A stretch of DNA of 62,290 nucleotides from Bryobacteraceae bacterium (GTDB taxonomy: Bacteria; Acidobacteriota; Terriglobia; Bryobacterales; Bryobacteraceae): contig JANWXD010000023.1 of the NCBI GenBank assembly GCA_025055455.1, forward strand, positions 1 through 62,290, read 5' to 3'. Under the pieces are notes generated by a model. That model was not told where the DNA came from, searched no databases, and saw nothing but the letters and a program-made list of their open reading frames with translations. Every line of letters starts with the position of its first letter. Position 1 is the stretch's first letter. Positions 1 through 62,290 of this stretch are shown in pieces. A program made the translations under genes and the position numbers.

Positions 1-315
1 CGGCACGATGATCGCGTGAAGCCGCGATTCCGCCTCGATCTCCTCGACAGGCGCCTCGAATTCGTACGTCGCCCGGCAGAAGTAGGCTCCGGCAACTTCG
101 TCGGCGGCGCAGGCGGACTCGCGCAAACTCGCTCCCGCGAACCGTACGCTGGCAAGCAATGCCTTCTCCGGCGCGCGCACGTGCTCGAGCTCGTAGAGCG
201 GCATGCGCAACTCATATCGTGCCAGCCGTCCTTCGATCTGCAAGTGCCCGGTGCTGAGGCTTACCATGTGCCCCGCCAGCGACCACGGGAGCAAAAACAC
301 CAACAGCCGCGTCAT
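1..315 (-). CDS. Exported protein of unknown function, 3' end outside the window
   Basis: Only the first 105 codons are present; the gene runs off the left edge. Translation from the ATG at 315 begins MTRLLVFLLPWSLAGHMVSL, a short basic start plus a hydrophobic run that looks like a cleaved signal peptide, followed by a soluble stretch rich in charged residues (from about residue 20 on) with two cysteines near residues 71 and 79. The start codon shares one base with the stop of the upstream AI-2E family gene (TGATG), so the two are probably translated as a coupled pair. I do not recognise the family. A signal peptide plus beta-rich domain ahead of a HupE/UreJ-type membrane part is one possibility, but the deciding C-terminal part is not visible. 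Confidence 0.6.
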   Translation of the reverse strand, partial: MTRLLVFLLPWSLAGHMVSLSTGHLQIEGRLARYELRMPLYELEHVRAPEKALLASVRFAGASLRESACAADEVAGAYFCRATYEFEAPVEEIEAESRLHAIIVP

Positions 316-1376
316 CAGCGAACCACGGCCACTCGCGGACCATACAACTTTTTCAAGCGCACCACGATCACCCGCAGCGTGGCGAGGACCGGGATCGACA
401 GGAACATCCCCGCGACCCCGCCGATCTGCTCGCCGGCCAGCACGCCGAAGATCACCCAGAGGGGATGAAGCGCCACGCCTGCGCTCATCAAGTAGGGTTG
501 TAAGACGTAGTCCTGAAACAGCCGGTACATCAACAAAAAGGCCAGGATCCACAGCGCCATCTGGACCTGTCCTGCGAGCAAAGCCACAAGCAGAATCACG
601 ATCGCGGCCGTGAGCGGCCCGAGCACCGGGATGAACTCCAGCGCGCCTGCCAGCCCAGCCAGCAACGCTGCATAGGGCAAGCCAATCGCCCAGAAGAAGA
701 GCCCGTAGCAGACGAAGGTGGCCGCCGCCAGCAGCACGAGCGCTCGCATGAACTGGCCGAGCAGCACGTGCACGTCCCCGAGCACGTCTTCGACAAACGA
801 CCGCCCGGGTCCTTCGGCCACCCACGCCAGCAGCCGCTCGCGCGCGGCGCCGGCATCCTTGAGGAAGAAGAAGCTCAGGATCGGAACCAGGATGACGAAG
901 CCGAGGTTGGTAATGAGGGACACAGCCCGCTGGACGACTTGGCTCAGTAGCGGCAACGCTTCTTTGGCGTGGGCTGCCAGTTGCTGTCGTGCCGTCTCGA
1001 GGGCCTGCTCCTTCCACGGCTCGGCCCAGGCCGGCGCGGGAATCCGCGCCGCCAGATCCGGATGCGCCAGCCATTCCGGGACATGGCGTGCCAGTTGTAC
1101 CGCTTCCGTCGCGATGCGCGAGCCGAGGGATGCGGCCCCGGCGACGACGGCGGCGATCAGGGCCACATAGACTACCGCCAGCCGCAAAGTGCGCGGCAGT
1201 TTGCGCGGCGCCACGCGCTCGATGAGATCCACCAGCGGCGCGATCAGATACGCGAGCAGCATGGCGAGCGTGAAGATCAAGACGGTCCGCCGGATTCTGT
1301 ACACGATGACGACCGCCAGACCGATGAGGAAAACGGTCCAGGCGGCGCGCGCCGCGCGGGCGTCCCATCCCAGCAT
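315..1376 (-). CDS. AI-2E family transporter (PerM/UPF0118-type permease)
   Basis: A 353-residue polytopic membrane protein. Hydrophobic segments cluster at about residues 12-50 (paired), 68-85, 148-175 and 205-330, which is the usual layout of the AI-2E/PerM family: an N-terminal pair, a long soluble loop (about 85-145) and a C-terminal bundle. The C-terminal motif region with ALEFIPVLGPLTAAI and VLQPYLMS is characteristic of the family. Members export or take up small molecules such as autoinducer-2, or act as Na+/H+ antiporters; the substrate cannot be told from sequence. The ATG at 1376 lies 6 nt after a TAGCAT box and has no Shine-Dalgarno. It is divergent from the carboxyltransferase gene at 1440 and coupled to the downstream exported protein. 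Confidence 0.88.
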   Translation of the reverse strand: MLGWDARAARAAWTVFLIGLAVVIVYRIRRTVLIFTLAMLLAYLIAPLVDLIERVAPRKLPRTLRLAVVYVALIAAVVAGAASLGSRIATEAVQLARHVPEWLAHPDLAARIPAPAWAEPWKEQALETARQQLAAHAKEALPLLSQVVQRAVSLITNLGFVILVPILSFFFLKDAGAARERLLAWVAEGPGRSFVEDVLGDVHVLLGQFMRALVLLAAATFVCYGLFFWAIGLPYAALLAGLAGALEFIPVLGPLTAAIVILLVALLAGQVQMALWILAFLLMYRLFQDYVLQPYLMSAGVALHPLWVIFGVLAGEQIGGVAGMFLSIPVLATLRVIVVRLKKLYGPRVAVVR

Positions 1377-1382
1377 GCCGAT

Positions 1383-1434
1383 ATGCTAACGCACTGTCCG
1401 CCAGCTGTGAAGCCGCGCCGCCACGCACTACACT
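1383..1434. promoter_or_regulatory. Divergent promoters sharing one -35 region
   Basis: The minus-strand promoter reads TTCACA (1411-1406), a 17-nt spacer and TAGCAT (1388-1383), ending 6 nt before the ATG at 1376. The plus-strand promoter uses the same six bases read the other way (TGTGAA, 1406-1411), a 17-nt spacer and TACACT (1429-1434), ending 5 nt before the ATG at 1440. The two transcripts would compete for the same -35 site and both would be leaderless. Confidence 0.45.
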
Positions 1435-1439
1435 GGGAA

Positions 1440-3065
1440 ATGCCGACAGTGACCACGAATTCTCGAAGTGTGACTGCGGCCGCCCGCGGGGCGCACATGC
1501 GCGCGCTGGTGGAAGAGATTCGCCGTCTGGAAGAGCGGTTGCGCGCCGGCGGCGGGCCGACCAAAGTGGAAAAGCAGCACCGCGAAGGCAAGCTCACGGC
1601 GCGCGAGCGCGTGGCCCGGCTTCTCGATCCCGGATCGCGCTTCCTCGAGATCGGCCTGCTGGTGGCCTGGGACAAGTACGAAGGGCAGGCGCCGGGTGCG
1701 GGCGTGGTCACGGGCGTCGGAAAGATCGAAGGCCGGCCGGCCGTCGTGGTCGCCAACGACGCCACGGTGAAAGCCGGCGCCTGGTGGCCGGAGACGATTC
1801 ACAAGATCCTGCGCGCGCAGGAAATCGCCATGCGCAACCGCGTGCCCATCGTGTATCTGGTGGACTCGGCGGGAGTGAACCTACCTTACCAGGACGGCAT
1901 CTTTCCGGGCCAATACGGCGCCGGGCGCATCTTTTACTACAACTCGCTGATGCGCCGGAAACTCAAGGTGCCGCAGTTCGCCGCCGTGATGGGACCGTGT
2001 ATCGCAGGCGGCGCTTACCTGCCGGCGCTGAGCGACGTGATCGTCATGGTGAAGCGCACCAGCTTCATGGGCTTGGGTGGGCCGAACCTGGTCCGCGGCG
2101 CGACCGGCCAAGTGGTGGACGCCGAAACGCTCGGCGGCGCGAGCATGCACACGGCCGTGAGCGGCGTCGCCCATTATGCGGCTGACGACGACGCCCACGC
2201 TTTGGAGCTGATTCGCGGCCGCTTCCGCGACCTGCCGCCCGCACCCCTATGCCCTTCAGGACGGCCTCCGTCGCGCGCCCCGGAGACGCTCTACGGCGTG
2301 CTGCCGGAAGACCACCGCCTTGCCTACGAGATTGAGGAAGTCACCCAAGCGATCTTCGACGCCGGCGACTGGCTGGAATTCCAGCCCGAGCATGCGCCGG
2401 AACTGCTGTGCGCCAACGCGCGGCTCGGCGGGCGTCCCGTCGCGGTGATCGCCAACCGCCGCGGCTTTCTCAAGACGCGCGCGGGAGCCCGCGTCGGAGG
2501 CATTATCTACCCCGAGTCCGCTCGGAAGGTGGCTTACTTTGTCGAAACGGCGGAACGGCACGGCCTGCCGCTTATTTACTTGCAGGACGTCTCCGGATTC
2601 ATGGTGGGCGTCGAAGCCGAAAGCGAGGGCATTATTCGTGCCGGCGCCGAGATGGTCGAGACGATGGCCTGCGCCAGTGTGCCGAAGATCGTTGTGACGC
2701 TGAATCACGCCAGCGGGGCCGGTTACTACGCCATGGCGGGCCAGGGATTCGATCCGCACTTCACCTTCGCCTGGCCGACGGCGCGGATCGGAGTCATGGA
2801 AGGCGACTCGGCGATTCAAGCCATTCACGGGCCCGAGATCGAGAAGTACAGGAGCGCCGGCCAGCCGCTGCCGCCCGAGCTCGAGGCCCGCATCGAGAAG
2901 ACCCGGGCCGATTACGAGCGCTGGCTGGACGCGCGCTACGCCGCGGCGCGAGGCCACGTGGACGCCATCATCGATCCAGCGGAAACACGCGAGATTCTAG
3001 TGTTCGCGCTCGAAGTTACGGCCTATCGCGGACACCGCCAACACCTGGCGCTCGAAACGTTATGA
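1440..3065 (+). CDS. Acyl-CoA carboxylase, carboxyltransferase (beta) subunit
   Basis: A 541-residue carboxyltransferase of the biotin-dependent acyl-CoA carboxylases (propionyl-, methylcrotonyl- or geranyl-CoA type). The N-terminal half holds the acyl-CoA-binding region with [16 protein letters not shown] and [15 protein letters not shown]; the second has [24 protein letters not shown] and the [14 protein letters not shown] segment that forms the carboxybiotin oxyanion hole. The 'LPYQDGIFP...GRIFY' stretch resembles methylcrotonyl/geranyl-CoA carboxylases more than propionyl-CoA ones. No biotin carboxylase/BCCP subunit lies in the window, so the partner must be elsewhere. The start at 1440 is chosen because a TACACT box ends 5 nt upstream; ATG 1497 is an alternative. 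It heads an operon with AtuA-like genes and an enoyl-CoA hydratase, which suggests branched or isoprenoid acyl-CoA breakdown. Confidence 0.9.
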
Positions 3066-3111
3066 TCCTGCCGCCTGCCACAAGCCACGGGCCACAAGCT
3101 GCGAATCTGCG

Positions 3112-4446
3112 ATGATCCGGATTGCGAACGGGCAGGGCTTTTGGGGCGACTGGCTGGAAGCGCCGGTGCGCCTGCTGGAACAAGGACCGCTCGATTACCT
3201 GACGCTCGACTATCTGGCCGAGGTCACGATGTCCATCCTCCAGAAGCAGCGGCAGCGGGATCCGAATCTGGGCTATGCCCGGGACTTTCCGCCGCTGATG
3301 GCGCGCTTGGAGCGGCTCGTTCGGGAACGTAACGTCAAGGTCATCGCCAACGCCGGCGGGGTCAATCCAGTCGCTTGCGCGCGGGAGGTGTGCCGGATGG
3401 CGCCTTCGCTGAAGGTGGCGGTGGTGCTCGGGGACGACGTGCTCGACAGGATCGATGAATTCCTGGCTAAGGGATACGAGATGAGAAATCTGGACACCGG
3501 CGAGCCTCTCGAGGCCATCCGCGGCCGGATTCTCAGCGCCAACGCCTACCTGGGCGCCTTCCCGCTGGTCAAAGCGCTGGCAACGGGCGCGGACGTGGTG
3601 ATTTCCGGCCGCTGCGCCGACGCGTCTCTCGCCCTCGCCCCCATGATTTATGAATTCGCCTGGCGCGAAGCGGACTGGGACTTGCTCGCTGCCGGCACCG
3701 TGGGCGGCCACATCATCGAGTGCGGGGCGCAAGCGACAGGCGGCAACTGTCAAGCGGGATGGCAAACGATGCCCAATCTGGCGGACATCGGATATCCCAT
3801 ACTCGAAGCCGAGCCCGACGGCACTTTCGTCGTGACCAAGCCGCCCGGCACCGGCGGGCGGGTGGACTTGCACACGGTAAAAGAACAGCTGCTGTACGAG
3901 ATCGGAGACCCGCGGGCCTACATCACGCCGGATTGTATTGCCGACTTCACCACGATCCGACTCGAGGAGTGCGGCCCGGATCGCGTCAGGGTCAGCCGAG
4001 TACGCGGTCGGCCCCGGACGGACTTCCTGAAGCTTTCCATCAGTTACGCCGCAGGCTGGAAGGCGGTGGGGACGCTGGTGTACAGTTGGCCGGACGCGAT
4101 CGACAAGGCGCGGGCCGCCGATCGCATCGTGCGCGAGCGCCTGGCCCGGCTCGGACTTCGTTTCGAGGAGGTTCACAGCGAGGTCCTCGGAGCGGGAGCT
4201 TGCCACGGGCCGGCGGCAGCGCCCGCGCCCGATCCACCCGAGGTGCAGCTGCGCATCGGCGTCCGCAGCCAGGATCGCAGCGCGGTGGACCGCTTCACAC
4301 GCGAGTTGATCCCGCTCGTACTGAGCGGACCGCCCACTGCTACGGGCTATGGCGAGGGGCGGCCCGCGGTCCACGAAGTAGTGGCATTTTGGCCGGCGCT
4401 GATTCCACGGCACGAAATCCAGCCGCGAGTGGAGCAAGTCCCATGA
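3112..4446 (+). CDS. AtuA family protein, large N-terminal part (DUF1446)
   Basis: A 444-residue protein matching the acyclic terpene utilisation AtuA family, which in Pseudomonas is essential for citronellol/geraniol breakdown but has no defined reaction. Family features seen include IGN-like [11 protein letters not shown] at the start, [14 protein letters not shown]-type sequence (here [16 protein letters not shown], about residues 27-42), [11 protein letters not shown] (about 81-91), [14 protein letters not shown] (about 164-177) and [19 protein letters not shown]. The stop overlaps the next ATG by 4 nt (ATGA). In many AtuA proteins the small domain encoded by the next gene is fused to the C-terminus; here it is separate. 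The 46-nt gap after the carboxyltransferase contains two copies of GCCACAAGC. Confidence 0.85.
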
Positions 4447-4781
4447 AGATTCCGCTGGCTCGGATCGCCCACGCCCGTTCGGGGGACAAAGGCGACACGG
4501 CGAATATCGGAGTGATCGCTTACCAGGAGCGCTACTATCCCATCCTGGTGCGGGAGGTCACTGCCGAGCGTGTCAAGCGTCACTTTGGCGACCTCGTGCA
4601 AGGCGAAGTCGAGCGCTACGAGCTTCCGAATCTCGGCGCGCTGAACCTCGTTCTGCGCCGGGCGCTGCGCGGCGGAGGCACGGTGTCCCTGCGTGTGGAT
4701 GCGCAGGGCAAGACGCTGGGAGCGGCGTTGCTGCGTATGGAGATCGAAGTCGGTGAGCACGAGCTTGAAGAAGGACCTTGA
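4443..4781 (+). CDS. AtuA C-terminal-like small protein
   Basis: A 112-residue protein beginning [20 protein letters not shown]. The '[16 protein letters not shown]' signature marks the small domain that forms the C-terminal part of AtuA in other bacteria; here it is an independent subunit. The ATG overlaps the AtuA stop (ATGA), so the two parts are probably made in equal amounts and assemble. No catalytic residues are known for this domain. The end of this gene overlaps the start of the enoyl-CoA hydratase by 29 nt. Confidence 0.8.
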
Positions 4782-5550
4782 GCGCGGCGTGCTGCGTCTG
4801 ACGCTGGCGCGACCCGAGAAGCGCAACGCGCTCACCTTTGCCATGTGCCGGGAGCTGGTCCAGGCGTTCGAGCAAGCCGATCGAGATACAGCTGTCGGCG
4901 CTGTGTTGCTGCAAGGGGAAGGGAAGGCGTTCTGCGCGGGGATGGACCTCGAGGAAGCGCTTCAGCCGGATGCCGCGGCTCAGGCCGCCGTGCACGAACC
5001 GCTGTTCACCGTGGGGTTGCGCACACGGAAGCCGATCGTGGCCGCCGTGCACGGCCCCGCCTTGGGCGGCGGGGCGGGCTTGGTCGCCAACGCCCACATC
5101 GTCATCGCCTCCGAGGAGGCGAGCTTCGGCCTGACCGAGGTGCGCCTCGGTCTTTGGCCTTTCGTCGTTTTCCGTGCGGTGGCTTGGGCCGTCGGGGAGC
5201 GCCGGACCTTGGAGTTAGCGCTGACGGGGCGCATCTTCGGGGCGGCCGAGGCGCAGCGGCTGGGCTTGGTGCATGAAGTGGTGCCGGCTTCGCTTTTGGC
5301 GGAACGCGCCACAAGTATCGCCGCTACGTTGGCAGCATCGAGCCAGGAGGCTGTACGTCTTGGCCTGGAGTTCGTGCACCGGACGCGGGGCATGTCCGTC
5401 GAGCAGGCCGGCGCACTGGCGGGCGAATTCCGGGCCCGCGCCTTCGCCTCGCGAGATTTTGCGGAGGGCGTGCGAGCATTCCGCGAGCGGCGGCCGGCCA
5501 AGTGGCCGTCGCTCGCGGGGGGCGACGTCGACCAGGAACCCCGCGGTTGA
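4753..5550 (+). CDS. Enoyl-CoA hydratase/isomerase family protein
   Basis: A 265-residue crotonase-fold protein. Recognisable parts are LTLARPEKRNALTFAMCREL near the N-terminus (CoA-binding), AFCAGMDLEE (oxyanion hole, about residues 60-69) and HGPALGGGAGLVANAHIVIASEEASFG (second oxyanion glycine and the usual glutamate region, about 100-126). The start is taken as GTG 4753, which overlaps the previous gene by 29 nt; a TTG at 4765 is possible. By position it would correspond to the hydratase of a terpenoid or leucine-type acyl-CoA pathway (carboxylation, hydration, cleavage). The family also includes isomerases and lyases, so the exact reaction is open. Confidence 0.85.
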   Translation: MSTSLKKDLERGVLRLTLARPEKRNALTFAMCRELVQAFEQADRDTAVGAVLLQGEGKAFCAGMDLEEALQPDAAAQAAVHEPLFTVGLRTRKPIVAAVHGPALGGGAGLVANAHIVIASEEASFGLTEVRLGLWPFVVFRAVAWAVGERRTLELALTGRIFGAAEAQRLGLVHEVVPASLLAERATSIAATLAASSQEAVRLGLEFVHRTRGMSVEQAGALAGEFRARAFASRDFAEGVRAFRERRPAKWPSLAGGDVDQEPRG

Positions 5551-5651
5551 ACTCATGAGCGTGTCCGTCGCTCACAGCGCCCGCGGCCACCCGAGGACGG
5601 GCCCGGCCGATTTGTGCCGGGAACGTGATTGTGGTATCCGAATAACCAGGA

Positions 5652-5852
5652 ATGTCCCGCCGCCGAAAACCAAGACAGGAGGAACGCGACCCGAGTGGCG
5701 TGGACGTGACCCTTATCCGCTGGATGCTCACTCTCACGCCAGCTCAGCGGCTGCGCGTTTTACAAGACCACCTCAACGCGGTGGCGAGCGTCCGTGAAAG
5801 AAATCCCCAGCTGCGACTTCCTGGCGATCCTACGGATCCTTCGCGAGCATGA
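5652..5852 (+). CDS. Small conserved protein paired with a nucleotidyltransferase
   Basis: A 66-residue protein starting MSRRRKPRQEERDPSGVDV, with a basic N-terminus and an amphipathic central part (LIRWMLTLTPAQRLRVLQDH). The pattern 'LIRWMLSLTPxxRLxxLQ' is one I associate with short proteins found directly upstream of, and overlapping, nucleotidyltransferase genes. It overlaps the next gene by 59 nt in another frame, which is strong evidence for co-translation. By analogy with nucleotidyltransferase-based toxin-antitoxin modules it could be the regulatory partner, but no DNA-binding or antitoxin motif is visible, so that role is inference. Confidence 0.6.
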   Translation: MSRRRKPRQEERDPSGVDVTLIRWMLTLTPAQRLRVLQDHLNAVASVRERNPQLRLPGDPTDPSRA

Positions 5853-6324
5853 GGTAGAGTTCGTCGTCGTGGGCGGCGTCGCCGCCGTGCTTCAGGGGGT
5901 GCCGCTAACCACGTTCGATCTGGACGTCGTGCACAAGCGTGACCGCGCCAACGTTGCTCGCCTAGAAAAGGCTCTCGAATCCTTGGAGGCTTATTACCGG
6001 GCGCCCGTCCGCGGGCGGCGACGCCCCGAAACGTCACACCTGCTCTCCGCCGGACATCAGTTACTGATGACGCGATACGGGCCGCTGGACTTGCTGGGCC
6101 AAGTAGGAAAAGGGCGTAGATACGAAGACCTCCAGCCGGACAGTATCTGCACTCAAGTCGGCGAGGGCGTCGAAGTCCACGTTCTGAATCTCGCCGCGTT
6201 GACCCGGATCAAGGAGGAGACGGCGGCAGAGAAGGATCTGGCCGTGCTGCCGCTCCTGCGACGCACCCTGAAAGAGCAAGCTTCCAGGGCCTCGAGACCA
6301 GATCGCAAGCCCGAAGATGCGTGA
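5794..6324 (+). CDS. Nucleotidyltransferase of the AbiEii/DUF6036-like type
   Basis: A 176-residue protein with a minimal nucleotidyltransferase core: VVVGGVAAVLQG (about residues 23-34) followed by TTFDLDVV (about 38-45), the GG...DxD metal-binding arrangement. The middle part (SAGHQLLMTRYGPLDLLGQV) and the end (NLAALTRIKEETAAEKDLAVLPLL) fit the AbiEii/DUF6036-type group, where the lysine-rich helix contacts the nucleotide. It starts at GTG 5794 inside the preceding small gene. Proteins of this group act as toxins or modify tRNA/proteins by NMP transfer; the substrate here is unknown. Codon usage looks like the host's. Confidence 0.75.
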   Translation: MKEIPSCDFLAILRILREHEVEFVVVGGVAAVLQGVPLTTFDLDVVHKRDRANVARLEKALESLEAYYRAPVRGRRRPETSHLLSAGHQLLMTRYGPLDLLGQVGKGRRYEDLQPDSICTQVGEGVEVHVLNLAALTRIKEETAAEKDLAVLPLLRRTLKEQASRASRPDRKPEDA

Positions 6325-6369
6325 GCGGCACAGGCGGCTGCGAGGAACTAGACCTGGAGCCAGCGCGAA

Positions 6370-8376
6370 TTACACCTCGACCACGACGGTGCCGTGGATC
6401 TCTAGCCGCGGGATCTCGGTGCTCCAGATTCCATCGCGCCACTGCCCGCGGAGCACGTGACCGCCGGGCTCGAAGCGGACCGCGCGAGGACGCGCTGGTA
6501 ATCGGATCCGGAGCCGCAACGGGCCCACCGAGGGAATAAAATCGACGACCGCGTAGTCGCTGGCCACTTGCATGCCTGTCGAATTCAGCAGGTGCAGGAG
6601 CAAGAGGTCTTTCTGGCGCCGCAGGACGAGCTCCACGGTGGGTGGGCCAGTGAGCTCGACGATCGGCGTGAACAGTCGGCGCACCAGACGATGCACGATT
6701 TGGCGCACCGCGGGAGCATGGGTGGTCGCGAACAGTTTTCCGAGCGGCCCGTAGAAGCCCACGATCTCTCCGCTGCCGAAGCGGGTCCAGGTGGCGGCCG
6801 CAGCGGCGTCTCGCCGGGTGTCGCAAGCTGGGTGACGTGACTCAATGACTTCCGCTCTGAACGGCTCGACGGCCTGCCACAGTCCGCTGATGTTCGCAAA
6901 CGTGTCTTCGGTGGGCAGATACGCTGTCTGCTGCGTCGGAGAGCCGAGGAGTTTGACGCCTAACGCCTCCGCGAAAAGATGGGCGTTTTCCGCACCCGCC
7001 ACGAGGAGCTTGCCACCGCGGCGCGTGTAGTCGAGCAGCGTATCGCGCACCGCGGCGCCGAGCTCGGGCCAGTCTGGCACGACGATCACCGGATACCGCG
7101 CGGCGACTTCGCTCAGCTTCCATTCCGGGATCACGTCGGTCGAATAATGATTCTCGACGAGGGCATCGACCATACCGCGCGCGGGATGCACCGCGGCGCC
7201 CCAGCTGCCGAACAGCTTGCCGGCCGTGCGATAGAGACTCGTCGTCGAGAAGATCACGCCTACTTGCGGCACGGTCTCCGATTTCCAAGACAACGCCTGG
7301 CGATCTCGGCAGAATTTGGCCAGCTGCGCCATGATGCGAATCAGCCGGTGGTCCAGCCAACCAGCGCGCGTCGGATAGTAGTAGACCTGAAATCCACCGC
7401 CTTGAGCGAGCACGACCGCGGCCTCCTGGCACAATTGATCCACGGACTTGTGCACATGCAGACCTTCCGGTCCGCCGATGGCCTGAAAGCCCCAGGCCAT
7501 CAAGTCCCAGGGTTTGCCAGTTTGCGACAGGTAACGGGCTTCCAGCCGCGCCGCGGAGATAGAGGCATTACCGAGATAGTCACCAGAGATAAAATCGACG
7601 GGGACTTCAGGTCGTTCGGGTGCATAGGTGGAGTAAAACCAGTTACTGGCAATTTGGAATCCAGGCCGGAACTGGTGAATCGCTTCGACGTATCGTCGCA
7701 GGTAACGGCGGAATTGTTCGCGGTTGATCTCGAGAAACTCCAACCATCCGGGCTCGCCGGGTCCCTTTGGCAATGCGCTCAGGCCCGTGGCTTGTCGAAA
7801 CGCTTGCGCCGCCTCGTCGCGGTAATCGGGGTAGGTAGCCCAGCAGTCGCCATCCACCCAAGCCCCGTCCAGGTCGTACTTTCCGATGGCTTCTTTGAGT
7901 TGGGGGATCATGCGGGCGTCCACGTAGGGGCCGAACGTGGAGGTCTGACGATCGTCCGGTGTGCCATCGGGACGACGGCGCGCCCATTCGGGATGTTCCC
8001 GCACGGCCAGCGAGTCCCAAACGCCCGAGAAATGGATGTACAGGGCGACTCCGTAACGGGCGGTCACTTTGCGCCAGATGGCCAGTGAATCCTGAACCAT
8101 CGTTGCGGAGCGACTGACCTGGGAAGGGTAACCGAGAAAGCCGGGGTGGCCCTTGCAGTCGTACTGGACAAAATCGGGTCGGACCTCCTCGAGAAACCGT
8201 TCCACCATCGCCTCGCTCAAATCCCGGCCCAGTTCCCGATCTTCCTCGTTGGGATGGAGGTCGAGGTGGACTCCGAAGAAGCAATCCTTGCGCGGGCGGC
8301 GAGGAGGCGCCACGGCCAGAAGACCGAGGGCCGGTGCGCCGGATGCCAGACAGAACGCGCGACGAGTCAGGGTCAT
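6370..8376 (-). CDS. Exported glycoside-hydrolase-like protein (TIM barrel plus glutaminase-type domain)
   Basis: A 668-residue protein with a Tat-like N-terminus (LTRRAFCLASGAPALGLLAVA). The first 330 residues look like an alpha-L-fucosidase/GHL6-like TIM barrel: HLDLHPNEEDRELG, PDFVQYDCKGHPGF, YGVALYIHFSGVWDS, DLDGAWVDGDCWA and DFISGDYLG. The next ~150 residues resemble the beta-galactosidase trimerisation (glutamine-amidotransferase-like) domain (VDALVENHYSTDVIPEW, VIVVPDWPEL). I start at ATG 8376 because a TAGAAT box ends 7 nt upstream and the Tat motif follows at once. The likely job is hydrolysis of a glycan in the periplasm or outside the cell; the catalytic acid and nucleophile cannot be assigned confidently. 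Confidence 0.65.
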   Translation of the reverse strand: MTLTRRAFCLASGAPALGLLAVAPPRRPRKDCFFGVHLDLHPNEEDRELGRDLSEAMVERFLEEVRPDFVQYDCKGHPGFLGYPSQVSRSATMVQDSLAIWRKVTARYGVALYIHFSGVWDSLAVREHPEWARRRPDGTPDDRQTSTFGPYVDARMIPQLKEAIGKYDLDGAWVDGDCWATYPDYRDEAAQAFRQATGLSALPKGPGEPGWLEFLEINREQFRRYLRRYVEAIHQFRPGFQIASNWFYSTYAPERPEVPVDFISGDYLGNASISAARLEARYLSQTGKPWDLMAWGFQAIGGPEGLHVHKSVDQLCQEAAVVLAQGGGFQVYYYPTRAGWLDHRLIRIMAQLAKFCRDRQALSWKSETVPQVGVIFSTTSLYRTAGKLFGSWGAAVHPARGMVDALVENHYSTDVIPEWKLSEVAARYPVIVVPDWPELGAAVRDTLLDYTRRGGKLLVAGAENAHLFAEALGVKLLGSPTQQTAYLPTEDTFANISGLWQAVEPFRAEVIESRHPACDTRRDAAAAATWTRFGSGEIVGFYGPLGKLFATTHAPAVRQIVHRLVRRLFTPIVELTGPPTVELVLRRQKDLLLLHLLNSTGMQVASDYAVVDFIPSVGPLRLRIRLPARPRAVRFEPGGHVLRGQWRDGIWSTEIPRLEIHGTVVVEV

Positions 8377-8383
8377 GCCACGG

Positions 8384-8389
8384 ATTCTA
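8384..8389 (-). promoter_or_regulatory. -10 box (TAGAAT) 7 nt before the 8376 start
   Basis: On the minus strand TAGAAT is followed by 7 nt and the ATG of the exported glycosidase-like gene. No Shine-Dalgarno fits, so the transcript would begin at or next to the start codon. Confidence 0.4.
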
Positions 8390-8445
8390 CGACAGTTTCG
8401 CCGCCCCGTCCCTGAACGGCCGGCTGTCGTGTGCTCCCAGGTCGC

Positions 8446-8451
8446 TACAAT
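8446..8451 (+). promoter_or_regulatory. -10 box (TACAAT) 6 nt before the ABC ATPase start
   Basis: GCTACAAT ends 6 nt before ATG 8458, again without a Shine-Dalgarno; the -35 region (about 8423-8428) is weak. Confidence 0.4.
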
Positions 8452-8457
8452 CGAAGT

Positions 8458-9402
8458 ATGCCGGCTCATTCGCCGAAGCTTGCGCTGCGCGTCGAAGGCC
8501 TTCGCAAAACATACAAGGACGTCGTGGCCGTAGACGGAGTGGACCTGGCCGTGCAGGCGGGCGAATGCTTCGGCTTGCTGGGGCCTAACGGCGCGGGAAA
8601 AACGACGACGATTGAAATCTGCGAAGGCCTGCTCGAGCCGGACGCGGGGGTGGTCGAGGTGCTCGGTTTGAGCTGGCGAAACTCCGCGCGCCAGCTGCGG
8701 CAGCGTCTCGGAGTGCAGTTGCAGGACACGCAGCTGTCAGAGAAGCTCACCGTGGAAGAAACGGTCCGGCTGTTCCGCAGCTTTTACCACCGGGGATTGG
8801 CCGTCGAGGATGTCATCGCTCTGATGCAGCTCGAGGAGAAACGGAAGGCGCGCCTTAGCGCTCTCTCAGGAGGCCAGCGGCAGCGGCTGGCGATGGCGTG
8901 CGCGCTCGTCGGAGATCCGGAACTGCTGTTTCTAGACGAGCCGACCACGGGCCTGGATCCCCAAGCCCGACGTCAGCTCTGGGAGCTCATCGACGCGCTC
9001 AAACGTGAAGGCCGCACGATCGTCCTCACCACGCATTACATGGAAGAGGCAGAGCGGTTGTGCGACCGTGTGGCCATCATGGACTACGGGCGCATCATCG
9101 CCCTAGGCACGCCGGCGGAATTGATCGCCTCGATCGGCGGAGGGCACGTCGTCGAATTCTCGGTGGACGGCGGCGGGGCAGGGCTCGACCCCGGAGAACT
9201 CGCCGCTCTCGAAGGAGTGCGCTCCGTGCGGCGGAACAACGGCCGGTACGAGCTACAGGTGACCGACTGGCATCGGGCCGTGCCCTGTCTTCTTGCGGCG
9301 ATGGTTCAGCGTCGCATCCCTGTCAGCGAGCTGCGCACCCACTCGGCCACGCTCGAGGACGTCTTCGTCACACTCACCGGGAGGCACCTGCGGGATGAGT
9401 GA
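8458..9402 (+). CDS. ABC transporter ATP-binding protein (DrrA/CcmA type)
   Basis: A 314-residue ATPase. The nucleotide-binding motifs are complete: Walker A GPNGAGKTTT (about residues 43-52), ABC signature LSGGQRQRLAMA (about 137-148), Walker B LLFLDEPTTGLD (about 156-167) and the switch histidine in TTHYMEEAE. The C-terminal ~90 residues after the ATPase match the extra regulatory domain seen in exporters of drug/lipid type. It forms a two-gene operon with the permease, overlapping it by 8 nt. The pair should export a hydrophobic compound; the substrate is unknown. Confidence 0.93.
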   Translation: MPAHSPKLALRVEGLRKTYKDVVAVDGVDLAVQAGECFGLLGPNGAGKTTTIEICEGLLEPDAGVVEVLGLSWRNSARQLRQRLGVQLQDTQLSEKLTVEETVRLFRSFYHRGLAVEDVIALMQLEEKRKARLSALSGGQRQRLAMACALVGDPELLFLDEPTTGLDPQARRQLWELIDALKREGRTIVLTTHYMEEAERLCDRVAIMDYGRIIALGTPAELIASIGGGHVVEFSVDGGGAGLDPGELAALEGVRSVRRNNGRYELQVTDWHRAVPCLLAAMVQRRIPVSELRTHSATLEDVFVTLTGRHLRDE

Positions 9403-10474
9403 CCGCGCCGCGGTTCTGGACCGACCGTTGAGAGCCGTCCCGCTGGCTTTTCGGGAGCGCTCCCTCGTTCAGCTCACGCTCGTGCGGTTTCGCGAGTTCT
9501 GGCGCGAGCCGGAAGCGATCTTCTGGGTGTTCATTTTTCCGATCCTGCTAACAGCCGGGCTGGGAATCGCATTTCGCAGCGGGCCGGCGCAAGCCTTGCC
9601 CATCGGCGTCACCGACGACGGCTTGGCGGCCGTGCTGCAAGCTGAGCCGAGCCTCTCGGTGCGTCGTTTGGACGCCCGCACGGCGGAGGACCAACTGCGC
9701 TTGGGCCGGATTCACCTGCTGGTGACCCCGGAAGCTGGCGGCGGCGTGCGCCTCCGCTACGATGACACCAATCCCGAATCGCGCACGGCCGGCCTGCTCG
9801 TGGAACGGGCGCTTCAGCGAGCGGCCGGCGTCCGCGACCGCGTCCCCGTGACGGCAGAAATCGCTCGGGAGCCAGGATCGCGCTATATCGACTTCGTCGT
9901 CCCGGGTCTGCTCGGGATGAATCTGATGGGCAGCGGCATGTGGGGCGTCGGGTTCGCCATCGTGGACGCCCGCCGCAAGCGTCTGCTCAAACGCCTGGTG
10001 GCCTCACCCATGTCCCGCGCCGAGTACCTGCTGTCGTTCCTCCTGTCGCGGCTCGTCTTGCTGCTGCTCGAAGTCACGGCCTTGGTGGGTTTCGGCGTGC
10101 TGGCCTTCGGCGTGCCGGTAAATGGCCCTGTCTGGCAGCTCGCGTTGCTGTGCGTCCTGGCTTCGCTGTGTTTCAGCGCGCTGGGCTTGTTGATCGCTTC
10201 CCGGACGCGCACCATCGAGGCCGCCTCGGGCTGGATGAACTTCGTCATGCTGCCGATGTGGGTTTTCTCCGGTGTTTTCTTCTCCTATGAACGTTTTCCT
10301 GAGGCGTTCCATCCGTTCATCCGCCTCCTGCCTCTGACGGCGGCGATCGACGCCTTGCGCGCCAACATGCTTCAAGGGGCGGGGTTGGAACAGGTCGCCC
10401 CCGAAGTGGCGGTGATGGGCGGCTGGCTCGGGCTGAGCTTTTTTGCGGCGCTCGCCTTGTTCCGCTGGCGATAA
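9395..10474 (+). CDS. ABC-2 type transporter permease
   Basis: A 359-residue membrane subunit of an ABC-2 exporter. A first membrane helix (WVFIFPILLTAGLGIAF, about residues 45-62) is followed by a ~110-residue extracytoplasmic domain and then five or six helices from about residue 165 to the end (PGLLGMNLMGSGMWGVGFAI, LVLLLLEVTALVGFGVLAFG and WMNFVMLPMWVFSGVFFS). The last phrase is the conserved ABC-2 permease signature. The ATG at 9395 lies inside the ATPase gene, so translation is coupled. With the upstream ATPase it makes a half-transporter that must dimerise. Confidence 0.9.
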   Translation: MSDRAAVLDRPLRAVPLAFRERSLVQLTLVRFREFWREPEAIFWVFIFPILLTAGLGIAFRSGPAQALPIGVTDDGLAAVLQAEPSLSVRRLDARTAEDQLRLGRIHLLVTPEAGGGVRLRYDDTNPESRTAGLLVERALQRAAGVRDRVPVTAEIAREPGSRYIDFVVPGLLGMNLMGSGMWGVGFAIVDARRKRLLKRLVASPMSRAEYLLSFLLSRLVLLLLEVTALVGFGVLAFGVPVNGPVWQLALLCVLASLCFSALGLLIASRTRTIEAASGWMNFVMLPMWVFSGVFFSYERFPEAFHPFIRLLPLTAAIDALRANMLQGAGLEQVAPEVAVMGGWLGLSFFAALALFRWR

Positions 10475-10502
10475 GCCTTCGAAGCCGCCTAGCGGCGCGC
10501 GC

Positions 10503-10508
10503 TACAAT
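10503..10508 (+). promoter_or_regulatory. -10 box (TACAAT) 6 nt before the penicillin acylase family start
   Basis: GCTACAAT ends 6 nt before ATG 10515; no Shine-Dalgarno is present. It gives the acylase its own predicted leaderless promoter only 29 nt after the permease stop. Confidence 0.4.
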
Positions 10509-10514
10509 TTCGCC

Positions 10515-12746
10515 ATGCTCGCTCGCTTCCTCGCCGTGCTGGTCGTGGTAGCTGCCGCATCGAACGGCGAAACAGTGCGGCTCCCGGGCTTGCAGCAACC
10601 GGTGGAAATCCTGCGCGACCGTTGGGGCGTCCCGCATATCTATGCCCGCACGCAGGCAGATTTGTTCTTTGCCCAGGGCTACATGGCGGCACGCGACCGG
10701 CTGTGGCAGATCGACCTGTGGCGCCGCATCGGCACGGGCAAGCTGTCGGAAATTCTGGGTCCCGCGGCCCTCGAACGTGACCGTCTGGCGCGCTCGGTGC
10801 GCTTCCGCGGCGATTGGAATGCCGAGTGGCGCAGTTACGCGCCGGACGCCAAGCCGATTATCGAGTCGTTCGTCGCGGGGATCAACGCCTACATCGATTC
10901 TCTCGGCGGGCGGCGCCCGCTGGAGTTTCGCGTAGCCGGATACGATCCGGGTCGTTGGGTCCCCGAGGATGTGGTAGCGCGGATGGCTGGGCTGGTGATG
11001 ACGCGCAATCTGTCGAGCGAGGTGCGCCGAGCCGAAGACGCCCGCCGATTCGGACTGGAAACTCTAGAACGGTACATGCCGCCGGAGCCGTTCGTCCGCC
11101 TGGAAATTCCCCACGGGCTCGATCTGGCGGACATCACCGGCGAGATCTTACGCGTCTACGAGGAAGCCACGGGCCCGGCGCGTTTTCCCGAAACGGAGGC
11201 CAGTAACAACTGGGTGGTCGCCGGTAGTCTGTCGGCCAGCGGCAAACCGCTTCTAGCCAACGACCCTCACCGGCCCATTCTGATTCCATCGCTGCGTAAG
11301 ACGGTGCATCTGGTGGGGCCGGGATGGAACGCGATCGGCGCCGGCGAGCCGGCTCTTCCGGGCATCGCCCTGGGCCACAACGAACACATCGCCTTCGGTT
11401 TCACCATCGTAGGGATCGACCAGCAAGATCTGTACGTCGAGCGGCTTCACCCGGAGGACCCGAATCGATACCTGTATCGCGGCAAGTGGCTCCCCGTGGA
11501 GATCGAACGTCAGGCGGTCATTGTGCAAGGCCGCCAGGCACCCGAGACGGTCGAGTTGCGCTATACGAGACACGGCCCGGTGATCCATGAGGATCGTTCG
11601 CGCCGCCGGGCCTACGCACTGCGCTGGGTGGGATCCGAGCCCGGAGGGGCCGGCTATCTAGCTGCTCTCTCGGTGGCGCGGGCGCGCAACTGGAGCGAAT
11701 TTCTCCGCGCCCTCGAGCGCTGGAAAGTCCCCTCGCAGAACATGGTCTATGCCGACACGGCCGGTAACATCGGTTGGCAAGTGGCTGGTCTCACTCCGAT
11801 CCGGCCAAACTGGTCCGGACTGTTTCCCGTTCCCGGGCATACGGGCGAATTCGAGTGGGCCGGCTTCCGCAAGCTGGAGGAACTGCCGCGCCTCTTCAAT
11901 CCGCCTTCAGGCTTCATTGCGACCGCCAACCACAATATCCTGCCACCGAATTACCGCGTCGCTCTCGGCTACGAGTGGGCTCCGCCGTACCGCTTCCAGC
12001 GGATTCAAGAAGTTCTTTCGACGGGGCGAAAATTCACGCTCGCGGACTTCGAGCGGCTCCAACACGATGTGGTGTCCTTGCCAGCGCGGCGCTTCCAAGG
12101 CGTATTGCGCCGCCTCGAGCGGAATTTCCCCGGGCGCAAGGGCCGAATCGTCGACCGATTGCTGCGCTGGGACGGCGCCCTGACGAGCGATTCCTTCGAA
12201 GCCGTAGTCTACGAGGTGTGGCTTTCCAAACTTCCCGAAGCGGTCTTCGGCGCCGAGCTGGGAAGCCGAGTCAGTGTGGCGAGGCTGCTCGAAGAACTCG
12301 AGAAGGATCCCAAGCCGCATGTGCTCGAGTCGGCGCTGGAGGCCGCCCTGCAAGACATCGAAAGCCGTCTGGGCCCGGACGAGGCAGCGTGGCGCTGGGG
12401 GAGGCTCCACACTGTCGAGTTTCGTCACCCTCTGGGCGTGAAAGCCTGGCATCGAGGCCCGTTCGAGCGCCCGGGCGACGCCCATACCGTCAACGCTGCC
12501 TCCGGTCCTGCCTTCCGGCAAACCAATGGCGCATCGTACCGGCAGATCTTCGACCTGGCTGACTGGGACCGCTCGGTGATTACTAATGTGCCCGGCGAAT
12601 CGGGCGATCCATCGAGCAAACATTACGACGATCTCATTGCAGACTGGCTCGAAGGCCGGTACCACCCGCTGCCTTTTTCGCGCGCGGCGGTGGAGGCCGC
12701 AACCGTCGAACGGATCACGCTGGAGCCAGTGAGCGGGGGACGGTAA
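10515..12746 (+). CDS. Penicillin acylase family protein (Ntn hydrolase)
   Basis: A 743-residue exported precursor with a signal peptide at residues 1-19. Members are cut autocatalytically so that a serine becomes the N-terminus of the beta chain and the nucleophile. The site is seen as EAS-NNWVVAG with Ser230 (SNNW), and the matching KPLLANDPHR lies just behind. The alpha part has RDRWGVPHIYA and FAQGYMAARDRLWQ, both family hallmarks; the beta part has the conserved ASNNW, GHNEHIAFGFT and TANHN. Substrates include N-acyl homoserine lactones, aculeacin-type lipopeptides and beta-lactams; sequence alone cannot choose. It probably acts in the periplasm. Confidence 0.9.
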   Translation: MLARFLAVLVVVAAASNGETVRLPGLQQPVEILRDRWGVPHIYARTQADLFFAQGYMAARDRLWQIDLWRRIGTGKLSEILGPAALERDRLARSVRFRGDWNAEWRSYAPDAKPIIESFVAGINAYIDSLGGRRPLEFRVAGYDPGRWVPEDVVARMAGLVMTRNLSSEVRRAEDARRFGLETLERYMPPEPFVRLEIPHGLDLADITGEILRVYEEATGPARFPETEASNNWVVAGSLSASGKPLLANDPHRPILIPSLRKTVHLVGPGWNAIGAGEPALPGIALGHNEHIAFGFTIVGIDQQDLYVERLHPEDPNRYLYRGKWLPVEIERQAVIVQGRQAPETVELRYTRHGPVIHEDRSRRRAYALRWVGSEPGGAGYLAALSVARARNWSEFLRALERWKVPSQNMVYADTAGNIGWQVAGLTPIRPNWSGLFPVPGHTGEFEWAGFRKLEELPRLFNPPSGFIATANHNILPPNYRVALGYEWAPPYRFQRIQEVLSTGRKFTLADFERLQHDVVSLPARRFQGVLRRLERNFPGRKGRIVDRLLRWDGALTSDSFEAVVYEVWLSKLPEAVFGAELGSRVSVARLLEELEKDPKPHVLESALEAALQDIESRLGPDEAAWRWGRLHTVEFRHPLGVKAWHRGPFERPGDAHTVNAASGPAFRQTNGASYRQIFDLADWDRSVITNVPGESGDPSSKHYDDLIADWLEGRYHPLPFSRAAVEAATVERITLEPVSGGR

Positions 12747-12757
12747 CCGACGGCCTC

Positions 12758-13867
12758 TCAAGCCCGCGCGACCTCGAGCAGGACCTCGCGGAACTTCGCC
12801 ATCTCCGCCGCTGTCCCGATGGTGACGCGCAGCATATGGTCCAGGGGCGGAAAGTGGCGTCCAGGCGCCACGCCCCTGCGATACATGGCGGGCAGCAATT
12901 CCCGGACGTCGCGGCCTACGTCGATCATCACGAAATTCGCCTGCGATGCGATGAAGCCGAAGCCATGCCGCTCGAGCCAGACGTAGAGTTCGTCACGCAA
13001 CAGCGCGGTGCGGGCCCGTCGCTCGGGGACGAGGGTCGACGCTTCCTCGAGAGCCGCTCGCGCCGCGCGGGCGCCGACGATAGAGATCACGTTGTCACGG
13101 AAGGGCTCCATGCGGCGGATCAACTCCGGCTTGGCGCAGCCGAACCCGACCCGCAGGCCGGCGAGGCCGTAGATCTTCGAAAAGGTTCTCGCCACCACCA
13201 CATCCTTGCCTTGCTCGACATAGGCAATGGCAGTGGCTAAGTCGGCGGCCTCGGCGAAATGGATGTATGCCTCGTCGACCAGAAGTACAGTGTTAACCGG
13301 CAGGTTGGCGGCTAACCAATCGAGTTCGCTTTTCGGAGTATACGCTCCCGTAGGGTTGTTCGGGTTGCACAGATAGATCAGGCCCCCTCGGCTGTTTTCG
13401 GCCGCGGCGACCAGCGCTTTGACGTCGGCCGCGTAGCCCTCGGTGAGGGGCACGCGGATGACCGGGCGCCCCAGGGCTCGCGTGATCCCTTCCGGCGCTT
13501 CGAACGTAGGCCACATTGTGATCAGAGGGCGGTCGGGCGCCGTGAATGCGTCAATCGCTGCGTGGAGGATCTCGCTCGAGCCGGCGCCGACCAGCACCTG
13601 CTCCCGGTCCAGCCCTTCGCTGCGCGCCACCGCCGCGCAAAAGTCGCCGAACTCTTGGAAGTGATAACGCCACGCGTGCGGGAGCACCTCGCGCATGGCC
13701 TCGAGCGCACGGCGGCTGGGGCCTTCTGGATTCTCGTTGGCGTTGAGCCAAATCATATCGGGGGCCAAGTCGACCCCCGCGAGCGCCCGCTGCGCCAAGG
13801 CCCGCTCACTCCAACCGCCAGGAGCGGCCAACGCCGCCAGAGCCCGCGCGAAACCGCGCCGTGTCAT
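12758..13867 (-). CDS. Pyridoxal-phosphate aminotransferase (class I/II, HisC-like) with Tat-like signal
   Basis: A 369-residue aminotransferase. Its fold-type I features include LNANENPEGPS at the start of the domain (about residues 38-48), LVGAGSSEILHAAIDAF, YLCNPNNPTGAY with the substrate-binding Asn, LVDEAYIHFAE, and ARTFSKIYGLAGLRVGFG where the Lys of FSK carries PLP. This is the histidinol-phosphate aminotransferase pattern. Unlike cytosolic HisC it starts MTRRGFARALAALAAPGG, a twin-arginine-like leader, so export of the folded PLP enzyme is predicted. The gene is not near his genes. It lies 11 nt from the convergent acylase gene and its start is divergent from the methyltransferase. 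Confidence 0.82.
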   Translation of the reverse strand: MTRRGFARALAALAAPGGWSERALAQRALAGVDLAPDMIWLNANENPEGPSRRALEAMREVLPHAWRYHFQEFGDFCAAVARSEGLDREQVLVGAGSSEILHAAIDAFTAPDRPLITMWPTFEAPEGITRALGRPVIRVPLTEGYAADVKALVAAAENSRGGLIYLCNPNNPTGAYTPKSELDWLAANLPVNTVLLVDEAYIHFAEAADLATAIAYVEQGKDVVVARTFSKIYGLAGLRVGFGCAKPELIRRMEPFRDNVISIVGARAARAALEEASTLVPERRARTALLRDELYVWLERHGFGFIASQANFVMIDVGRDVRELLPAMYRRGVAPGRHFPPLDHMLRVTIGTAAEMAKFREVLLEVARA

Positions 13868-13916
13868 GATGGTTCCTTTCCGAGCGATACGCCGTGTTTT
13901 AAGATCTTCCTACATC

Positions 13917-14741
13917 ATGGGCGTGCGGGTCGAGCAGGAGCGGGAGTTTTTCGACGAACACTACCGCCGGCTGCTCTCCTATCCCGACCATGCCCTGGTC
14001 AGCGACTTAGCCGCTTTCCGGAGATTCCTCGACGACCCGGGCCATCCGTTCTATGAACGCCGGCGCCTCTATGCGGCGGCGCTGGCGCGTTTACTGGAGG
14101 AGCCAGTGGCGGGGCTGAAGGTCCTCGACTACGGCTGCGGCCCGGGGGATTGGGGCGTGATGCTGGCGACGCTCGGCGCCACGGTCACGCTGCTCGACCT
14201 CTCGCCCGCTGCGGTGGAACTTGGCTTGCGGCGGGCGCGAGCCAATGGCGTAGCCGACCGGGTCCGCGGAGTGGCCTGCGATGCCTCTAATTTGAACTGT
14301 TTCGCCGACGGCGAGTTCGATCTCATTTTCGCCGCCGCAGCGCTCCACCATACATTGAAGTACCCGAACACTCTGCAGGAGCTGGCCCGCGTGCTCAGGG
14401 TCTGCGGCCGGCTCGTGCTCGCCGAAACCTACGGCAACAATCCGCTCTTGAACCTCGCCCGGCGCCTCCGCGCCCGCTGGAGCCGGGAACCGGCAGAACA
14501 GGGCGAGGAAATCCTCTTCGGCGACCGTGAAGTGGTGCAGCTTCGCCGCCACTTCCGCATCGTGGAAGTCCAGCCGCTCAACCTCCTGGCCATGGCGAAG
14601 CGGCTGTTCCGGGGCCGCTTCGACAACCCCGCGGTGCGCGCCGCGCTTCGCATGCTGGAAAAGGCGGACAACGTCCTTTTGAGAGCTTTACCCTGGCTGC
14701 GCCGCTATTGCGGTGAGGTGGTGATCGTGGCGGTCAAATAA
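13917..14741 (+). CDS. Class I SAM-dependent methyltransferase
   Basis: A 274-residue methyltransferase. Motif I is LKVLDYGCGPGDWGVMLA (about residues 66-83), then VTLLDLSPAAVELG with the acidic residue that binds the SAM ribose, and the later FDLIFAAAALHHTLKYP (about 135-151), typical of UbiE/Methyltransf_11 proteins. The acceptor cannot be predicted. ATG 13917 is chosen because it gives the usual N-terminus MGVRVEQEREFFDEHYRRL and follows a TAAGAT box by 11 nt. The stop is 8 nt from the convergent frr stop. Confidence 0.85.
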   Translation: MGVRVEQEREFFDEHYRRLLSYPDHALVSDLAAFRRFLDDPGHPFYERRRLYAAALARLLEEPVAGLKVLDYGCGPGDWGVMLATLGATVTLLDLSPAAVELGLRRARANGVADRVRGVACDASNLNCFADGEFDLIFAAAALHHTLKYPNTLQELARVLRVCGRLVLAETYGNNPLLNLARRLRARWSREPAEQGEEILFGDREVVQLRRHFRIVEVQPLNLLAMAKRLFRGRFDNPAVRAALRMLEKADNVLLRALPWLRRYCGEVVIVAVK

Positions 14742-14749
14742 TCCCGGCG

Positions 14750-15346
14750 CTACTTTAGCTCCAAAATCTCTTTTTCCTTCGCCTTCGAGGCCGCATCGAT
14801 CTTCTGGGTGTAGGTGTCGGTAAGCTTTTGGATCTCGTCCAGCGCGCGCCGCTCCTCGTCTTCGCTGATCAGTTTCTCCTTGAGCAGCTTCTTGATGGCC
14901 TCGTTGGCGTCCCGGCGGATGTTGCGGACCGCCACGCGATGCTCTTCGGTGATGGTGTGCAGGTGTTTGACGAGCTCTTTCCGCCGTTCTTCGGTCAGCG
15001 GGGGAATCGGAATCCGGATGACTTTGCCGTCGTTCATCGGGTTCAAGCCGAGATCCGAAGAACGGATCGCCTTCTCGATGGCGCCGATTTGCGAGACATC
15101 CCAGGGTTGCACCGTGATCAGGGAGGGCTCGGGCACGTGCAAGGTGGCGAGCTGATTGAGCGGCGTCAGCGTGCCGTAATAGTCCACGCGGATGTGATCC
15201 AGCAGACTCACTGAAGCGCGCCCCGTGCGGATCCCAGCCATCTCGTGCTGCAGGTCGGTGAGGGCCTTCTCCATGCGCGTTCGGGCGTTTTGTTCGATCT
15301 CTTTGACGGACTGAAACGTTTGGCCGGCTGGCTGCGCTTGCTTCAT
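14750..15346 (-). CDS. frr: Ribosome recycling factor
   Basis: A 198-residue protein that splits post-termination 70S ribosomes together with EF-G. Typical sequence includes [19 protein letters not shown] (about residues 41-59), [20 protein letters not shown], and [13 protein letters not shown] with a long charged C-terminal coiled coil that forms domain I. Length is normal apart from a 12-residue N-terminal extension ([12 protein letters not shown]). A good Shine-Dalgarno (AGGAGGT) precedes the ATG. It is the last gene of the rpsB-tsf-pyrH-frr series. Confidence 0.97.
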
Positions 15347-15376
15347 CGGGCTACCTCCTGTCGTGCGAAGCCGGGA

Positions 15377-16081
15377 CTAGGCGTGGATAAGCGTACCCAC
15401 GGCTTCGCCCATCGAAATACGCATTATATTTCCGGGCTCGTTGAGATTGAAAACGGCGATGGGAAGCCCGTGGTCGCGGCACATGGCGACGCAGGCGGCA
15501 TCCAGGACGCCCAGGCCCCGCGCCAGCACCTCCTGGAACGAGATCTCCCGGAACAGGACGGCATCCGGGTGCTGCTCTGGGTCTTTGTCGAACACGCCGG
15601 CCACGCGCGTGCCTTTCGCCAGCAGTTCGGCCTCGATCTCGAGGGCGCGAAGCGCCGCGGCGGTATCGGTCGACACATACGGGTTGGAGGTTCCTCCGGC
15701 GAAGACCACGATGCGCCCTTGTTGCAGGCGCCGCAAGGCCCGGGCTGCGGAGTGCGGCTCGGCGATGCGCGGCATTTCGATCGCCGAGAGCACGCAGGCC
15801 GGCGCGCCGGCCGCCTCGAGGACGTCGGCTAGAGCCAGGGCATTCATCACGGTGGCCAGCATGCCCATCGTGTCGGCCGTCACGCGCCGGATGCCCCGAG
15901 CCGACACCCCCCGGATCAAGTTTCCGCCGCCGATGACAATACCGAGCTGGACGCCGGCCGCCGCAACTTGCGCGATTTCCGAAGCTAAGGTGGCGGCGCG
16001 CTGGGCGCTGAATCCCTGGCCCGCGGCTCCAGCGACTGCCTCGCCGCTCAGCTTGAGCAGGATACGCCGATAGCGGGCCAC
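15377..16081 (-). CDS. pyrH: UMP kinase
   Basis: A 234-residue bacterial UMP kinase of the amino acid kinase fold, making UDP from UMP and ATP. Seen are ILLKLSGEA at the start (phosphate-binding Lys and Gly), GIVIGGGNLIRG (about residues 48-59), ADTMGMLATVMNALAL and FAGGTSNPYVSTDTAAALRALE, all PyrH signatures, plus GVFDKDPEQ near the allosteric/nucleotide site. GTG 16081 is chosen because it gives the standard start VARYRRILLKLSGE, 13 nt after the tsf stop. The stop lies 30 nt before frr. Confidence 0.95.
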   Translation of the reverse strand: MARYRRILLKLSGEAVAGAAGQGFSAQRAATLASEIAQVAAAGVQLGIVIGGGNLIRGVSARGIRRVTADTMGMLATVMNALALADVLEAAGAPACVLSAIEMPRIAEPHSAARALRRLQQGRIVVFAGGTSNPYVSTDTAAALRALEIEAELLAKGTRVAGVFDKDPEQHPDAVLFREISFQEVLARGLGVLDAACVAMCRDHGLPIAVFNLNEPGNIMRISMGEAVGTLIHA

Positions 16082-16094
16082 GAACTCGCCCCGC

Positions 16095-16733
16095 TCAAGA
16101 CCGGGGAGCCTCGGCCGCAGCGTCCGGCTCCGGCTGGGAATCCCCCACCTTGAAGCGCACGAAACGCGAAACCGTGATGTTCTCCCCAATTTTGGCGATC
16201 TTGGTTTTGATGAGATCGCCCACCGTGAGGGAGTTGTCTTTGATGAACGGCTGGTCGTACAGGCAAACCTCTTCGAAGAACTTGGCCAGCCGGCCTTCGA
16301 CGATCTTGTCGGCCACGTGGGGCGGCTTGCCCTCGGCTAGCACTCGGGCCCGCTGGATTTCCCGCTCTTTCTCCACCACCTCTGGCGGCACGTCCTCGCG
16401 CCGGATGTATTTCGGATCGGCGGCGGCCACCTGCATGGCGATATCGTGCACCAGCTCGCGGAACTCCTCCGTGCGGGCCACGAAGTCGGTCTCGCAGTTG
16501 ACTTCCACCAGCACCCCGATCTGCGAGCCGGCGTGGATGTAACTGCCGATCAGTCCCTGCTTGGTGCTGCGGCTGGCTTTCTTGGCGGCCGAAGCCAAAC
16601 CCCATTTGCGCAGGACCACGACGGCCTCCTCCATGTCGCCGCCGGTCTGTTCGAGCGCCTTTTTGCACTCCAGGATACCCGCGCCAGTGCGCTCGCGGAG
16701 CTGTTTCACCAGTTGCGCAGTGATTTCCGCCAT
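16095..16733 (-). CDS. tsf: Elongation factor Ts
   Basis: A 212-residue guanine nucleotide exchange factor for EF-Tu. Family signatures are [16 protein letters not shown] (about residues 10-25), [29 protein letters not shown] (about 52-80, including the conserved TDFV that contacts EF-Tu) and [14 protein letters not shown]. It is shorter than the ~280-residue E. coli protein, like the short form found in many non-proteobacteria. The ATG at 16733 is the only plausible start, although the GGAGGG upstream lies about 18 nt away, longer than usual. Confidence 0.96.
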
Positions 16734-16786
16734 GGGCGTTTGTCGCTCGTTCCCTCCTCGTTGCTGCAAAATTCTCGAAGGATGGT

Positions 16787-17716
16787 TCAGGTGTCCGCCT
16801 GGGAAGCCGAAGGGCTTTCGGACTGGGTCACGTCCGCCGTCTCGAGGGTCGGACTCTTGCGGGGTAGCGAAACCGAAGGCAGTTCCTCGTCCGAGAGTCC
16901 CTCCGACAGGATCTGTTCGGCATAGTGCGGATCCGTGTACTTGTCGACGTACTGGCTGTACTCGGGAATCTCTTCCGTTGCGGCCTCGGCCTCCTCCGGC
17001 ACGACGCCCGCGGCGGCGAACTCCTGCTCGGTGGCCAGGGCTTTACCTTCGATGATCGCGTCGGCGATCTTGCTGGCGAACAACCGGATGGCTCGCAGCG
17101 CATCGTCGTTTCCCGGAATCGGGTAGTCGACCTCGTCGGGATCGCAGTTGGTGTCCACCACCGCCACCACCGGAATGCCCAGCTTGCGCGCCTCGCGCAC
17201 GGCGATCGCTTCCTTGTTGGAGTCGATCACGAAGAGCACGTCCGGGAGCCGCGTCATGTCCTTGATGCCCGCCAAGTTCTGCTGCAGATGTTTGCGCTCG
17301 CGCTCGAGGCGAACGATCTCCTTCTTGGTGCGGCCTTCATAGGAGCCATCCGCCGCCATCGCCTCCAGCTCCTTAAGCCGCTTGAGCGATTTCAGCACCG
17401 TGCTCATGTTGGTCAGCAGCCCGCCGAGCCAGCGGTGATTCACGTAGAACATGCCGCATCGGGTGGCTTCCTCGGCGATGGCGTCTTGCGCCTGCCGCTT
17501 CGTGCCCACGAACAGAACGGTCTTGCCCTGGGCCGCCTGTTCGGCCACGAACCGCATGGCGTCCTTGAACAGCTTCAGGGTCTTTTGCAGATCGATGATG
17601 TAAATCCCGTTGCGTTCGCCGAAGATGTATTCTTTCATCTTCGGATTCCAGCGCTTGGTCTGGTGCCCGAAGTGAACGCCCGCTTCGAGCAATTCTTTCA
17701 TCGTAATCGACGGCAA
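16787..17716 (-). CDS. rpsB: Ribosomal protein S2
   Basis: A 309-residue S2 with the usual core [54 protein letters not shown] and [11 protein letters not shown]. Start choice: the TTG at 17716 lies 4 nt after GGAGG and gives [13 protein letters not shown], which aligns with MATVSMRDMLKAG of other S2 proteins; the internal ATG (17701) would be 19 nt from that site. The last ~80 residues are an acidic, low-complexity tail ([17 protein letters not shown] and beyond) longer than in E. coli S2 (241 residues). Confidence 0.96.
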
Positions 17717-17852
17717 ACTGCCTCCTTACGCCCTCTGTGTGAGATGCCCGTGCGCGGCCCAAAGCGAAATTTGCGCACGGGGAAAGCAGCCGAAAGCGCC
17801 GGCACGATAGCGCCCCTGCACTGCCGCCGGCCGGCTGCCCCGGACTGCATGA

Positions 17853-18248
17853 TTACCGTTTGGAGAACTGGAACCGCTTGCGCGCACCCTTCTGGCCGTA
17901 CTTCTTGCGCTCGTGCTTGCGCGGGTCGCGCGTGAGAAAACCGAGTTCCTTCAGCTTGGCGCGCAGCTCGGCGTTGAATTCCACCAGTGCCCGCGCGATG
18001 CCCAGTCGGGCCGCGCCAGCCTGACCACTGAGGCCCCCGCCATCGGCCAGAATCATCACGTCGAACTTGTCGGCCGTCTCCGTCGCCAGCAGCGGTTGGC
18101 GGACCACAGTGCGCGTGGCCTCCGTAGGGAAATACTCTTCAAAAGGACGGTGATTTACCGTGATCTGGCCTTTTCCGGGACGCAGAAACACGCGCGCCAC
18201 CGCCGATTTACGCCGCCCCGTCCCGAGATACTGTACCAGTGTGGCCAC
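17853..18248 (-). CDS. rpsI: Ribosomal protein S9
   Basis: A 131-residue S9 starting at GTG 18248 with sequence [20 protein letters not shown]. The family signature [19 protein letters not shown] (about residues 68-86) and the basic C-terminal tail ending [11 protein letters not shown], which reaches the P-site tRNA, are both present. It follows rplM by 16 nt with AAGGGG as Shine-Dalgarno, the standard L13-S9 pair. Confidence 0.97.
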
Positions 18249-18264
18249 CGAGCAAATCCCCTTT

Positions 18265-18702
18265 CTAGTTTTCGTTCACTGGGATCGGGATAGGCTTTTG
18301 GCCCTGGTGAGGGTGGTGCGGTCCGGCATACACCCGAAGCTTCCGGTACATCTTCTTGCCGAGCTTTGTTTTGGGCAGCATGCCATAGATAGCGTCTTCC
18401 AGCAACTTGACAGGCCGACGAGCCCGGCGCTGCCGCGCCGTTTCTTCGATCAGTCCGCCGGGGTAGCCGGTGTGATGCCGGTAAACTTTCTGATCTTCCT
18501 TCCGGCCCGTCAGCTTCACCTTCGCGGCGTTGATCACGACCACGTGATCGCCAGTATCGAGAAAGGGCGTGTAGTACGGCTTATGCTTGCCCATTAGCAG
18601 GGTGGCGGCCTTGCTAGCAATCCGGCCTAGGACCGCGTTCTCGGCATCCAGCAGGTACCACCGCCGCTCCACGCGCTCCGCGGACGGAAACGTCGTGCTC
18701 AT
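18265..18702 (-). CDS. rplM: Ribosomal protein L13
   Basis: A 145-residue L13, one of the early assembly proteins of the 50S subunit. Typical segments are [52 protein letters not shown], and [20 protein letters not shown]. The ATG at 18702 has GGGAGGGG about 10 nt upstream. First gene of the rplM-rpsI unit, with a strong promoter at 18739-18768. Confidence 0.97.
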
Positions 18703-18738
18703 GAATAGACAACCCCTCCCGGCGTCTCTAAAACAAAC

Positions 18739-18768
18739 AGCCTAGCCGAGAAAGCACGCCCGTGTCAA
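18739..18768 (-). promoter_or_regulatory. Promoter of rplM-rpsI
   Basis: A perfect -35 TTGACA (18768-18763), an 18-nt spacer and -10 TAGGCT (18744-18739). Transcription should begin near 18732, giving a ~30-nt leader that contains the Shine-Dalgarno of rplM. In contrast to most other promoters seen here it produces a leadered mRNA. Confidence 0.6.
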
Positions 18769-18856
18769 ATTGTCCCAGCCGCTCTCTGCAAAACAGGACG
18801 ACCGGCGCAAGCCACGCGCGGGCGCTAGTCGGCTAGCATGGCCTAGGGAGGCGGCG

Positions 18857-19753
18857 ATGGACAAGGCACGCGTGGGGTTCGTTGGGTTTGGCGAGGTGGG
18901 GGCAGCGCTGGCTCAGAGGACTCTCGAACACGGCGCGGAGGTATTGGCTTATGACATTCGGCTCGAGGAGGAGAACGGGCGTCGGGAACTCCAGGCTCGG
19001 AACCCGGGCGTACGCTTCGCACCGCTTCCCGCTGTGATCTCCGACTCCGCGTACGTGCTGGCCGCCGTCCCTACGCAGGCCTGCCGGGCGGTCGCGGCGC
19101 AAGCGGCTTCTTATCTGCGGGCCGGCCACGTCTACGTGGACTTGGCCACGATTCGTCCCAGTTTGAAAAGGGAAATCGCCGGCCTGATCTCCTCGACGGG
19201 CGCAGCCTTCGTCGAGGGCGCGATCCTGGACGCCGTAGGGGTCGCCGGCGCCACCGCCGTAATCCTCCTCGGGGGCGCGCGCGGACGCGAGGCTGCGGAG
19301 TTCCTTTACCGTATGGGGCTGAACGCGCGGTTCTATTCCACAGAAATCGGCCGAGCCTCGGCGTTCCAGCTGCTGCGCAGTATCTTCTCTAGGGGAGCGG
19401 AAGCTCTGGTCTTGGAGATGCTGATTGCGGCCGCTCGCGCCGGTCTCACGCAAAGCCTCTGGGACGATGTCACCGCATTCCTCGACCGCAACCGGTTTGA
19501 AACGGTCGCCGGCGATTGGGTGCGAACCCATCCCGCCGCGTGCGAGCGCCGCTACTGGGAGCTCGTCGAGGTGCGCGAGACCCTACGGGAGCTCGGGTTG
19601 GATCCGGTCATGACGCGGGCCGCCGAGAGCTTCTTTGAACGTTCCCGCTGGCTGGGGCTTCGGCAAGCCTTTCCCGCAAAGCCGGAAACCGTCGAGCCCG
19701 TCGTCCAGCTCATGATGCGGCGCCTTACTGGCTCCGAGGATGCTTGCAAGTAA
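18857..19753 (+). CDS. 6-phosphogluconate dehydrogenase-like NAD(P)-binding protein (DUF1932 type)
   Basis: A 298-residue dehydrogenase with an N-terminal Rossmann fold (VGFVGFGEVGAALAQR, GxGxxG at about residues 7-14) and the beta-hydroxyacid dehydrogenase arrangement: LAAVPTQACR, YVDLATIRPSLKREI, FVEGAILDAVGVAGA. The C-terminal part (FYSTEIGRASAFQLLRSIFSRGAEALVLE, about 160-188) has the conserved lysine position occupied by a non-lysine residue, and looks like the DUF1932 helical domain. Substrate unknown. ATG 18857 has GGGAGGCGG just upstream. Transcribed away from the ribosomal genes. Confidence 0.8.
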   Translation: MDKARVGFVGFGEVGAALAQRTLEHGAEVLAYDIRLEEENGRRELQARNPGVRFAPLPAVISDSAYVLAAVPTQACRAVAAQAASYLRAGHVYVDLATIRPSLKREIAGLISSTGAAFVEGAILDAVGVAGATAVILLGGARGREAAEFLYRMGLNARFYSTEIGRASAFQLLRSIFSRGAEALVLEMLIAAARAGLTQSLWDDVTAFLDRNRFETVAGDWVRTHPAACERRYWELVEVRETLRELGLDPVMTRAAESFFERSRWLGLRQAFPAKPETVEPVVQLMMRRLTGSEDACK

Positions 19754-19779
19754 CGGGGTCCTGCCGTTCGCGCCACGCT

Positions 19780-20211
19780 TCATGGCTCGCGCCGGTTCCT
19801 GATTCCATACAGCGCCGGATATGCCTCGCGCATCTCGTGCGCCGCCCGCAGCACGGAGCTCAGCGGCACGATGGGTCCCGCGCCGATGCCGGGGCACAGC
19901 TTCGCGGCCTGCCGCCACGCCGTGCGGCTGCTGACCAGCTCCGGCCAGAATGGATAGGCGCGACACTGCGTGGGCTTCACGGGATGGATCGAACAGCCGT
20001 CTTCTCGGAGAAAAGGACATTGCGATCCGGGCGGCTTCCGCAAACGCAGTCGGCGGCGCGTGCGGTACACATAGCGCGTCTCGAACTCGCTCGGACTCAT
20101 CTTCAGCCACGCCGCCGCGCGCCGCAGATCGTCTTCGGTCAAATACACAAACCCGGTGGCGCGGCAGCAGGCCGTGCAGCCCGGCTGGCACGCAAACCGG
20201 AGCCCTTCCAT
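19780..20211 (-). CDS. YkgJ-type cysteine cluster protein
   Basis: A 143-residue member of the zinc- or iron-chelating YkgJ/CxxCxxCC family. The cysteine cluster FACQPGCTACCRATG is at residues 6-20, with further ligands in SQCPFLREDGCSIHPVKPTQCRAYPFWP (about 60-87). The family's role is undefined; some members guard metal or modify protein. The ATG at 20211 lies one base after the stop of the xylanase gene (TGACATG), so this cytosolic protein is translated from the same mRNA as an exported xylanase. Confidence 0.85.
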   Translation of the reverse strand: MEGLRFACQPGCTACCRATGFVYLTEDDLRRAAAWLKMSPSEFETRYVYRTRRRLRLRKPPGSQCPFLREDGCSIHPVKPTQCRAYPFWPELVSSRTAWRQAAKLCPGIGAGPIVPLSSVLRAAHEMREAYPALYGIRNRREP

Positions 20212-20212
20212 G

Positions 20213-22714
20213 TCATTCAATGGCGATGGTGACGCCATCCTGGCTCGCAGCGCCGCCAACCGAAACCCTGAGCGGCACGCCAGGACCGGACGGGGCTTCG
20301 AGCGGCACACGCACATTCAGTTGCACAACGCCCGGGTACACAAGGCCGGCCCAGTTGTCGGCAAAGCGACTCTCGACTCCTCCGAAGGTGACGACCACAG
20401 GCAGCGTCGGCGGCGGGTGGTTGGGAAACACGGGCAGGAGCCCGTCTTCGATCTCCGGTGAGGTCGCCCCGGCGCCCGTGATCCACAGACTCACGAACCT
20501 CCCCTTCCGGGCTGGCCGCTCGGAGGAGTTCAGAGACGTACTCCCCTCATCACCCACATTGACCGCCGCCGCCGGCCCTCGCCCGGTCGCATCGCGGGTG
20601 AACACGCCCGGTGCTGCCGCGGCCACCGGCAAGACGACGGTGTTCGAGCGAACCCCGAGATACTCGACAGCGATGGCGGTAGTGCCGCCGGCGGGGCGCG
20701 GCACGACGGCGCTCGCCTGCCCGGCCAGCGCGTAGACCATGGGCGCCGGCAGTCCGTCGAACAGCACGCGCGTGTCGCCGACGATCCGGGGAAGGCGGCC
20801 CGAGGTATCGTACTCCGCTACCGCAAGGGAGGCCGGACCGAATCCACGCCCGAAGATGGTCACCAACTCGCCCGGGGCCACCGCGCCGCCCCGGAAGCTG
20901 GCTGCGTTGACGATCCCCTCCTCCGTAATCGCGGGTGCCGGCGCTTTGCCGGCGACCAGATGATTGACCTCGCGCGAAGCGACTTTCAGTGGATACGTCC
21001 GGGTCGTTCCGCCCGCCGTGATTTCGACTTCGTAATCGCCGAGGAAACCTCGCGTGCGGAAGGTCCCGTCCGCCCCGGTCATGCCCGCAACGTCGGTCCA
21101 CCATTTGTTGAAAATCAGCTCCTGCCAGACTTCGCCGTTCGGCTTGATGCTCCAGTCGCGGCGGTACATAGCCGCTTCCGGGCGCCAGTGGCGTCCCTCC
21201 CAAAAGCCCCAAATCAGAAATCCCGTGACCGCCGGGTGGCTGAAGCAGACCGTCAGGAAATCGCGCGTGTATTCCGCCTGGATCTGCTCGTCGCCGGGGG
21301 TTACATCGAACTCCGTGATTTGAAGTTCTTTGCCGAATCGGGCGAACCGGTCGAGGATCTCGAGCACCCGCTCAGGCGGCGTCAGATTCTGGTTGAAATG
21401 GCCCTGGAGCCCGATGCCGTCCAGAGGCGCTCCCGCGTCCAAGATCGCCTTGATCGTGTCGTAGTAAAAGTCCTGGTGGCGTACGTCCCAGCCGCCGGCT
21501 TCGACGATGTTGAAATCATTGATGTACAGTTTGACGCCGGGGTCGGCCTCGCGCGCCTTCTGAAACCAGACGGCGATCTCCGCGTCCCCCAACAGCGCTT
21601 GCACGTCCCGGCTGGTGTACGGCTCGTTCAGCACGTCCCACTCCGTGACTTTGCCCTTCGTCCAGGTCATGATTTCCCGGATGTGATCGTAGATCCGTTG
21701 GCGCAAAGCGTCGCGATTGCCTGCGTTCAACAGACTCACGACATCGGGAGGCAGGTTCCCGCGGTCCGGCCAGATCACATTGTGTCCGCGGATGTCGGTA
21801 ATGCCGCGGGCGGGAAGCCACTCCAGGGCGAACGCGGCGGAATTGCGGCTCCAGGTCTCCCAAAACGGCCACTTCAGGTCATTTTCGAGCACGACCTTGT
21901 TGAACAGCTTGGGAATCATCTCCTGGTACTTCTGTCCGGCAGGCGAATTGTCCATCAATCCGTGGCCCGCCACGGCGCTGCCGAATCCGAAGGCATGCCG
22001 CTTCATCCGAACGCGCACCTGCGCTCCCGCCACGGGATTGCCCTGGTCATCCCGCACCGCCACCACAATGTCTCCCTTGCGGATCCTCTCGATGCGCTCT
22101 TCGGCGGCCTTGCGCCAAGGCGCGTCCGCTTCCCGTCCGGAATACGGCCACACGGTGAGCCCGAGCTGGCGGTAAGGCACGTTCGGCCCGTAGTTGACGA
22201 CCGACAGCCCGCCGATCTCGATCTCCTGCGGGCCGAACGTCACCCAGAAGCTGATGTTGTATCCCTCCGGGCCCGTTCCCCGGTACGTTTCGCGCATCGT
22301 GAACGGGATCTCGACTTTTTTCCACTCGGCGCCGGCCCCGGTCGTGAATTCAGCCGATTTGGTCCACGGCTCGCGTCCTTTTTCCACCACGAAGGTCGTC
22401 AGCCCTACGCCGCGCTGCGAGGTCAGCGTCCGCATCCAGAACACCGCGAGCACCGTGTCACCTTGATTGGCCGGCCGCGTGTTAAAGCACCGCGCGCGGA
22501 TGTCCCAGGGGTTGGCCGAATCGAACGGCGTGCGGATGCGCAGGGCTCGGTCAAAGCCCGGCCCGCTCACGCTCACGACCGAGAGATTCTGGGCCGGCGC
22601 GCCGCTCATCGAAAAGCAGGCCAGGGGGTCCCCGGGGATCAGGGAGGTCGGCTGCTGGGCCAGGACGGCGCCGGCGACGAACAATCCCGCCATCCACACC
22701 GGCAGCCTCATCAT
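20213..22714 (-). CDS. Secreted GH10 endo-1,4-beta-xylanase with C-terminal TIGR03437 domain
   Basis: An 833-residue exported enzyme. A signal peptide (about residues 1-19) is followed by a ~180-residue beta-sandwich, CBM-like domain, then a GH10 barrel (about 240-540). The catalytic residues are visible: acid/base Glu in VTEWDVLNEPY (about 350-360) and nucleophile Glu in LQITEFDV (about 460-467), with RGHNVIW and GIGLQGHFN also typical. After a short Ig-like part, the last ~230 residues (from IVNAASFRGGAVAPGELV) are the Solibacter-type TIGR03437 domain of unknown role, probably for surface attachment. A TACAGT box ends 5 nt before ATG 22714. Confidence 0.92.
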   Translation of the reverse strand: MMRLPVWMAGLFVAGAVLAQQPTSLIPGDPLACFSMSGAPAQNLSVVSVSGPGFDRALRIRTPFDSANPWDIRARCFNTRPANQGDTVLAVFWMRTLTSQRGVGLTTFVVEKGREPWTKSAEFTTGAGAEWKKVEIPFTMRETYRGTGPEGYNISFWVTFGPQEIEIGGLSVVNYGPNVPYRQLGLTVWPYSGREADAPWRKAAEERIERIRKGDIVVAVRDDQGNPVAGAQVRVRMKRHAFGFGSAVAGHGLMDNSPAGQKYQEMIPKLFNKVVLENDLKWPFWETWSRNSAAFALEWLPARGITDIRGHNVIWPDRGNLPPDVVSLLNAGNRDALRQRIYDHIREIMTWTKGKVTEWDVLNEPYTSRDVQALLGDAEIAVWFQKAREADPGVKLYINDFNIVEAGGWDVRHQDFYYDTIKAILDAGAPLDGIGLQGHFNQNLTPPERVLEILDRFARFGKELQITEFDVTPGDEQIQAEYTRDFLTVCFSHPAVTGFLIWGFWEGRHWRPEAAMYRRDWSIKPNGEVWQELIFNKWWTDVAGMTGADGTFRTRGFLGDYEVEITAGGTTRTYPLKVASREVNHLVAGKAPAPAITEEGIVNAASFRGGAVAPGELVTIFGRGFGPASLAVAEYDTSGRLPRIVGDTRVLFDGLPAPMVYALAGQASAVVPRPAGGTTAIAVEYLGVRSNTVVLPVAAAAPGVFTRDATGRGPAAAVNVGDEGSTSLNSSERPARKGRFVSLWITGAGATSPEIEDGLLPVFPNHPPPTLPVVVTFGGVESRFADNWAGLVYPGVVQLNVRVPLEAPSGPGVPLRVSVGGAASQDGVTIAIE

Positions 22715-22719
22715 CCGCT

Positions 22720-22725
22720 ACTGTA
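22720..22725 (-). promoter_or_regulatory. Overlapping divergent -10 boxes within GCTACTGTAGC
   Basis: Read on the minus strand TACAGT ends 5 nt before the xylanase ATG. Read on the plus strand TACTGT (22719-22724) lies 23 nt before the THEP1 gene, which has its own Shine-Dalgarno. The 11-bp palindrome GCTACTGTAGC puts both -10 boxes on the same bases. Confidence 0.35.
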
Positions 22726-22747
22726 GCCAACGGGAGGCGGCTTGCGC

Positions 22748-23284
22748 ATGGTTTGGAATTTCCTCCTTACGGGTCCGCCCGGGTGCGGCAAGACTACCGT
22801 GCTCCGCCGCGTGGTCGAGCGGCTCGATGAGCTACGCGTGGCGGGATTTTACACCGAGGAGATGCGCGAGCGCGGCCGGCGCGTGGGTTTTCGCGCGGCC
22901 GGATGGAACGGCGGCGAGGCAATCCTGGCGCACGTGGATCTGGTGTCCGAGATTCGGGTGGGCAAATACGGCGTCGATCCGGCCGCGCTCGCGGGACTAA
23001 TCGCCTCCGAACTGGGCCGGCCGCCGGCCGACGTGGATCTCTACGTCGTGGACGAGATCGGCAAAATGGAGTGCTACAGCCCCGAGTTCGTTGCCGCGGT
23101 GCGCCGTGTGTTGGACGCGCCGTCGCCGGTGCTGGCCACCGTCACGTTGCGGGACGAGGGTTTTCCAGCCGAGGTCAAAGCGCGGCGCGACGCTGAGTTG
23201 TTCGTGGTCTCCCCAGCGAATCGGGACCGCCTCCCGCCGGAGCTGGCCGAGAAGATCCGAGCGGTCGTCGGAGGCTGTCGGTAG
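22748..23284 (+). CDS. THEP1-type nucleoside-triphosphatase
   Basis: A 178-residue P-loop NTPase of the THEP1 family. Walker A is LLTGPPGCGKTTVL (about residues 6-19); the family-specific GFYTEEMRERGRRVGF (about 34-49), the VGKYGVDP segment and the Walker B YVVDEIGKMECYSPEF (about 100-115) are all present. The protein hydrolyses NTPs; its cellular role in bacteria is unclear. ATG 22748 is preferred over TTG 22742 because GGGAGGCGG sits at a proper distance only from the ATG. Confidence 0.9.
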   Translation: MVWNFLLTGPPGCGKTTVLRRVVERLDELRVAGFYTEEMRERGRRVGFRAAGWNGGEAILAHVDLVSEIRVGKYGVDPAALAGLIASELGRPPADVDLYVVDEIGKMECYSPEFVAAVRRVLDAPSPVLATVTLRDEGFPAEVKARRDAELFVVSPANRDRLPPELAEKIRAVVGGCR

Positions 23285-23387
23285 CGGCGGGCCTTGTGAT
23301 CTATTCCCGATTCGCACGTGGGACAGCTTCCGAGCCCTTCGCTGCCCGTATCGACCGAACGCCCGCGTCGCAGGCCGCTTCGGCGCC

Positions 23388-24509
23388 TCACTTTCCGAAG
23401 ACGTCGCGGAAGTAGCGCACCCAATTGCGCCCCAGAATTTTCTCGATGTCCGCTTCTTTGTAGCCACGGCGCCCCAGCGCGCGAGCCACCGTGCGGAAGC
23501 GGTCCGGGCGGTCCAGCTCGGGAATCCACGGTGGCCAGCGCACTCGGTAGACCGGTTTGAAGATCTTCAGGCGCGGCAAGTACCATGTTTCGCGCGTCTC
23601 GGTGGCTTGGATGCCGCGAATGTGAAAGTCGCTGGCCAAACCGACGTGCTCGATGCCACAGACCTTCACGGCGTGGTCGATGTGTCGCAGAAAATCCTCG
23701 AGCGAGGTGTCCGGCCTCGGCCCGACAAAGTAGCCCAGGGCGACGATGCCGGTGACCCCGCCGCGGTCGGCGAGCGCCCGGAGCTGCCGGTCCGACTTGG
23801 CGCGGACGTGGTCGTAGATTGCTTTGCACATGGTGTGCGTGAAGCAGGGCGGCCGGCGCGAAACCGCGATGGCGTCGTCCGTGGTCTGCTCGCCGCAGTG
23901 CGACAGATCGACGGCGATGCCGAGCGCGTTCATGCGTTCGACGCAGGCGATGCCGAAATCCGACAGGCCAGCGTTGGTCCGCTCCGTGCAGCCGTCGCCG
24001 AGCAGGTTGCGGGAATTGTACGTGAGCTGGATCACCCGCGCGCCGGCGGCATAGAGCTGGTCGAGATGGCTGAGATCGTCTTCGATGACCGTGGCGTTCT
24101 GAAAGCCGAGCAGCACGGCCAGCTTCCCTTCGCGCTTGGCGCGTTCGACATCCGCCGCCGCCGTGCAGTGAATGAGCGTGTCGGCATGTTCGGCGAAGCG
24201 GCGGCGCCAGGCTTGCAGCGCTCGCATGCCCACGGCGAAATTCCGGTTGGGGAGACTGGTATGGATAGCGGTGTAGCCGGACTCCCGCCAGGCGACGCGG
24301 TCGGCTTCGGCCCACTCGGTGAGGCACAGGGCGTCCACGACGACGGCGCGGTCGAACAGCTCATCCGGGCGCGCCTGCGAGGCCGCCGCAGCGGCTTCGA
24401 GAAACTCGCGTCGCGTCAGTCCGGGGGTCGGGCCAGAGGGGGCGCCCAGGTTCCCCGGGGGTTTGACAACCCCGGCCCGGCTTTGGTGAAATAACGGTTG
24501 ATCCGCCAC
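23388..24509 (-). CDS. M19 (renal dipeptidase-like) family protein with changed first metal motif
   Basis: A metal-dependent hydrolase of the M19 family, 373 residues if started at GTG 24509. Family marks seen are TYNSRNLLGDGC (about residues 162-173), GLSDFGIACVERMNALGIAVDLSHC, PPCFTHTM (the usual SHS region) and HVGLASDFHIRG with the metal-site Asp. The N-terminal HxD pair of typical members (DGHNDL) is replaced by VVDALCLTEW, so the two-metal site may be altered. A Tat-like LTRREFLEAAAAASQA starts at about 24419, so the true start could be a CTG there; GTG 24509 is one base from the tRNA. Substrate unknown. Confidence 0.75.
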   Translation of the reverse strand: MADQPLFHQSRAGVVKPPGNLGAPSGPTPGLTRREFLEAAAAASQARPDELFDRAVVVDALCLTEWAEADRVAWRESGYTAIHTSLPNRNFAVGMRALQAWRRRFAEHADTLIHCTAAADVERAKREGKLAVLLGFQNATVIEDDLSHLDQLYAAGARVIQLTYNSRNLLGDGCTERTNAGLSDFGIACVERMNALGIAVDLSHCGEQTTDDAIAVSRRPPCFTHTMCKAIYDHVRAKSDRQLRALADRGGVTGIVALGYFVGPRPDTSLEDFLRHIDHAVKVCGIEHVGLASDFHIRGIQATETRETWYLPRLKIFKPVYRVRWPPWIPELDRPDRFRTVARALGRRGYKEADIEKILGRNWVRYFRDVFGK

Positions 24510-24584
24510 TCCTCAGTAGCTCAATGGTAGAGCATCCGGCTGTTAACCGGAGGGTTGCAGGTTCGAGTCCTGCCTGAGGAGCCA
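24510..24584 (+). tRNA. tRNA-Asn (anticodon GTT)
   Basis: A complete cloverleaf. The acceptor stem TCCTCAG (24510-24516) pairs with CTGAGGA (24574-24580), the anticodon stem TCCGG/CCGGA encloses the loop CTGTTAA with anticodon GTT, and the T loop is GGTTCGAGTCC. The discriminator is G and CCA is encoded (24582-24584). It starts directly beside the divergent dipeptidase start. Confidence 0.97.
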
Positions 24585-24761
24585 AATTGCTTGTCGAACG
24601 CCTCCCCGCCGAGTTGGTTTACCGCTGTTCCGCGCCGCAAATGCGCAAGTGATGGGCAGTTCGCGCCTTCCGGCCGTCTGTTTCCTAGACCGTCCCCCTG
24701 GGCCCGCCAAGCGCGCTCGCCTTCCACGATATCGGAGGCTGCGGCGGCTAGAAACCGCTTC

Positions 24762-24863
24762 TTACGCCGTCCTCACACAAACCCAGCCGGTGACGCCCAC
24801 CGTGACGGCGAGCATCACCACAAGACAGTTTCGGAAGAACTTCTGCGTCTTGGCGTCAGCCAT
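24762..24863 (-). CDS. Small single-span membrane peptide (33 residues)
   Basis: A short gene missed by length cut-offs. ATG 24863 is preceded by GGGAGGAGG, one of the strongest Shine-Dalgarno sites of the window. The product begins MADAKTQKFFRN and continues with one hydrophobic helix (CLVVMLAVTVGVTGWVCV, residues 13-30) and ends RTA. It lies 57 nt downstream of the esterase gene on the same strand, so is probably in its operon. No homologue is recalled. Confidence 0.4.
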   Translation of the reverse strand: MADAKTQKFFRNCLVVMLAVTVGVTGWVCVRTA

Positions 24864-24920
24864 GAGCCTCCTCCCGCAGCTGGGCCGGCCGTGCAATCCC
24901 CCGGCCTTCATGGCCCAACG

Positions 24921-26126
24921 TCACTGGAACAGCGCCGCCGCGAAATCCGCAAAATTGCGACGCCACAGCGGCCAGACGTGACCCACGTCGGGCACTTCTG
25001 TGTATTTGGCGTGAACGCCGATCGAATCCAAGTACGCCTTGAACTCCCGGTTGACCCGAAGGAGGATATCCGCCGTGCCGCAGGAGAGCCACAGCAGCCG
25101 AATTTGCGCGTTGGCGCGGGCATCCAACTTGGGAAATGTTTTCGGAAGTTCGCTCGCCACCAGCCGAAGCCGGTCCGGATTCGGGGGGCCCATGGGGACC
25201 GGTTTGGCCTGCGGCGGTCGGGTCCACGGCCAGAGGTTGAACGCGCCGCTGAAGGACCCTACCCAGGCAAACTTGTCGAGGTGATTGAGCCCTGCCAGAA
25301 TCGCTTGCGCTCCGCCCATGGACAGGCCCGCAATCGCCCGCTCGGTCCGTCGCGTGGAAACGTGATATCGTTTCTCCACTTGCGGCATGACCTCCTCGAG
25401 CAGGATGCGAACGAAGTTCGGCAGCATATCCTCGCGGTCAACGTCCGCCGGCCCATTGGCGGTTCCATAACCCAAGGGATTGACCATCACCATGGGCGCG
25501 GCCTTGCCTTGGTGGATGAGCGTATCCAGCGTCACATTCGCTGCCCCCACTTCGATCCAGGCGCGCGCATCGTCCCACAATCCATGCAGCAAGTACACCA
25601 CCGGGTACGGCTGCTTCCGCTTCGGATCATAGTTCGGTGGCGTGTACACGTAAAAATCCCGCTCATCACCGGCCACTGAAGAACGGAACACATGCCGCGT
25701 CACGGCGCCCCGCGGCGCGTCGGACAAAGGCGACCAAGGGATGTCGCCTGGTACGAGCACCAGGCTTCCCCGATAGCGGGCGAAGGCCGGTCTCAGCCTG
25801 GGGTTGAACGGGTCCGGTATGGTGAGCCCGTCCACGACGAACGCGTATTCGTAGAGATCGGGACGCAGCGGTCCGACGGTCGCCGACCACACCCCCTCTT
25901 CATCGTTTTGCATGGGGAGCGGCTGCGAGAAGATGCCGGTTACGGAAACCTCCTTCGCCTTCGGCGCACGGAGTCGGAACGTCACTCGACCATCCGCAGA
26001 AACCTCCGGAGAGCGCACCGGGGCAAGGGGGGTCGCGATGCCCGGTTTAGGCCGTGGCGCGGCCGGTGGGTCCTGGGCCACCGCGTTGGCGATCACAAGC
26101 AGTATCGTCAGGCAGAGTTCCGTCAT
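24921..26126 (-). CDS. Exported esterase with N-terminal CBM48-like domain (feruloyl/enterochelin esterase-like)
   Basis: A 401-residue alpha/beta hydrolase. A signal peptide (about residues 1-18) is followed by a beta-sandwich similar to isoamylase N/CBM48 (FRLRAPKAKEVSVTGIF, WSATVGPLRPDLYEYAFVVDG, about 50-105) and the esterase D-type catalytic domain (about 135-400). The nucleophile serine is in IAGLSMGGAQAIL (about 246-258); candidate Asp is in LSCGTADILL and His in PDVGHVWPLW. Domain order matches the feruloyl esterase half of xylanolytic enzymes. The xylanase gene at 20213-22714 nearby fits such a role. Substrate is inferred. Confidence 0.78.
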   Translation of the reverse strand: MTELCLTILLVIANAVAQDPPAAPRPKPGIATPLAPVRSPEVSADGRVTFRLRAPKAKEVSVTGIFSQPLPMQNDEEGVWSATVGPLRPDLYEYAFVVDGLTIPDPFNPRLRPAFARYRGSLVLVPGDIPWSPLSDAPRGAVTRHVFRSSVAGDERDFYVYTPPNYDPKRKQPYPVVYLLHGLWDDARAWIEVGAANVTLDTLIHQGKAAPMVMVNPLGYGTANGPADVDREDMLPNFVRILLEEVMPQVEKRYHVSTRRTERAIAGLSMGGAQAILAGLNHLDKFAWVGSFSGAFNLWPWTRPPQAKPVPMGPPNPDRLRLVASELPKTFPKLDARANAQIRLLWLSCGTADILLRVNREFKAYLDSIGVHAKYTEVPDVGHVWPLWRRNFADFAAALFQ

Positions 26127-26172
26127 CGCTGGCTTCCTCTCCCGCGGACACCTCCGTGCGGCCGCAGTGAAT

Positions 26173-27534
26173 TCACAGATAAAAACCCCAAATCACCGTG
26201 AGCGTCAAGGAGTTGGGCACGCGCGGCGTAATGGCGGCGCCGCGCACGTAACTCAACCCCAGCGTCAGGTAGTAACCCTTGGCGACGCGCATCGAGTAAC
26301 TCAGGGTGCCGGAGAGCGAGTCGTCCCAAACGCTCTTGCCTTGACTCCGTAAGCGATCGGTTACGTAGCGGCTGAATCCGCGGTAGGCGAAAACGAACGA
26401 GGCCAGGTCGACTGGCCGGCTGGCAAACGGGCCTCTCTTGTACACTCTCGCTTCGTAGTAACGGGTGTACGAGTTCAACCGCTCCGGGGCGATCATCGCG
26501 GAGGCGCCGGCGAACCATCCCTGCGCCGGCGAAAGCCCCAGGGTCTTGGCCAACTGATAGTCGACCAACAGATAGCCGCAGTAATTGCCAGCCTCCCGGG
26601 CGCCATCGATCTTGTTGGCGTATTGGCTGGTGTTGTACAGCAATCCCGCCCGCACCCACGTTTGCCGGGACTGCTCGCTGGCCGGCCGCTGATAGCCCAC
26701 TTCGGAAATTTGCAGTAGCTTCTGCCCAGGGGGGAACAGCCGCAAGCCGGTGCGATTGTGCCGCACCGTAGCCGGCCCGCCTTCCGGATGCAGACTTCGC
26801 TGCACGCCGGCTTTGACGTAGATCCCAGCCGGACCTTGCAGGCGCAGGTTGATGCCCGGGGCGACTAAAGGAAAGTAGGACATGCCCACCTGATACGGCA
26901 GCACCGCATAAACTCCCAGCGGCGCCGTAGCCAGCACGCCGCCGATTTGCATCCCGATGAATTCCAGATCGTTCTGCACGTATCCGACTTTGAGCTCGGC
27001 CCGCCGTTCCCCCCAGCGCTTGTAAACGTAGAGGCTCGTCAGGCCGGCCGTCTTCGGCCCGGCCGGATTCCAAGTGGTCCACCTCCAGCCCGCGCTGGCC
27101 TGCAATTGCGCATGGCGCAAACCCAGCTGCCGCATGTCCCAGGAGAAGATGATGTTCATGCCGGCAATCCATGTCGGCCGATGACCGATGTAGGCCTGCT
27201 CGGAGGCAGGGACCGGGGGATCGAGCAGGTTGAAGGAGAAACGCGGCAGCGAATCGAAGCGTAACAGCATCCCTTTGGAAAACAGGGCCCGACGGAAGGC
27301 GGTGTCCACGCCCAGGATCGAGTCTGCGATCGGTTGCCGCGTCACGGCCGCGCCTACCAGGTTCAAGTCCTCGATCGAGCGGGCGCCCGGCCGGCTCTGG
27401 CCCTCCGAGGGTTCGGCGCGCAGCGGTTGGGCCCATACGGCTCCGACGATCCACCCGCAAAGGAGCCAGACCGGCGCCCGCGCGGTGACTTGCCGAAAGA
27501 AAAGTACTCGTCGCTGTTCCGTTCTGCTTCTCAT
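26173..27534 (-). CDS. Outer-membrane porin-like protein (OprB type)
   Basis: A 453-residue protein with a long basic leader and signal peptide (about residues 1-40; WLLCGWIVGAVWAQPLRA). The rest is a repeated pattern of aromatic-rich beta strands (QASAGWRWTTWN, LTSLYVYKRWGERRAELKVGYVQND, YLTLGLSYVRG) and ends in the aromatic-terminated strand LTVIWGFYL, as expected for an outer-membrane beta barrel. The order and size recall OprB-type carbohydrate porins. It is followed, 46 nt on, by the exported esterase gene on the same strand, so the two may work together in oligosaccharide uptake. The family call is moderate. Confidence 0.6.
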   Translation of the reverse strand: MRSRTEQRRVLFFRQVTARAPVWLLCGWIVGAVWAQPLRAEPSEGQSRPGARSIEDLNLVGAAVTRQPIADSILGVDTAFRRALFSKGMLLRFDSLPRFSFNLLDPPVPASEQAYIGHRPTWIAGMNIIFSWDMRQLGLRHAQLQASAGWRWTTWNPAGPKTAGLTSLYVYKRWGERRAELKVGYVQNDLEFIGMQIGGVLATAPLGVYAVLPYQVGMSYFPLVAPGINLRLQGPAGIYVKAGVQRSLHPEGGPATVRHNRTGLRLFPPGQKLLQISEVGYQRPASEQSRQTWVRAGLLYNTSQYANKIDGAREAGNYCGYLLVDYQLAKTLGLSPAQGWFAGASAMIAPERLNSYTRYYEARVYKRGPFASRPVDLASFVFAYRGFSRYVTDRLRSQGKSVWDDSLSGTLSYSMRVAKGYYLTLGLSYVRGAAITPRVPNSLTLTVIWGFYL

Positions 27535-28083
27535 TCGTTGGGGCCTCGAGGGCCCTTGTACTGCGGACGGGCCCGCCCTACTGCTGCACCCAACCGACGC
27601 TGTCCTCCACGATCAAGGTCTGACCCAGCGGGTGCACGTGCCAGGCCGTTCGGGCGCCGGGCTCGAACGTGACGCAGGCGCCTCAAAGTGGTGAAGGCAC
27701 GGGGCAGCAAAAAGCCGTTCGATACGAATCGTGCCGGGCCACTTTACAGTTGACGCCTCGCGCCGAGCTTTTGTTACGGGACGCGATCCGAGCCGATGCC
27801 CGATCTAGTTGTCCGGGGCGAGAGTCCCCCCATCACGCCGTGTCCGTATGGTGAGCTGTACTTTCCGGCGTCGCGCCCATGGGCGGCCCGGAATCCTTTA
27901 TGGGCCTAGCAGATGGAAGCTCCGAGCCCGGAGCGGTTCCGGCACGACTACGAGCGTCTCTTCCGGTGACCGCCGCTTCGGGATCGGCAAGGGATGCGAG
28001 AGAGCGGGGGCACAGGAACAACACCCGCCCGCCCGTCGCTCTCTGTCACATTCGGGGTGTGGGTCAAGTTCCGCTCGGCCCGC
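27535..28083. other. Gene-poor stretch between porin and PEP-CTERM genes
   Basis: About 550 bp with no intact gene. The left part (27555-27728) holds a degraded cupin gene on the minus strand. Nothing else in 27730-28083 could be supported: open frames here have no recognisable domain and lack start signals. No clear terminator or promoter was found. Confidence 0.6.
27555..27728 (-). pseudogene. Cupin-domain protein remnant (frameshift, stop, truncation)
   Basis: On the minus strand the frame RIERLFAAP (from about 27726) continues, after a shift of frame, as [20 protein letters not shown] then [12 protein letters not shown]. This is the metal-binding first motif of YhhW/mandelonitrile-lyase-type cupins ([22 protein letters not shown]...GWVQ). 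A TAG at 27580-27578 interrupts it; the next codons read GGPV as in intact proteins (WVQRxGGPV), after which the match ends. The sequence therefore keeps perhaps 55 residues of a ~130-residue protein, broken by one frameshift and one stop. Confidence 0.6.
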
Positions 28084-28788
28084 TCAGCTACGCACCCGCC
28101 GTCGCGCCCACGCCAACGCCAGGCCGCACGCGACCAAGCCTAACGTAGCCGGCTCAGGCAAAGGCTCGCCCCGCAGACCCATGGAGGTATCGTGGAACCT
28201 CTCTTGCCTGAAATTTACGCCAGCTGATCCGCTGTAAACAAACCATTTGTCATCTAGGACAGCGTTCACGCCGTTGGTCCCGCGGGTTAGGTGTAAATAA
28301 ACCGGCCACCTCCTTGAGTCAAAGTTAGTGCTGAACACTGGCCGGAGCATCAGCCAGTATTCGCCTGGCCCCAATGCGATACTCAATCCCGTCACCGAAA
28401 GCCGATACCCGTTCCCCGGGCCGATCATCCGGGACCAACTCGCCGGCACGGCGTAACCAAACGCCACGAGCGTGCCACCATTGCCCGGAGCTAACCCCCT
28501 GCGGATCTCGTAGTCAGCACCTAAGAAGTGAGTGGAGAGTGCGCCTTCATCCCACACATCGTTATCGGCGAAAATCTCGCTCACCAGCCACCCCACCGAC
28601 GGTACGGAAAAGTTATCATAGAGTGCAAAATCTTGGCTCAGATCCCGGCCGTGGGCGACAACGGTCCAAACACCTTCTATAGAGCCGTTATACCACAGGA
28701 TGGCCGACCCGGAGGCCGGGAAGGCCGCAAGACAAACAGCCAAACCGATCCCGCACCACACGTTTGCAATTCGGAAGCCCGATCTCAT
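28084..28788 (-). CDS. PEP-CTERM sorting domain protein
   Basis: A 234-residue exported protein with a signal peptide (about residues 1-28) and a ~175-residue beta-rich middle of unknown fold. The C-terminus EPATLGLVACGLALAWARRRVRS is a full PEP-CTERM signal: PEP-type motif, hydrophobic helix and arginine cluster, recognised by an exosortase that cuts and anchors such proteins. No exosortase gene lies in the window. The ATG at 28788 has GGGAGGT at a good distance. Confidence 0.8.
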   Translation of the reverse strand: MRSGFRIANVWCGIGLAVCLAAFPASGSAILWYNGSIEGVWTVVAHGRDLSQDFALYDNFSVPSVGWLVSEIFADNDVWDEGALSTHFLGADYEIRRGLAPGNGGTLVAFGYAVPASWSRMIGPGNGYRLSVTGLSIALGPGEYWLMLRPVFSTNFDSRRWPVYLHLTRGTNGVNAVLDDKWFVYSGSAGVNFRQERFHDTSMGLRGEPLPEPATLGLVACGLALAWARRRVRS

Positions 28789-29212
28789 GTCTCTACCTCC
28801 CAAAGTCGCCCTTGCGACTCCTGGAAAAGCCGCTCCGGAGCTCGCAAGCGCCCGCCACTCGGCGCCCCGTGGGAACGCGGCAGCACCGAATCGGCAATTG
28901 CAAGAAGCGAAAGGGTTGGAACATATTCCACAACCGTGGGCCGCCGCCTTCGCACCATCCCGCTGCGCCGAGATTATGCTTAAACGAGAATCTTATGTAC
29001 CATACAGTCAGAATTGTCGTCAAGGTCTATCGGAAGTTCTAGTACCTTTTGGCTCCCGAGTACTCCCAGCCGGTGCGCGGCAAAACTTGGCTGCTCTTTG
29101 GTTTCCCCGCCGCGATGGCGCGCAAGACGCGCGCGTGGCTGGGATCGATGCCTTTTAGTTTGCCATGCGGACCTCGGCTGAGGTATCCCTAATCGGGAAG
29201 GAGGATATCGCC
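28789..29212. other. Divergent intergenic region between PEP-CTERM gene and doxX-like gene
   Basis: About 420 bp, locally AT-richer than the surroundings near 28971-29045. It should contain promoters for both neighbours. A possible minus-strand promoter is TTGACG (29023-29018), an 18-nt spacer and TACATA, about 205 nt before the PEP-CTERM start. A small inverted repeat TGGAACATATTCCA lies near 28917-28930. No gene or RNA structure is supported. Confidence 0.4.
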
Positions 29213-29599
29213 ATGAACGTGTCGCACCTGCGGCCCTATGCGCTCTCGTTGCTGCGGATCATCGCGGGCTTCGGCTTTTGCCTGCACGGCTTTCAAAAGA
29301 TGCTCGGAGTGCTCGGAGGCAAAGTGGCGCAGTTTCCCTCGCTGCCCTGGATCGCGGGCGTCCTGGAACTTTTCGGCGGATTGCTCGTCTTGGTCGGTCT
29401 ATTCACCGCGCCGGTCGCTTTTCTATTGAGCGGGCTGATGGCCGTGGCCTACTTCATGGTCCACGCGCCCCGGGGGTTCTGGCCGATCCTGAACAACGGC
29501 GAGCTGGCCATGCTGTACTGCTTCATCTTTCTCTACCTCGTCACGGCCGGCTCCGGTCCCTGGAGCTTGGACCGGCTATTTCGGAAGAAAGGAACGTGA
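29213..29599 (+). CDS. DoxX family membrane protein
   Basis: A 128-residue four-helix membrane protein. Family phrases are LRIIAGFGFCLHGFQKM (about residues 15-31), GVLELFGGLLVLVGLFTAPVAFLLSGLMAVAYFMVH and GELAMLYCFIFLYLVTAG. DoxX proteins take part in quinone-linked redox reactions or in resistance systems. ATG 29213 has GGAGG about 10 nt upstream. Upstream in the same frame an alternative start would add 16 residues without a better signal. Confidence 0.85.
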   Translation: MNVSHLRPYALSLLRIIAGFGFCLHGFQKMLGVLGGKVAQFPSLPWIAGVLELFGGLLVLVGLFTAPVAFLLSGLMAVAYFMVHAPRGFWPILNNGELAMLYCFIFLYLVTAGSGPWSLDRLFRKKGT

Positions 29600-29661
29600 G
29601 GCCCAGCGCCGCATGTCGCCGCCTGCGGCGCGGCAACGACCAAGCTACCCCGAGCGCTTGC

Positions 29662-30051
29662 TCACGCCTCGAAGCGGTCCCTCAACGGCCGTGGGAGCGC
29701 CGGACAAACGTCCTGCGGGGCAGGGAAGAGGTGCCCTCGGATCCGGGCGACCCAAGCGTAGCCCGCGTCCCGCAAGGCTCGGGGCGTCGCCGCCAGAACC
29801 GCGCCCAGAACCGCCCACGGCCCGCCGAGCCGCCGCAGCACGTAGGCCACGGCGTCCGAGCGCGTGTAAACGGCCCCCGCCGCCGTCCGAACGACGAGGC
29901 TTTGCGGCAAACGGGCGCGTTCTTCGTCGGAGAAGGTTCGCAAGAACGTCGCGCCCCCCAGCGGAGCGAAGCGAAAAGAGCCCTTTCGGTCGTGCGTGGC
30001 AACCAAGCGCACCAGCCAATGGCACAGACCGCAGCCGCCATCGTAAAACAG
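29662..30051 (-). CDS. DCC (DUF393) family thiol-disulfide oxidoreductase-like protein
   Basis: A 129-residue protein of the DCC family. The signature LFYDGGCGLCHWLVRL (D..C..C) lies at the very start of the open frame. No ATG, GTG or TTG precedes it in frame without running well into the upstream isomerase gene; the first usual start codon, GTG 30012, would remove the motif. I therefore place the start at the CTG 30051, 22 nt after the isomerase stop, with reservation. The rest (FRFAPLGGATFLRTF, DAVAYVLRRLGGPWAVLGAVL) matches the family length. It is a likely redox protein of unknown partner. Confidence 0.6.
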   Translation of the reverse strand: MFYDGGCGLCHWLVRLVATHDRKGSFRFAPLGGATFLRTFSDEERARLPQSLVVRTAAGAVYTRSDAVAYVLRRLGGPWAVLGAVLAATPRALRDAGYAWVARIRGHLFPAPQDVCPALPRPLRDRFEA

Positions 30052-30073
30052 CCGATCTACGGCGCCCTGCCGC

Positions 30074-30922
30074 TCAGCCGCGCAGCTTGCGGAAGTTGGC
30101 CAGGCAGCGCTCCACGGTCTCGAGCGGAGGATAGGCGCTGCCCTCCTGCTCGATCAAGTAATATTGCACCCCTCCCACGCGCTCGGCGGCATCGAAGATC
30201 TGCCGCCACGGCGCGGCTCCCTCGCCGAACAGCACGTGATAGCCTTTGTTCGGATCCGGCGACCAGTCCTTGCAGTGGATCGAAGTGATGCGCCCGGGAT
30301 TCTGTTCGATCCACTTGACCGGATCGCCCCCTGCCTCCAGACACGTGCCGACATCGAGCTGGAGCGTGATGTCCTGGCCCGTATTCTTCGCGAGAACTTC
30401 GATCGGCCGCACGCCTTCCAGCGGCCGGAACTCCACCTGGTGGTTGTGGAAGCCGGCCCGCAGCCCGGCAGGACGCATCCTTTCGGCGGCGCGGTTCAGC
30501 GTCTCGGCCACTTTCTTCCAGCCGTCCAAGCTTTCCACCTTGCCGGCGCTCGCCATGATGACGAACTCGCTGCCCAGAATCTTGTTCAGCTCGATGGCCC
30601 GCTCGACGCCGTCGCCTTCGAACGCGCGTGGGCTGTTGTGCGTGGAATAGCACCGGATGCCGAGCTCGTCCAGCAGCTTGCGCACCTCTTTGGCGTAATC
30701 CGGCGTCCACTGGAAGTACGGCGAAAAGAACTCCACGCCCTCGTAACCCATCTTGGCCACCGCCCGGACGGTGGCGGGCAAGTCCTTCGCCAAATCCTGG
30801 CGCACCGAATACAACTCCAAACCGATGGGAATCTTCCGGCGCCCTTGCGCGACCAGCGTCAGCGGCATGGCCGCCGTGGTGGAAAGAAACGAACGTCGAG
30901 AAATGCGGTTATGTGATGTCAT
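30074..30922 (-). CDS. Sugar phosphate isomerase/epimerase-like TIM-barrel protein, exported
   Basis: A 282-residue AP endonuclease 2/xylose isomerase-like barrel with a Tat-like leader (SRRSFLSTTAAMPLTLVA). Typical parts are GLELYSVRQDLAKDL, MGYEGVEFF, LRAGFHNHQVEF (about residues 140-151), QLDVGTC and ITSIHCKDW, which carry metal ligands His/Glu/Asp. Such proteins in planctomycetes and acidobacteria act on sugars or inositol-type compounds; the substrate is unknown. ATG 30922 is used; ATG 30958 would add 12 residues and starts inside a tandem duplication. Confidence 0.8.
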   Translation of the reverse strand: MTSHNRISRRSFLSTTAAMPLTLVAQGRRKIPIGLELYSVRQDLAKDLPATVRAVAKMGYEGVEFFSPYFQWTPDYAKEVRKLLDELGIRCYSTHNSPRAFEGDGVERAIELNKILGSEFVIMASAGKVESLDGWKKVAETLNRAAERMRPAGLRAGFHNHQVEFRPLEGVRPIEVLAKNTGQDITLQLDVGTCLEAGGDPVKWIEQNPGRITSIHCKDWSPDPNKGYHVLFGEGAAPWRQIFDAAERVGGVQYYLIEQEGSAYPPLETVERCLANFRKLRG

Positions 30923-30957
30923 GTTCAGCACCCTGGCATGAATTTGAGATGTACTCA

Positions 30958-30989
30958 TTATTGAACGGGCTCTTTATTGAACGGGCTCT
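30958..30989. repeat. Perfect 16-bp tandem duplication
   Basis: TTATTGAACGGGCTCT occurs twice in a row (30958-30973 and 30974-30989). It fills the gap between the M16 peptidase stop (30989-30991) and the upstream possible start of the isomerase gene (ATG 30958-30956). Confidence 0.9.
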
Positions 30990-32464
30990 CAGGTCGAGGG
31001 ACGCCCTTCGGTGTCATAAACCTCGACCGGCCCGTACTTCTCCAGTACGCCCCGGATTTTGGCCCCGTCGCCCACCGCCACGATTTGCAGCGCCTCCGGC
31101 TGGATGTACTTGCGCGCCACCGCCTGCACGTCGGCGGCGGTCACCGCCATGATCTTCGCCGGATACGTGTCCCAGTAATCCTCGGGAAAACCGTACAGCT
31201 TGCGCGTAATGGCGTAGCTGAGCACTTCTTCGGGCCGCTCCAGGGAAAGGGCGAAGCTGGCCACGACCGCGCGTTTGGCTTCCTCGAGCTCGGCCTCCGG
31301 GACGAGCTCCTCGCGGATGCGGCGGATTTCGTTCAAAAACTCGGTCATGGCGCCTTCGGTCACCTCCGTGCGCATGTCCCCCCCGGCCCGCCACGGCCCG
31401 GGATACTTGGCCGCGCTGAAGAAGCTGTACACGCCGTACGTGTATCCTTTCTCCTCCCGCAGGTTGAGGAACAAGCGCGCCGCCGGTCCGCCGCCCACGA
31501 TCCGGTTCATCACCACCATCGGGATGTAATCCGGGCTCCGGCGGTCAATGGCGATGTTGCCCATCGCCACCGTCGTCTGGACCGAATTCGGCCGGTTGAC
31601 CAAATAAATCCTCCTTTCCGGCGCCGGCTTCGGATGGGCCGGCAGCGTTTCCCTCAGTTCGGTCCTCTTCCACCCCGCCAGCCACTGGTTGAGTTTGGGA
31701 ATCAACTCCTTGGCACGGACGTCGCCGGCAATGGCCAGGATGGCGTTTTGCGGCGCCCAGCGCTCCCGGTGCCAGCGCGCCAGATCCTCGGGGCGGATCC
31801 GGTCAAGAGACTCCAAGGTCGGTGCGATCACCGCCGCCGGGTGATCCCCATACACTGCCCGCGCAAACCGCTCCTGCGCCAAAAAGCTCGGCGAGGCGCG
31901 TTGCTGCCGCAGTTGCACTCTCCGCCGGTCTTTGAGATTCTTCAGTTCCTCGGCAGGAAAAGAGGGATTCAACAGGACATCGGTGAACAAACCGAACCAG
32001 GCCTCGAAATTGTCGCTCAGACCCGAGGCGGTCATGACCGCCTCGGGGGATCCGAAGCCGGCTGCCGCGTTCAGACCCGCCCCCAGGCGCTCGATCTCCT
32101 CGGCGATCTGCCGGCTGGAGCGTGTCTTGGTGCCCTCGCGCAGCATCTCCGCGGTAAGGCTCGCCAGCCCGGGGAGCTCTTTCGGATCGTATAGGCCGCC
32201 CGCTCCGCTGATCAGCAATTGCAGGCTGATCGTCGGCAGGCGGTGGTCCTCCATGATGAGCACCGTCAGCCCGTTGTCGAGCGTGGCCTCCACCGGACGC
32301 GGCAGTTTCACCCGGAGGATCTCTTTGGAGACCGGCGCCCGGTTCTTGCGTTCGATCTTGCTCACCGGTACGGCCTTGCTTTCCCCGGCAGGCGTGGGGA
32401 CCTGAGCAAGGCCGGACACCGCTGCCGTCACTACCCACAGCCGCCACATCATGTGCGATGTCAT
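30989..32464 (-). CDS. M16 family peptidase-like subunit lacking the zinc motif
   Basis: A 491-residue exported protein of the insulinase/pitrilysin family. In place of the active-site HxxEH it has LASLTAEMLREGT, so it should not bind zinc. The C-terminal half keeps the R/Y substrate-binding pattern (RLFLNLREEKGYTYGVYSFF, about residues 318-337). M16B enzymes work as pairs of an active and an inactive subunit, as in mitochondrial MPP. The active partner is the adjacent upstream gene, 14 nt away. Start ATG 32464 has GGAGG; a signal peptide covers about residues 1-20. Confidence 0.88.
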   Translation of the reverse strand: MTSHMMWRLWVVTAAVSGLAQVPTPAGESKAVPVSKIERKNRAPVSKEILRVKLPRPVEATLDNGLTVLIMEDHRLPTISLQLLISGAGGLYDPKELPGLASLTAEMLREGTKTRSSRQIAEEIERLGAGLNAAAGFGSPEAVMTASGLSDNFEAWFGLFTDVLLNPSFPAEELKNLKDRRRVQLRQQRASPSFLAQERFARAVYGDHPAAVIAPTLESLDRIRPEDLARWHRERWAPQNAILAIAGDVRAKELIPKLNQWLAGWKRTELRETLPAHPKPAPERRIYLVNRPNSVQTTVAMGNIAIDRRSPDYIPMVVMNRIVGGGPAARLFLNLREEKGYTYGVYSFFSAAKYPGPWRAGGDMRTEVTEGAMTEFLNEIRRIREELVPEAELEEAKRAVVASFALSLERPEEVLSYAITRKLYGFPEDYWDTYPAKIMAVTAADVQAVARKYIQPEALQIVAVGDGAKIRGVLEKYGPVEVYDTEGRPST

Positions 32465-32478
32465 GCGCGTCGCCTCCT

Positions 32479-33840
32479 TCAGCGCCCGTCCGATGCCGGC
32501 CGCGCCGCCGGCACCGTGGTCACCACGGTCCGGTTCGTTTCCCTCAAATACCTCGCAGCGACCCGCTGTAAATCGCTCTTGGTGATTTTCGCGACCTTCT
32601 CCTCGATCGTGTTGATCAAACCAGGATCGTTATAGTAGACCGCGTATTGCCCGAGCAGAATCGAACGAAACAGCGTGCTCCGCAACGCCTGGGCTCGCTG
32701 GCGGCGCAACTGCATGCGGACTTTTTCTAACTCCCAGTCGGCGACCGGCTCTTTCTTCACTCGTTCGATCTCCTCGTAGACGAGTTTCTCGATCTCGCCG
32801 AGATCCTTGCCGGGCCGTGCCATCACGGTCACCGACCACAGCGACGGCCCCCGGCGTTCCTGCGCGCCACCGAACACTCCCACCGCCACCTGCTGCTCTT
32901 TGACCAACTTCTGATACAGGCGCGAGGACTGCCCGCCCAGCAACACGTCGCCGAGCACGTCGAGCGCGTACCAATCCGGCGTGTTCCCGGGAGGGATCTT
33001 GTAGACGATGTCCAGCCGCGGCGTGCGCGCGAAAGCGTCTTCGAGCTGTTTGCGCCGCTCGGCTTTCTGTTCCGGCTCGGCCATGTCCGGCTCTTTCGGC
33101 GGCGGCTGTGACGGAATCCCTTCGAAGTATTTGCGGACTTTCGCCAAAGCCTCCTCCGTCTTGAAGTCCCCAACCAGCGTCAGCACGGCATTGTTTGGCG
33201 CATAGTAAGTCTTGAAAAACTCCGCCACGTCTTCGAGCGTGGCGGCGTTCAGATCCTCCATCGAGCCGATCGTGGAGTGCTTGTACGCGAAGTTGTCATA
33301 CGCCGTTTCCAAGATCGCCTCGAAGGTCCGCCCGTAGGGCTGGTTATCCACCCGCAGTCGGCGCTCTTCTTGCACCGCGTGGCGCTGATTGTCCAGATTG
33401 GCCTGGTTGATCACCAGCGACCGCATCCGGTCCGCTTCCAAGAACAGACCCAGGTCGAGCTGGTTGGCGGGCAGAGTCTGAAAGTAATTCGTGCGGTCGG
33501 CATTCGTCGTTCCGTTCATGTTGCCGCCGTTGTTCTCGATCAGAATGAAGTGCTCGCCTTTGCCCACGTTTTCCGAGCCCTGGAACATCATGTGCTCGAA
33601 CAGGTGCGCAAAGCCCGTGCGGCCAGGACGCTCGTCGCGCGAACCGACGTTGTAGGTCACGCAGATCGAGTAAGTGGGCGCCGCGTGGTCCTCGGCCAGG
33701 ATCACGCGCAGTCCGTTCTTGAGCTGGAACTGCTTGAACTCGACGCGGATCGGTTTGGGTTTGGCGCTCTGGGCGCGGCCGGCGGGAACAAGCCAAGCCG
33801 CACACCAAAGTCCGGCGAGGAGAAACGCTCTGCGGCGCAT
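32479..33840 (-). CDS. M16 family zinc metallopeptidase, active subunit
   Basis: A 453-residue exported peptidase with signal peptide (about 1-24). It has the inverted zinc motif in TGFAHLFEHMMFQGS (HxxEH, about residues 78-82) and the distal Glu in the region of LRVDNQPYGRTFE. It also has the C-terminal LGGQSSRLYQKLVKEQQVAVGVFGG. It should cleave peptides in the periplasm together with the inactive partner gene downstream. A GGAGGT Shine-Dalgarno precedes the ATG. Confidence 0.92.
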   Translation of the reverse strand: MRRRAFLLAGLWCAAWLVPAGRAQSAKPKPIRVEFKQFQLKNGLRVILAEDHAAPTYSICVTYNVGSRDERPGRTGFAHLFEHMMFQGSENVGKGEHFILIENNGGNMNGTTNADRTNYFQTLPANQLDLGLFLEADRMRSLVINQANLDNQRHAVQEERRLRVDNQPYGRTFEAILETAYDNFAYKHSTIGSMEDLNAATLEDVAEFFKTYYAPNNAVLTLVGDFKTEEALAKVRKYFEGIPSQPPPKEPDMAEPEQKAERRKQLEDAFARTPRLDIVYKIPPGNTPDWYALDVLGDVLLGGQSSRLYQKLVKEQQVAVGVFGGAQERRGPSLWSVTVMARPGKDLGEIEKLVYEEIERVKKEPVADWELEKVRMQLRRQRAQALRSTLFRSILLGQYAVYYNDPGLINTIEEKVAKITKSDLQRVAARYLRETNRTVVTTVPAARPASDGR

Positions 33841-33929
33841 GGGAACCTCCGACCTGAGGCTGAATCCGACGCCCGCCTGCGGACGTCACCCTTCTCGATT
33901 CTCGTTCAATCCGGCCATGGGCGCAAGCC

Positions 33930-34532
33930 CTATTCGTCGCCGCTCATGACGTATCCGCGGCGGGCAATCCGTTCGCCGGAAGCGCGATGACCTTCCGGAG
34001 ACATCTCTTTCACGCCCGCCGCGTCCACCCAGCGGTTGAAAAAGTTGAACAGCGCGCACACCGTGATGGCGTCGAAGATGGCCTCGTCGCTCCAGCCGGC
34101 GGCATGGAGGGCTTCGATGTCCTCCTGTCGGATCGATGGAGAGTCTGTGTTAACTTTCTCGACGAAGGCCAGCAGCGCCTTTTCGGCGTCGGAGATGGGG
34201 GCCGAATGGTAGTCTTCTAGCACGGCGCGCACCAGCGCCTCGTTTCCGAGCAGGGCCGCCGCACCGGCGGCGTGACTCTCGGTTCAAAACGGACAGTGGT
34301 TCCGGCGCGAGGTGAACGCCGCGATCAGCTCCCGCCAACCGGGGCTCAGCGGCGAGGGCCCGCGCATCACCGCTTGGGTGAGGCGTTCCAGGGGTTTGCC
34401 CACCTCCGGCTTGAAAGCGAAAAGATACAAGATGCCAGGCACCTCTACCCTGCTGGCCCGCAGCGTCTCGATCGCACGCCGGTACCCGCCTGCCGCCTTC
34501 TCCCGCGCCTCTCGCAGGTAGAGCTCTTTCAC
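33930..34532 (-). CDS. AhpD/carboxymuconolactone decarboxylase-like selenoprotein (in-frame TGA at 34284-34286)
   Basis: A 200-residue protein if TGA is read as selenocysteine. From GTG 34532 the first 82 codons end at NHCPF, then TGA, then TESHAAGAAALLGNEALVRAV in the same frame to a stop at 33930. This gives CPFU at residues 80-83 and His87, exactly the CxxCxxxH motif of AhpD-like peroxidases with Sec in place of the second Cys; the Glu of WRELIAAF precedes it as in the family. Twelve nt after the TGA is a 6-bp hairpin with loop GGTGC, suited to SelB. The GTG overlaps the gamma-glutamyltransferase stop (GTGA). Without selenocysteine it would be two half-genes. Confidence 0.85.
34255..34271 (-). 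promoter_or_regulatory. SECIS-like hairpin
   Basis: On the minus strand GCCGCC (34271-34266), loop GGTGC, GGCGGC (34260-34255). The stem starts 12 nt after the TGA and the loop 18 nt after it, in the range of bacterial SECIS elements, and the loop has the expected G and U. Confidence 0.65.
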
Positions 34533-36235
34533 CGGTTGGTCCCCGTCTCGAAATACGGATCCGGCTCCGGCACCGCGGCGCCGTCTTTGCGCGGGCACGA
34601 AGCCCCGTAGTTGACGCGCGTGGCCGAGTCGTGCATCACGGCCTGGCCGCCGCCGACCAAATCGTCGAAGTCTTTGCGCTCGTCGAGAATGTGGCCCCGC
34701 CGCTTGAGTTCCGCGCGCACCTCCGCCGGCACCCGGCCCTCGATGAGCAAATCGCAGCCTCCGAAATTCAGCTTGGTGAACCGCGGGGCTTCCAACGCCG
34801 CCTGCAAGTTCATTCCGTGGTCCACGATGTTGGAGACGAACTGCGCGTGGGCCTGGGCCTGGCTGAGGCCGCCCATGATCCCGAATCCGATATGCAGGTG
34901 ATCCTTTTCCATGAAGGCCGGTATGGTGGTGTGAAACGGGCGCTTGCGCGGCGCCAGGGCATTAGGATGTTTTTCGTCGAAGTGAAACAGGCCGGCTCGG
35001 TTGTGCAGGTGGAACCCCATGCCCTCGACCACGATGCCCGAACCGAAGGGCAGATAGATGCTCTGGATCAGCGAAACGATATTGCCCTCCCGGTCCACCA
35101 CTGACAAGTAGACCGTATCGCCGGAGGAAGCAAGAGGCTGGCCCGGCGAGACTTCACAACGGGCCCGTTCCGCATCGATCAGCGCGGCACGTCGGGCGGC
35201 ATAGTCCTTGCTCAGCAGGCCCGCTACCGGCACGGAAACGAATCGGGGGTCGGCGACGTAGCGCGCCAGGTCTTGGTAGGCCAGTTTCTGCGCCTCGATC
35301 TTGTAGTGGAAATCGTCCGCGCTGCCTGGCCTCAGCGCGCCGATGGGAAACCGCTCGAGGATATTCAGCATCTCTAGCGCGGCGATGCCTTGGCTGTTGG
35401 GCGGAATCTGGTAGATTCTCCAGCCGCGGTATTCCGTCCAGATGGGCGTCACCCATTCGGCCTGGAACTCGCTCAAGTCGGAAGCATCCATCGTGCCGCC
35501 AAGCCGGCGTGAGGTCCGCAGGATCGCCTCCGCGATCGGGCCTTTGTAAAAGGCCGCCGCGCCTTGCTCGGCCACGAGCTCGAGGGCCCGGGCCAGTTCC
35601 GCGTTCCGCCACACTTCACCCACGCGCGGGGCGCGTCCCTGGGGCAGGTACAGGCGCCGGGCGTGTTCGTCTCGCCGCAACTTGCTTTCCGAAGCCGCCC
35701 AGGCCGCCTGGATCAGTTCCGTGACCGGAAAGCCGTGCGTGGCGTAGTAGATGGCCGGCCGGAAGAGCTCCCGCCACGGGAGCCGCCCGAAGCGCTGGTG
35801 CAGCTTCGCCCATCCCTCGACGCACCCGGGCACCGTCACCGAATGGATGCCCTCCTGCGGCATCGCGGTGAATCCCTTGCTGCGGAGAAACTCCAGACTG
35901 AGCCGTTTGGGCGCCCAGCCGCTGGCGTTCAGCCCGGTCGGTTCCTTCGTCCGGGCGCTCCAGTGAATCGCGAACAGGTCGCCCCCCATGCCGTTCATCA
36001 TCGGCTCGACGACGTTGAGAACCGCATTGGCGGCAATCGCGGCGTCGACGGCGGAGCCCCCGCGGGCCAGCACCTGTGCGCCTGCCTGCGACGCCAGGGT
36101 CTGGCTCGTCGCCACGATGCCGCGCTCCGTGATGACCATGGAGCGGGCGTGCGTGCGATCCACGGAAAGCGCCCGAGCCGAGAACATCGTGACAAGATAA
36201 ATCATCCCAACGACGCCGGGACCTGCCCTCCGCAT
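34529..36235 (-). CDS. ggt: Gamma-glutamyltransferase
   Basis: A 568-residue Ntn hydrolase precursor that cleaves the gamma-glutamyl bond of glutathione and related compounds. A signal-like helix is at about residues 8-24. The N-terminal region has GGSAVDAAIAANAVLNVVEP and GMGGDLFAIHW; the self-processing threonine is in ASSGDTVYLSVVDREGNIVS (Thr at about 374), followed by the FGSGIVVEGMGFHLHN segment. The glycine-rich GIMGG near residue 465 is also conserved. Its stop overlaps the start of the selenoprotein gene by 4 nt. Transcribed from a TAGAAT box 10 nt before the ATG, divergent from secA. Confidence 0.93.
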   Translation of the reverse strand: MRRAGPGVVGMIYLVTMFSARALSVDRTHARSMVITERGIVATSQTLASQAGAQVLARGGSAVDAAIAANAVLNVVEPMMNGMGGDLFAIHWSARTKEPTGLNASGWAPKRLSLEFLRSKGFTAMPQEGIHSVTVPGCVEGWAKLHQRFGRLPWRELFRPAIYYATHGFPVTELIQAAWAASESKLRRDEHARRLYLPQGRAPRVGEVWRNAELARALELVAEQGAAAFYKGPIAEAILRTSRRLGGTMDASDLSEFQAEWVTPIWTEYRGWRIYQIPPNSQGIAALEMLNILERFPIGALRPGSADDFHYKIEAQKLAYQDLARYVADPRFVSVPVAGLLSKDYAARRAALIDAERARCEVSPGQPLASSGDTVYLSVVDREGNIVSLIQSIYLPFGSGIVVEGMGFHLHNRAGLFHFDEKHPNALAPRKRPFHTTIPAFMEKDHLHIGFGIMGGLSQAQAHAQFVSNIVDHGMNLQAALEAPRFTKLNFGGCDLLIEGRVPAEVRAELKRRGHILDERKDFDDLVGGGQAVMHDSATRVNYGASCPRKDGAAVPEPDPYFETGTNR

Positions 36236-36245
36236 GGGAGTCCTT

Positions 36246-36282
36246 ATTCTATCTCAGCGCGCAGGCCGCGCTACGCTAGAAT
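36246..36282. promoter_or_regulatory. Divergent -10 boxes of ggt (minus) and secA (plus)
   Basis: Minus strand TAGAAT (36251-36246) ends 10 nt before ATG 36235. Plus strand GCTAGAAT has TAGAAT at 36277-36282, 18 nt before the secA ATG at 36301. Neither gene has a clear Shine-Dalgarno. Confidence 0.4.
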
Positions 36283-36300
36283 GGAATCACACGCTTCCCT

Positions 36301-39159
36301 ATGCTCAACCGGCTCATCGCCAAAATCTTCGGCACCCACCACGAGCGGCAGCTCAAGAAACTCCAGCCGTTGGTTGCGGCGATCAACGACCTCGAGCCCC
36401 GCGTCCGTCAGCTCTCCGACGACGAGCTCGCCCGCAAGACGATCGAATTCAAGGAACGCCTCGCCCAGGGGGCCAGCTTGGATGATCTGCTCATCGAGGC
36501 CTTCGCCGTGGTGCGCGAAGCCGCTCGCCGGACCCTCAACATGCGCCACTTCGACGTGCAGTTGATCGGCGGCATCGTGCTCCACCAAGGCAAGATCGCC
36601 GAGATGAAGACCGGCGAGGGCAAGACGCTGGTGGCCACGCTTCCGGCCTACCTCAACGCGCTGGAGGGCAAAGGCGTCCACATCGTCACGGTCAACGATT
36701 ACCTGGCGAAGCGCGACGCCGAGTGGATGGGCAAGATCTACCGCTTCCTGGGGCTGACGGTGGGAGTCATCGTCCACGACCTCGACGACCGCCAGCGCCG
36801 CGCAGCCTATGCCTGCGACATCACGTACGGCACCAACAACGAGTTGGGCTTCGATTACCTGCGCGACAACATGAAGTTCCGCCTGGAGGACTGCGTCCAG
36901 CGCGGCCACCATTACGCCATCGTGGACGAAGTCGACTCCATCCTGATCGACGAAGCCCGCACCCCGCTCATCATCTCCGGCCCGAGCGAAGAATCCACCG
37001 ACAAGTACTACAAGGTGGACCGCATCATTCCCAAGCTCATCCGCGGAGAGGTCATCGAAGGCAAAGAGCCCGGCGAGAAGTATTACACCGGCGACTACAC
37101 CGTGGATGAGAAGCACCGCACGGTGGCCCTCACCGACGAGGGATTCGAAAAAGCGGCGCGCCTGCTCGGTCTGAAGAGCCTCTGGGACATCGAGACCATC
37201 GAGTGGAAGCACCACGTCGAGCAGGCCCTCAAGGCCCACGTGCTGTTCCACCGCGACAAGGACTACATCGTCAAGGATGGCCAGGTCATCATCGTGGACG
37301 AGTTCACGGGCCGCTTGATGCCCGGCCGCCGCTGGAGCGACGGCCTCCACCAGGCCATCGAGGCGAAAGAAGGCGTCAAGATCGAGCGGGAAAACCAGAC
37401 GCTGGCCACCATCACCTTCCAGAACTACTTCCGGCTGTACAAGAAGCTGGCGGGCATGACGGGCACTGCCGAGACCGAAGCGGCCGAATTCAACAAGATT
37501 TACAACCTGGACGTCGTCGTGATCCCGACCAACAAGCCCCTGATTCGCCGCGAGTACGACGACATCGTCTACCGCACCGAGGAAGAGAAGTGGCGTAACG
37601 TCGCCAAAGAGATCAAAGCCTGCCAGGAGCGGGGCCAGCCGGTTTTGGTGGGCACCATCTCGGTCGAAAAGTCCGAGAAGCTGTCGGCCATCTTGAAGCG
37701 CATGGGCGTCAAGCACGAGGTGCTGAACGCCAAGCACCACGAACGCGAGGCGTACATCGTCGCCCAGGCGGGACGCAAAGGCGCCGTCACCGTCTCCACC
37801 AACATGGCCGGCCGCGGTACCGACATCCTGCTCGGCGGCAACCCGGAGTTCATGGCCAAGGAAGCCTGCCTGAAGGACAAGCTCGCCGAGCAGATCCCCG
37901 AATCCCAGTGGAAGTTCCTGCCCGACGAGCAGTTCTACTACTTCCAGCATCAGGGTCACTACTACCGCGTTCCCCGCGCCAAGTGGGAAGAAATCTACAG
38001 CAAGTTCAAAGAGCAGTGCGACCGCGAGCACGACGAAGTCGTGGCGTTGGGGGGGTTGCACATCATCGGCACGGAACGCCACGAGGCGCGGCGCATTGAC
38101 AACCAGCTTCGCGGCCGCGCCGGACGCCAAGGCGATCCCGGCTCGTCCCGTTTCTACCTGTCCCTGCAGGACGATCTGCTGCGCATCTTCGGTGGCGACC
38201 GCATCCAGAACCTCATGCTCCGCCTCGGCATGGAGGAGGACGTTCCGATCGAGTCCCGGCTCATCACCAAGCGCATCGCCAAGGCCCAGCAGGCCGTCGA
38301 GGCCCAAAACTTCGCCGCGCGCAAGCACCTGCTCGAGTACGACGACGTCATGAACAAGCAGCGCCAGGCCGTCTACGGCATGCGCCGGCAGCTGCTGGAG
38401 GGCAAGGACCAAAAAGAGCGGGTCCTGGAAATGGTGCGCGGCATCGTTAGTTCCTTCGTCGCGACCCGGTGCCCGGAGAACGTCCATCCCGATGAATGGG
38501 ACCTGCTCGGGCTTCAGACCGACGTGCTGAGTCAATTCGGCGTCAAGATCGCCATCGAGGAGCTTCGGAACCTCAACGCCGCCGAGATCGAAGACCACAT
38601 CTACGACCAGCTGGTCCGCAAGTACGAAGAAAAGGAACGCATGATCGGGCCCGAGGTCATGCGGGAAACCGAGCGGTTCATCATGCTCCACGTCATCGAC
38701 GAGCAGTGGAAGGATCACCTGCTGTCCATGGACCACCTCAAGGAGGGGATCGGGCTGCGCGGTTACGGTCAGAAGGATCCGCTCGTCGAGTACAAGAAAG
38801 AGTCCTTCCTGCTCTTCCAGGCGATGATGGACCGTTTCGAGGACGAGACCGTCCGCTACCTGTTCTTCCTCAAACCGGTGGAAGCCCCTCCGCTCCCCTA
38901 CCGCGAGGAGCCCAAAGAGTCGGAAGAGTCCCTCGAGCTGGCGGGCGTGGTGGAGACCCAACGGGCCGCAACGCACGCCTCGATTCAAGATTTCACCCGT
39001 AATATCCAGCGCAAAAAGGAGCGGGAACTGGCCGAGGTGCAGTTTGCCGGCGCCGGGGCTGTCGCCACCCAGACCGTGGTGAAGGGCAAGAAAGTAGGAC
39101 GCAACGAGCCGTGCCCCTGTGGCAGCGGCAAAAAGTACAAGAAATGCTGCGGAGCTTAG
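36301..39159 (+). CDS. secA: Protein translocase ATPase SecA
   Basis: A 952-residue motor that drives pre-proteins through SecYEG. Motifs: Walker [21 protein letters not shown] (about residues 102-121), DEAD-type [17 protein letters not shown] (about 208-224), [19 protein letters not shown] (about 499-517), [18 protein letters not shown] (about 605-622), and the C-terminal SEC-C zinc finger [18 protein letters not shown] (about 932-949). Length is slightly above E. coli SecA (901). Fits the heavy secretome nearby. Its final codons overlap the next gene by 16 nt. Confidence 0.98.
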
Positions 39160-40148
39160 TTCTCGCCTTGCTATTGGTGCTGCCCGGCGCTCAGGCTGGA
39201 ATCTGGCCGGACCAGTTCGGCGTGTTCACCAAGGTCTCGGCCCGCCCCGTTGCCCCTCCCGCTGCCGACCGCGCCATATGGGAGGAGTACGGGCTAGAAG
39301 AGGCGGAGGAGGTGGAGTACGCTTCGGGAACCCTACGGTTTTCCGCCGTCGCCTGGCGCCTGAAAGATCCCACTAGCGCCTTGGCTGCGTTTCAGTGGCA
39401 GCGTCCGCCCGATGCCGAACCTTCCGAAATCGGCAGGTTGGCCGCAGCCACTCCCCAAGCGTTGTGGCTCGCCTTCGGCAACTATTTGTTCCGGTTTCAA
39501 GGCCGCAAGCCGGAAATCGCGGAACTGGCCGGTTTGTTCGACCGGCTGCCACGGCTGGACCAATCCTCGCTTCCTACTCTCACCGATTACTTGCCGAAGG
39601 CGGATCGCACCCCCAACTCGGAACGCTTCGTCATCGGGCCGGCCTCGCTGGAACGATTCGAACCGCGGGTGCCGCCTTCCGTAGCCGCGTTCCACTACGG
39701 CACCGAAGCGCAACTGGCGCGGTACCGCAGCCCGCGAGGCGAAATGAGCCTGGCGTTGTTTTCGTATCCCACTCCCCACATCGCCCGCGAGCGGCTGGAG
39801 GCCTTCCAGAAGCTCGACGGCGCCATAGCCAAACGCGCCGGGCCATTGATTGCCGTGATTTTCTCCCCGCCCGATCCCGATGCCGCTGAGCGTCTGCTGG
39901 CCCGGGTGCAATACCGCGCCAGCTTGAGCTGGAGCGAGCTGATCCCGAGCAAACGCGACGACCTTGGAGATCTCATCCTGACCATTCTGGCGTTGGTAGG
40001 GGTCTTGGTGCTCATCGCGCTGGCGGGAGGATTGGTCGTCGGCGGCGTTCGCTGGGCTTCCCGCGCGTGGTTCGGCGTTTCCGAGTCCGACCCGATGATC
40101 CGCCTTCACTTGGAGGATCGAGCGCCAGGTACCGGGTCGGGGCACTAG
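39144..40148 (+). CDS. DUF6599-like membrane-anchored protein
   Basis: A 334-residue protein with signal peptide ([19 protein letters not shown], residues 1-19), a ~255-residue extracytoplasmic domain and one C-terminal membrane helix ([25 protein letters not shown], about 282-306). The order and phrases such as [27 protein letters not shown] fit the acidobacterial DUF6599 family, whose role is unknown. The ATG lies within the secA stop region (16-nt overlap), so the two are translated together; a role in secretion quality or envelope maintenance is only inferred from that. Confidence 0.65.
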
Positions 40149-40315
40149 CGCCCTCGTGTCGAACAACTTCAACGGCGTCCGTAACTTAGAGCGGAACTTG
40201 TCGGGTTTCTTCGTCCGTTTTCAGCTGGCGGCGGCTGCTGAGCCCGGGCGCGGGTGGCCGCTAAGCCGTTTCAGCCAAACGGCTTGCCGCTGCCAACTTT
40301 CCGGTCTTTTTTTGC

Positions 40316-40344
40316 TTGACTTGCACCTCGGCTCGGACTAATAT
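40316..40344 (+). promoter_or_regulatory. Strong sigma-70-type promoter
   Basis: TTGACT (40316-40321), a 17-nt spacer, and TAATAT (40339-40344). This is the best consensus promoter of the window. Transcription is expected to begin near 40351. Confidence 0.7.
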
Positions 40345-40350
40345 CCGAAT

Positions 40351-40464
40351 CACACAGGTTCTGACGGTTGTGTTTCCGTCGAGCTTGATTCTCCCAACAC
40401 AACGAGTCCTGCTGCGGCAGGGCAAATAAATGCTCACCTCCCTGAGAGGTGAGCATTTTTATTT
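40351..40464 (+). ncRNA. Predicted small RNA or rnj leader with terminator
   Basis: A ~114-nt transcript defined by a consensus promoter and a strong intrinsic terminator, with no reading frame of note. Predicted folds inside are GACGG/CCGTC (40363-40380), a CCTGC/GCAGG hairpin (40408-40421) and the terminator. The terminator arm and loop contain CACCTCC, identical to the 16S anti-Shine-Dalgarno sequence, so pairing with mRNA start sites is conceivable. As it ends about 104 nt before rnj and points the same way, it could instead be a leader with an attenuator. I do not recognise an Rfam family. Confidence 0.5.
40428..40464 (+). terminator. Intrinsic terminator
   Basis: AAATGCTCACCTC (40428-40440), loop CCTGA, GAGGTGAGCATTT (40446-40458), then TTTATTT. 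A 13-bp perfect stem followed by a T-rich tail; A-rich on the other side, so it might also act on the opposite strand. Confidence 0.85.
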
Positions 40465-40555
40465 CAAGCCGCATTCCACGTTTTCATTATTAACTAACTG
40501 AAAAGGAACTACTTTCCGAAAGGGGAGCGGAGTCTGCCGGCAAGCTGTGCTACGC

Positions 40556-40561
40556 TAAAGT
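40556..40561 (+). promoter_or_regulatory. -10 box (TAAAGT) 7 nt before rnj
   Basis: GCTAAAGT ends 7 nt before ATG 40569. It would give RNase J a leaderless mRNA independent of the upstream RNA unit. The -35 region is weak. Confidence 0.35.
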
Positions 40562-40568
40562 GTTTCCT

Positions 40569-42239
40569 ATGGCCTCTAACGTCCTCCAGGTGATTCCGTT
40601 GGGCGGCTTGGGGGAGTTCGGCATGAATTCCCTGGCCCTCCGCTACGGTGACGACATCGTGGTCATCGACGCCGGCATGATGTTCCCCGAGGACGAGCTG
40701 CCCGGCGTGGACATTGTAACGCCCGACTTCAGTTATCTGGTCCAGAATCGCCAGCACGTCCGCGCTCTGATCCTGACCCACGGCCATGAGGATCACATCG
40801 GCGCGGTACCCTTTCTGCTGGCGGAGTTGAATTTGCCCGTTTACGGCACGCCCTTCACCCTAGCGCTGGTCGAGCGCCGCCTCGAGGAGCACGAGCTCGA
40901 AACGCAACCCGAGCTGCACCCTGTCCGGCCTGGCGACAGGATTCGGATCGGGCCTTTTCAGGTGGAATTCATCCACGTTACCCACTCGATGGTCCACTGC
41001 GTGGCCCTGGCCATCACCACCCCGCTCGGCGTCGTCATCCACACCGGCGACTTCAAGATCGATCCGACCCCCACCGACAATGAGCTCTTTGACTTGCACA
41101 GCTTGGCCGATTATGGGCGCCGGGGTGTGCTTCTTTTGCTTTCGGACTCGACCAACGTGGACCGCCCCGGCTACACCGAGAGCGAGCGCGCCGTGCGTCC
41201 GCGCTTCGAGGACATCCTCAACCGCGCCGAGCGCCGCGTCGTCGTGTCCTGCTTCAGCTCTTCGATTCACCGCATCCAGCAACTCGTCGACTTGGCGGTG
41301 GAATTCCGGCGCAGGGTCGCGTTTGTCGGACGCAGTATGCTCCATGTCACCGAAATCGCCCATTCCCTGGGCCTGCTGCGCATCCCAAACGGACTGCTCC
41401 TGCGCCCGCAGGACATCATGCAAGCCCCGCCGTCGAAAGTCTTGGTGCTGATCGCCGGAAGCCAAGGGGAGCCCATGTCGGCGCTGTACCGCGTGGCAGT
41501 AGACGACCACCGCTACCTTTCGGTCGAACAGGGCGACACTGTCGTGCTGAGCGCTCGCATCATTCCGGGCAACGAAAAGGCGATTTATCGCATGATCAAC
41601 CACCTGGCCCGGCGCGGCGCCGACATCTGGTACGGCGCGATGAATCCTCCCGTCCACGTCTCCGGGCACGGCAGCCAGGAAGAGTTGAAGCTCATGCTGA
41701 ACCTCGTGCGACCCCGTTACTTCGTACCCATCCACGGCGAGTACCGGCAGCTGGCCCGGCACGTCTCTTTGGCTGCCCATCTGCGGGATCAAGGCCTCGA
41801 AGAAGCCTTCGTTCTGGAAACCGGAGAGACCCTCGTGATCGACGAACGGGGCGCCCGCAAAGGCGAGCGCGTTCCGGTGGGCCGAGTCTGCATCGACAGC
41901 GGCTCGCTCGATGAAGTGGTCGAGGACGTCGTGATTCGCGACCGCCGGCATTTGTCCGAAGACGGCTTCGTGCTGCCGATCATCGCCATCGACAAGCACA
42001 CGGGCAAGACCGAAGGCACGCCGGAAATCGTGAGCCGGGGCTTTGTGGCCGCCGAGGACGGCTCCGGACTGCTCGAGCGGGCCCGCAAAGTGGTGCTGCG
42101 GACTCTCGAGTCTTCCACGCCCGAGGAGCGGGCCGACTGGGGATTGATGAAGGAAAAGATCCGTACGGATTTGCGCCGTTTCATCGCGCGCGAAACCTCA
42201 CGCCGCCCCTTGATCGTCCCCGTCATCCTCGAGGTGTAA
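40569..42239 (+). CDS. rnj: Ribonuclease J
   Basis: A 556-residue metallo-beta-lactamase-fold ribonuclease with 5'-3' exo- and endonuclease activity. The metal motif LTHGHEDHIGAVPFLL (HxHxDH, about residues 72-87), the VTHSMVHCVALAI and IHTGDFKID motifs, and the beta-CASP motifs SDSTNVDRPGYTESE, GRSMLHVTEIA and VHVSGHGSQEELKLML (about 360-375) are complete. The C-terminal dimerisation domain is present. ATG 40569 is preferred to GTG 40560. Confidence 0.95.
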   Translation: MASNVLQVIPLGGLGEFGMNSLALRYGDDIVVIDAGMMFPEDELPGVDIVTPDFSYLVQNRQHVRALILTHGHEDHIGAVPFLLAELNLPVYGTPFTLALVERRLEEHELETQPELHPVRPGDRIRIGPFQVEFIHVTHSMVHCVALAITTPLGVVIHTGDFKIDPTPTDNELFDLHSLADYGRRGVLLLLSDSTNVDRPGYTESERAVRPRFEDILNRAERRVVVSCFSSSIHRIQQLVDLAVEFRRRVAFVGRSMLHVTEIAHSLGLLRIPNGLLLRPQDIMQAPPSKVLVLIAGSQGEPMSALYRVAVDDHRYLSVEQGDTVVLSARIIPGNEKAIYRMINHLARRGADIWYGAMNPPVHVSGHGSQEELKLMLNLVRPRYFVPIHGEYRQLARHVSLAAHLRDQGLEEAFVLETGETLVIDERGARKGERVPVGRVCIDSGSLDEVVEDVVIRDRRHLSEDGFVLPIIAIDKHTGKTEGTPEIVSRGFVAAEDGSGLLERARKVVLRTLESSTPEERADWGLMKEKIRTDLRRFIARETSRRPLIVPVILEV

Positions 42240-42254
42240 CCGGCGTCCGCGCGC

Positions 42255-43253
42255 TCACCGGTAGTCCGACGGGCGCAGCCCCTTGCGGTATCCGCCGAAT
42301 CCGAAGGGAGTGGCCCGATACTCACCGACCAGCGCGACGTCGCCGCGCGGAGCGATCTGGTCCTCCAGCCCCAGGGCCCAGTAACAGGCGTTGACCAGCA
42401 GTCGCCGGAAGCCTTCGCTCAGCAGATCCTGCGAGGAACCCATAGTGGTCGTGAATACGCGGGCCGGCTTGCCGCGGGCACCAGTATAGGTCCGCACCCA
42501 CGCGACCGGCATCATCGGGTCGTTCTGCCCGCCGGCGACGGGAGGCGAGGAAGGTTCCATACCCTCCAGCACTTGGCCGAGCACCAGCGGACGGCTATCG
42601 CCGGGCAACGGCAGGCGCACGGCGTAAACATCGGTGGGTCCCCAGATGTCGCCGTCGGAGATGCCTCGCAAAATGGGATGGTTGCGCTCACTGGGAACCA
42701 CAATGCCGCGCGTGCTCTGCTGGCCGTGACGCCCGTGGTGGCGGATCCAGGTTTCGCCCAGCACCCGCCGTCCGAAGCCCCCTTCCCAGCCCGGCTCCTT
42801 GCTGTTCCAACTCCACTGCCGGTACGTCGGACTGGCGCGTAGATCGAAGGCGTGCGTGGAAGTGCGCAAGGCGACGATGGGCCTCCCGGACTCGACGTAA
42901 TCCACGATGTGCTTCATCTGTTCGTCGGGCAGGTCACGGAACCGCACGAACAGAACCATCAGGTCCGCGTGGCGCAAGCTTTCCAAGCCCGGGATGTTGT
43001 TCCGCCGATCCGGATTGATGAATCCGGTCTCCGGCTCGATGGCGAACAGCACGGTGCAGCGGAATCCGTGGCGCACGGCCAGAATTTTCGCCAGCTGCGG
43101 CAAGGCCTCTTCGGAGCGATACTCTTCGTCGCCACTGACGAGCACCACGTGTTTACCCGCTCCGGGACCGGACCGGCCCTCGAGCGCCAGAAACAGCTCC
43201 TGGGCATCGGCAGCCGCTGTGACGGCAGCTAGCAACAAGGCGCAGAGTCGCAT
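42255..43253 (-). CDS. Exported ThuA-like domain protein
   Basis: A 332-residue protein with a signal peptide (MRLCALLLAAVTAAADA). The core resembles the ThuA (trehalose utilisation, class I glutamine-amidotransferase-like) fold: HVVLVSGDEEYRSEEALPQ, LRHADLMVLFVRFRDLPDEQMKHIVDYVESGRPIVALRTSTHAF (seen at about 35-140), and NHPILRGI. Members may bind or modify sugars; no catalytic triad is obvious. A TAGGAT box ends 8 nt before the ATG at 43253. Convergent with rnj, 15 nt apart. Confidence 0.75.
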   Translation of the reverse strand: MRLCALLLAAVTAAADAQELFLALEGRSGPGAGKHVVLVSGDEEYRSEEALPQLAKILAVRHGFRCTVLFAIEPETGFINPDRRNNIPGLESLRHADLMVLFVRFRDLPDEQMKHIVDYVESGRPIVALRTSTHAFDLRASPTYRQWSWNSKEPGWEGGFGRRVLGETWIRHHGRHGQQSTRGIVVPSERNHPILRGISDGDIWGPTDVYAVRLPLPGDSRPLVLGQVLEGMEPSSPPVAGGQNDPMMPVAWVRTYTGARGKPARVFTTTMGSSQDLLSEGFRRLLVNACYWALGLEDQIAPRGDVALVGEYRATPFGFGGYRKGLRPSDYR

Positions 43254-43261
43254 CGCCGACG

Positions 43262-43267
43262 ATCCTA
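43262..43267 (-). promoter_or_regulatory. -10 box (TAGGAT) 8 nt before the ThuA-like start
   Basis: Minus strand TAGGAT followed by 8 nt and ATG 43253; no Shine-Dalgarno. Confidence 0.35.
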
Positions 43268-43356
43268 CCACCCCGAGCACGTCGCCGGCTTCGCCAACGG
43301 CGGGCTCCGGGCTCTAGGGTTGGGTTGCGGCGCTGCACGGCGCGCGAACTGGAAGT

Positions 43357-43417
43357 CGCTGACCGCCGAGCGCTGATCGCGGGTCGCTATGGCTGATCGC
43401 TGAACGCTGACAGCCGA
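43357..43417. repeat. Imperfect GCTGA repeats
   Basis: Four GCTGA units, three of them followed by an NCGC-type sequence, occur within ~60 bp (GCTGACCGC, GCTGATCGC, GCTGATCGC, GCTGACAGC). The units are irregularly spaced between the ThuA-like and HExxH genes. The function is unknown; such strings can be short intergenic repeats scattered in the genome. Confidence 0.5.
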
Positions 43418-43420
43418 GGG

Positions 43421-43993
43421 CTACCCTCCCCGATTCGTCCGCGGCCAGTCGATGCGCCAGCGCCCACCGGGCATAGGCAGCCAGAACAACCGCTTGCGCG
43501 GCGTGCCGCGGGCGTGATGGTACAGAGCCGCCGCCCGCTCGTAGAAACCCCGCGTGTGGGGCGTGTCGCGAAACCCAAGCAGCACGCAGTCCAGATGGTG
43601 GCAGAACTCGTGGCAGAGCGTGCTCAGGAACGTGCCGTAGGAGGTCACTTGCTGCCGGATGGCGGTCCGCATCCACACTCGCATCGTTGCCGTGCGAGGG
43701 TCGTAATCGCCGAACAGCTCCGTGGCCCAGCCGCCTTCTCGCACACGGAGGGGCCGGGCCGCCAGCACACGCACGCGGGGCGCCGGGACTCGGTAGAACG
43801 CTGCCGCCTGATTCAGAAAACGTTCGCAAGCCGCGCGCACCGAGGCCACCAAGCCAGTCTGCATTGCCACTTCAATGGCGCGCGCAGCCTCCCGCAGCCG
43901 GTCATCCTCCGGCAGGACCAGCGTGTCCATGGCGTCGCTGCGAAAATACTGCTCCCGCAAGGCGCGGGATCCTGGCACGGGATCCGTGACCAC
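43421..43993 (-). CDS. SprT-like HExxH putative zinc protease
   Basis: A 190-residue protein with a zinc-peptidase motif in [17 protein letters not shown] (HEFCH, about residues 129-133) and the strand [19 protein letters not shown] before it, similar to SprT/wss1-like or plain HExxH families. No signal peptide is seen. The C-terminus is basic. A perfect TATAAT (44009-44004) lies 10 nt before GTG 43993; ATG 43930 would be an alternative start. Its target is unknown. Divergent from hutU. Confidence 0.65.
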
Positions 43994-44003
43994 TCCGGAT
44001 CCG

Positions 44004-44009
44004 ATTATA
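44004..44009 (-). promoter_or_regulatory. TATAAT -10 box of the HExxH gene
   Basis: Consensus -10 on the minus strand, 10 nt before GTG 43993. Confidence 0.45.
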
Positions 44010-44051
44010 GGAGGATCGGCCGCCGCCGGTTCCGACTTTGCCAGGCGGCGC

Positions 44052-44057
44052 TACAGT
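44052..44057 (+). promoter_or_regulatory. -10 box (TACAGT) 6 nt before hutU
   Basis: GCTACAGT ends 6 nt before ATG 44064. It would drive the whole hutU-hutI-ftcD-lipA chain as a leaderless transcript. Confidence 0.4.
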
Positions 44058-44063
44058 GAAGGT

Positions 44064-45734
44064 ATGGAGACACTCGAGACCGTCGTGCGCGCCCCTCGGG
44101 GCGGGGCTTTGCGCTGCAAGGGCTGGAAGCAGGAAGCGGCCCTCCGCATGCTGATGAATAACCTCGACCCGGAAGTGGCCGAGCGCCCTCAGGAGCTCAT
44201 CGTCTACGGCGGAACCGGCAAGGCCGCCCGCAACTGGGAATGTTTCCACGCCCTCGTGCGTGAGCTGGAGGCGCTCGAAAACGACGAGACCCTCCTCGTG
44301 CAGTCCGGCAAGCCCGTCGGGGTGTTCCGAACCCATGAGGAGGCCCCCCGCGTCCTCATCGCCAACGCCAATCTCGTCGGGCACTGGTCCAACTGGCAGC
44401 ACTTCCGCGCCTTGGAGCGGCTCGGCCTCATCATGTATGGCCAGATGACCGCCGGAAGTTGGATCTACATCGGCTCCCAAGGCATCGTGCAGGGAACCTA
44501 CGAAACCTTCGCCGCCGCCGCCCGCAAGCACTTCGGCGGCTCGCTCGCCGGCAAGTTCGTGGTCTCCGGCGGCATGGGCGGCATGGGCGGCGCCCAGCCT
44601 CTGGCCGCCGTGATGAACGGAGGCGCCTTTCTCGGCATCGAGGTGGATCCGGAGCGCATCAAGCGCCGTCTCAAATCCGGCTATTGCGACATCATGGTCA
44701 ACTCGCTGGACGAGGCGATTCGGATCCTCCGCCACGCCGTCCACGACAAACAAGCGCTTTCCGTCGGCCTGGTCGGCAACTGCGCCGAAGTGCTTCCCGA
44801 GATGGTTCGGCGGGGAATTGTCCCGGATCTGCTCACCGATCAAACCAGCGCCCACGATCCCCTCCACGGCTACATTCCCGCGGGCTTCACGGTGGAACAG
44901 GCCGCCCAGCTCCGCAGCCGCGATCCGGAAGAATACCTTCGCCGTTCCATGGATTCCATCGCCATCCACGTCCGCGCGATGCTCGACCTGAAGCGGATGG
45001 GATCCGTCGTTTTCGACTACGGCAACAACATCCGCCGCATGGCGGCCGATCGCGGGGTCGAAGAGGCCTTCACCATCCCGGGTTTCGTGCAGGAATACAT
45101 CCGGCCGATGTTCCTGGAGGGCCGGGGCCCCTTCCGCTGGGTTGCACTGTCCGGGGAACCTTCCGACATTGCGGCCACCGACGAGCTGGTCTGCCGGTTG
45201 TTTCCCGCCAACGAGACGCTGACCCGCTGGATCCGCCTGGCGCGCTCCCGGATCCGCTTCCAAGGTCTGCCGGCGCGGATCTGCTGGCTCGGTTACGGCG
45301 AACGGGCCCGTTTCGCGGTCGAGATCAACCGCATGGTCGCGCGAGGCGATCTGCAAGCGCCGGTCGTCATCGGCCGCGACCATCTGGACTGCGGCTCCGT
45401 CGCCTCGCCCTATCGCGAAACCGAAGGCATGCGGGACGGCAGCGACGCCGTGGCCGACTGGCCGCTGCTCAACGCCTTGCTCAACACCGCCGCGGGCGCC
45501 AGCTGGGTGGCGATCCACAACGGCGGCGGCGTGGGCGTCGGCTATTCGCTCCACGCGGGCCATGTCACCGTGGCCGACGGCACACCCTCCTCGGCGCGGT
45601 GCCTGGAACGCGTCATGACGTGCGACCCTGGCCTCGGTGTCCTGCGCCATGCCGACGCGGGCTACGACGATGCGATCCGTTTCGCCGAACGCGTCGGGCT
45701 CCGGATCCCCATGCGTCGGCCTCCGCAGGGCTAA
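44064..45734 (+). CDS. hutU: Urocanate hydratase
   Basis: A 556-residue NAD+-dependent enzyme turning urocanate into imidazolonepropionate, the second step of histidine breakdown. Conserved stretches: [44 protein letters not shown] (about residues 172-186), [16 protein letters not shown], and [17 protein letters not shown], with the catalytic Cys region ITCDPGLG-like ([18 protein letters not shown]). It overlaps hutI by 1 base (TAATG). No hutH (histidine ammonia-lyase) is in the window. Confidence 0.97.
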
Positions 45735-47056
45735 TGCCCCGTTTCAGTTCCCGCGAACAGCAGGAGGCTCCAAGCCGCGGTGACGCGCTGCTCGTCCGGG
45801 GTGCCCGGCAGCTACTCACCCTGCGCGGCCCGTCGGCTCCCCGGCGTGGCGTGGCGCTCCAAGATGTCGGACTCGTCGCCGACGGAGCCCTCTTGATTCG
45901 CGACGGCCGGATTGTCGACGCCGGGCCAGCCCGACGGGTGGAAAACCTCGCCGCGGCGCGGCAGGCCGAAGAACTGGATGCCTCCGGCCGCGTGGTGATG
46001 CCGGGTTTCGTGGATTGCCACACGCACCTGGTCTGCGGACCGCCCCGTCTGGCCGATTACGAAATGCGGCTGGCCGGCGCTTCCTACCATGACATTGCGG
46101 CGGCCGGGGGAGGGATTCTCTGGAGCGTCAAGGCCGTGCGCGCCACCTCCTCCCGGCGTCTCCTTCACCAGGCGCGCCAGAGCGTGGCGTGGTTCGTCCG
46201 CCACGGCACCACGACCATCGAAGCCAAAACCGGTTACGGCCTGGATCGCACCGGCGAAATGAAAACCTTGCGCGTGCTGGCGGCGTTGCAGGGACAGCCT
46301 CTCGATATCGTGCCGACCTACCTCGGGGCTCACGCCGTGCCGCCGGAATTCGAAGGCCGGGCCGAGGACTACATCGACTGGATGTGCGCCGAGATGCTGC
46401 CGAGGATCCGCCGCCGGCGACTGGCGCGCTTCGTGGATGTGTACTGCGACCGCGGAGCCTTCAGTCTGGATGAGGCGCGCCGCTACCTGGAGGCCGCCCG
46501 GCGGATGGGCTTCGCGCTGAAAGTCCACGCCGAGCAGTTCTCCCGGACGGGCGCCGCCCGCCTGGCCGTGGAGCTCGGCGCGATGAGCGCAGACCATTTA
46601 GAACAGGTGGACGCCTCGGACATCGCCGCGCTCGCCCAGTCGCGAACCGTCGCTGTCCTGCTGCCCGGCTCGGTGTTCCACCTCGGGCTCGACCGGTACG
46701 CTCCGGCTCGCGCCCTGATCGATCAAGGCGCGGCGGTGGCTCTGGCGACGGATTTCAACCCCGGCACCAGCCCTACCTGCAGCATGCCGATGGTGATCGC
46801 CCTGGCGTGCGCGCACATGCGCATGAGCCCGGCCGAGGCCATCGCCGCTGCCACCATCAACGCCGCCTGCGCTATCGGCAGCGCCGACCAGGTCGGATCC
46901 CTGGAGCCGGGCAAGGCCGCCGACTTGATCATCCTGGACGTGCCGGATTACCGCGAAATCCCGTATCATTTTGGCGTCAACCTCGTAGCGCTCACCATGA
47001 AACGCGGCCAGATCTTGTACCGGCAGGGGGAAATCCATTGGCCCGAAAACTCGTAG
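45734..47056 (+). CDS. hutI: Imidazolonepropionase
   Basis: A 440-residue metal-dependent amidohydrolase that opens imidazolonepropionate to formiminoglutamate. Motifs: GFVDCHTHLVCG (metal HxH, about residues 93-104), TTIEAKTGYGLD, KVHAEQFSRTGAA (about 263-275), SADHLEQ, and ATDFNPGTSPTCSMP with the metal Asp. The N-terminus carries an unusual ~15-residue stretch ([16 protein letters not shown]). Starts at the base after the hutU stop overlap; overlaps ftcD by 19 nt. Confidence 0.96.
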   Translation: MPRFSSREQQEAPSRGDALLVRGARQLLTLRGPSAPRRGVALQDVGLVADGALLIRDGRIVDAGPARRVENLAAARQAEELDASGRVVMPGFVDCHTHLVCGPPRLADYEMRLAGASYHDIAAAGGGILWSVKAVRATSSRRLLHQARQSVAWFVRHGTTTIEAKTGYGLDRTGEMKTLRVLAALQGQPLDIVPTYLGAHAVPPEFEGRAEDYIDWMCAEMLPRIRRRRLARFVDVYCDRGAFSLDEARRYLEAARRMGFALKVHAEQFSRTGAARLAVELGAMSADHLEQVDASDIAALAQSRTVAVLLPGSVFHLGLDRYAPARALIDQGAAVALATDFNPGTSPTCSMPMVIALACAHMRMSPAEAIAAATINAACAIGSADQVGSLEPGKAADLIILDVPDYREIPYHFGVNLVALTMKRGQILYRQGEIHWPENS

Positions 47057-48462
47057 AATGTGTCCCGAATTTTTCGGAAGGCCGCGATGCGTCCCGTGTG
47101 GAGGAAATCGCGGCCGCCATCGCTTCCGTCCCCGGAGTGGTGCTGCTCGACCGGGAGATGGACGCCGACCACAATCGTTCCGTGCTCACCTTTGCCGGGC
47201 CGCCCGAAGCCGTCCTCGAAGCCGCCTTCCGCAGCGTCGAACGCGCCGTCGCGCTCATCGATCTGAATCGCCACCAAGGGGTCCATCCGCGCATCGGCGC
47301 CGCCGACGTGGTGCCGTTCGTGCCGATCGAAGGCATCACTATGGAGGATTGCGTGCGCTTGGCCGAGCGGCTGGCGGAGGCCGTCTGGCAGCGGCTCGGC
47401 GTGCCCGTGTACTTCTACGAAGCCGCCGCACGCCGGCCCGACCGCGTCCACCTCGAAAACATCCGCCGGGGACAGTTCGAAGGGCTGCGCGAGGAAGTGT
47501 TGACGAATCCAGATCGTGCGCCCGACGTGGGCGAGCCCCGGCTGCACCCGACCGCGGGCGCGGTCGTCATTGGCGCGCGCAAGTTTCTGGTCGCTTACAA
47601 CATCAACCTGGGCACGGCCGACGTGGAAGTCGCCAAGAAGATCGCCCGCGCCATCCGTTTCTCTTCGGGAGGCTTCCGCTACGTCAAAGCCATGGGCGTC
47701 TTGCTGCCCTCCCGCAATCTGGCCCAGGTTTCCATGAATCTGACGGACTTCGAGCAGACGCCGGTGCACCGCGTCTTCGAGGCGGTGCGCACAGAGGCCG
47801 CACGCTACGGGGTGGACATCGTGGGCAGCGAAATCGTAGGCCTCATCCCGCGCCGGGCCCTGGAAATGGCGGCGGACTTCTACCTGCGCTGCGAGAATTT
47901 CTCCTCGGACCTCGTGCTCGAAAACCGCCTCGCCGCCGCCATGGAATCGGCCGGGCTCGAGGAATTCCTGGAAGCGCTCGCGGCGCCGACAGCCACGCCG
48001 GGTGGTGGCAGCGCCGCAGCCGCTGCCGGGGCCATGGCCGCCGCCCTCGGCGCCATGGTGGCGGGCTTGGCGAAATTGCCCAGCGACGAATTTGCCCGCG
48101 AGCGGCTGTTCTTCAGCGCGGCCGTGCGCCGTGACGCCCAGGCCTATGACGCCGTCGTGGCGGCCTACCAGAAGCCCAAGGGGGAACGCGGACCGTTTGT
48201 CGAACGGGCGCTCCAGCAGGCCGCGGCGGTGCCCTTGGAAGTCGCCGAGCGCGCAGCCGCCTTGGACAAGCGCCTGGAGGAGTTGAGCCGACAGGCGCCC
48301 GCCAAGTTGTCCTCGGACATCGAGACGGCCCGCGCTCTGGCCCGCGCCGCCTTCACCGGCGCCGAGGCCAATGTCCGGATCAATCTCGCCTCCCTTCAAG
48401 ACGAAAACTTTCGCCGCTCCGTGGAGGCCCGCCTCGCCACGCTACAATCACAATTTCGGTGA
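47038..48462 (+). CDS. ftcD: Bifunctional glutamate formimidoyltransferase / formimidoyl-THF cyclodeaminase
   Basis: A 474-residue fused enzyme. Residues 1-295 are the formimidoyltransferase ([14 protein letters not shown] at the start; [35 protein letters not shown]), and about 305-474 are the cyclodeaminase ([28 protein letters not shown] and the helix-rich end). It passes the formimino group of formiminoglutamate to THF and then yields methenyl-THF and ammonia. The start is TTG 47038 within the end of hutI, with GGGGGAAA upstream; its stop overlaps lipA by 4 nt. Confidence 0.95.
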
Positions 48463-49391
48463 CAGGCTACGCCATTCCCAATTTCGAGACCCCCGCTCCC
48501 GGAAAAACTGGGGTGGCGTTACCCGCAACTGAACTTGTGGTGCGTCCAGCCTGGCTGCGGGCGCCGGCCCCGGCCGGGGAAAACTATCGCGAGCTCAAGG
48601 ATCTCGTCCGGCGCTTGCGCCTCCACACCGTTTGCGAGAGCGCCGCCTGCCCCAATGTGGGGGAGTGCTGGAACCAGCGCACCGCCACGTTCATGATCCT
48701 CGGCAACGTCTGTACGCGCCGTTGCGGATTCTGCGCGGTACAAAAAGGTGCGCCCTTGCCGGTGGATTACGACGAACCCCTGCGCGTCGCGGAGGCCGTG
48801 GCCGCCCTGGGCTTGCGCTACGCGGTAATTACGAGTGTCAACCGCGACGACCGAAAGGACGGCGGCGCGGAGTTGTTCGCCCTGACGATCCAAGCCATCC
48901 GCCGGCGCGTCCCCGGCTGCCAGGTCGAAGTCCTGATCCCGGACTTCCAGGGCTCGCACAACGCGATGGACATGGTCCTCGACGCCGCACCGGACGTCTT
49001 GAACCACAACATCGAGACCGTGCCGCGCCTCTATCGTCAGGTCCGCTTGGGCGCCCGTTACGAGCGGTCGCTCGACATCCTGGCTTACTCGAAGCACCGG
49101 CGCCCGGACATCCCCACCAAGTCCGGCTTAATGGTCGGACTTGGTGAGACTATGGAGGAAGTCCTGGCCGTGATGCGCGACCTCCGCGCCGCCGGCGTGG
49201 ACATCCTCACGATCGGGCAGTACCTCCGCCCCTCGCCTCGCCACCTGCCCGTGATGCGGTTCGTGCCCCCGGAAGAATTTGCGGAGCTGGGGCGCGCGGG
49301 CCGAAGCATGGGGTTCCGGCATGTGGAATCCGGCCCGCTGGTCCGCAGCTCCTACCATGCCCGCGCCGCGGCAGACTCGGTTTCCGACTAG
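48459..49391 (+). CDS. lipA: Lipoyl synthase
   Basis: A 310-residue radical SAM enzyme inserting two sulfurs into octanoyl-protein. Both iron-sulfur sites are clear: the auxiliary cluster [13 protein letters not shown] (about residues 60-72) and the radical [11 protein letters not shown] (about 86-93), with the C-terminal RSSYHA serine ligand. The [14 protein letters not shown]-like and LMVGLGET motifs are normal. GTG 48459 overlaps the ftcD stop (GTGA), an unusual place for a cofactor gene. No lipB nearby. Confidence 0.96.
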
Positions 49392-49490
49392 CGCAGCGAT
49401 CGAGCAGAGAGGAATGCGTCGGATTTGCGTGGGGCCGATTCGCGCATCGCTAGTGTTCCGGAGTCCCTCTTCGGGCCGGGAGCAGCTCCA

Positions 49491-49496
49491 TACACT
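49491..49496 (+). promoter_or_regulatory. -10 box (TACACT) 9 nt before the isomerase-like gene
   Basis: TACACT ends 9 nt before ATG 49506; a second TACACT (49500-49505) touches the ATG. Neither has a nearby Shine-Dalgarno. Confidence 0.3.
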
Positions 49497-49505
49497 TGGT
49501 ACACT

Positions 49506-50348
49506 ATGACGGCAATGGCGTTCGTGTTCCGTCATTCGATCTGCAACGAAGTCTTCGACAAGTGGCCCTTCACGGACGCGTGCCGGGCTATCCGCAGAAC
49601 CGGCTATACGGGCATCGAAATCGCCCCCTTCACCCTGGCCGAGGATCCCAACAGCCTCACTTCCGACCAGCGCCGCGAATTCCGTAGCGCCATGGAAGGC
49701 GAAGGTCTCACCTTCGTCGGTCTCCACTGGATCCTGATGGCGCCGAAGGGATTGCACGTCACCACGCCGGACAAAGCCGTACGCCAGCGCAGCTGGGAGC
49801 ACGTGCGCCGCCTCGTAGATCTGTGCGCGGATCTGGGTGACCATGCGGTGATGGTGTTCGGCTCGCCCAAACAGCGCTCGACCACCGGTGGTTCGAGCGT
49901 CGCCGACGCCACGCAGCGTTTCATCGAAGGCCTTGCGGGCGTGGCGCCCCACGCCGCCCAACGCGGCGTCACCATCCTGGTCGAAGCCTTGCCCAAGCGA
50001 GATTGCGACGTGGTGACCTCCCTCGACGAAGCCGTACGCATCGTGCGGCAGATCGATAGCCCGGCGGTGCGCACCATGTTCGACACCCACAACGCCATAG
50101 AGGAGGTCGAGCGCCACGACGTGCTCGTGGACCGCTATTTCGACCTCATCCGCCACGTCCACGTCAACGAAATGGACGGACGCCATCCGGGCACTGGGGA
50201 CTACGATTTCAAGCCGCTGCTGCGCGTGCTCAAGCGCCGTGGATACGCCGGCTGGATTTCGCTGGAGTGTTTCGACTTCAGCTTCGGGGCGGAAAAAATC
50301 GCCACTGACTCGCTACGGTATTTGGAAGCGGAGATCGCCCGTCTGTGA
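49506..50348 (+). CDS. Sugar phosphate isomerase/epimerase-like TIM-barrel protein
   Basis: A 280-residue cytosolic barrel of the hydroxypyruvate isomerase/AP endonuclease 2 group. Family motifs are GYTGIEIAPFTLAEDP (about residues 36-51), TILVEALPKRDCD (the metal Glu), MFDTHNAIEEVE, HVHVNEMDG and WISLECFDF (terminal metal Glu). Unlike the exported one at 30074 it has no signal. Substrate unknown. Its stop overlaps the epimerase start (GTGA). Confidence 0.85.
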   Translation: MTAMAFVFRHSICNEVFDKWPFTDACRAIRRTGYTGIEIAPFTLAEDPNSLTSDQRREFRSAMEGEGLTFVGLHWILMAPKGLHVTTPDKAVRQRSWEHVRRLVDLCADLGDHAVMVFGSPKQRSTTGGSSVADATQRFIEGLAGVAPHAAQRGVTILVEALPKRDCDVVTSLDEAVRIVRQIDSPAVRTMFDTHNAIEEVERHDVLVDRYFDLIRHVHVNEMDGRHPGTGDYDFKPLLRVLKRRGYAGWISLECFDFSFGAEKIATDSLRYLEAEIARL

Positions 50349-51292
50349 GCCGCTACGTCGTCACCGGGGGAGCCGGCTTCATCGGTTCGGCTCTGGTCCG
50401 CGCTCTCCTCGCCGAAGGCTCGGGCGAAGTCGTCGTCGTGGACAATTTCGCCACCGGCCGCCCGGAGAATTTGCACGGCCTGAACGGCCGCATCGAAATC
50501 CATCGGGCCGACGTCCGGTGTTACCAGGAAATCGAGCCGCTGCTGCGCCGTGCCGACGTGGTCTTTCACCTGGCCGCCATTCCCTCGGTCCCGCGCTCGA
50601 TCGAGGATCCCGTGCCCTCCCATGAAACCAACATCGACGGCACCTTCCACGTGCTGCGCGCGGCGGCCGCGGGAGGCGTGCGCCGCGTGGTCTACGCGGC
50701 CTCGTCGTCAGCTTATGGCGGCAGCGAAGCGCTGCCGAAGCGGGAAACGATGCCGCCCGAGCCCAAGTCGCCCTACGCCGTGCAGAAGCTCACCGGTGAA
50801 TACTACGCCGCAGTTTTCGCCTCCTGCTTCGGCCTGGAAACGGTCTCGCTGCGGTACTTCAACGTCTACGGGCCGCGGCAGGACCCATCCAGTCCGTACT
50901 CGGGCGTGATCTCGATTTTCATGCGTTGCCTCCTCGAACGCCGTCCGCCCACCATCTTTGGCGACGGCGAGCAGTCCCGCGACTTCACCTTCGTCGAGGA
51001 CGTCGTGGACATCACGCTGCGCGCGGCGCGCGCCCCGGGGGTTTCCGGACGGATGTACAACGCCGGCGCCGGAGGCCGGCACACCCTCAACGCCGTCTGG
51101 CGCACGCTCCAGCAAATCGAAGGCATCGCCCTGCCGGCAGTGTATGGGCCGCCGCGCCCCGGCGACGTGCGCCATTCGCAAGCCGACATTACGGCGGCAG
51201 CTCGCGATCTGGGCTACTCGCCACGCTTCAGTCTGGAAGAAGGACTTCGGCGAACGCTTGAATGGTACCGCTCCAACCGGAGGCCGTCATGA
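50345..51292 (+). CDS. NAD-dependent sugar epimerase/dehydratase (UDP-glucose 4-epimerase-like)
   Basis: A 315-residue short-chain dehydrogenase of the extended type. NAD-binding VTGGAGFIGSALVRAL (about residues 5-20), VVDNFATGRPEN, HLAAIPSVPRSIEDP and active-site SPYAVQKLTGEYY (Y-x3-K, about 140-152) are present. Likely acts on a nucleotide sugar for envelope polysaccharide. Start GTG 50345 within the preceding stop. Its stop overlaps the glycosidase start (ATGA), and the product would be cytosolic while the next is exported. Confidence 0.88.
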   Translation: MSRYVVTGGAGFIGSALVRALLAEGSGEVVVVDNFATGRPENLHGLNGRIEIHRADVRCYQEIEPLLRRADVVFHLAAIPSVPRSIEDPVPSHETNIDGTFHVLRAAAAGGVRRVVYAASSSAYGGSEALPKRETMPPEPKSPYAVQKLTGEYYAAVFASCFGLETVSLRYFNVYGPRQDPSSPYSGVISIFMRCLLERRPPTIFGDGEQSRDFTFVEDVVDITLRAARAPGVSGRMYNAGAGGRHTLNAVWRTLQQIEGIALPAVYGPPRPGDVRHSQADITAAARDLGYSPRFSLEEGLRRTLEWYRSNRRPS

Positions 51293-53169
51293 CTCCGCTG
51301 CTGTGCCTATTGGTCGCCTTTCTGACGGGCAATCCCTTGGCCGGCATCCTCAGCCGCGACAACCTCGCCCGGGCGGACATCTCGCGCGTCTTGGTTGAAC
51401 CCGGCCAGCGTCCCGACACCGTCGTGCTGCGCTTCCAGTCCGCCGAGCAACCGGGCAGCCTCGTGCTCCCCGTGCCCGAAGCGGCCCGCGACTGGACTCG
51501 CTGGGGCGGCCTCACCTTCGAATTCCTCTCCGACTCCACCATCCGCTGGCAGCTCGAGATCCGCAACCGTCGCGGGGAGACATTCACCTATCGCATCCAT
51601 CCCTATCAGGGAGTCCGCGTCAAAGCCTCCATCCCGGCTTCGTTTCTGCTGCGCGAGTACATGAACAACCGCCCTTTCAAAGGCTACTGGATCTCGAACT
51701 GGGGCAATCACATTGACCTGAGCGACGTCGTGGCGCTCGCCATCCGCATGCACCCAAACCGCACCGTCACCTTACACCTGGGCCTGTTCGCGCTGACGCG
51801 GGATGTCGAGCCAGACGAAGTCTACCTCGATCGGCCCGTCGTGGACGAGTTCGGCCAGTGGGCACCGCTCGAGTGGCCGGGCAAGGTGCGCTCTGTGGAT
51901 GAACTGCGCGCCGCCTGGAAGCGGGAAGAGCAAGAGCTGGCTCGGACGCCGGACTTCGGCTATTGTGACTACGGCGGCTGGAAGGAGCGCAAACACCGAG
52001 CCACCGGCTTCTTTTACGCGACCGAGATCGCGGGACGCTGGTGGCTGGTGGATCCCGACGGACACCTGTTCTTTTCGACCGGCATGGATTGCGTTCGCTA
52101 TCGTGACCCGAGTCCGCTGCTGTCCGGCCGCGAGAAGCTTTTCTTCCAGCTTCCGCCCGAGTCCGCGGAGACGGTGGACTTTTATCACGCCAATGCGCGC
52201 CTGCGCTATTCGGAGGCGGACTTCGTTGGGCGGTGGAAACAGACCGCGGCCCGCCGGCTTCGCTCGTGGGGCTTCAACACCGTGGGCAATTGGTCGGATC
52301 CTGCCCTGCATCAGGATCCGCCGCTGCCCTTCGTAACGAACGTGCGCATCGGACGGACCAGGAAGTCGTGGCAGGGCTATCCGGACGCCTACTCCGAGGA
52401 GTTCGCGCGCACTTGCGAGGAGGACGCCGTGGCTCAGTGCGGCCGCTTCCGCCAAGAGCCCCGGCTGATCGGCTACTTCATCGGCAACGAGCCCCGCTGG
52501 CCCCAGCGCAACCTCATTGACCTGATTCTGCGGGATCCCGAGCCCACGGCGACCCAGGAGTTCGTCCGGAAGTTTCTGCGGGACCGCGGCGATACGGACG
52601 CCACGCGCGCTGCGCTGCTCGAGGAGCTGAGCCGGAAATATTTCCGGACTGTGACCGCAGCCATTCGCAAGGCCGACCCGAACCATATGGTGCTCGGGAT
52701 CCGGTGGGCCGGCAGCGCCCCGGATCCGGTCCTGCGGGCCAACGACGTTTTCGACGTCTTCAGCATCAACATTTATCGCTTCGAGCCGCCCGCCGACCAG
52801 ATCCGCCACATCTACCGATTGGTGAAACGTCCGGTTCTCATCGGAGAGTTTCACTTCGGCGCTGCGGAACGGGGCCTGGCGCCGTCGCTCGTCATGGTGA
52901 AGGACCAGACCGAACGGGGCGTGGCCTATCAGTATTACGTAGAGCGGGCCGCGGCTCAGGCCGCGATCGTGGGCACGCACTACTTCCAGTTATGTGACCA
53001 GCCGGCTACCGGCCGCTTCGACGGAGAAAACTACAATCTCGGCTTCGTGGACGTGGTGGACCGGCCGTATCCGGAGCTGGTCGAGTTCGCCCGCCGGACC
53101 CACCGCCGCGTGTATCGAGTGCACGCGGGCGAGGTCCCCCCCACCGACCGGCAGGCCCAGGTGCGCTAG
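51289..53169 (+). CDS. Exported GH-A clan glycoside hydrolase (agarase/GH50-like)
   Basis: A 626-residue protein with a signal peptide (MTPLLCLLVAFLTGNPLAG), a ~190-residue beta-sandwich and a TIM barrel from about residue 240. The barrel has the GH-A acid/base Glu in RLIGYFIGNEPRW (about residues 387-399) and the nucleophile Glu in RPVLIGEFHFGA (about 513-524). The WWLVDPDGHLFFSTGMDCVR phrase is shared with agarase and related beta-glycosidases. Substrate is not certain. It closes a chain of overlapping genes from hutU on. Confidence 0.78.
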   Translation: MTPLLCLLVAFLTGNPLAGILSRDNLARADISRVLVEPGQRPDTVVLRFQSAEQPGSLVLPVPEAARDWTRWGGLTFEFLSDSTIRWQLEIRNRRGETFTYRIHPYQGVRVKASIPASFLLREYMNNRPFKGYWISNWGNHIDLSDVVALAIRMHPNRTVTLHLGLFALTRDVEPDEVYLDRPVVDEFGQWAPLEWPGKVRSVDELRAAWKREEQELARTPDFGYCDYGGWKERKHRATGFFYATEIAGRWWLVDPDGHLFFSTGMDCVRYRDPSPLLSGREKLFFQLPPESAETVDFYHANARLRYSEADFVGRWKQTAARRLRSWGFNTVGNWSDPALHQDPPLPFVTNVRIGRTRKSWQGYPDAYSEEFARTCEEDAVAQCGRFRQEPRLIGYFIGNEPRWPQRNLIDLILRDPEPTATQEFVRKFLRDRGDTDATRAALLEELSRKYFRTVTAAIRKADPNHMVLGIRWAGSAPDPVLRANDVFDVFSINIYRFEPPADQIRHIYRLVKRPVLIGEFHFGAAERGLAPSLVMVKDQTERGVAYQYYVERAAAQAAIVGTHYFQLCDQPATGRFDGENYNLGFVDVVDRPYPELVEFARRTHRRVYRVHAGEVPPTDRQAQVR

Positions 53170-53184
53170 CATCGCGGAGCACGC

Positions 53185-53712
53185 ATGCAGGCCCGTGCTC
53201 TCTTGAAAGCGGTCCTCATGGACACCAGCAACTTTCTGGACGAAATCTTCGCGCTCCTCGACTCGAGCGGCATTCGTTACTGCGTCATCGGCGGTCAGGC
53301 GGTAAACGCCTACGTAGAACCGCTGGTGAGCCTGGACCTGGATCTGGCCGTAGCGGCGGAGCAATTGGGTGCTGTCGAGAGCCTGTTGCGCGACCGCTTC
53401 CGCGTGGAGCGCTTCGTCCACAGTCTGAATGTCTCCGCCCCGGGTTCCGGTCTCCGTGTTCAAATCCAAACGGATCCGCGCTATGCGACGTTCGTGGAGC
53501 GAGCCGGCGTCCGGGAGATTCTTGGCATGAAACTTCCGGTCGCACGGCTCGAGGATGTGCTGGAAGGGAAGGTTTGGGCGGCGCTGGATCCGGAAAGGCG
53601 TCCGAGCAAGCGCCGCAAGGATCTGCTGGATATCGAGCGGCTGCTCGAAGCTTACCCCGAGCTCAAGTCCCGCGTCCCGGACGAAATCCTTCGCAGGCTG
53701 TCGGAGACTTAG
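53185..53712 (+). CDS. Nucleotidyltransferase-fold protein
   Basis: A 175-residue protein with the core YCVIGGQAVNAYVEPLVS then LDLDLAV (GG...DxD, about residues 32-56) and the C-terminal KLPVARLEDVLEGKVWAALDPERRPSKRRKDLLDIERLL, matching AbiEii-like or DUF6036-like enzymes. Unlike the pair at 5652-6324 no small partner adjoins it. ATG 53185 is used; ATG 53218 would shorten it by 11. Its stop is 3 nt from the stop of the opposite gene. Confidence 0.75.
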   Translation: MQARALLKAVLMDTSNFLDEIFALLDSSGIRYCVIGGQAVNAYVEPLVSLDLDLAVAAEQLGAVESLLRDRFRVERFVHSLNVSAPGSGLRVQIQTDPRYATFVERAGVREILGMKLPVARLEDVLEGKVWAALDPERRPSKRRKDLLDIERLLEAYPELKSRVPDEILRRLSET

Positions 53713-53715
53713 CCT

Positions 53716-55011
53716 CTACACCTTCTCCGGCACTACGAACGGCTTACGGTACTCGCGCCGGAACATGCGGTTGGCTTCTTCGTCGCCGATGACCTGACCC
53801 GTAGCTGGGTCGACTCGCAGCGAGCGGCCCAGCCGGTAGGAGATATTGCCGAGGTGCATCAGGTCGCAGGAGATCGCCCCCTCCTCGACCGGCGCGTTCA
53901 GGTCGGAGACCTTCCGGCTCCGTACGGCTTCGATAAAGTTCGCCCAGTTGTTGCCTCCCTCGCGCCGCGCCGGCCCCGGCTGCTGTTCCTTACCGAGATA
54001 AGTCCAGTATTTGTCGTATCCGTCGATCACGAGGTAGCCCTTGGAGCCATAGAAAATGTTCCCGATGGTGTTTCCCGGCTTGTCGCCCCCGATGCCCGCT
54101 TCGTGGTTGCTGATCCAGTGGCGCACTTCGAAAACCATCAGCTTCTTCTTGCCCGCAGCGTCGAATTCATAAGTGACGACCATCGTGTTCGGCGTCTCCT
54201 GGTCGTCGTCGAACATGAAATGGCCGCCCATGGCGCTCACCTTAGTCGGATAGGTTACCCCCAGCCCCCACCGGCAGATGTCCAGCTCGTGGATGCCTTG
54301 GTTGCCGAAGTCGCCGTTGCCGTAGTCCCAGAACCAGTGCCAGTTGTAGTGGAAGCGATTCCGCGTGAAGGGCCGCTGCGGGGCAGGGCCCAGCCAAAGA
54401 TCGTAGTGCACCCCTGGCGGCACCGGCTCGGGAGGCGTCCGCCCGATCGTGTCACGCCACTTGAAACAGAGGCCGCGCGCCATGTAAACGTCGCCGATCA
54501 GGCCCTCCCTCAGCTTCTCCATGGCCTCGCGCAGCGCAGCGCTGGAGCGGCTGTTGGTGCCATGCTGCACGATCCGGTTGTACTTCTTGGCCGCCGCCAC
54601 GATCTGCCGCGACTCGTAAATGTTGTGCGACAGCGGCTTTTCCACGTAGACGTCCTTGCCTGCCTGGCAGGCCCAAATCGTCTGGAGCGTGTGCCAATGG
54701 TTCGGCGTCGCGATCGAGACCACATCGATGGACTTGTCCTCGAGCAGCTTCCGGTAGTCCACGTAGGCCTTCGGGCGCTTGCCCGTGAGCTTCTCGGCAA
54801 GCTGAAGGCGCTCGTTCAGCACGTTTTCATCGACGTCGCACAGCGCCGCAACCTCCACGTTGGGCATCTTCGAATAGACCTGAATGTGCGCGCGCCCTTG
54901 CGCCCGTACGCCCACGCACGCCACGCGTACCGTATCGTTCGGGCTGGCAAGCGACTTGGCCGCGGAGGCGGCCGCTGCGGCCGAACTCATCAGAAAATAG
55001 CGGCGGTTCAT
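53716..55011 (-). CDS. Gfo/Idh/MocA family oxidoreductase, exported
   Basis: A 431-residue NAD(P)-dependent oxidoreductase with a Tat-type leader (MNRRYFLMSSAAAAASAAKS). The Rossmann part has RVACVGVRAQGRAHIQV and the usual EKP motif in DVYVEKPLSHNIYESR (about residues 115-130); the C-terminal half holds the HELDICRWGLGVTYP segment typical of acidobacterial and planctomycetal paralogues. It probably oxidises a sugar or inositol outside the cytoplasm. ATG 55011 is chosen for the Tat motif. Confidence 0.88.
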   Translation of the reverse strand: MNRRYFLMSSAAAAASAAKSLASPNDTVRVACVGVRAQGRAHIQVYSKMPNVEVAALCDVDENVLNERLQLAEKLTGKRPKAYVDYRKLLEDKSIDVVSIATPNHWHTLQTIWACQAGKDVYVEKPLSHNIYESRQIVAAAKKYNRIVQHGTNSRSSAALREAMEKLREGLIGDVYMARGLCFKWRDTIGRTPPEPVPPGVHYDLWLGPAPQRPFTRNRFHYNWHWFWDYGNGDFGNQGIHELDICRWGLGVTYPTKVSAMGGHFMFDDDQETPNTMVVTYEFDAAGKKKLMVFEVRHWISNHEAGIGGDKPGNTIGNIFYGSKGYLVIDGYDKYWTYLGKEQQPGPARREGGNNWANFIEAVRSRKVSDLNAPVEEGAISCDLMHLGNISYRLGRSLRVDPATGQVIGDEEANRMFRREYRKPFVVPEKV

Positions 55012-55070
55012 CGTGATTTCACACTCCCCAGTCCAAATATAAACCAAGACTTTCGCCAGGAGGCGTCAGG

Positions 55071-55502
55071 TTACTGGCCCGCGGCGCTTTCCGTCCCGCC
55101 ACTCACCCGGCCCGCCGCCAGCCCGACAATGGCTCGCGCGGCCTCGACGGCCTCCTCGGCGTCCTCTCGCGCGTACGCTTCGGCCGGAATCACCGGATCC
55201 GGCAGTGCGTCCGGGTAGCGGCTGGTCAGGTAGTGGCGGTCCAAACGCCGCCCCCGGTCGATCAACGCCGAGAACTCCACATCGAATCGAGCGGCTTCCC
55301 GGGCGAGCTCCGCCACCGAGTGAATCATCACGGACCGGCGGCCGCGCGAGATCAAAAACGCCTTGAGCGCCTTTTGCGCCGCCTGCTCGGCAAGAAACGC
55401 AGAGTACGCATAGACTTGCTGCTCCAGGAGCCGTTGCGCCTGCTCGAGGTCGTAGCGGGCCTGGCGCAACCACCGCGCCGCCTGCCGCGCGGAATCCTTC
55501 AT
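55071..55502 (-). CDS. HEPN domain protein (toxin-like)
   Basis: A 143-residue helical protein. The first helices (RQAARWLRQARYDLEQAQRLL, AYSAFLAEQAAQKALKAFLI) match the HEPN four-helix fold. The conserved R-x4-H of HEPN RNases is present as RSVMIH (about residues 56-61). It overlaps the nucleotidyltransferase gene by 4 nt. HEPN/MNT pairs act as RNase toxin and NMP-transferase antitoxin, so a self-contained module is likely. Confidence 0.85.
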   Translation of the reverse strand: MKDSARQAARWLRQARYDLEQAQRLLEQQVYAYSAFLAEQAAQKALKAFLISRGRRSVMIHSVAELAREAARFDVEFSALIDRGRRLDRHYLTSRYPDALPDPVIPAEAYAREDAEEAVEAARAIVGLAAGRVSGGTESAAGQ

Positions 55503-55855
55503 CCGTCCCCGCCCGCCTCGTACAGCACCACCGCGTCACGGAGCGCCGTGAGGACAAACGGATTCTCCTCGGCCTGCATCTCGGCAAACTCCTCCGGCGT
55601 ATAAACGAACACATCGGCAGGCGTCCCTAAATCCGGCACGGAAACCAGCCGCCGCAGAAAACGTTCGGTGGTGCGCTTGATGACAATCAGATCGAGATCG
55701 CTCGCCTCGTCCTGCTCGCCGCGCGCCGCCGAGCCGAACAGCAGAATCTTCTCCACCGGCCCGTAACCCTCCACGATCCGGCGCACGGCCTCCGCCACGG
55801 TCGCGCGCAGACCGGCGGGCAACCGCTCGATCCCAACGCCCGGCACGAGACCCAT
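55499..55855 (-). CDS. MNT-type minimal nucleotidyltransferase (antitoxin-like)
   Basis: A 118-residue protein with the minimal core LLFGSAARGEQDEASDLDLIVI (GSx10DxD, about residues 39-60), the NMP-transferase active site. It should modify the HEPN partner encoded directly downstream. The start ATG 55855 overlaps a TAAGAT sequence. Confidence 0.87.
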   Translation of the reverse strand: MGLVPGVGIERLPAGLRATVAEAVRRIVEGYGPVEKILLFGSAARGEQDEASDLDLIVIKRTTERFLRRLVSVPDLGTPADVFVYTPEEFAEMQAEENPFVLTALRDAVVLYEAGGDG

Positions 55856-55941
55856 CTTAGCGCGGGCGTCGCTGCAAACTTCTTGCCGACGAACGACAGC
55901 GGTCGCGGGTTACAATCGTGCTCGTAGGTTCCCGGACCTGT

Positions 55942-58900
55942 ATGAAGCTCCGCGTTCCCATCGCCGTACTTGCCGTCGCCGGCACCGCGTTTTTGTTTCT
56001 ACGAGGCGCGGATACCGCCGCCGTTCGCGAGGAGCAGCTGGCGCGCCACCGCAACCTTGGCAAGGCCTACTACGAGAGTCCCACCACCCAGATGGAAGCC
56101 GTCGAGGAGCTGCGCAAGGCTCTCGAGCTCGCTCCCGACTCGGCCCGCGACCGCCTCAACTACGGCCTGGCGCTCTTGCGGGCTGGCAAGACCAAGGAAG
56201 GCGTCGCCGAGCTCGAGAAAGTGCAAAAGCAGGATCCGAACCTGCCGCACACCTGGTTCAATCTGGGCATCGTGTTCAAGAAAGAGGGCGATTACGCCCG
56301 CGCGGCCGAGCAGTTCGAACGCATGGTCCAGCTGGTCCCGGACGAGGCGATTTCGCACTACAACCTCGGCGTGCTCTACCGGCTGCTGAACCGGCCGGAT
56401 GAGGCGTTGCGCGCCTTCGAAAAAGCCCGCGACCTCGACCCGAATCTGGCCGCGGCGCGCTTTCAGCTCTACAACGCGTACCGCCGCATCGGCCGCGAAC
56501 AGGAGGCCGCCCGCGAGCTGCAGATCTTTCAAGAGATCAAAAAGCGTCAGGAAGGTTCCCCTACACCCGAGGACGTCGACTGGAGCTTTTACGCCGAGCT
56601 CTACGATGTGGTGGATCCGAAAGCCTCCGCCGACGACACACCCGCCGCCGAGCTGCGCTTCCAGGTGCAAAAGCTCACCGGCGCGGCGGATCCCAGGACT
56701 GCGGGCGCCACCGTGGTCGACGTCAACGGCGACGACCGGCCTGACCTCCTGGTCTGGAGCGAGAAAGGCGTTGCGATCTACACCGGCGGGTTCACGCTCT
56801 TGGCCCGCTCTGGTCTTGAAGGGCTGGCGAGCGTGATTTCCGTCGCCCCGGCCGACTTCAACAACGATGGCTTAGTGGACGTGCTCGTCCTACTACCCAC
56901 CGGGCCATCCCTCTATTTCAATCGCAAAGGCCGGTTCCAGAAAGCGGACGTGCCGGGCTTGGCCTTCGGCCGTTTCGAAAAAGCGGTTTGGCTCGATTAC
57001 GACCACGACTACGACCTGGATCTTTTTTTGTTCGGCGACCGCTCCGTCCTGCTCCGCAACCAAGGGGAGGCGGGATTGGCGGACCGCACCAGCGAGTTCC
57101 CGTTCGCCCCCGGCCGCGCGCTCGACGCGGTCGCCTTCCGCTCCATCGCCGACGGCAAGGGAATGGATCTGCTCGTCTCCTACGCAGATCGCCCGGGCGT
57201 GCTGTACCGGGACCGTCTCGCTGGCAAGTTCGAACAGGTCGCTGTGGACGGCCTGCCGGCGCAGGCGCGCCATTTGCTCGCCGCCGACGCGGACAACGAC
57301 GGTTGGATGGACGCCGTTGCCGCGACCTCGTCCGGCATTGTGTGGTTATGGAATCGGCAGGGCCAGTTCCAAGCGGCCGCCGGGCCGCGGTTCGACGGGG
57401 CTTTCACCCTGGCCGACTTCGAGAACCGGGGCTTGGCCGATCTGCTCTCCGGCAGCTCCGTGTACCGCAATCAAGGCGCCCGGCGCTTCGTTCCGGGCAA
57501 GACCCCTCAGGGGCTTCCTGCGGCCGCGGCATGGACGGCAGCGGATTTCGATCTGGACGGGCGGATCGATGTGGCTGCCGCGGGCACTGACGGCGCTATC
57601 TACCGCCTGCTGAACCGCACCGCGCTGACAACCCAGTGGCTGCGCGTCAAGCTGAAAGGCGTGAAGAACTTGCTGCTGGCGCCTGGAGCAGAAGTTGAAG
57701 TTAAATCGGGACTGCTTTATCAGAAAAAGATTTACACTGGGGCACCCCTGCTGTTCGGGCTGCGCACCAACAAAGAAGTCGACACCGTACGCATCACGTG
57801 GCCCAACGGATTGATCCAGAACGAACCCAAGCAAGTAGCTGGCCGGGCACTGGCCTTCGAAGAGGCGCAGCGGCTGTCCGGATCGTGCCCGATGATCTTC
57901 ACCTGGAATGGCCGCGAATTTCAGTTCATCGGGGACGCTCTGGGCGTGGCGCCCCTCGGCGCACGGGCTGGCGATGACGCCTACTTCCCGGTCGATCACG
58001 ACGAGTATGTCCAGATCCCGGCCGGAGGATTGGTGCCCAAGGACGACTACTACGAGGTGCGTGTCACCGAGGAACTCCGGGAGGTGACGTATTTGGACCA
58101 GATCCGTCTGCTGGCGGTGGATCATCCGGCAAATGTCGAGGTGTTCACGAACGAGAAATTCAAAGCGCCGCCGTTTCCTGAATTCCGCCTGTTCGGCGTG
58201 CGGGGCCGGATCTACCCGGTGCGGGCCCGGGACGGCAAGGGAAACGACATGCTCGACGAGCTGCGGCGCGCGGACCGCGTCTACGCCGCCAGCTTCCGTC
58301 GCGATTTCACGGGCGTGGCCGAAACGCACTCCCTGGAGCTCGACTTTGGGCCGGACGCCGCGCGCGACAACCGCGCGATCCTGGTGCTCCGCGGCTGGGT
58401 CGACTGGGCCGATGGCAGCACCTTCTTCCGCCTGGCCCAGCAAGGCCACGGGGCGCTATTTCTGCCGTATCTCCAAGTCAAAGACGCCCGCGGCCGCTGG
58501 CAAACCGTCGTCGCCGACATGGGCATCCCCGCCGGCCAGCTCAAAACCATCGTGGTGGACTTGACGGGCAAGTTTCTTTCGAGCTCCCGCGAGGTTCGCA
58601 TCGTGACGAACCTGTGCCTGTACTGGGACGAGATCTTTCTGGCTGAAGACTCCAGTGCGCCTCCCGTGCGCCTGACCGAGCTCGGCCCACACGAAGCCGA
58701 ATTGCGCTTCCGCGGCTTTTCGCGCGCCATCATCCACCCGCAGCGCGCCCAGCCGGAGGCCTTCGATTACGCACGCGTATCGCCGGTCTCGATGTGGAAT
58801 CCCACGCCCGGCCTTTACACCCGCTACGGCGACGTGCGGGAACTGCTCGAGGCCGAAGACGACCGCTACGTGATCATGGGCTCGGGCGACGAGATCCGCC

Positions 58901-59184
58901 TACGCTTCCGGGCTGCATCGCTGCCACCGGTGCCCTCGGGCTGGCGCCGCAACTTTCTGCTCAAGCTCGACGGCTGGAACAAAGACGGCGATTTCAATAC
59001 GGCCTATTCCCAGTCGGTCGAGCCGCTGCCGTTCCACGGCATGTCGCGCTATCCCTACCCGCCCTCGGAACGCTTCCCGGACACCGAAGCGCACCGGCGC
59101 TGGCGCGAGCAGTACCTGACGCGGCCAGCACGGCTGCTGATTCCACCCCTCAGCCGGGCTCTGCGCACGGCGGGCATGCCATGA
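55942..59184 (+). CDS. Large exported TPR / FG-GAP repeat / ASPIC-like protein
   Basis: A 1080-residue protein. A signal-anchor helix (about residues 6-21) leads to TPR repeats (about 40-200; e.g. PHTWFNLGIVFKKEGDYARA). Then five FG-GAP/VCBS calcium-type repeats follow (VDVNGDDRPDLLV, ADFNNDGLVDVLV, LDYDHDYDLDLFL, ADADNDGWMDAVA, ADFDLDGRIDVAA at about 259, 303, 351, 449, 534). An ASPIC/UnbV-like segment (about 560-640, with WPNGLIQNE) is followed by ~440 residues starting SGSCPMIFTWNGREFQFIGD that I do not recognise. Expected as a periplasmic or surface binding protein. It overlaps the next gene. Confidence 0.82.
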   Translation: MKLRVPIAVLAVAGTAFLFLRGADTAAVREEQLARHRNLGKAYYESPTTQMEAVEELRKALELAPDSARDRLNYGLALLRAGKTKEGVAELEKVQKQDPNLPHTWFNLGIVFKKEGDYARAAEQFERMVQLVPDEAISHYNLGVLYRLLNRPDEALRAFEKARDLDPNLAAARFQLYNAYRRIGREQEAARELQIFQEIKKRQEGSPTPEDVDWSFYAELYDVVDPKASADDTPAAELRFQVQKLTGAADPRTAGATVVDVNGDDRPDLLVWSEKGVAIYTGGFTLLARSGLEGLASVISVAPADFNNDGLVDVLVLLPTGPSLYFNRKGRFQKADVPGLAFGRFEKAVWLDYDHDYDLDLFLFGDRSVLLRNQGEAGLADRTSEFPFAPGRALDAVAFRSIADGKGMDLLVSYADRPGVLYRDRLAGKFEQVAVDGLPAQARHLLAADADNDGWMDAVAATSSGIVWLWNRQGQFQAAAGPRFDGAFTLADFENRGLADLLSGSSVYRNQGARRFVPGKTPQGLPAAAAWTAADFDLDGRIDVAAAGTDGAIYRLLNRTALTTQWLRVKLKGVKNLLLAPGAEVEVKSGLLYQKKIYTGAPLLFGLRTNKEVDTVRITWPNGLIQNEPKQVAGRALAFEEAQRLSGSCPMIFTWNGREFQFIGDALGVAPLGARAGDDAYFPVDHDEYVQIPAGGLVPKDDYYEVRVTEELREVTYLDQIRLLAVDHPANVEVFTNEKFKAPPFPEFRLFGVRGRIYPVRARDGKGNDMLDELRRADRVYAASFRRDFTGVAETHSLELDFGPDAARDNRAILVLRGWVDWADGSTFFRLAQQGHGALFLPYLQVKDARGRWQTVVADMGIPAGQLKTIVVDLTGKFLSSSREVRIVTNLCLYWDEIFLAEDSSAPPVRLTELGPHEAELRFRGFSRAIIHPQRAQPEAFDYARVSPVSMWNPTPGLYTRYGDVRELLEAEDDRYVIMGSGDEIRLRFRAASLPPVPSGWRRNFLLKLDGWNKDGDFNTAYSQSVEPLPFHGMSRYPYPPSERFPDTEAHRRWREQYLTRPARLLIPPLSRALRTAGMP

Positions 59185-59717
59185 TAAAGACGATGGCGAC
59201 CACGCTTGCGGTGCCGGTCGAAGAATATCTCCACACCGAGTACGAGCCGGACTGCGACTACGTGGACGGCCAGCTCGAGGAGCGCAACGTGGGCGAACGG
59301 GATCACGGGGAGTTGCAAGGGGAAATCTATGCTTTCTTCAAGCTTCACTCGAAGGAGTGGAGGCTCTATCCTTTCCTCGAACAGCGCCTGCGAATCACTG
59401 CCACCCGCTTCCGCGTGCCCGATATCTGCCTCGTCGCCGGCACCCGGCCGAAGGAGCAGATTTTCACCCAGCCGCCGTTGGTGGTCATCGAGATCCTTTC
59501 CCCGGAGGACCGCTTCAGCCGCATGCAGGAAAAGATCGCCGACTATCTCGGCTTCGGCGTCCGCTACGTTTGGTTGATCGATCCCAAAACGCGCCGCGCC
59601 TGGGTCTGCACCGCCGATGGGATGCGCGAAGCCCGGGATGGAATCCTGCGCATCCAAGACCCACCGGTGGCGCTCCCGCTGCCGGAAATCTTTCAGGCCA
59701 TTGATTCTGTCCAATGA
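59181..59717 (+). CDS. Uma2 family endonuclease-like protein
   Basis: A 178-residue DUF820/Uma2 protein of the PD-(D/E)xK fold. Matching motifs: YEPDCDYVDGQLEERNVGERDHGELQG (N-terminal) and RFRVPDICLVAG with the Asp (about residues 76-87), then VVIEILSPEDRFSRMQEKIADYLGFGVRYVWLIDP with the Glu. Cyanobacteria and acidobacteria have many copies; function is unsettled. Starts ATG 59181 within the previous stop (ATGA). An internal ATG at 59193 would drop four residues. Confidence 0.85.
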   Translation: MIKTMATTLAVPVEEYLHTEYEPDCDYVDGQLEERNVGERDHGELQGEIYAFFKLHSKEWRLYPFLEQRLRITATRFRVPDICLVAGTRPKEQIFTQPPLVVIEILSPEDRFSRMQEKIADYLGFGVRYVWLIDPKTRRAWVCTADGMREARDGILRIQDPPVALPLPEIFQAIDSVQ

Positions 59718-60009
59718 AGTAGGCTGATTATATTTCCCCGACTGGCCAGGTTTGGCATCCGTTGACCCTCGAGCCGATTGGGGGATTTCGTTCGACCGGC
59801 CCTCGATTGCCTAGCCAGAAGTCCAGCCTCTCAGTCGCGTGTCTCCTCAATGGCGTCCAGCACCTGCTTGACAACCTTAATTCGAAGCCGGCTGGCGCTT
59901 GAGCGTCGGTCCGCAACGCTGCCGAGGGAACACCCGCCCGTCCCGGTGCCAATCTCAGAAATCTTGTAGGCCATTGACGCGGCCGACTGAAGCGCGGCCG
60001 CCACCTCGA

Positions 60010-60213
60010 TCAGCCCTCTTCGGCGAGGGTGCGGAGGGGCACCGTCGGATGCGTCGCCCACTCCCGCTCTAGCTCGCGCAACTCGCGGTCCACAATGCGC
60101 CGTTCGATTGCCCAGCCCGCTCCCGGATAGCCGGCAGCACGCCGCCGGTCAATCGCCTCCAAAATCCGCAAGCCGTTTTCGAGCCGCTCCTTGAGCTCCT
60201 GCCGTCTGCTCAT
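60010..60213 (-). CDS. Small charged hypothetical protein
   Basis: A 67-residue protein starting MSRRQELKERLENGLRILEA, strongly charged and predicted helical, with RRIVDRELRELEREWATHP near the end. No domain recognised; its size and charge would suit an antitoxin or regulatory peptide, but no partner gene is evident. The open frame continues upstream without a clear start. The ~290 bp to the left (59718-60009) contain nothing I can support. Confidence 0.5.
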   Translation of the reverse strand: MSRRQELKERLENGLRILEAIDRRRAAGYPGAGWAIERRIVDRELRELEREWATHPTVPLRTLAEEG

Positions 60214-60408
60214 CCGTACTCCTCTCAGCGTGCGCATATTCCTCTCGGGGGACGCGGGAAAAGCTGGAATTATAGTGCGCTGGAGGAATGGATGCAACCG
60301 GGCCGTCGTCCGCACCGCATCGGAGAACTCTCGGCTCCCCGGGGCGCACCACTCTGTCTCCCTGTGCCCGTCTCGAGCCCGCCTAACGCCACACCGTCCC
60401 CACTGCGC

Positions 60409-60414
60409 TAGAAT
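60409..60414 (+). promoter_or_regulatory. -10 box (TAGAAT) just before the GH16 gene
   Basis: GCTAGAAT ends 7 nt before GTG 60422 and 10 nt before ATG 60425; no Shine-Dalgarno. Confidence 0.4.
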
Positions 60415-60424
60415 CCTTGCCGTG

Positions 60425-61948
<1,524 letters not shown>

Positions 61949-61969
61949 GCACACGAGACAGGAGGTCCC

Positions 61970-62275
61970 ATGATCATCGTCCACGTGCACGCCCGCGTGA
62001 AACCGGAGTTCATTGACGCCTTCAAGCAGGCCACCATCGAAAACGCGCGCCAGAGCGTGCAGGAGCCTGGCGTGGCCCGCTTCGACGTCATTCAGCAAGC
62101 CGACGATCCGGCGCGCTTCGTCCTCGTCGAGGTGTACCGCACCCCGGAGGCCCCGGCTCAGCACAAGGAAACGCGCCACTATCAGGTCTGGCGCGACACG
62201 GTGGCGGAGATGATGGCGGAGCCGCGCACGAGCGTCCGCTACGCCAACGTCTTTCCGCCCGACGAAGGCTGGTAG
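61970..62275 (+). CDS. ABM-domain monooxygenase-like protein (YgiN/LsrG type)
   Basis: A 101-residue ferredoxin-like protein of the antibiotic biosynthesis monooxygenase group. [20 protein letters not shown] and the pattern [41 protein letters not shown] fit LsrG/YgiN-like members, which act on quinones or AI-2. Twenty-one nt lie between the GH16 stop and its ATG, with AGGAGG before the start. It is followed directly by another gene. Confidence 0.9.
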
Positions 62276-62278
62276 CCG

Positions 62279-62290
62279 ATGCGCTTCGAG
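62279..62290 (+). CDS. Start of a further gene, cut by the window edge
   Basis: ATG 62279 lies 3 nt after the previous stop and reads MRFE. In other genomes an LsrG-like gene is often followed by an iron-containing alcohol dehydrogenase beginning MRFEF, but four residues cannot prove it. Confidence 0.35.

Follow-up and report, generated by a model that had tools for sequence, protein, structure and literature searches.

Can a TGA codon in the middle of a bacterial gene be an amino acid codon, and if so, what enzyme does the gene encode? The question is raised by a contig of 62,290 nucleotides from a member of the Bryobacteraceae (Acidobacteriota), here called the window, in which a frame related to the peroxidase-like protein AhpD is interrupted at its active site. 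A sequence-only reading had proposed an AhpD-like selenoprotein with a CxxU motif and a SECIS-like hairpin. The genes of the selenocysteine machinery, the homologous codons of relatives and the hairpins of those relatives all support that proposal, and the mid-gene stop is almost certainly read as selenocysteine.

The gene and its enzyme family

Translated with TGA as selenocysteine, the minus-strand frame runs to 200 codons and a stop and contains a single TGA (Table 1). This confirms one frame split where a CxxC motif would have its second Cys, with Cys80, Sec83 and His87 where they had been placed; a plus-strand reading of the frame was dropped, as it encodes no such protein. Relatives back the GTG start: in many of them, M-(E/K)-P-M-(F/Y)-L is found at the corresponding position. 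As had been anticipated for ordinary gene calling, a mechanical listing under the standard code cuts the gene at the TGA, giving two separate open reading frames (34284-34598 and 33930-34232). Two adjoining genes for M16 (insulinase-type) peptidases lie directly downstream (30989-33840, minus strand). Promoter and terminator scans gave no signal clearly exceeding chance, and a DNA search of plasmids returned four records, none reaching 80% query coverage.

Table 1. Positions of the selenoprotein gene, its landmarks and its upstream neighbor in the window
Feature	Position	Strand	Remarks
AhpD-like (peroxidase-related, TIGR01926) selenoprotein gene	33930..34532	minus	GTG start, TAG stop, one in-frame TGA
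GTG start codon	34532-34530	minus	
TAG stop codon	33932-33930	minus	
Sec83 (TGA codon, second position of CxxU)	34284..34286	minus	TGA/Cys column in 47/47 homologous places
Cys80 codon (first residue of CxxU)	34293..34295	minus	Cys in 79/81 homologous rows, Thr in 2
SECIS-like hairpin 3' of TGA, two possible registers	34255..34272	minus	Compensatory synonymous pairs in relatives, frozen third bases
Gamma-glutamyltransferase gene, upstream	34529..36235	minus	PF01019, E 2e-149

Profile scores of the window protein were computed with Cys in place of Sec. It matches the Pfam family PF02627 (CMD) with an E value of 1.2e-9 and is a member of the NCBIfam peroxidase-related enzyme model TIGR01926 (113.7 bits against a cut-off of 81.8), while the AhpD core model TIGR00778 is barely exceeded (28.9 bits against 27.8). 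Scores for TIGR04030 and NF041238 fall far below the cut-offs of these models. The latter model describes an AhpD-related (seleno)protein (CFYUT) that has the AhpD-type core and CxxU in common with the window protein, but a score of 46.3 bits, where 175 is required, puts the window protein outside it. Peroxidase-related or AhpD-like proteins of solved structure (PDB 3c1l, 6k40, 2pfx, 2oyo and 2prr) match over the AhpD core with E values of 4e-18 to 8e-14, and in the three solved relatives that were aligned, the CxxCxxxH site is in register at the sequence level, with Cys where the window has Sec.

The active site, Cys80-Pro-Phe-Sec83-Thr-Glu-Ser-His87 (H-C-P-F-U-T-E-S-H), is of the AhpD type, with Glu68 lying 15 residues before Sec83, so that the Glu, Cys, Sec and His of that type are all present. 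A wider set of homologs, which includes a chosen part of the weaker matches, yielded 81 rows that fit the motif pattern (56 Sec and 25 Cys). Glu at -15 and His at +4 occur in all 81 and Cys at -3 in 79, where it should be noted that the motif used to pick the rows itself requires His and a C, T or K at -3. Both rows in which Thr replaces the first Cys (QTPFC; L031 and L078) are Cys forms from one genome, G038, which leaves them one Cys of the CxxC; their hairpin sequence is altered too.

In AhpD, the peroxidatic Cys is the second Cys of CxxC, and we take the catalytic roles of the active-site Glu, Cys, Cys/Sec and His from that enzyme. On this basis, the enzyme is probably a reductase of hydroperoxides, or of a related substrate, that works through an AhpD-type relay. 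Sec83 would be the attacking residue, activated with help from Glu68 and His87; Cys80 would resolve the selenenic acid formed on it, and the enzyme would then be regenerated by a thiol or dithiol donor. That the enzyme has peroxidase activity is presumed here from the family, as are its substrate and electron donor. A different possibility is that UGA is recoded in a thiol-disulfide enzyme, or another enzyme of the CMD fold, that has a specialized substrate and is not a hydroperoxide reductase. The similarity is at family level only, solved relatives are mostly named as putative or uncharacterized peroxidase-related proteins, and the debrominase Bmp8 is among them, albeit with a weaker match (E 6.8e-5). 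Nevertheless, the AhpD-type residues kept in nearly all 81 rows and the scores above cut-off for TIGR01926 and, barely, TIGR00778 argue for the AhpD-type reductase, and we regard the alternative as unlikely, if still a serious contender.

Selenoproteins of this kind have a considerable history. In the portions of the literature consulted, 27 AhpD-like CxxU selenoproteins were reported in 2005 from the Sargasso Sea metagenome (PMC1088965), two AhpD-like (COG2128) selenoproteins and two distant AhpD homologs appear in a 2006 survey (PMC1794560), 299 and 70 members of two AhpD-like types are given in the GOS paper (PMC2398784), and Table 1 of a 2026 review includes "AhpD-like protein, TIGR01926, CxxU" among the selenoprotein families already known (PMC13188914), the Sargasso Sea data being where this family was first seen. 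As far as excerpts of two of these sources describe that family (PMC1088965 and PMC13188914), the window gene is like it in its NCBIfam model, its CxxU and a post-UGA stem-loop with an apical G; it differs in being a new sequence, placed behind a gamma-glutamyltransferase gene, and no mechanistic difference is seen, the likeness being one of model and motif. A literature search joining "peroxidase-related enzyme" with "selenoprotein" returned no paper. The window gene is thus a well-supported new sequence in the known TIGR01926 CxxU family, and, because CxxU AhpD-like selenoproteins have been known since 2005, its occurrence is no surprise.

Decoding machinery and the TGA/Cys column

All four genes on which bacterial selenocysteine insertion had been expected to depend here, selA, selB, selC and selD, are present in the organism's own genome, a draft called 98.75% complete. 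Profile searches gave 513.7 bits for selA (cut-off 267.9), 346.7 for selB (cut-off 242.25) and 378 for selD (cut-off 125). The tRNA-Sec gene (selC) scored 75.5 bits against a cut-off of 47, and ARAGORN agrees, with anticodon TCA; three more weak matches to RF01852 reach the gathering score, at 47 to 49 bits. The selD gene (L023, contig C79) has an in-frame TGA close to its N terminus (AAG-U-ASK), so SelD, too, is probably a selenoprotein. In this genome, tRNA-Sec(UCA), brought by SelB, would decode UGA, and from the machinery together with the homologs we infer that Sec is inserted in vivo.

Homologs were sought in 101 genomes (the organism's own and those of 100 relatives), of which 65 gave a match. 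The places scoring at least 135 bits number 47, including the window's own, and form one clade with support of 99/97. Every one has either TGA (39) or Cys (8) at exactly the Sec83 codon, which bears out the expectation of Cys at the same codon in homologs. The 39 TGA places are spread over 38 genomes, again including the window's own, and the frame is open behind the TGA. In the close clade, selB exceeds its cut-off in 31 of the 38 genomes with the Sec form. The other seven are each in many contigs; SelB fragments are listed in four (G006, G012, G034 and G063), and nothing clearly SelB is found among the matches listed for G003, G018 and G039.

Could the TGA be a sequencing error, or a recent nonsense mutation of a Cys codon in what is now a pseudogene? 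One base separates TGA from TGC or TGT, and the sequence comes from a draft assembly in 145 contigs. The recurrence of the same TGA, followed by an open frame, in 39 of the 47 close homologous places, in 38 genomes, and a hairpin kept at synonymous sites (see below) make this explanation extremely improbable. Mean identity between the window and the 38 other Sec rows is 56% after the TGA compared with 45% before it. Over the 114 codons after the TGA, the window differs from L030 at 20, 19 and 61 first, second and third codon positions, respectively, and the downstream frame is therefore under protein-level selection. That the two open reading frames of the mechanical listing are two genes, an N-terminal fragment ending at the TGA and an independently started C-terminal one, is likewise extremely improbable, as the break would sit within the CxxC active site, the match to each of the eight Cys homologs of the clade is free of internal stops and the 12 codons 3' of the TGA align without gaps across the 39 Sec rows. 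We are highly confident in the joint explanation, that of an AhpD-like TIGR01926 enzyme whose second active-site Cys is Sec, decoded through SelB and tRNA-Sec and probably acting in AhpD-type reduction.

Cys forms are nested at several points within the Sec clade. All seven genomes that hold the eight Cys forms have a selB match over the cut-off, so the Cys form does not follow the loss of Sec decoding. The wider set came from a phmmer search with 90 hits under 89 names. Eight of these names were left out, namely two that have TGA at the site (L066 and L088), two that have Cys (L077 and a fragment in L071) and four fragments or chance hits. One of its 25 Cys rows is another CMD gene of the organism's own genome and was excluded from the tree. 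Clusters of at least three Cys-type AhpD-like paralogs occur at L068, L069, L070 and L071, in relatives that also have selB, and each of L069-L071 includes one Cys member of the window gene's clade. Proteins with several Sec residues were considered in family f3, where genes contain two or three TGAs, and rejected: in the nine genes examined (L059-L064, L066, L067 and L090), and likewise in L065 with its two TGAs, the additional TGAs are found at either end of the aligned protein or outside it, where natural stops or upstream sequence account for them. When a single protein served as the query against named genomes, two loci came up, one with TGA at the same place. This locus (L099, 3001-3585), from a Chloroflexi metagenome bin, is a 54% identical homolog with TGA at the same codon and a GGTC hairpin loop.

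The hairpin behind the TGA

The 6-bp GC hairpin with loop GGTGC, which had been placed 12 nt after the TGA, is present as described (GCCGCC-GGTGC-GGCGGC). By its own fold, it is unremarkable: the 91-nt stretch has a z-score of -0.63 against dinucleotide shuffles, and the window's fold is matched by 5.3% of synonymous shuffles. An Rfam search of the window at the gathering threshold found a tRNA alone, leaving the hairpin unmatched, and a permissive search of five loci gave one weak, unrelated match and again nothing for the hairpin. It is the comparative evidence that carries the case for a SECIS element, and that evidence places a hairpin immediately 3' of the TGA, its apical loop containing G. 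Compared across relatives, as had been suggested, the hairpin is conserved, with compensatory synonymous changes.

At the five four-fold degenerate codons of the hairpin, third-base entropy is 0.66 bits, compared with 1.49 at 43 others. In the register common to the relatives (A1 columns 15-21 with 24-30), 96.6% of cells are paired and 15 are double-changed, and neither value was reached by any of 500 shuffles; the number of further pair types was matched by 79 of the 500, and all of these shuffles ignore the relatedness of rows. When the common register is slid, at most 79.8% of cells pair. A single pair, that formed by the outer loop bases, accounts for 13 of the 15 double changes, and RNAalifold predicts the other six pairs, leaving a four-base loop. 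Folds of individual sequences show less. Sec rows have a mean z of -0.94 against synonymous shuffles (n = 56) and Cys rows of 0.08 (n = 25), the rows not being independent, and 5% or fewer of the shuffles were as good in 3 of 56 Sec rows and 1 of 25 Cys rows.

The loop sequence across the 39 Sec rows is GGTC (21), AGTT (11), CGGT (4) or AGGT (3). Where these bases encode Ala-Val (32 rows), the loop is GGTC or AGTT, and the mixed forms GGTT and AGTC are absent; for comparison, 50 of 126 Ala-Val codon pairs are mixed in 154 long mechanical open reading frames of the loci and the window. With AGGT scored as A-U, parsimony on the protein tree places 10-11 changes between G-C and A-U loop labels, of which at least seven are required by well-supported branches. 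This co-switching of loop bases with no mixed state is strong evidence, from alignment, for a predicted SECIS role of the hairpin in the relatives. More distant Sec homologs have, as read by eye, rather different hairpins at similar distances.

The window has C and U as its outer loop bases; it is one of the four CGGT rows, and the covarying pair is absent. The window may either retain the six-pair stem of the common register, with loop CGGU (CGCCGC-CGGU-GCGGCG), or use a shifted stem with loop GGUGC (GCCGCC-GGUGC-GGCGGC). The shifted register is not the general one, because just 71.5% of cells overall pair in it. In L034, the common register is mostly lost and compensating changes are seen in the shifted register. 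SelB would recognize a short GC-rich hairpin 12 nt downstream of the UGA, with G and U in the loop, and its recognition of the window hairpin is presumed on these grounds. In structures of SECIS RNA bound to SelB, the loop bases G and U are turned out, which would fit a loop pair. The synonymous switching between G-C and A-U on either side of the two bases G and U, mixed forms being absent, suggests that SelB needs the first and fourth loop bases paired and the middle two turned out, and that the shifted register, as in the window and L034, can substitute; we lean only slightly toward this view.

Neighborhood and meaning for the family

The stop of the gamma-glutamyltransferase gene and the start of the selenoprotein gene do overlap by GTGA, as first read, and the two genes are likely co-transcribed. 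The link then drawn from a selenium peroxidase to glutathione metabolism is not supported. Three models for glutathione synthesis (PF02955, PF04107 and PF04262) found no match in the organism's own genome, whereas as controls the same three gave matches in 9, 5 and 2 of 14 genomes. A gamma-glutamyltransferase neighbor occurs in only 2 of 70 loci, in flanks mostly of 1 to 1.5 kb, some shortened by contig ends: the window's own and L034, where the two genes adjoin without overlap.

The sole element of some novelty is the repeated, synonymous and compensatory switching of the SECIS loop pair, for which we make no claim that it is unpublished. Since a standard-code listing splits the gene at its TGA, a redox enzyme of the TIGR01926 CxxU kind can vanish from annotation across the lineage. 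Within the clade, genomes that have retained selB include both Sec and Cys forms, and the clade's 39 Sec genes constitute a natural experiment in bacterial SECIS loop variation, offering synonymous variants for direct testing in reporters.
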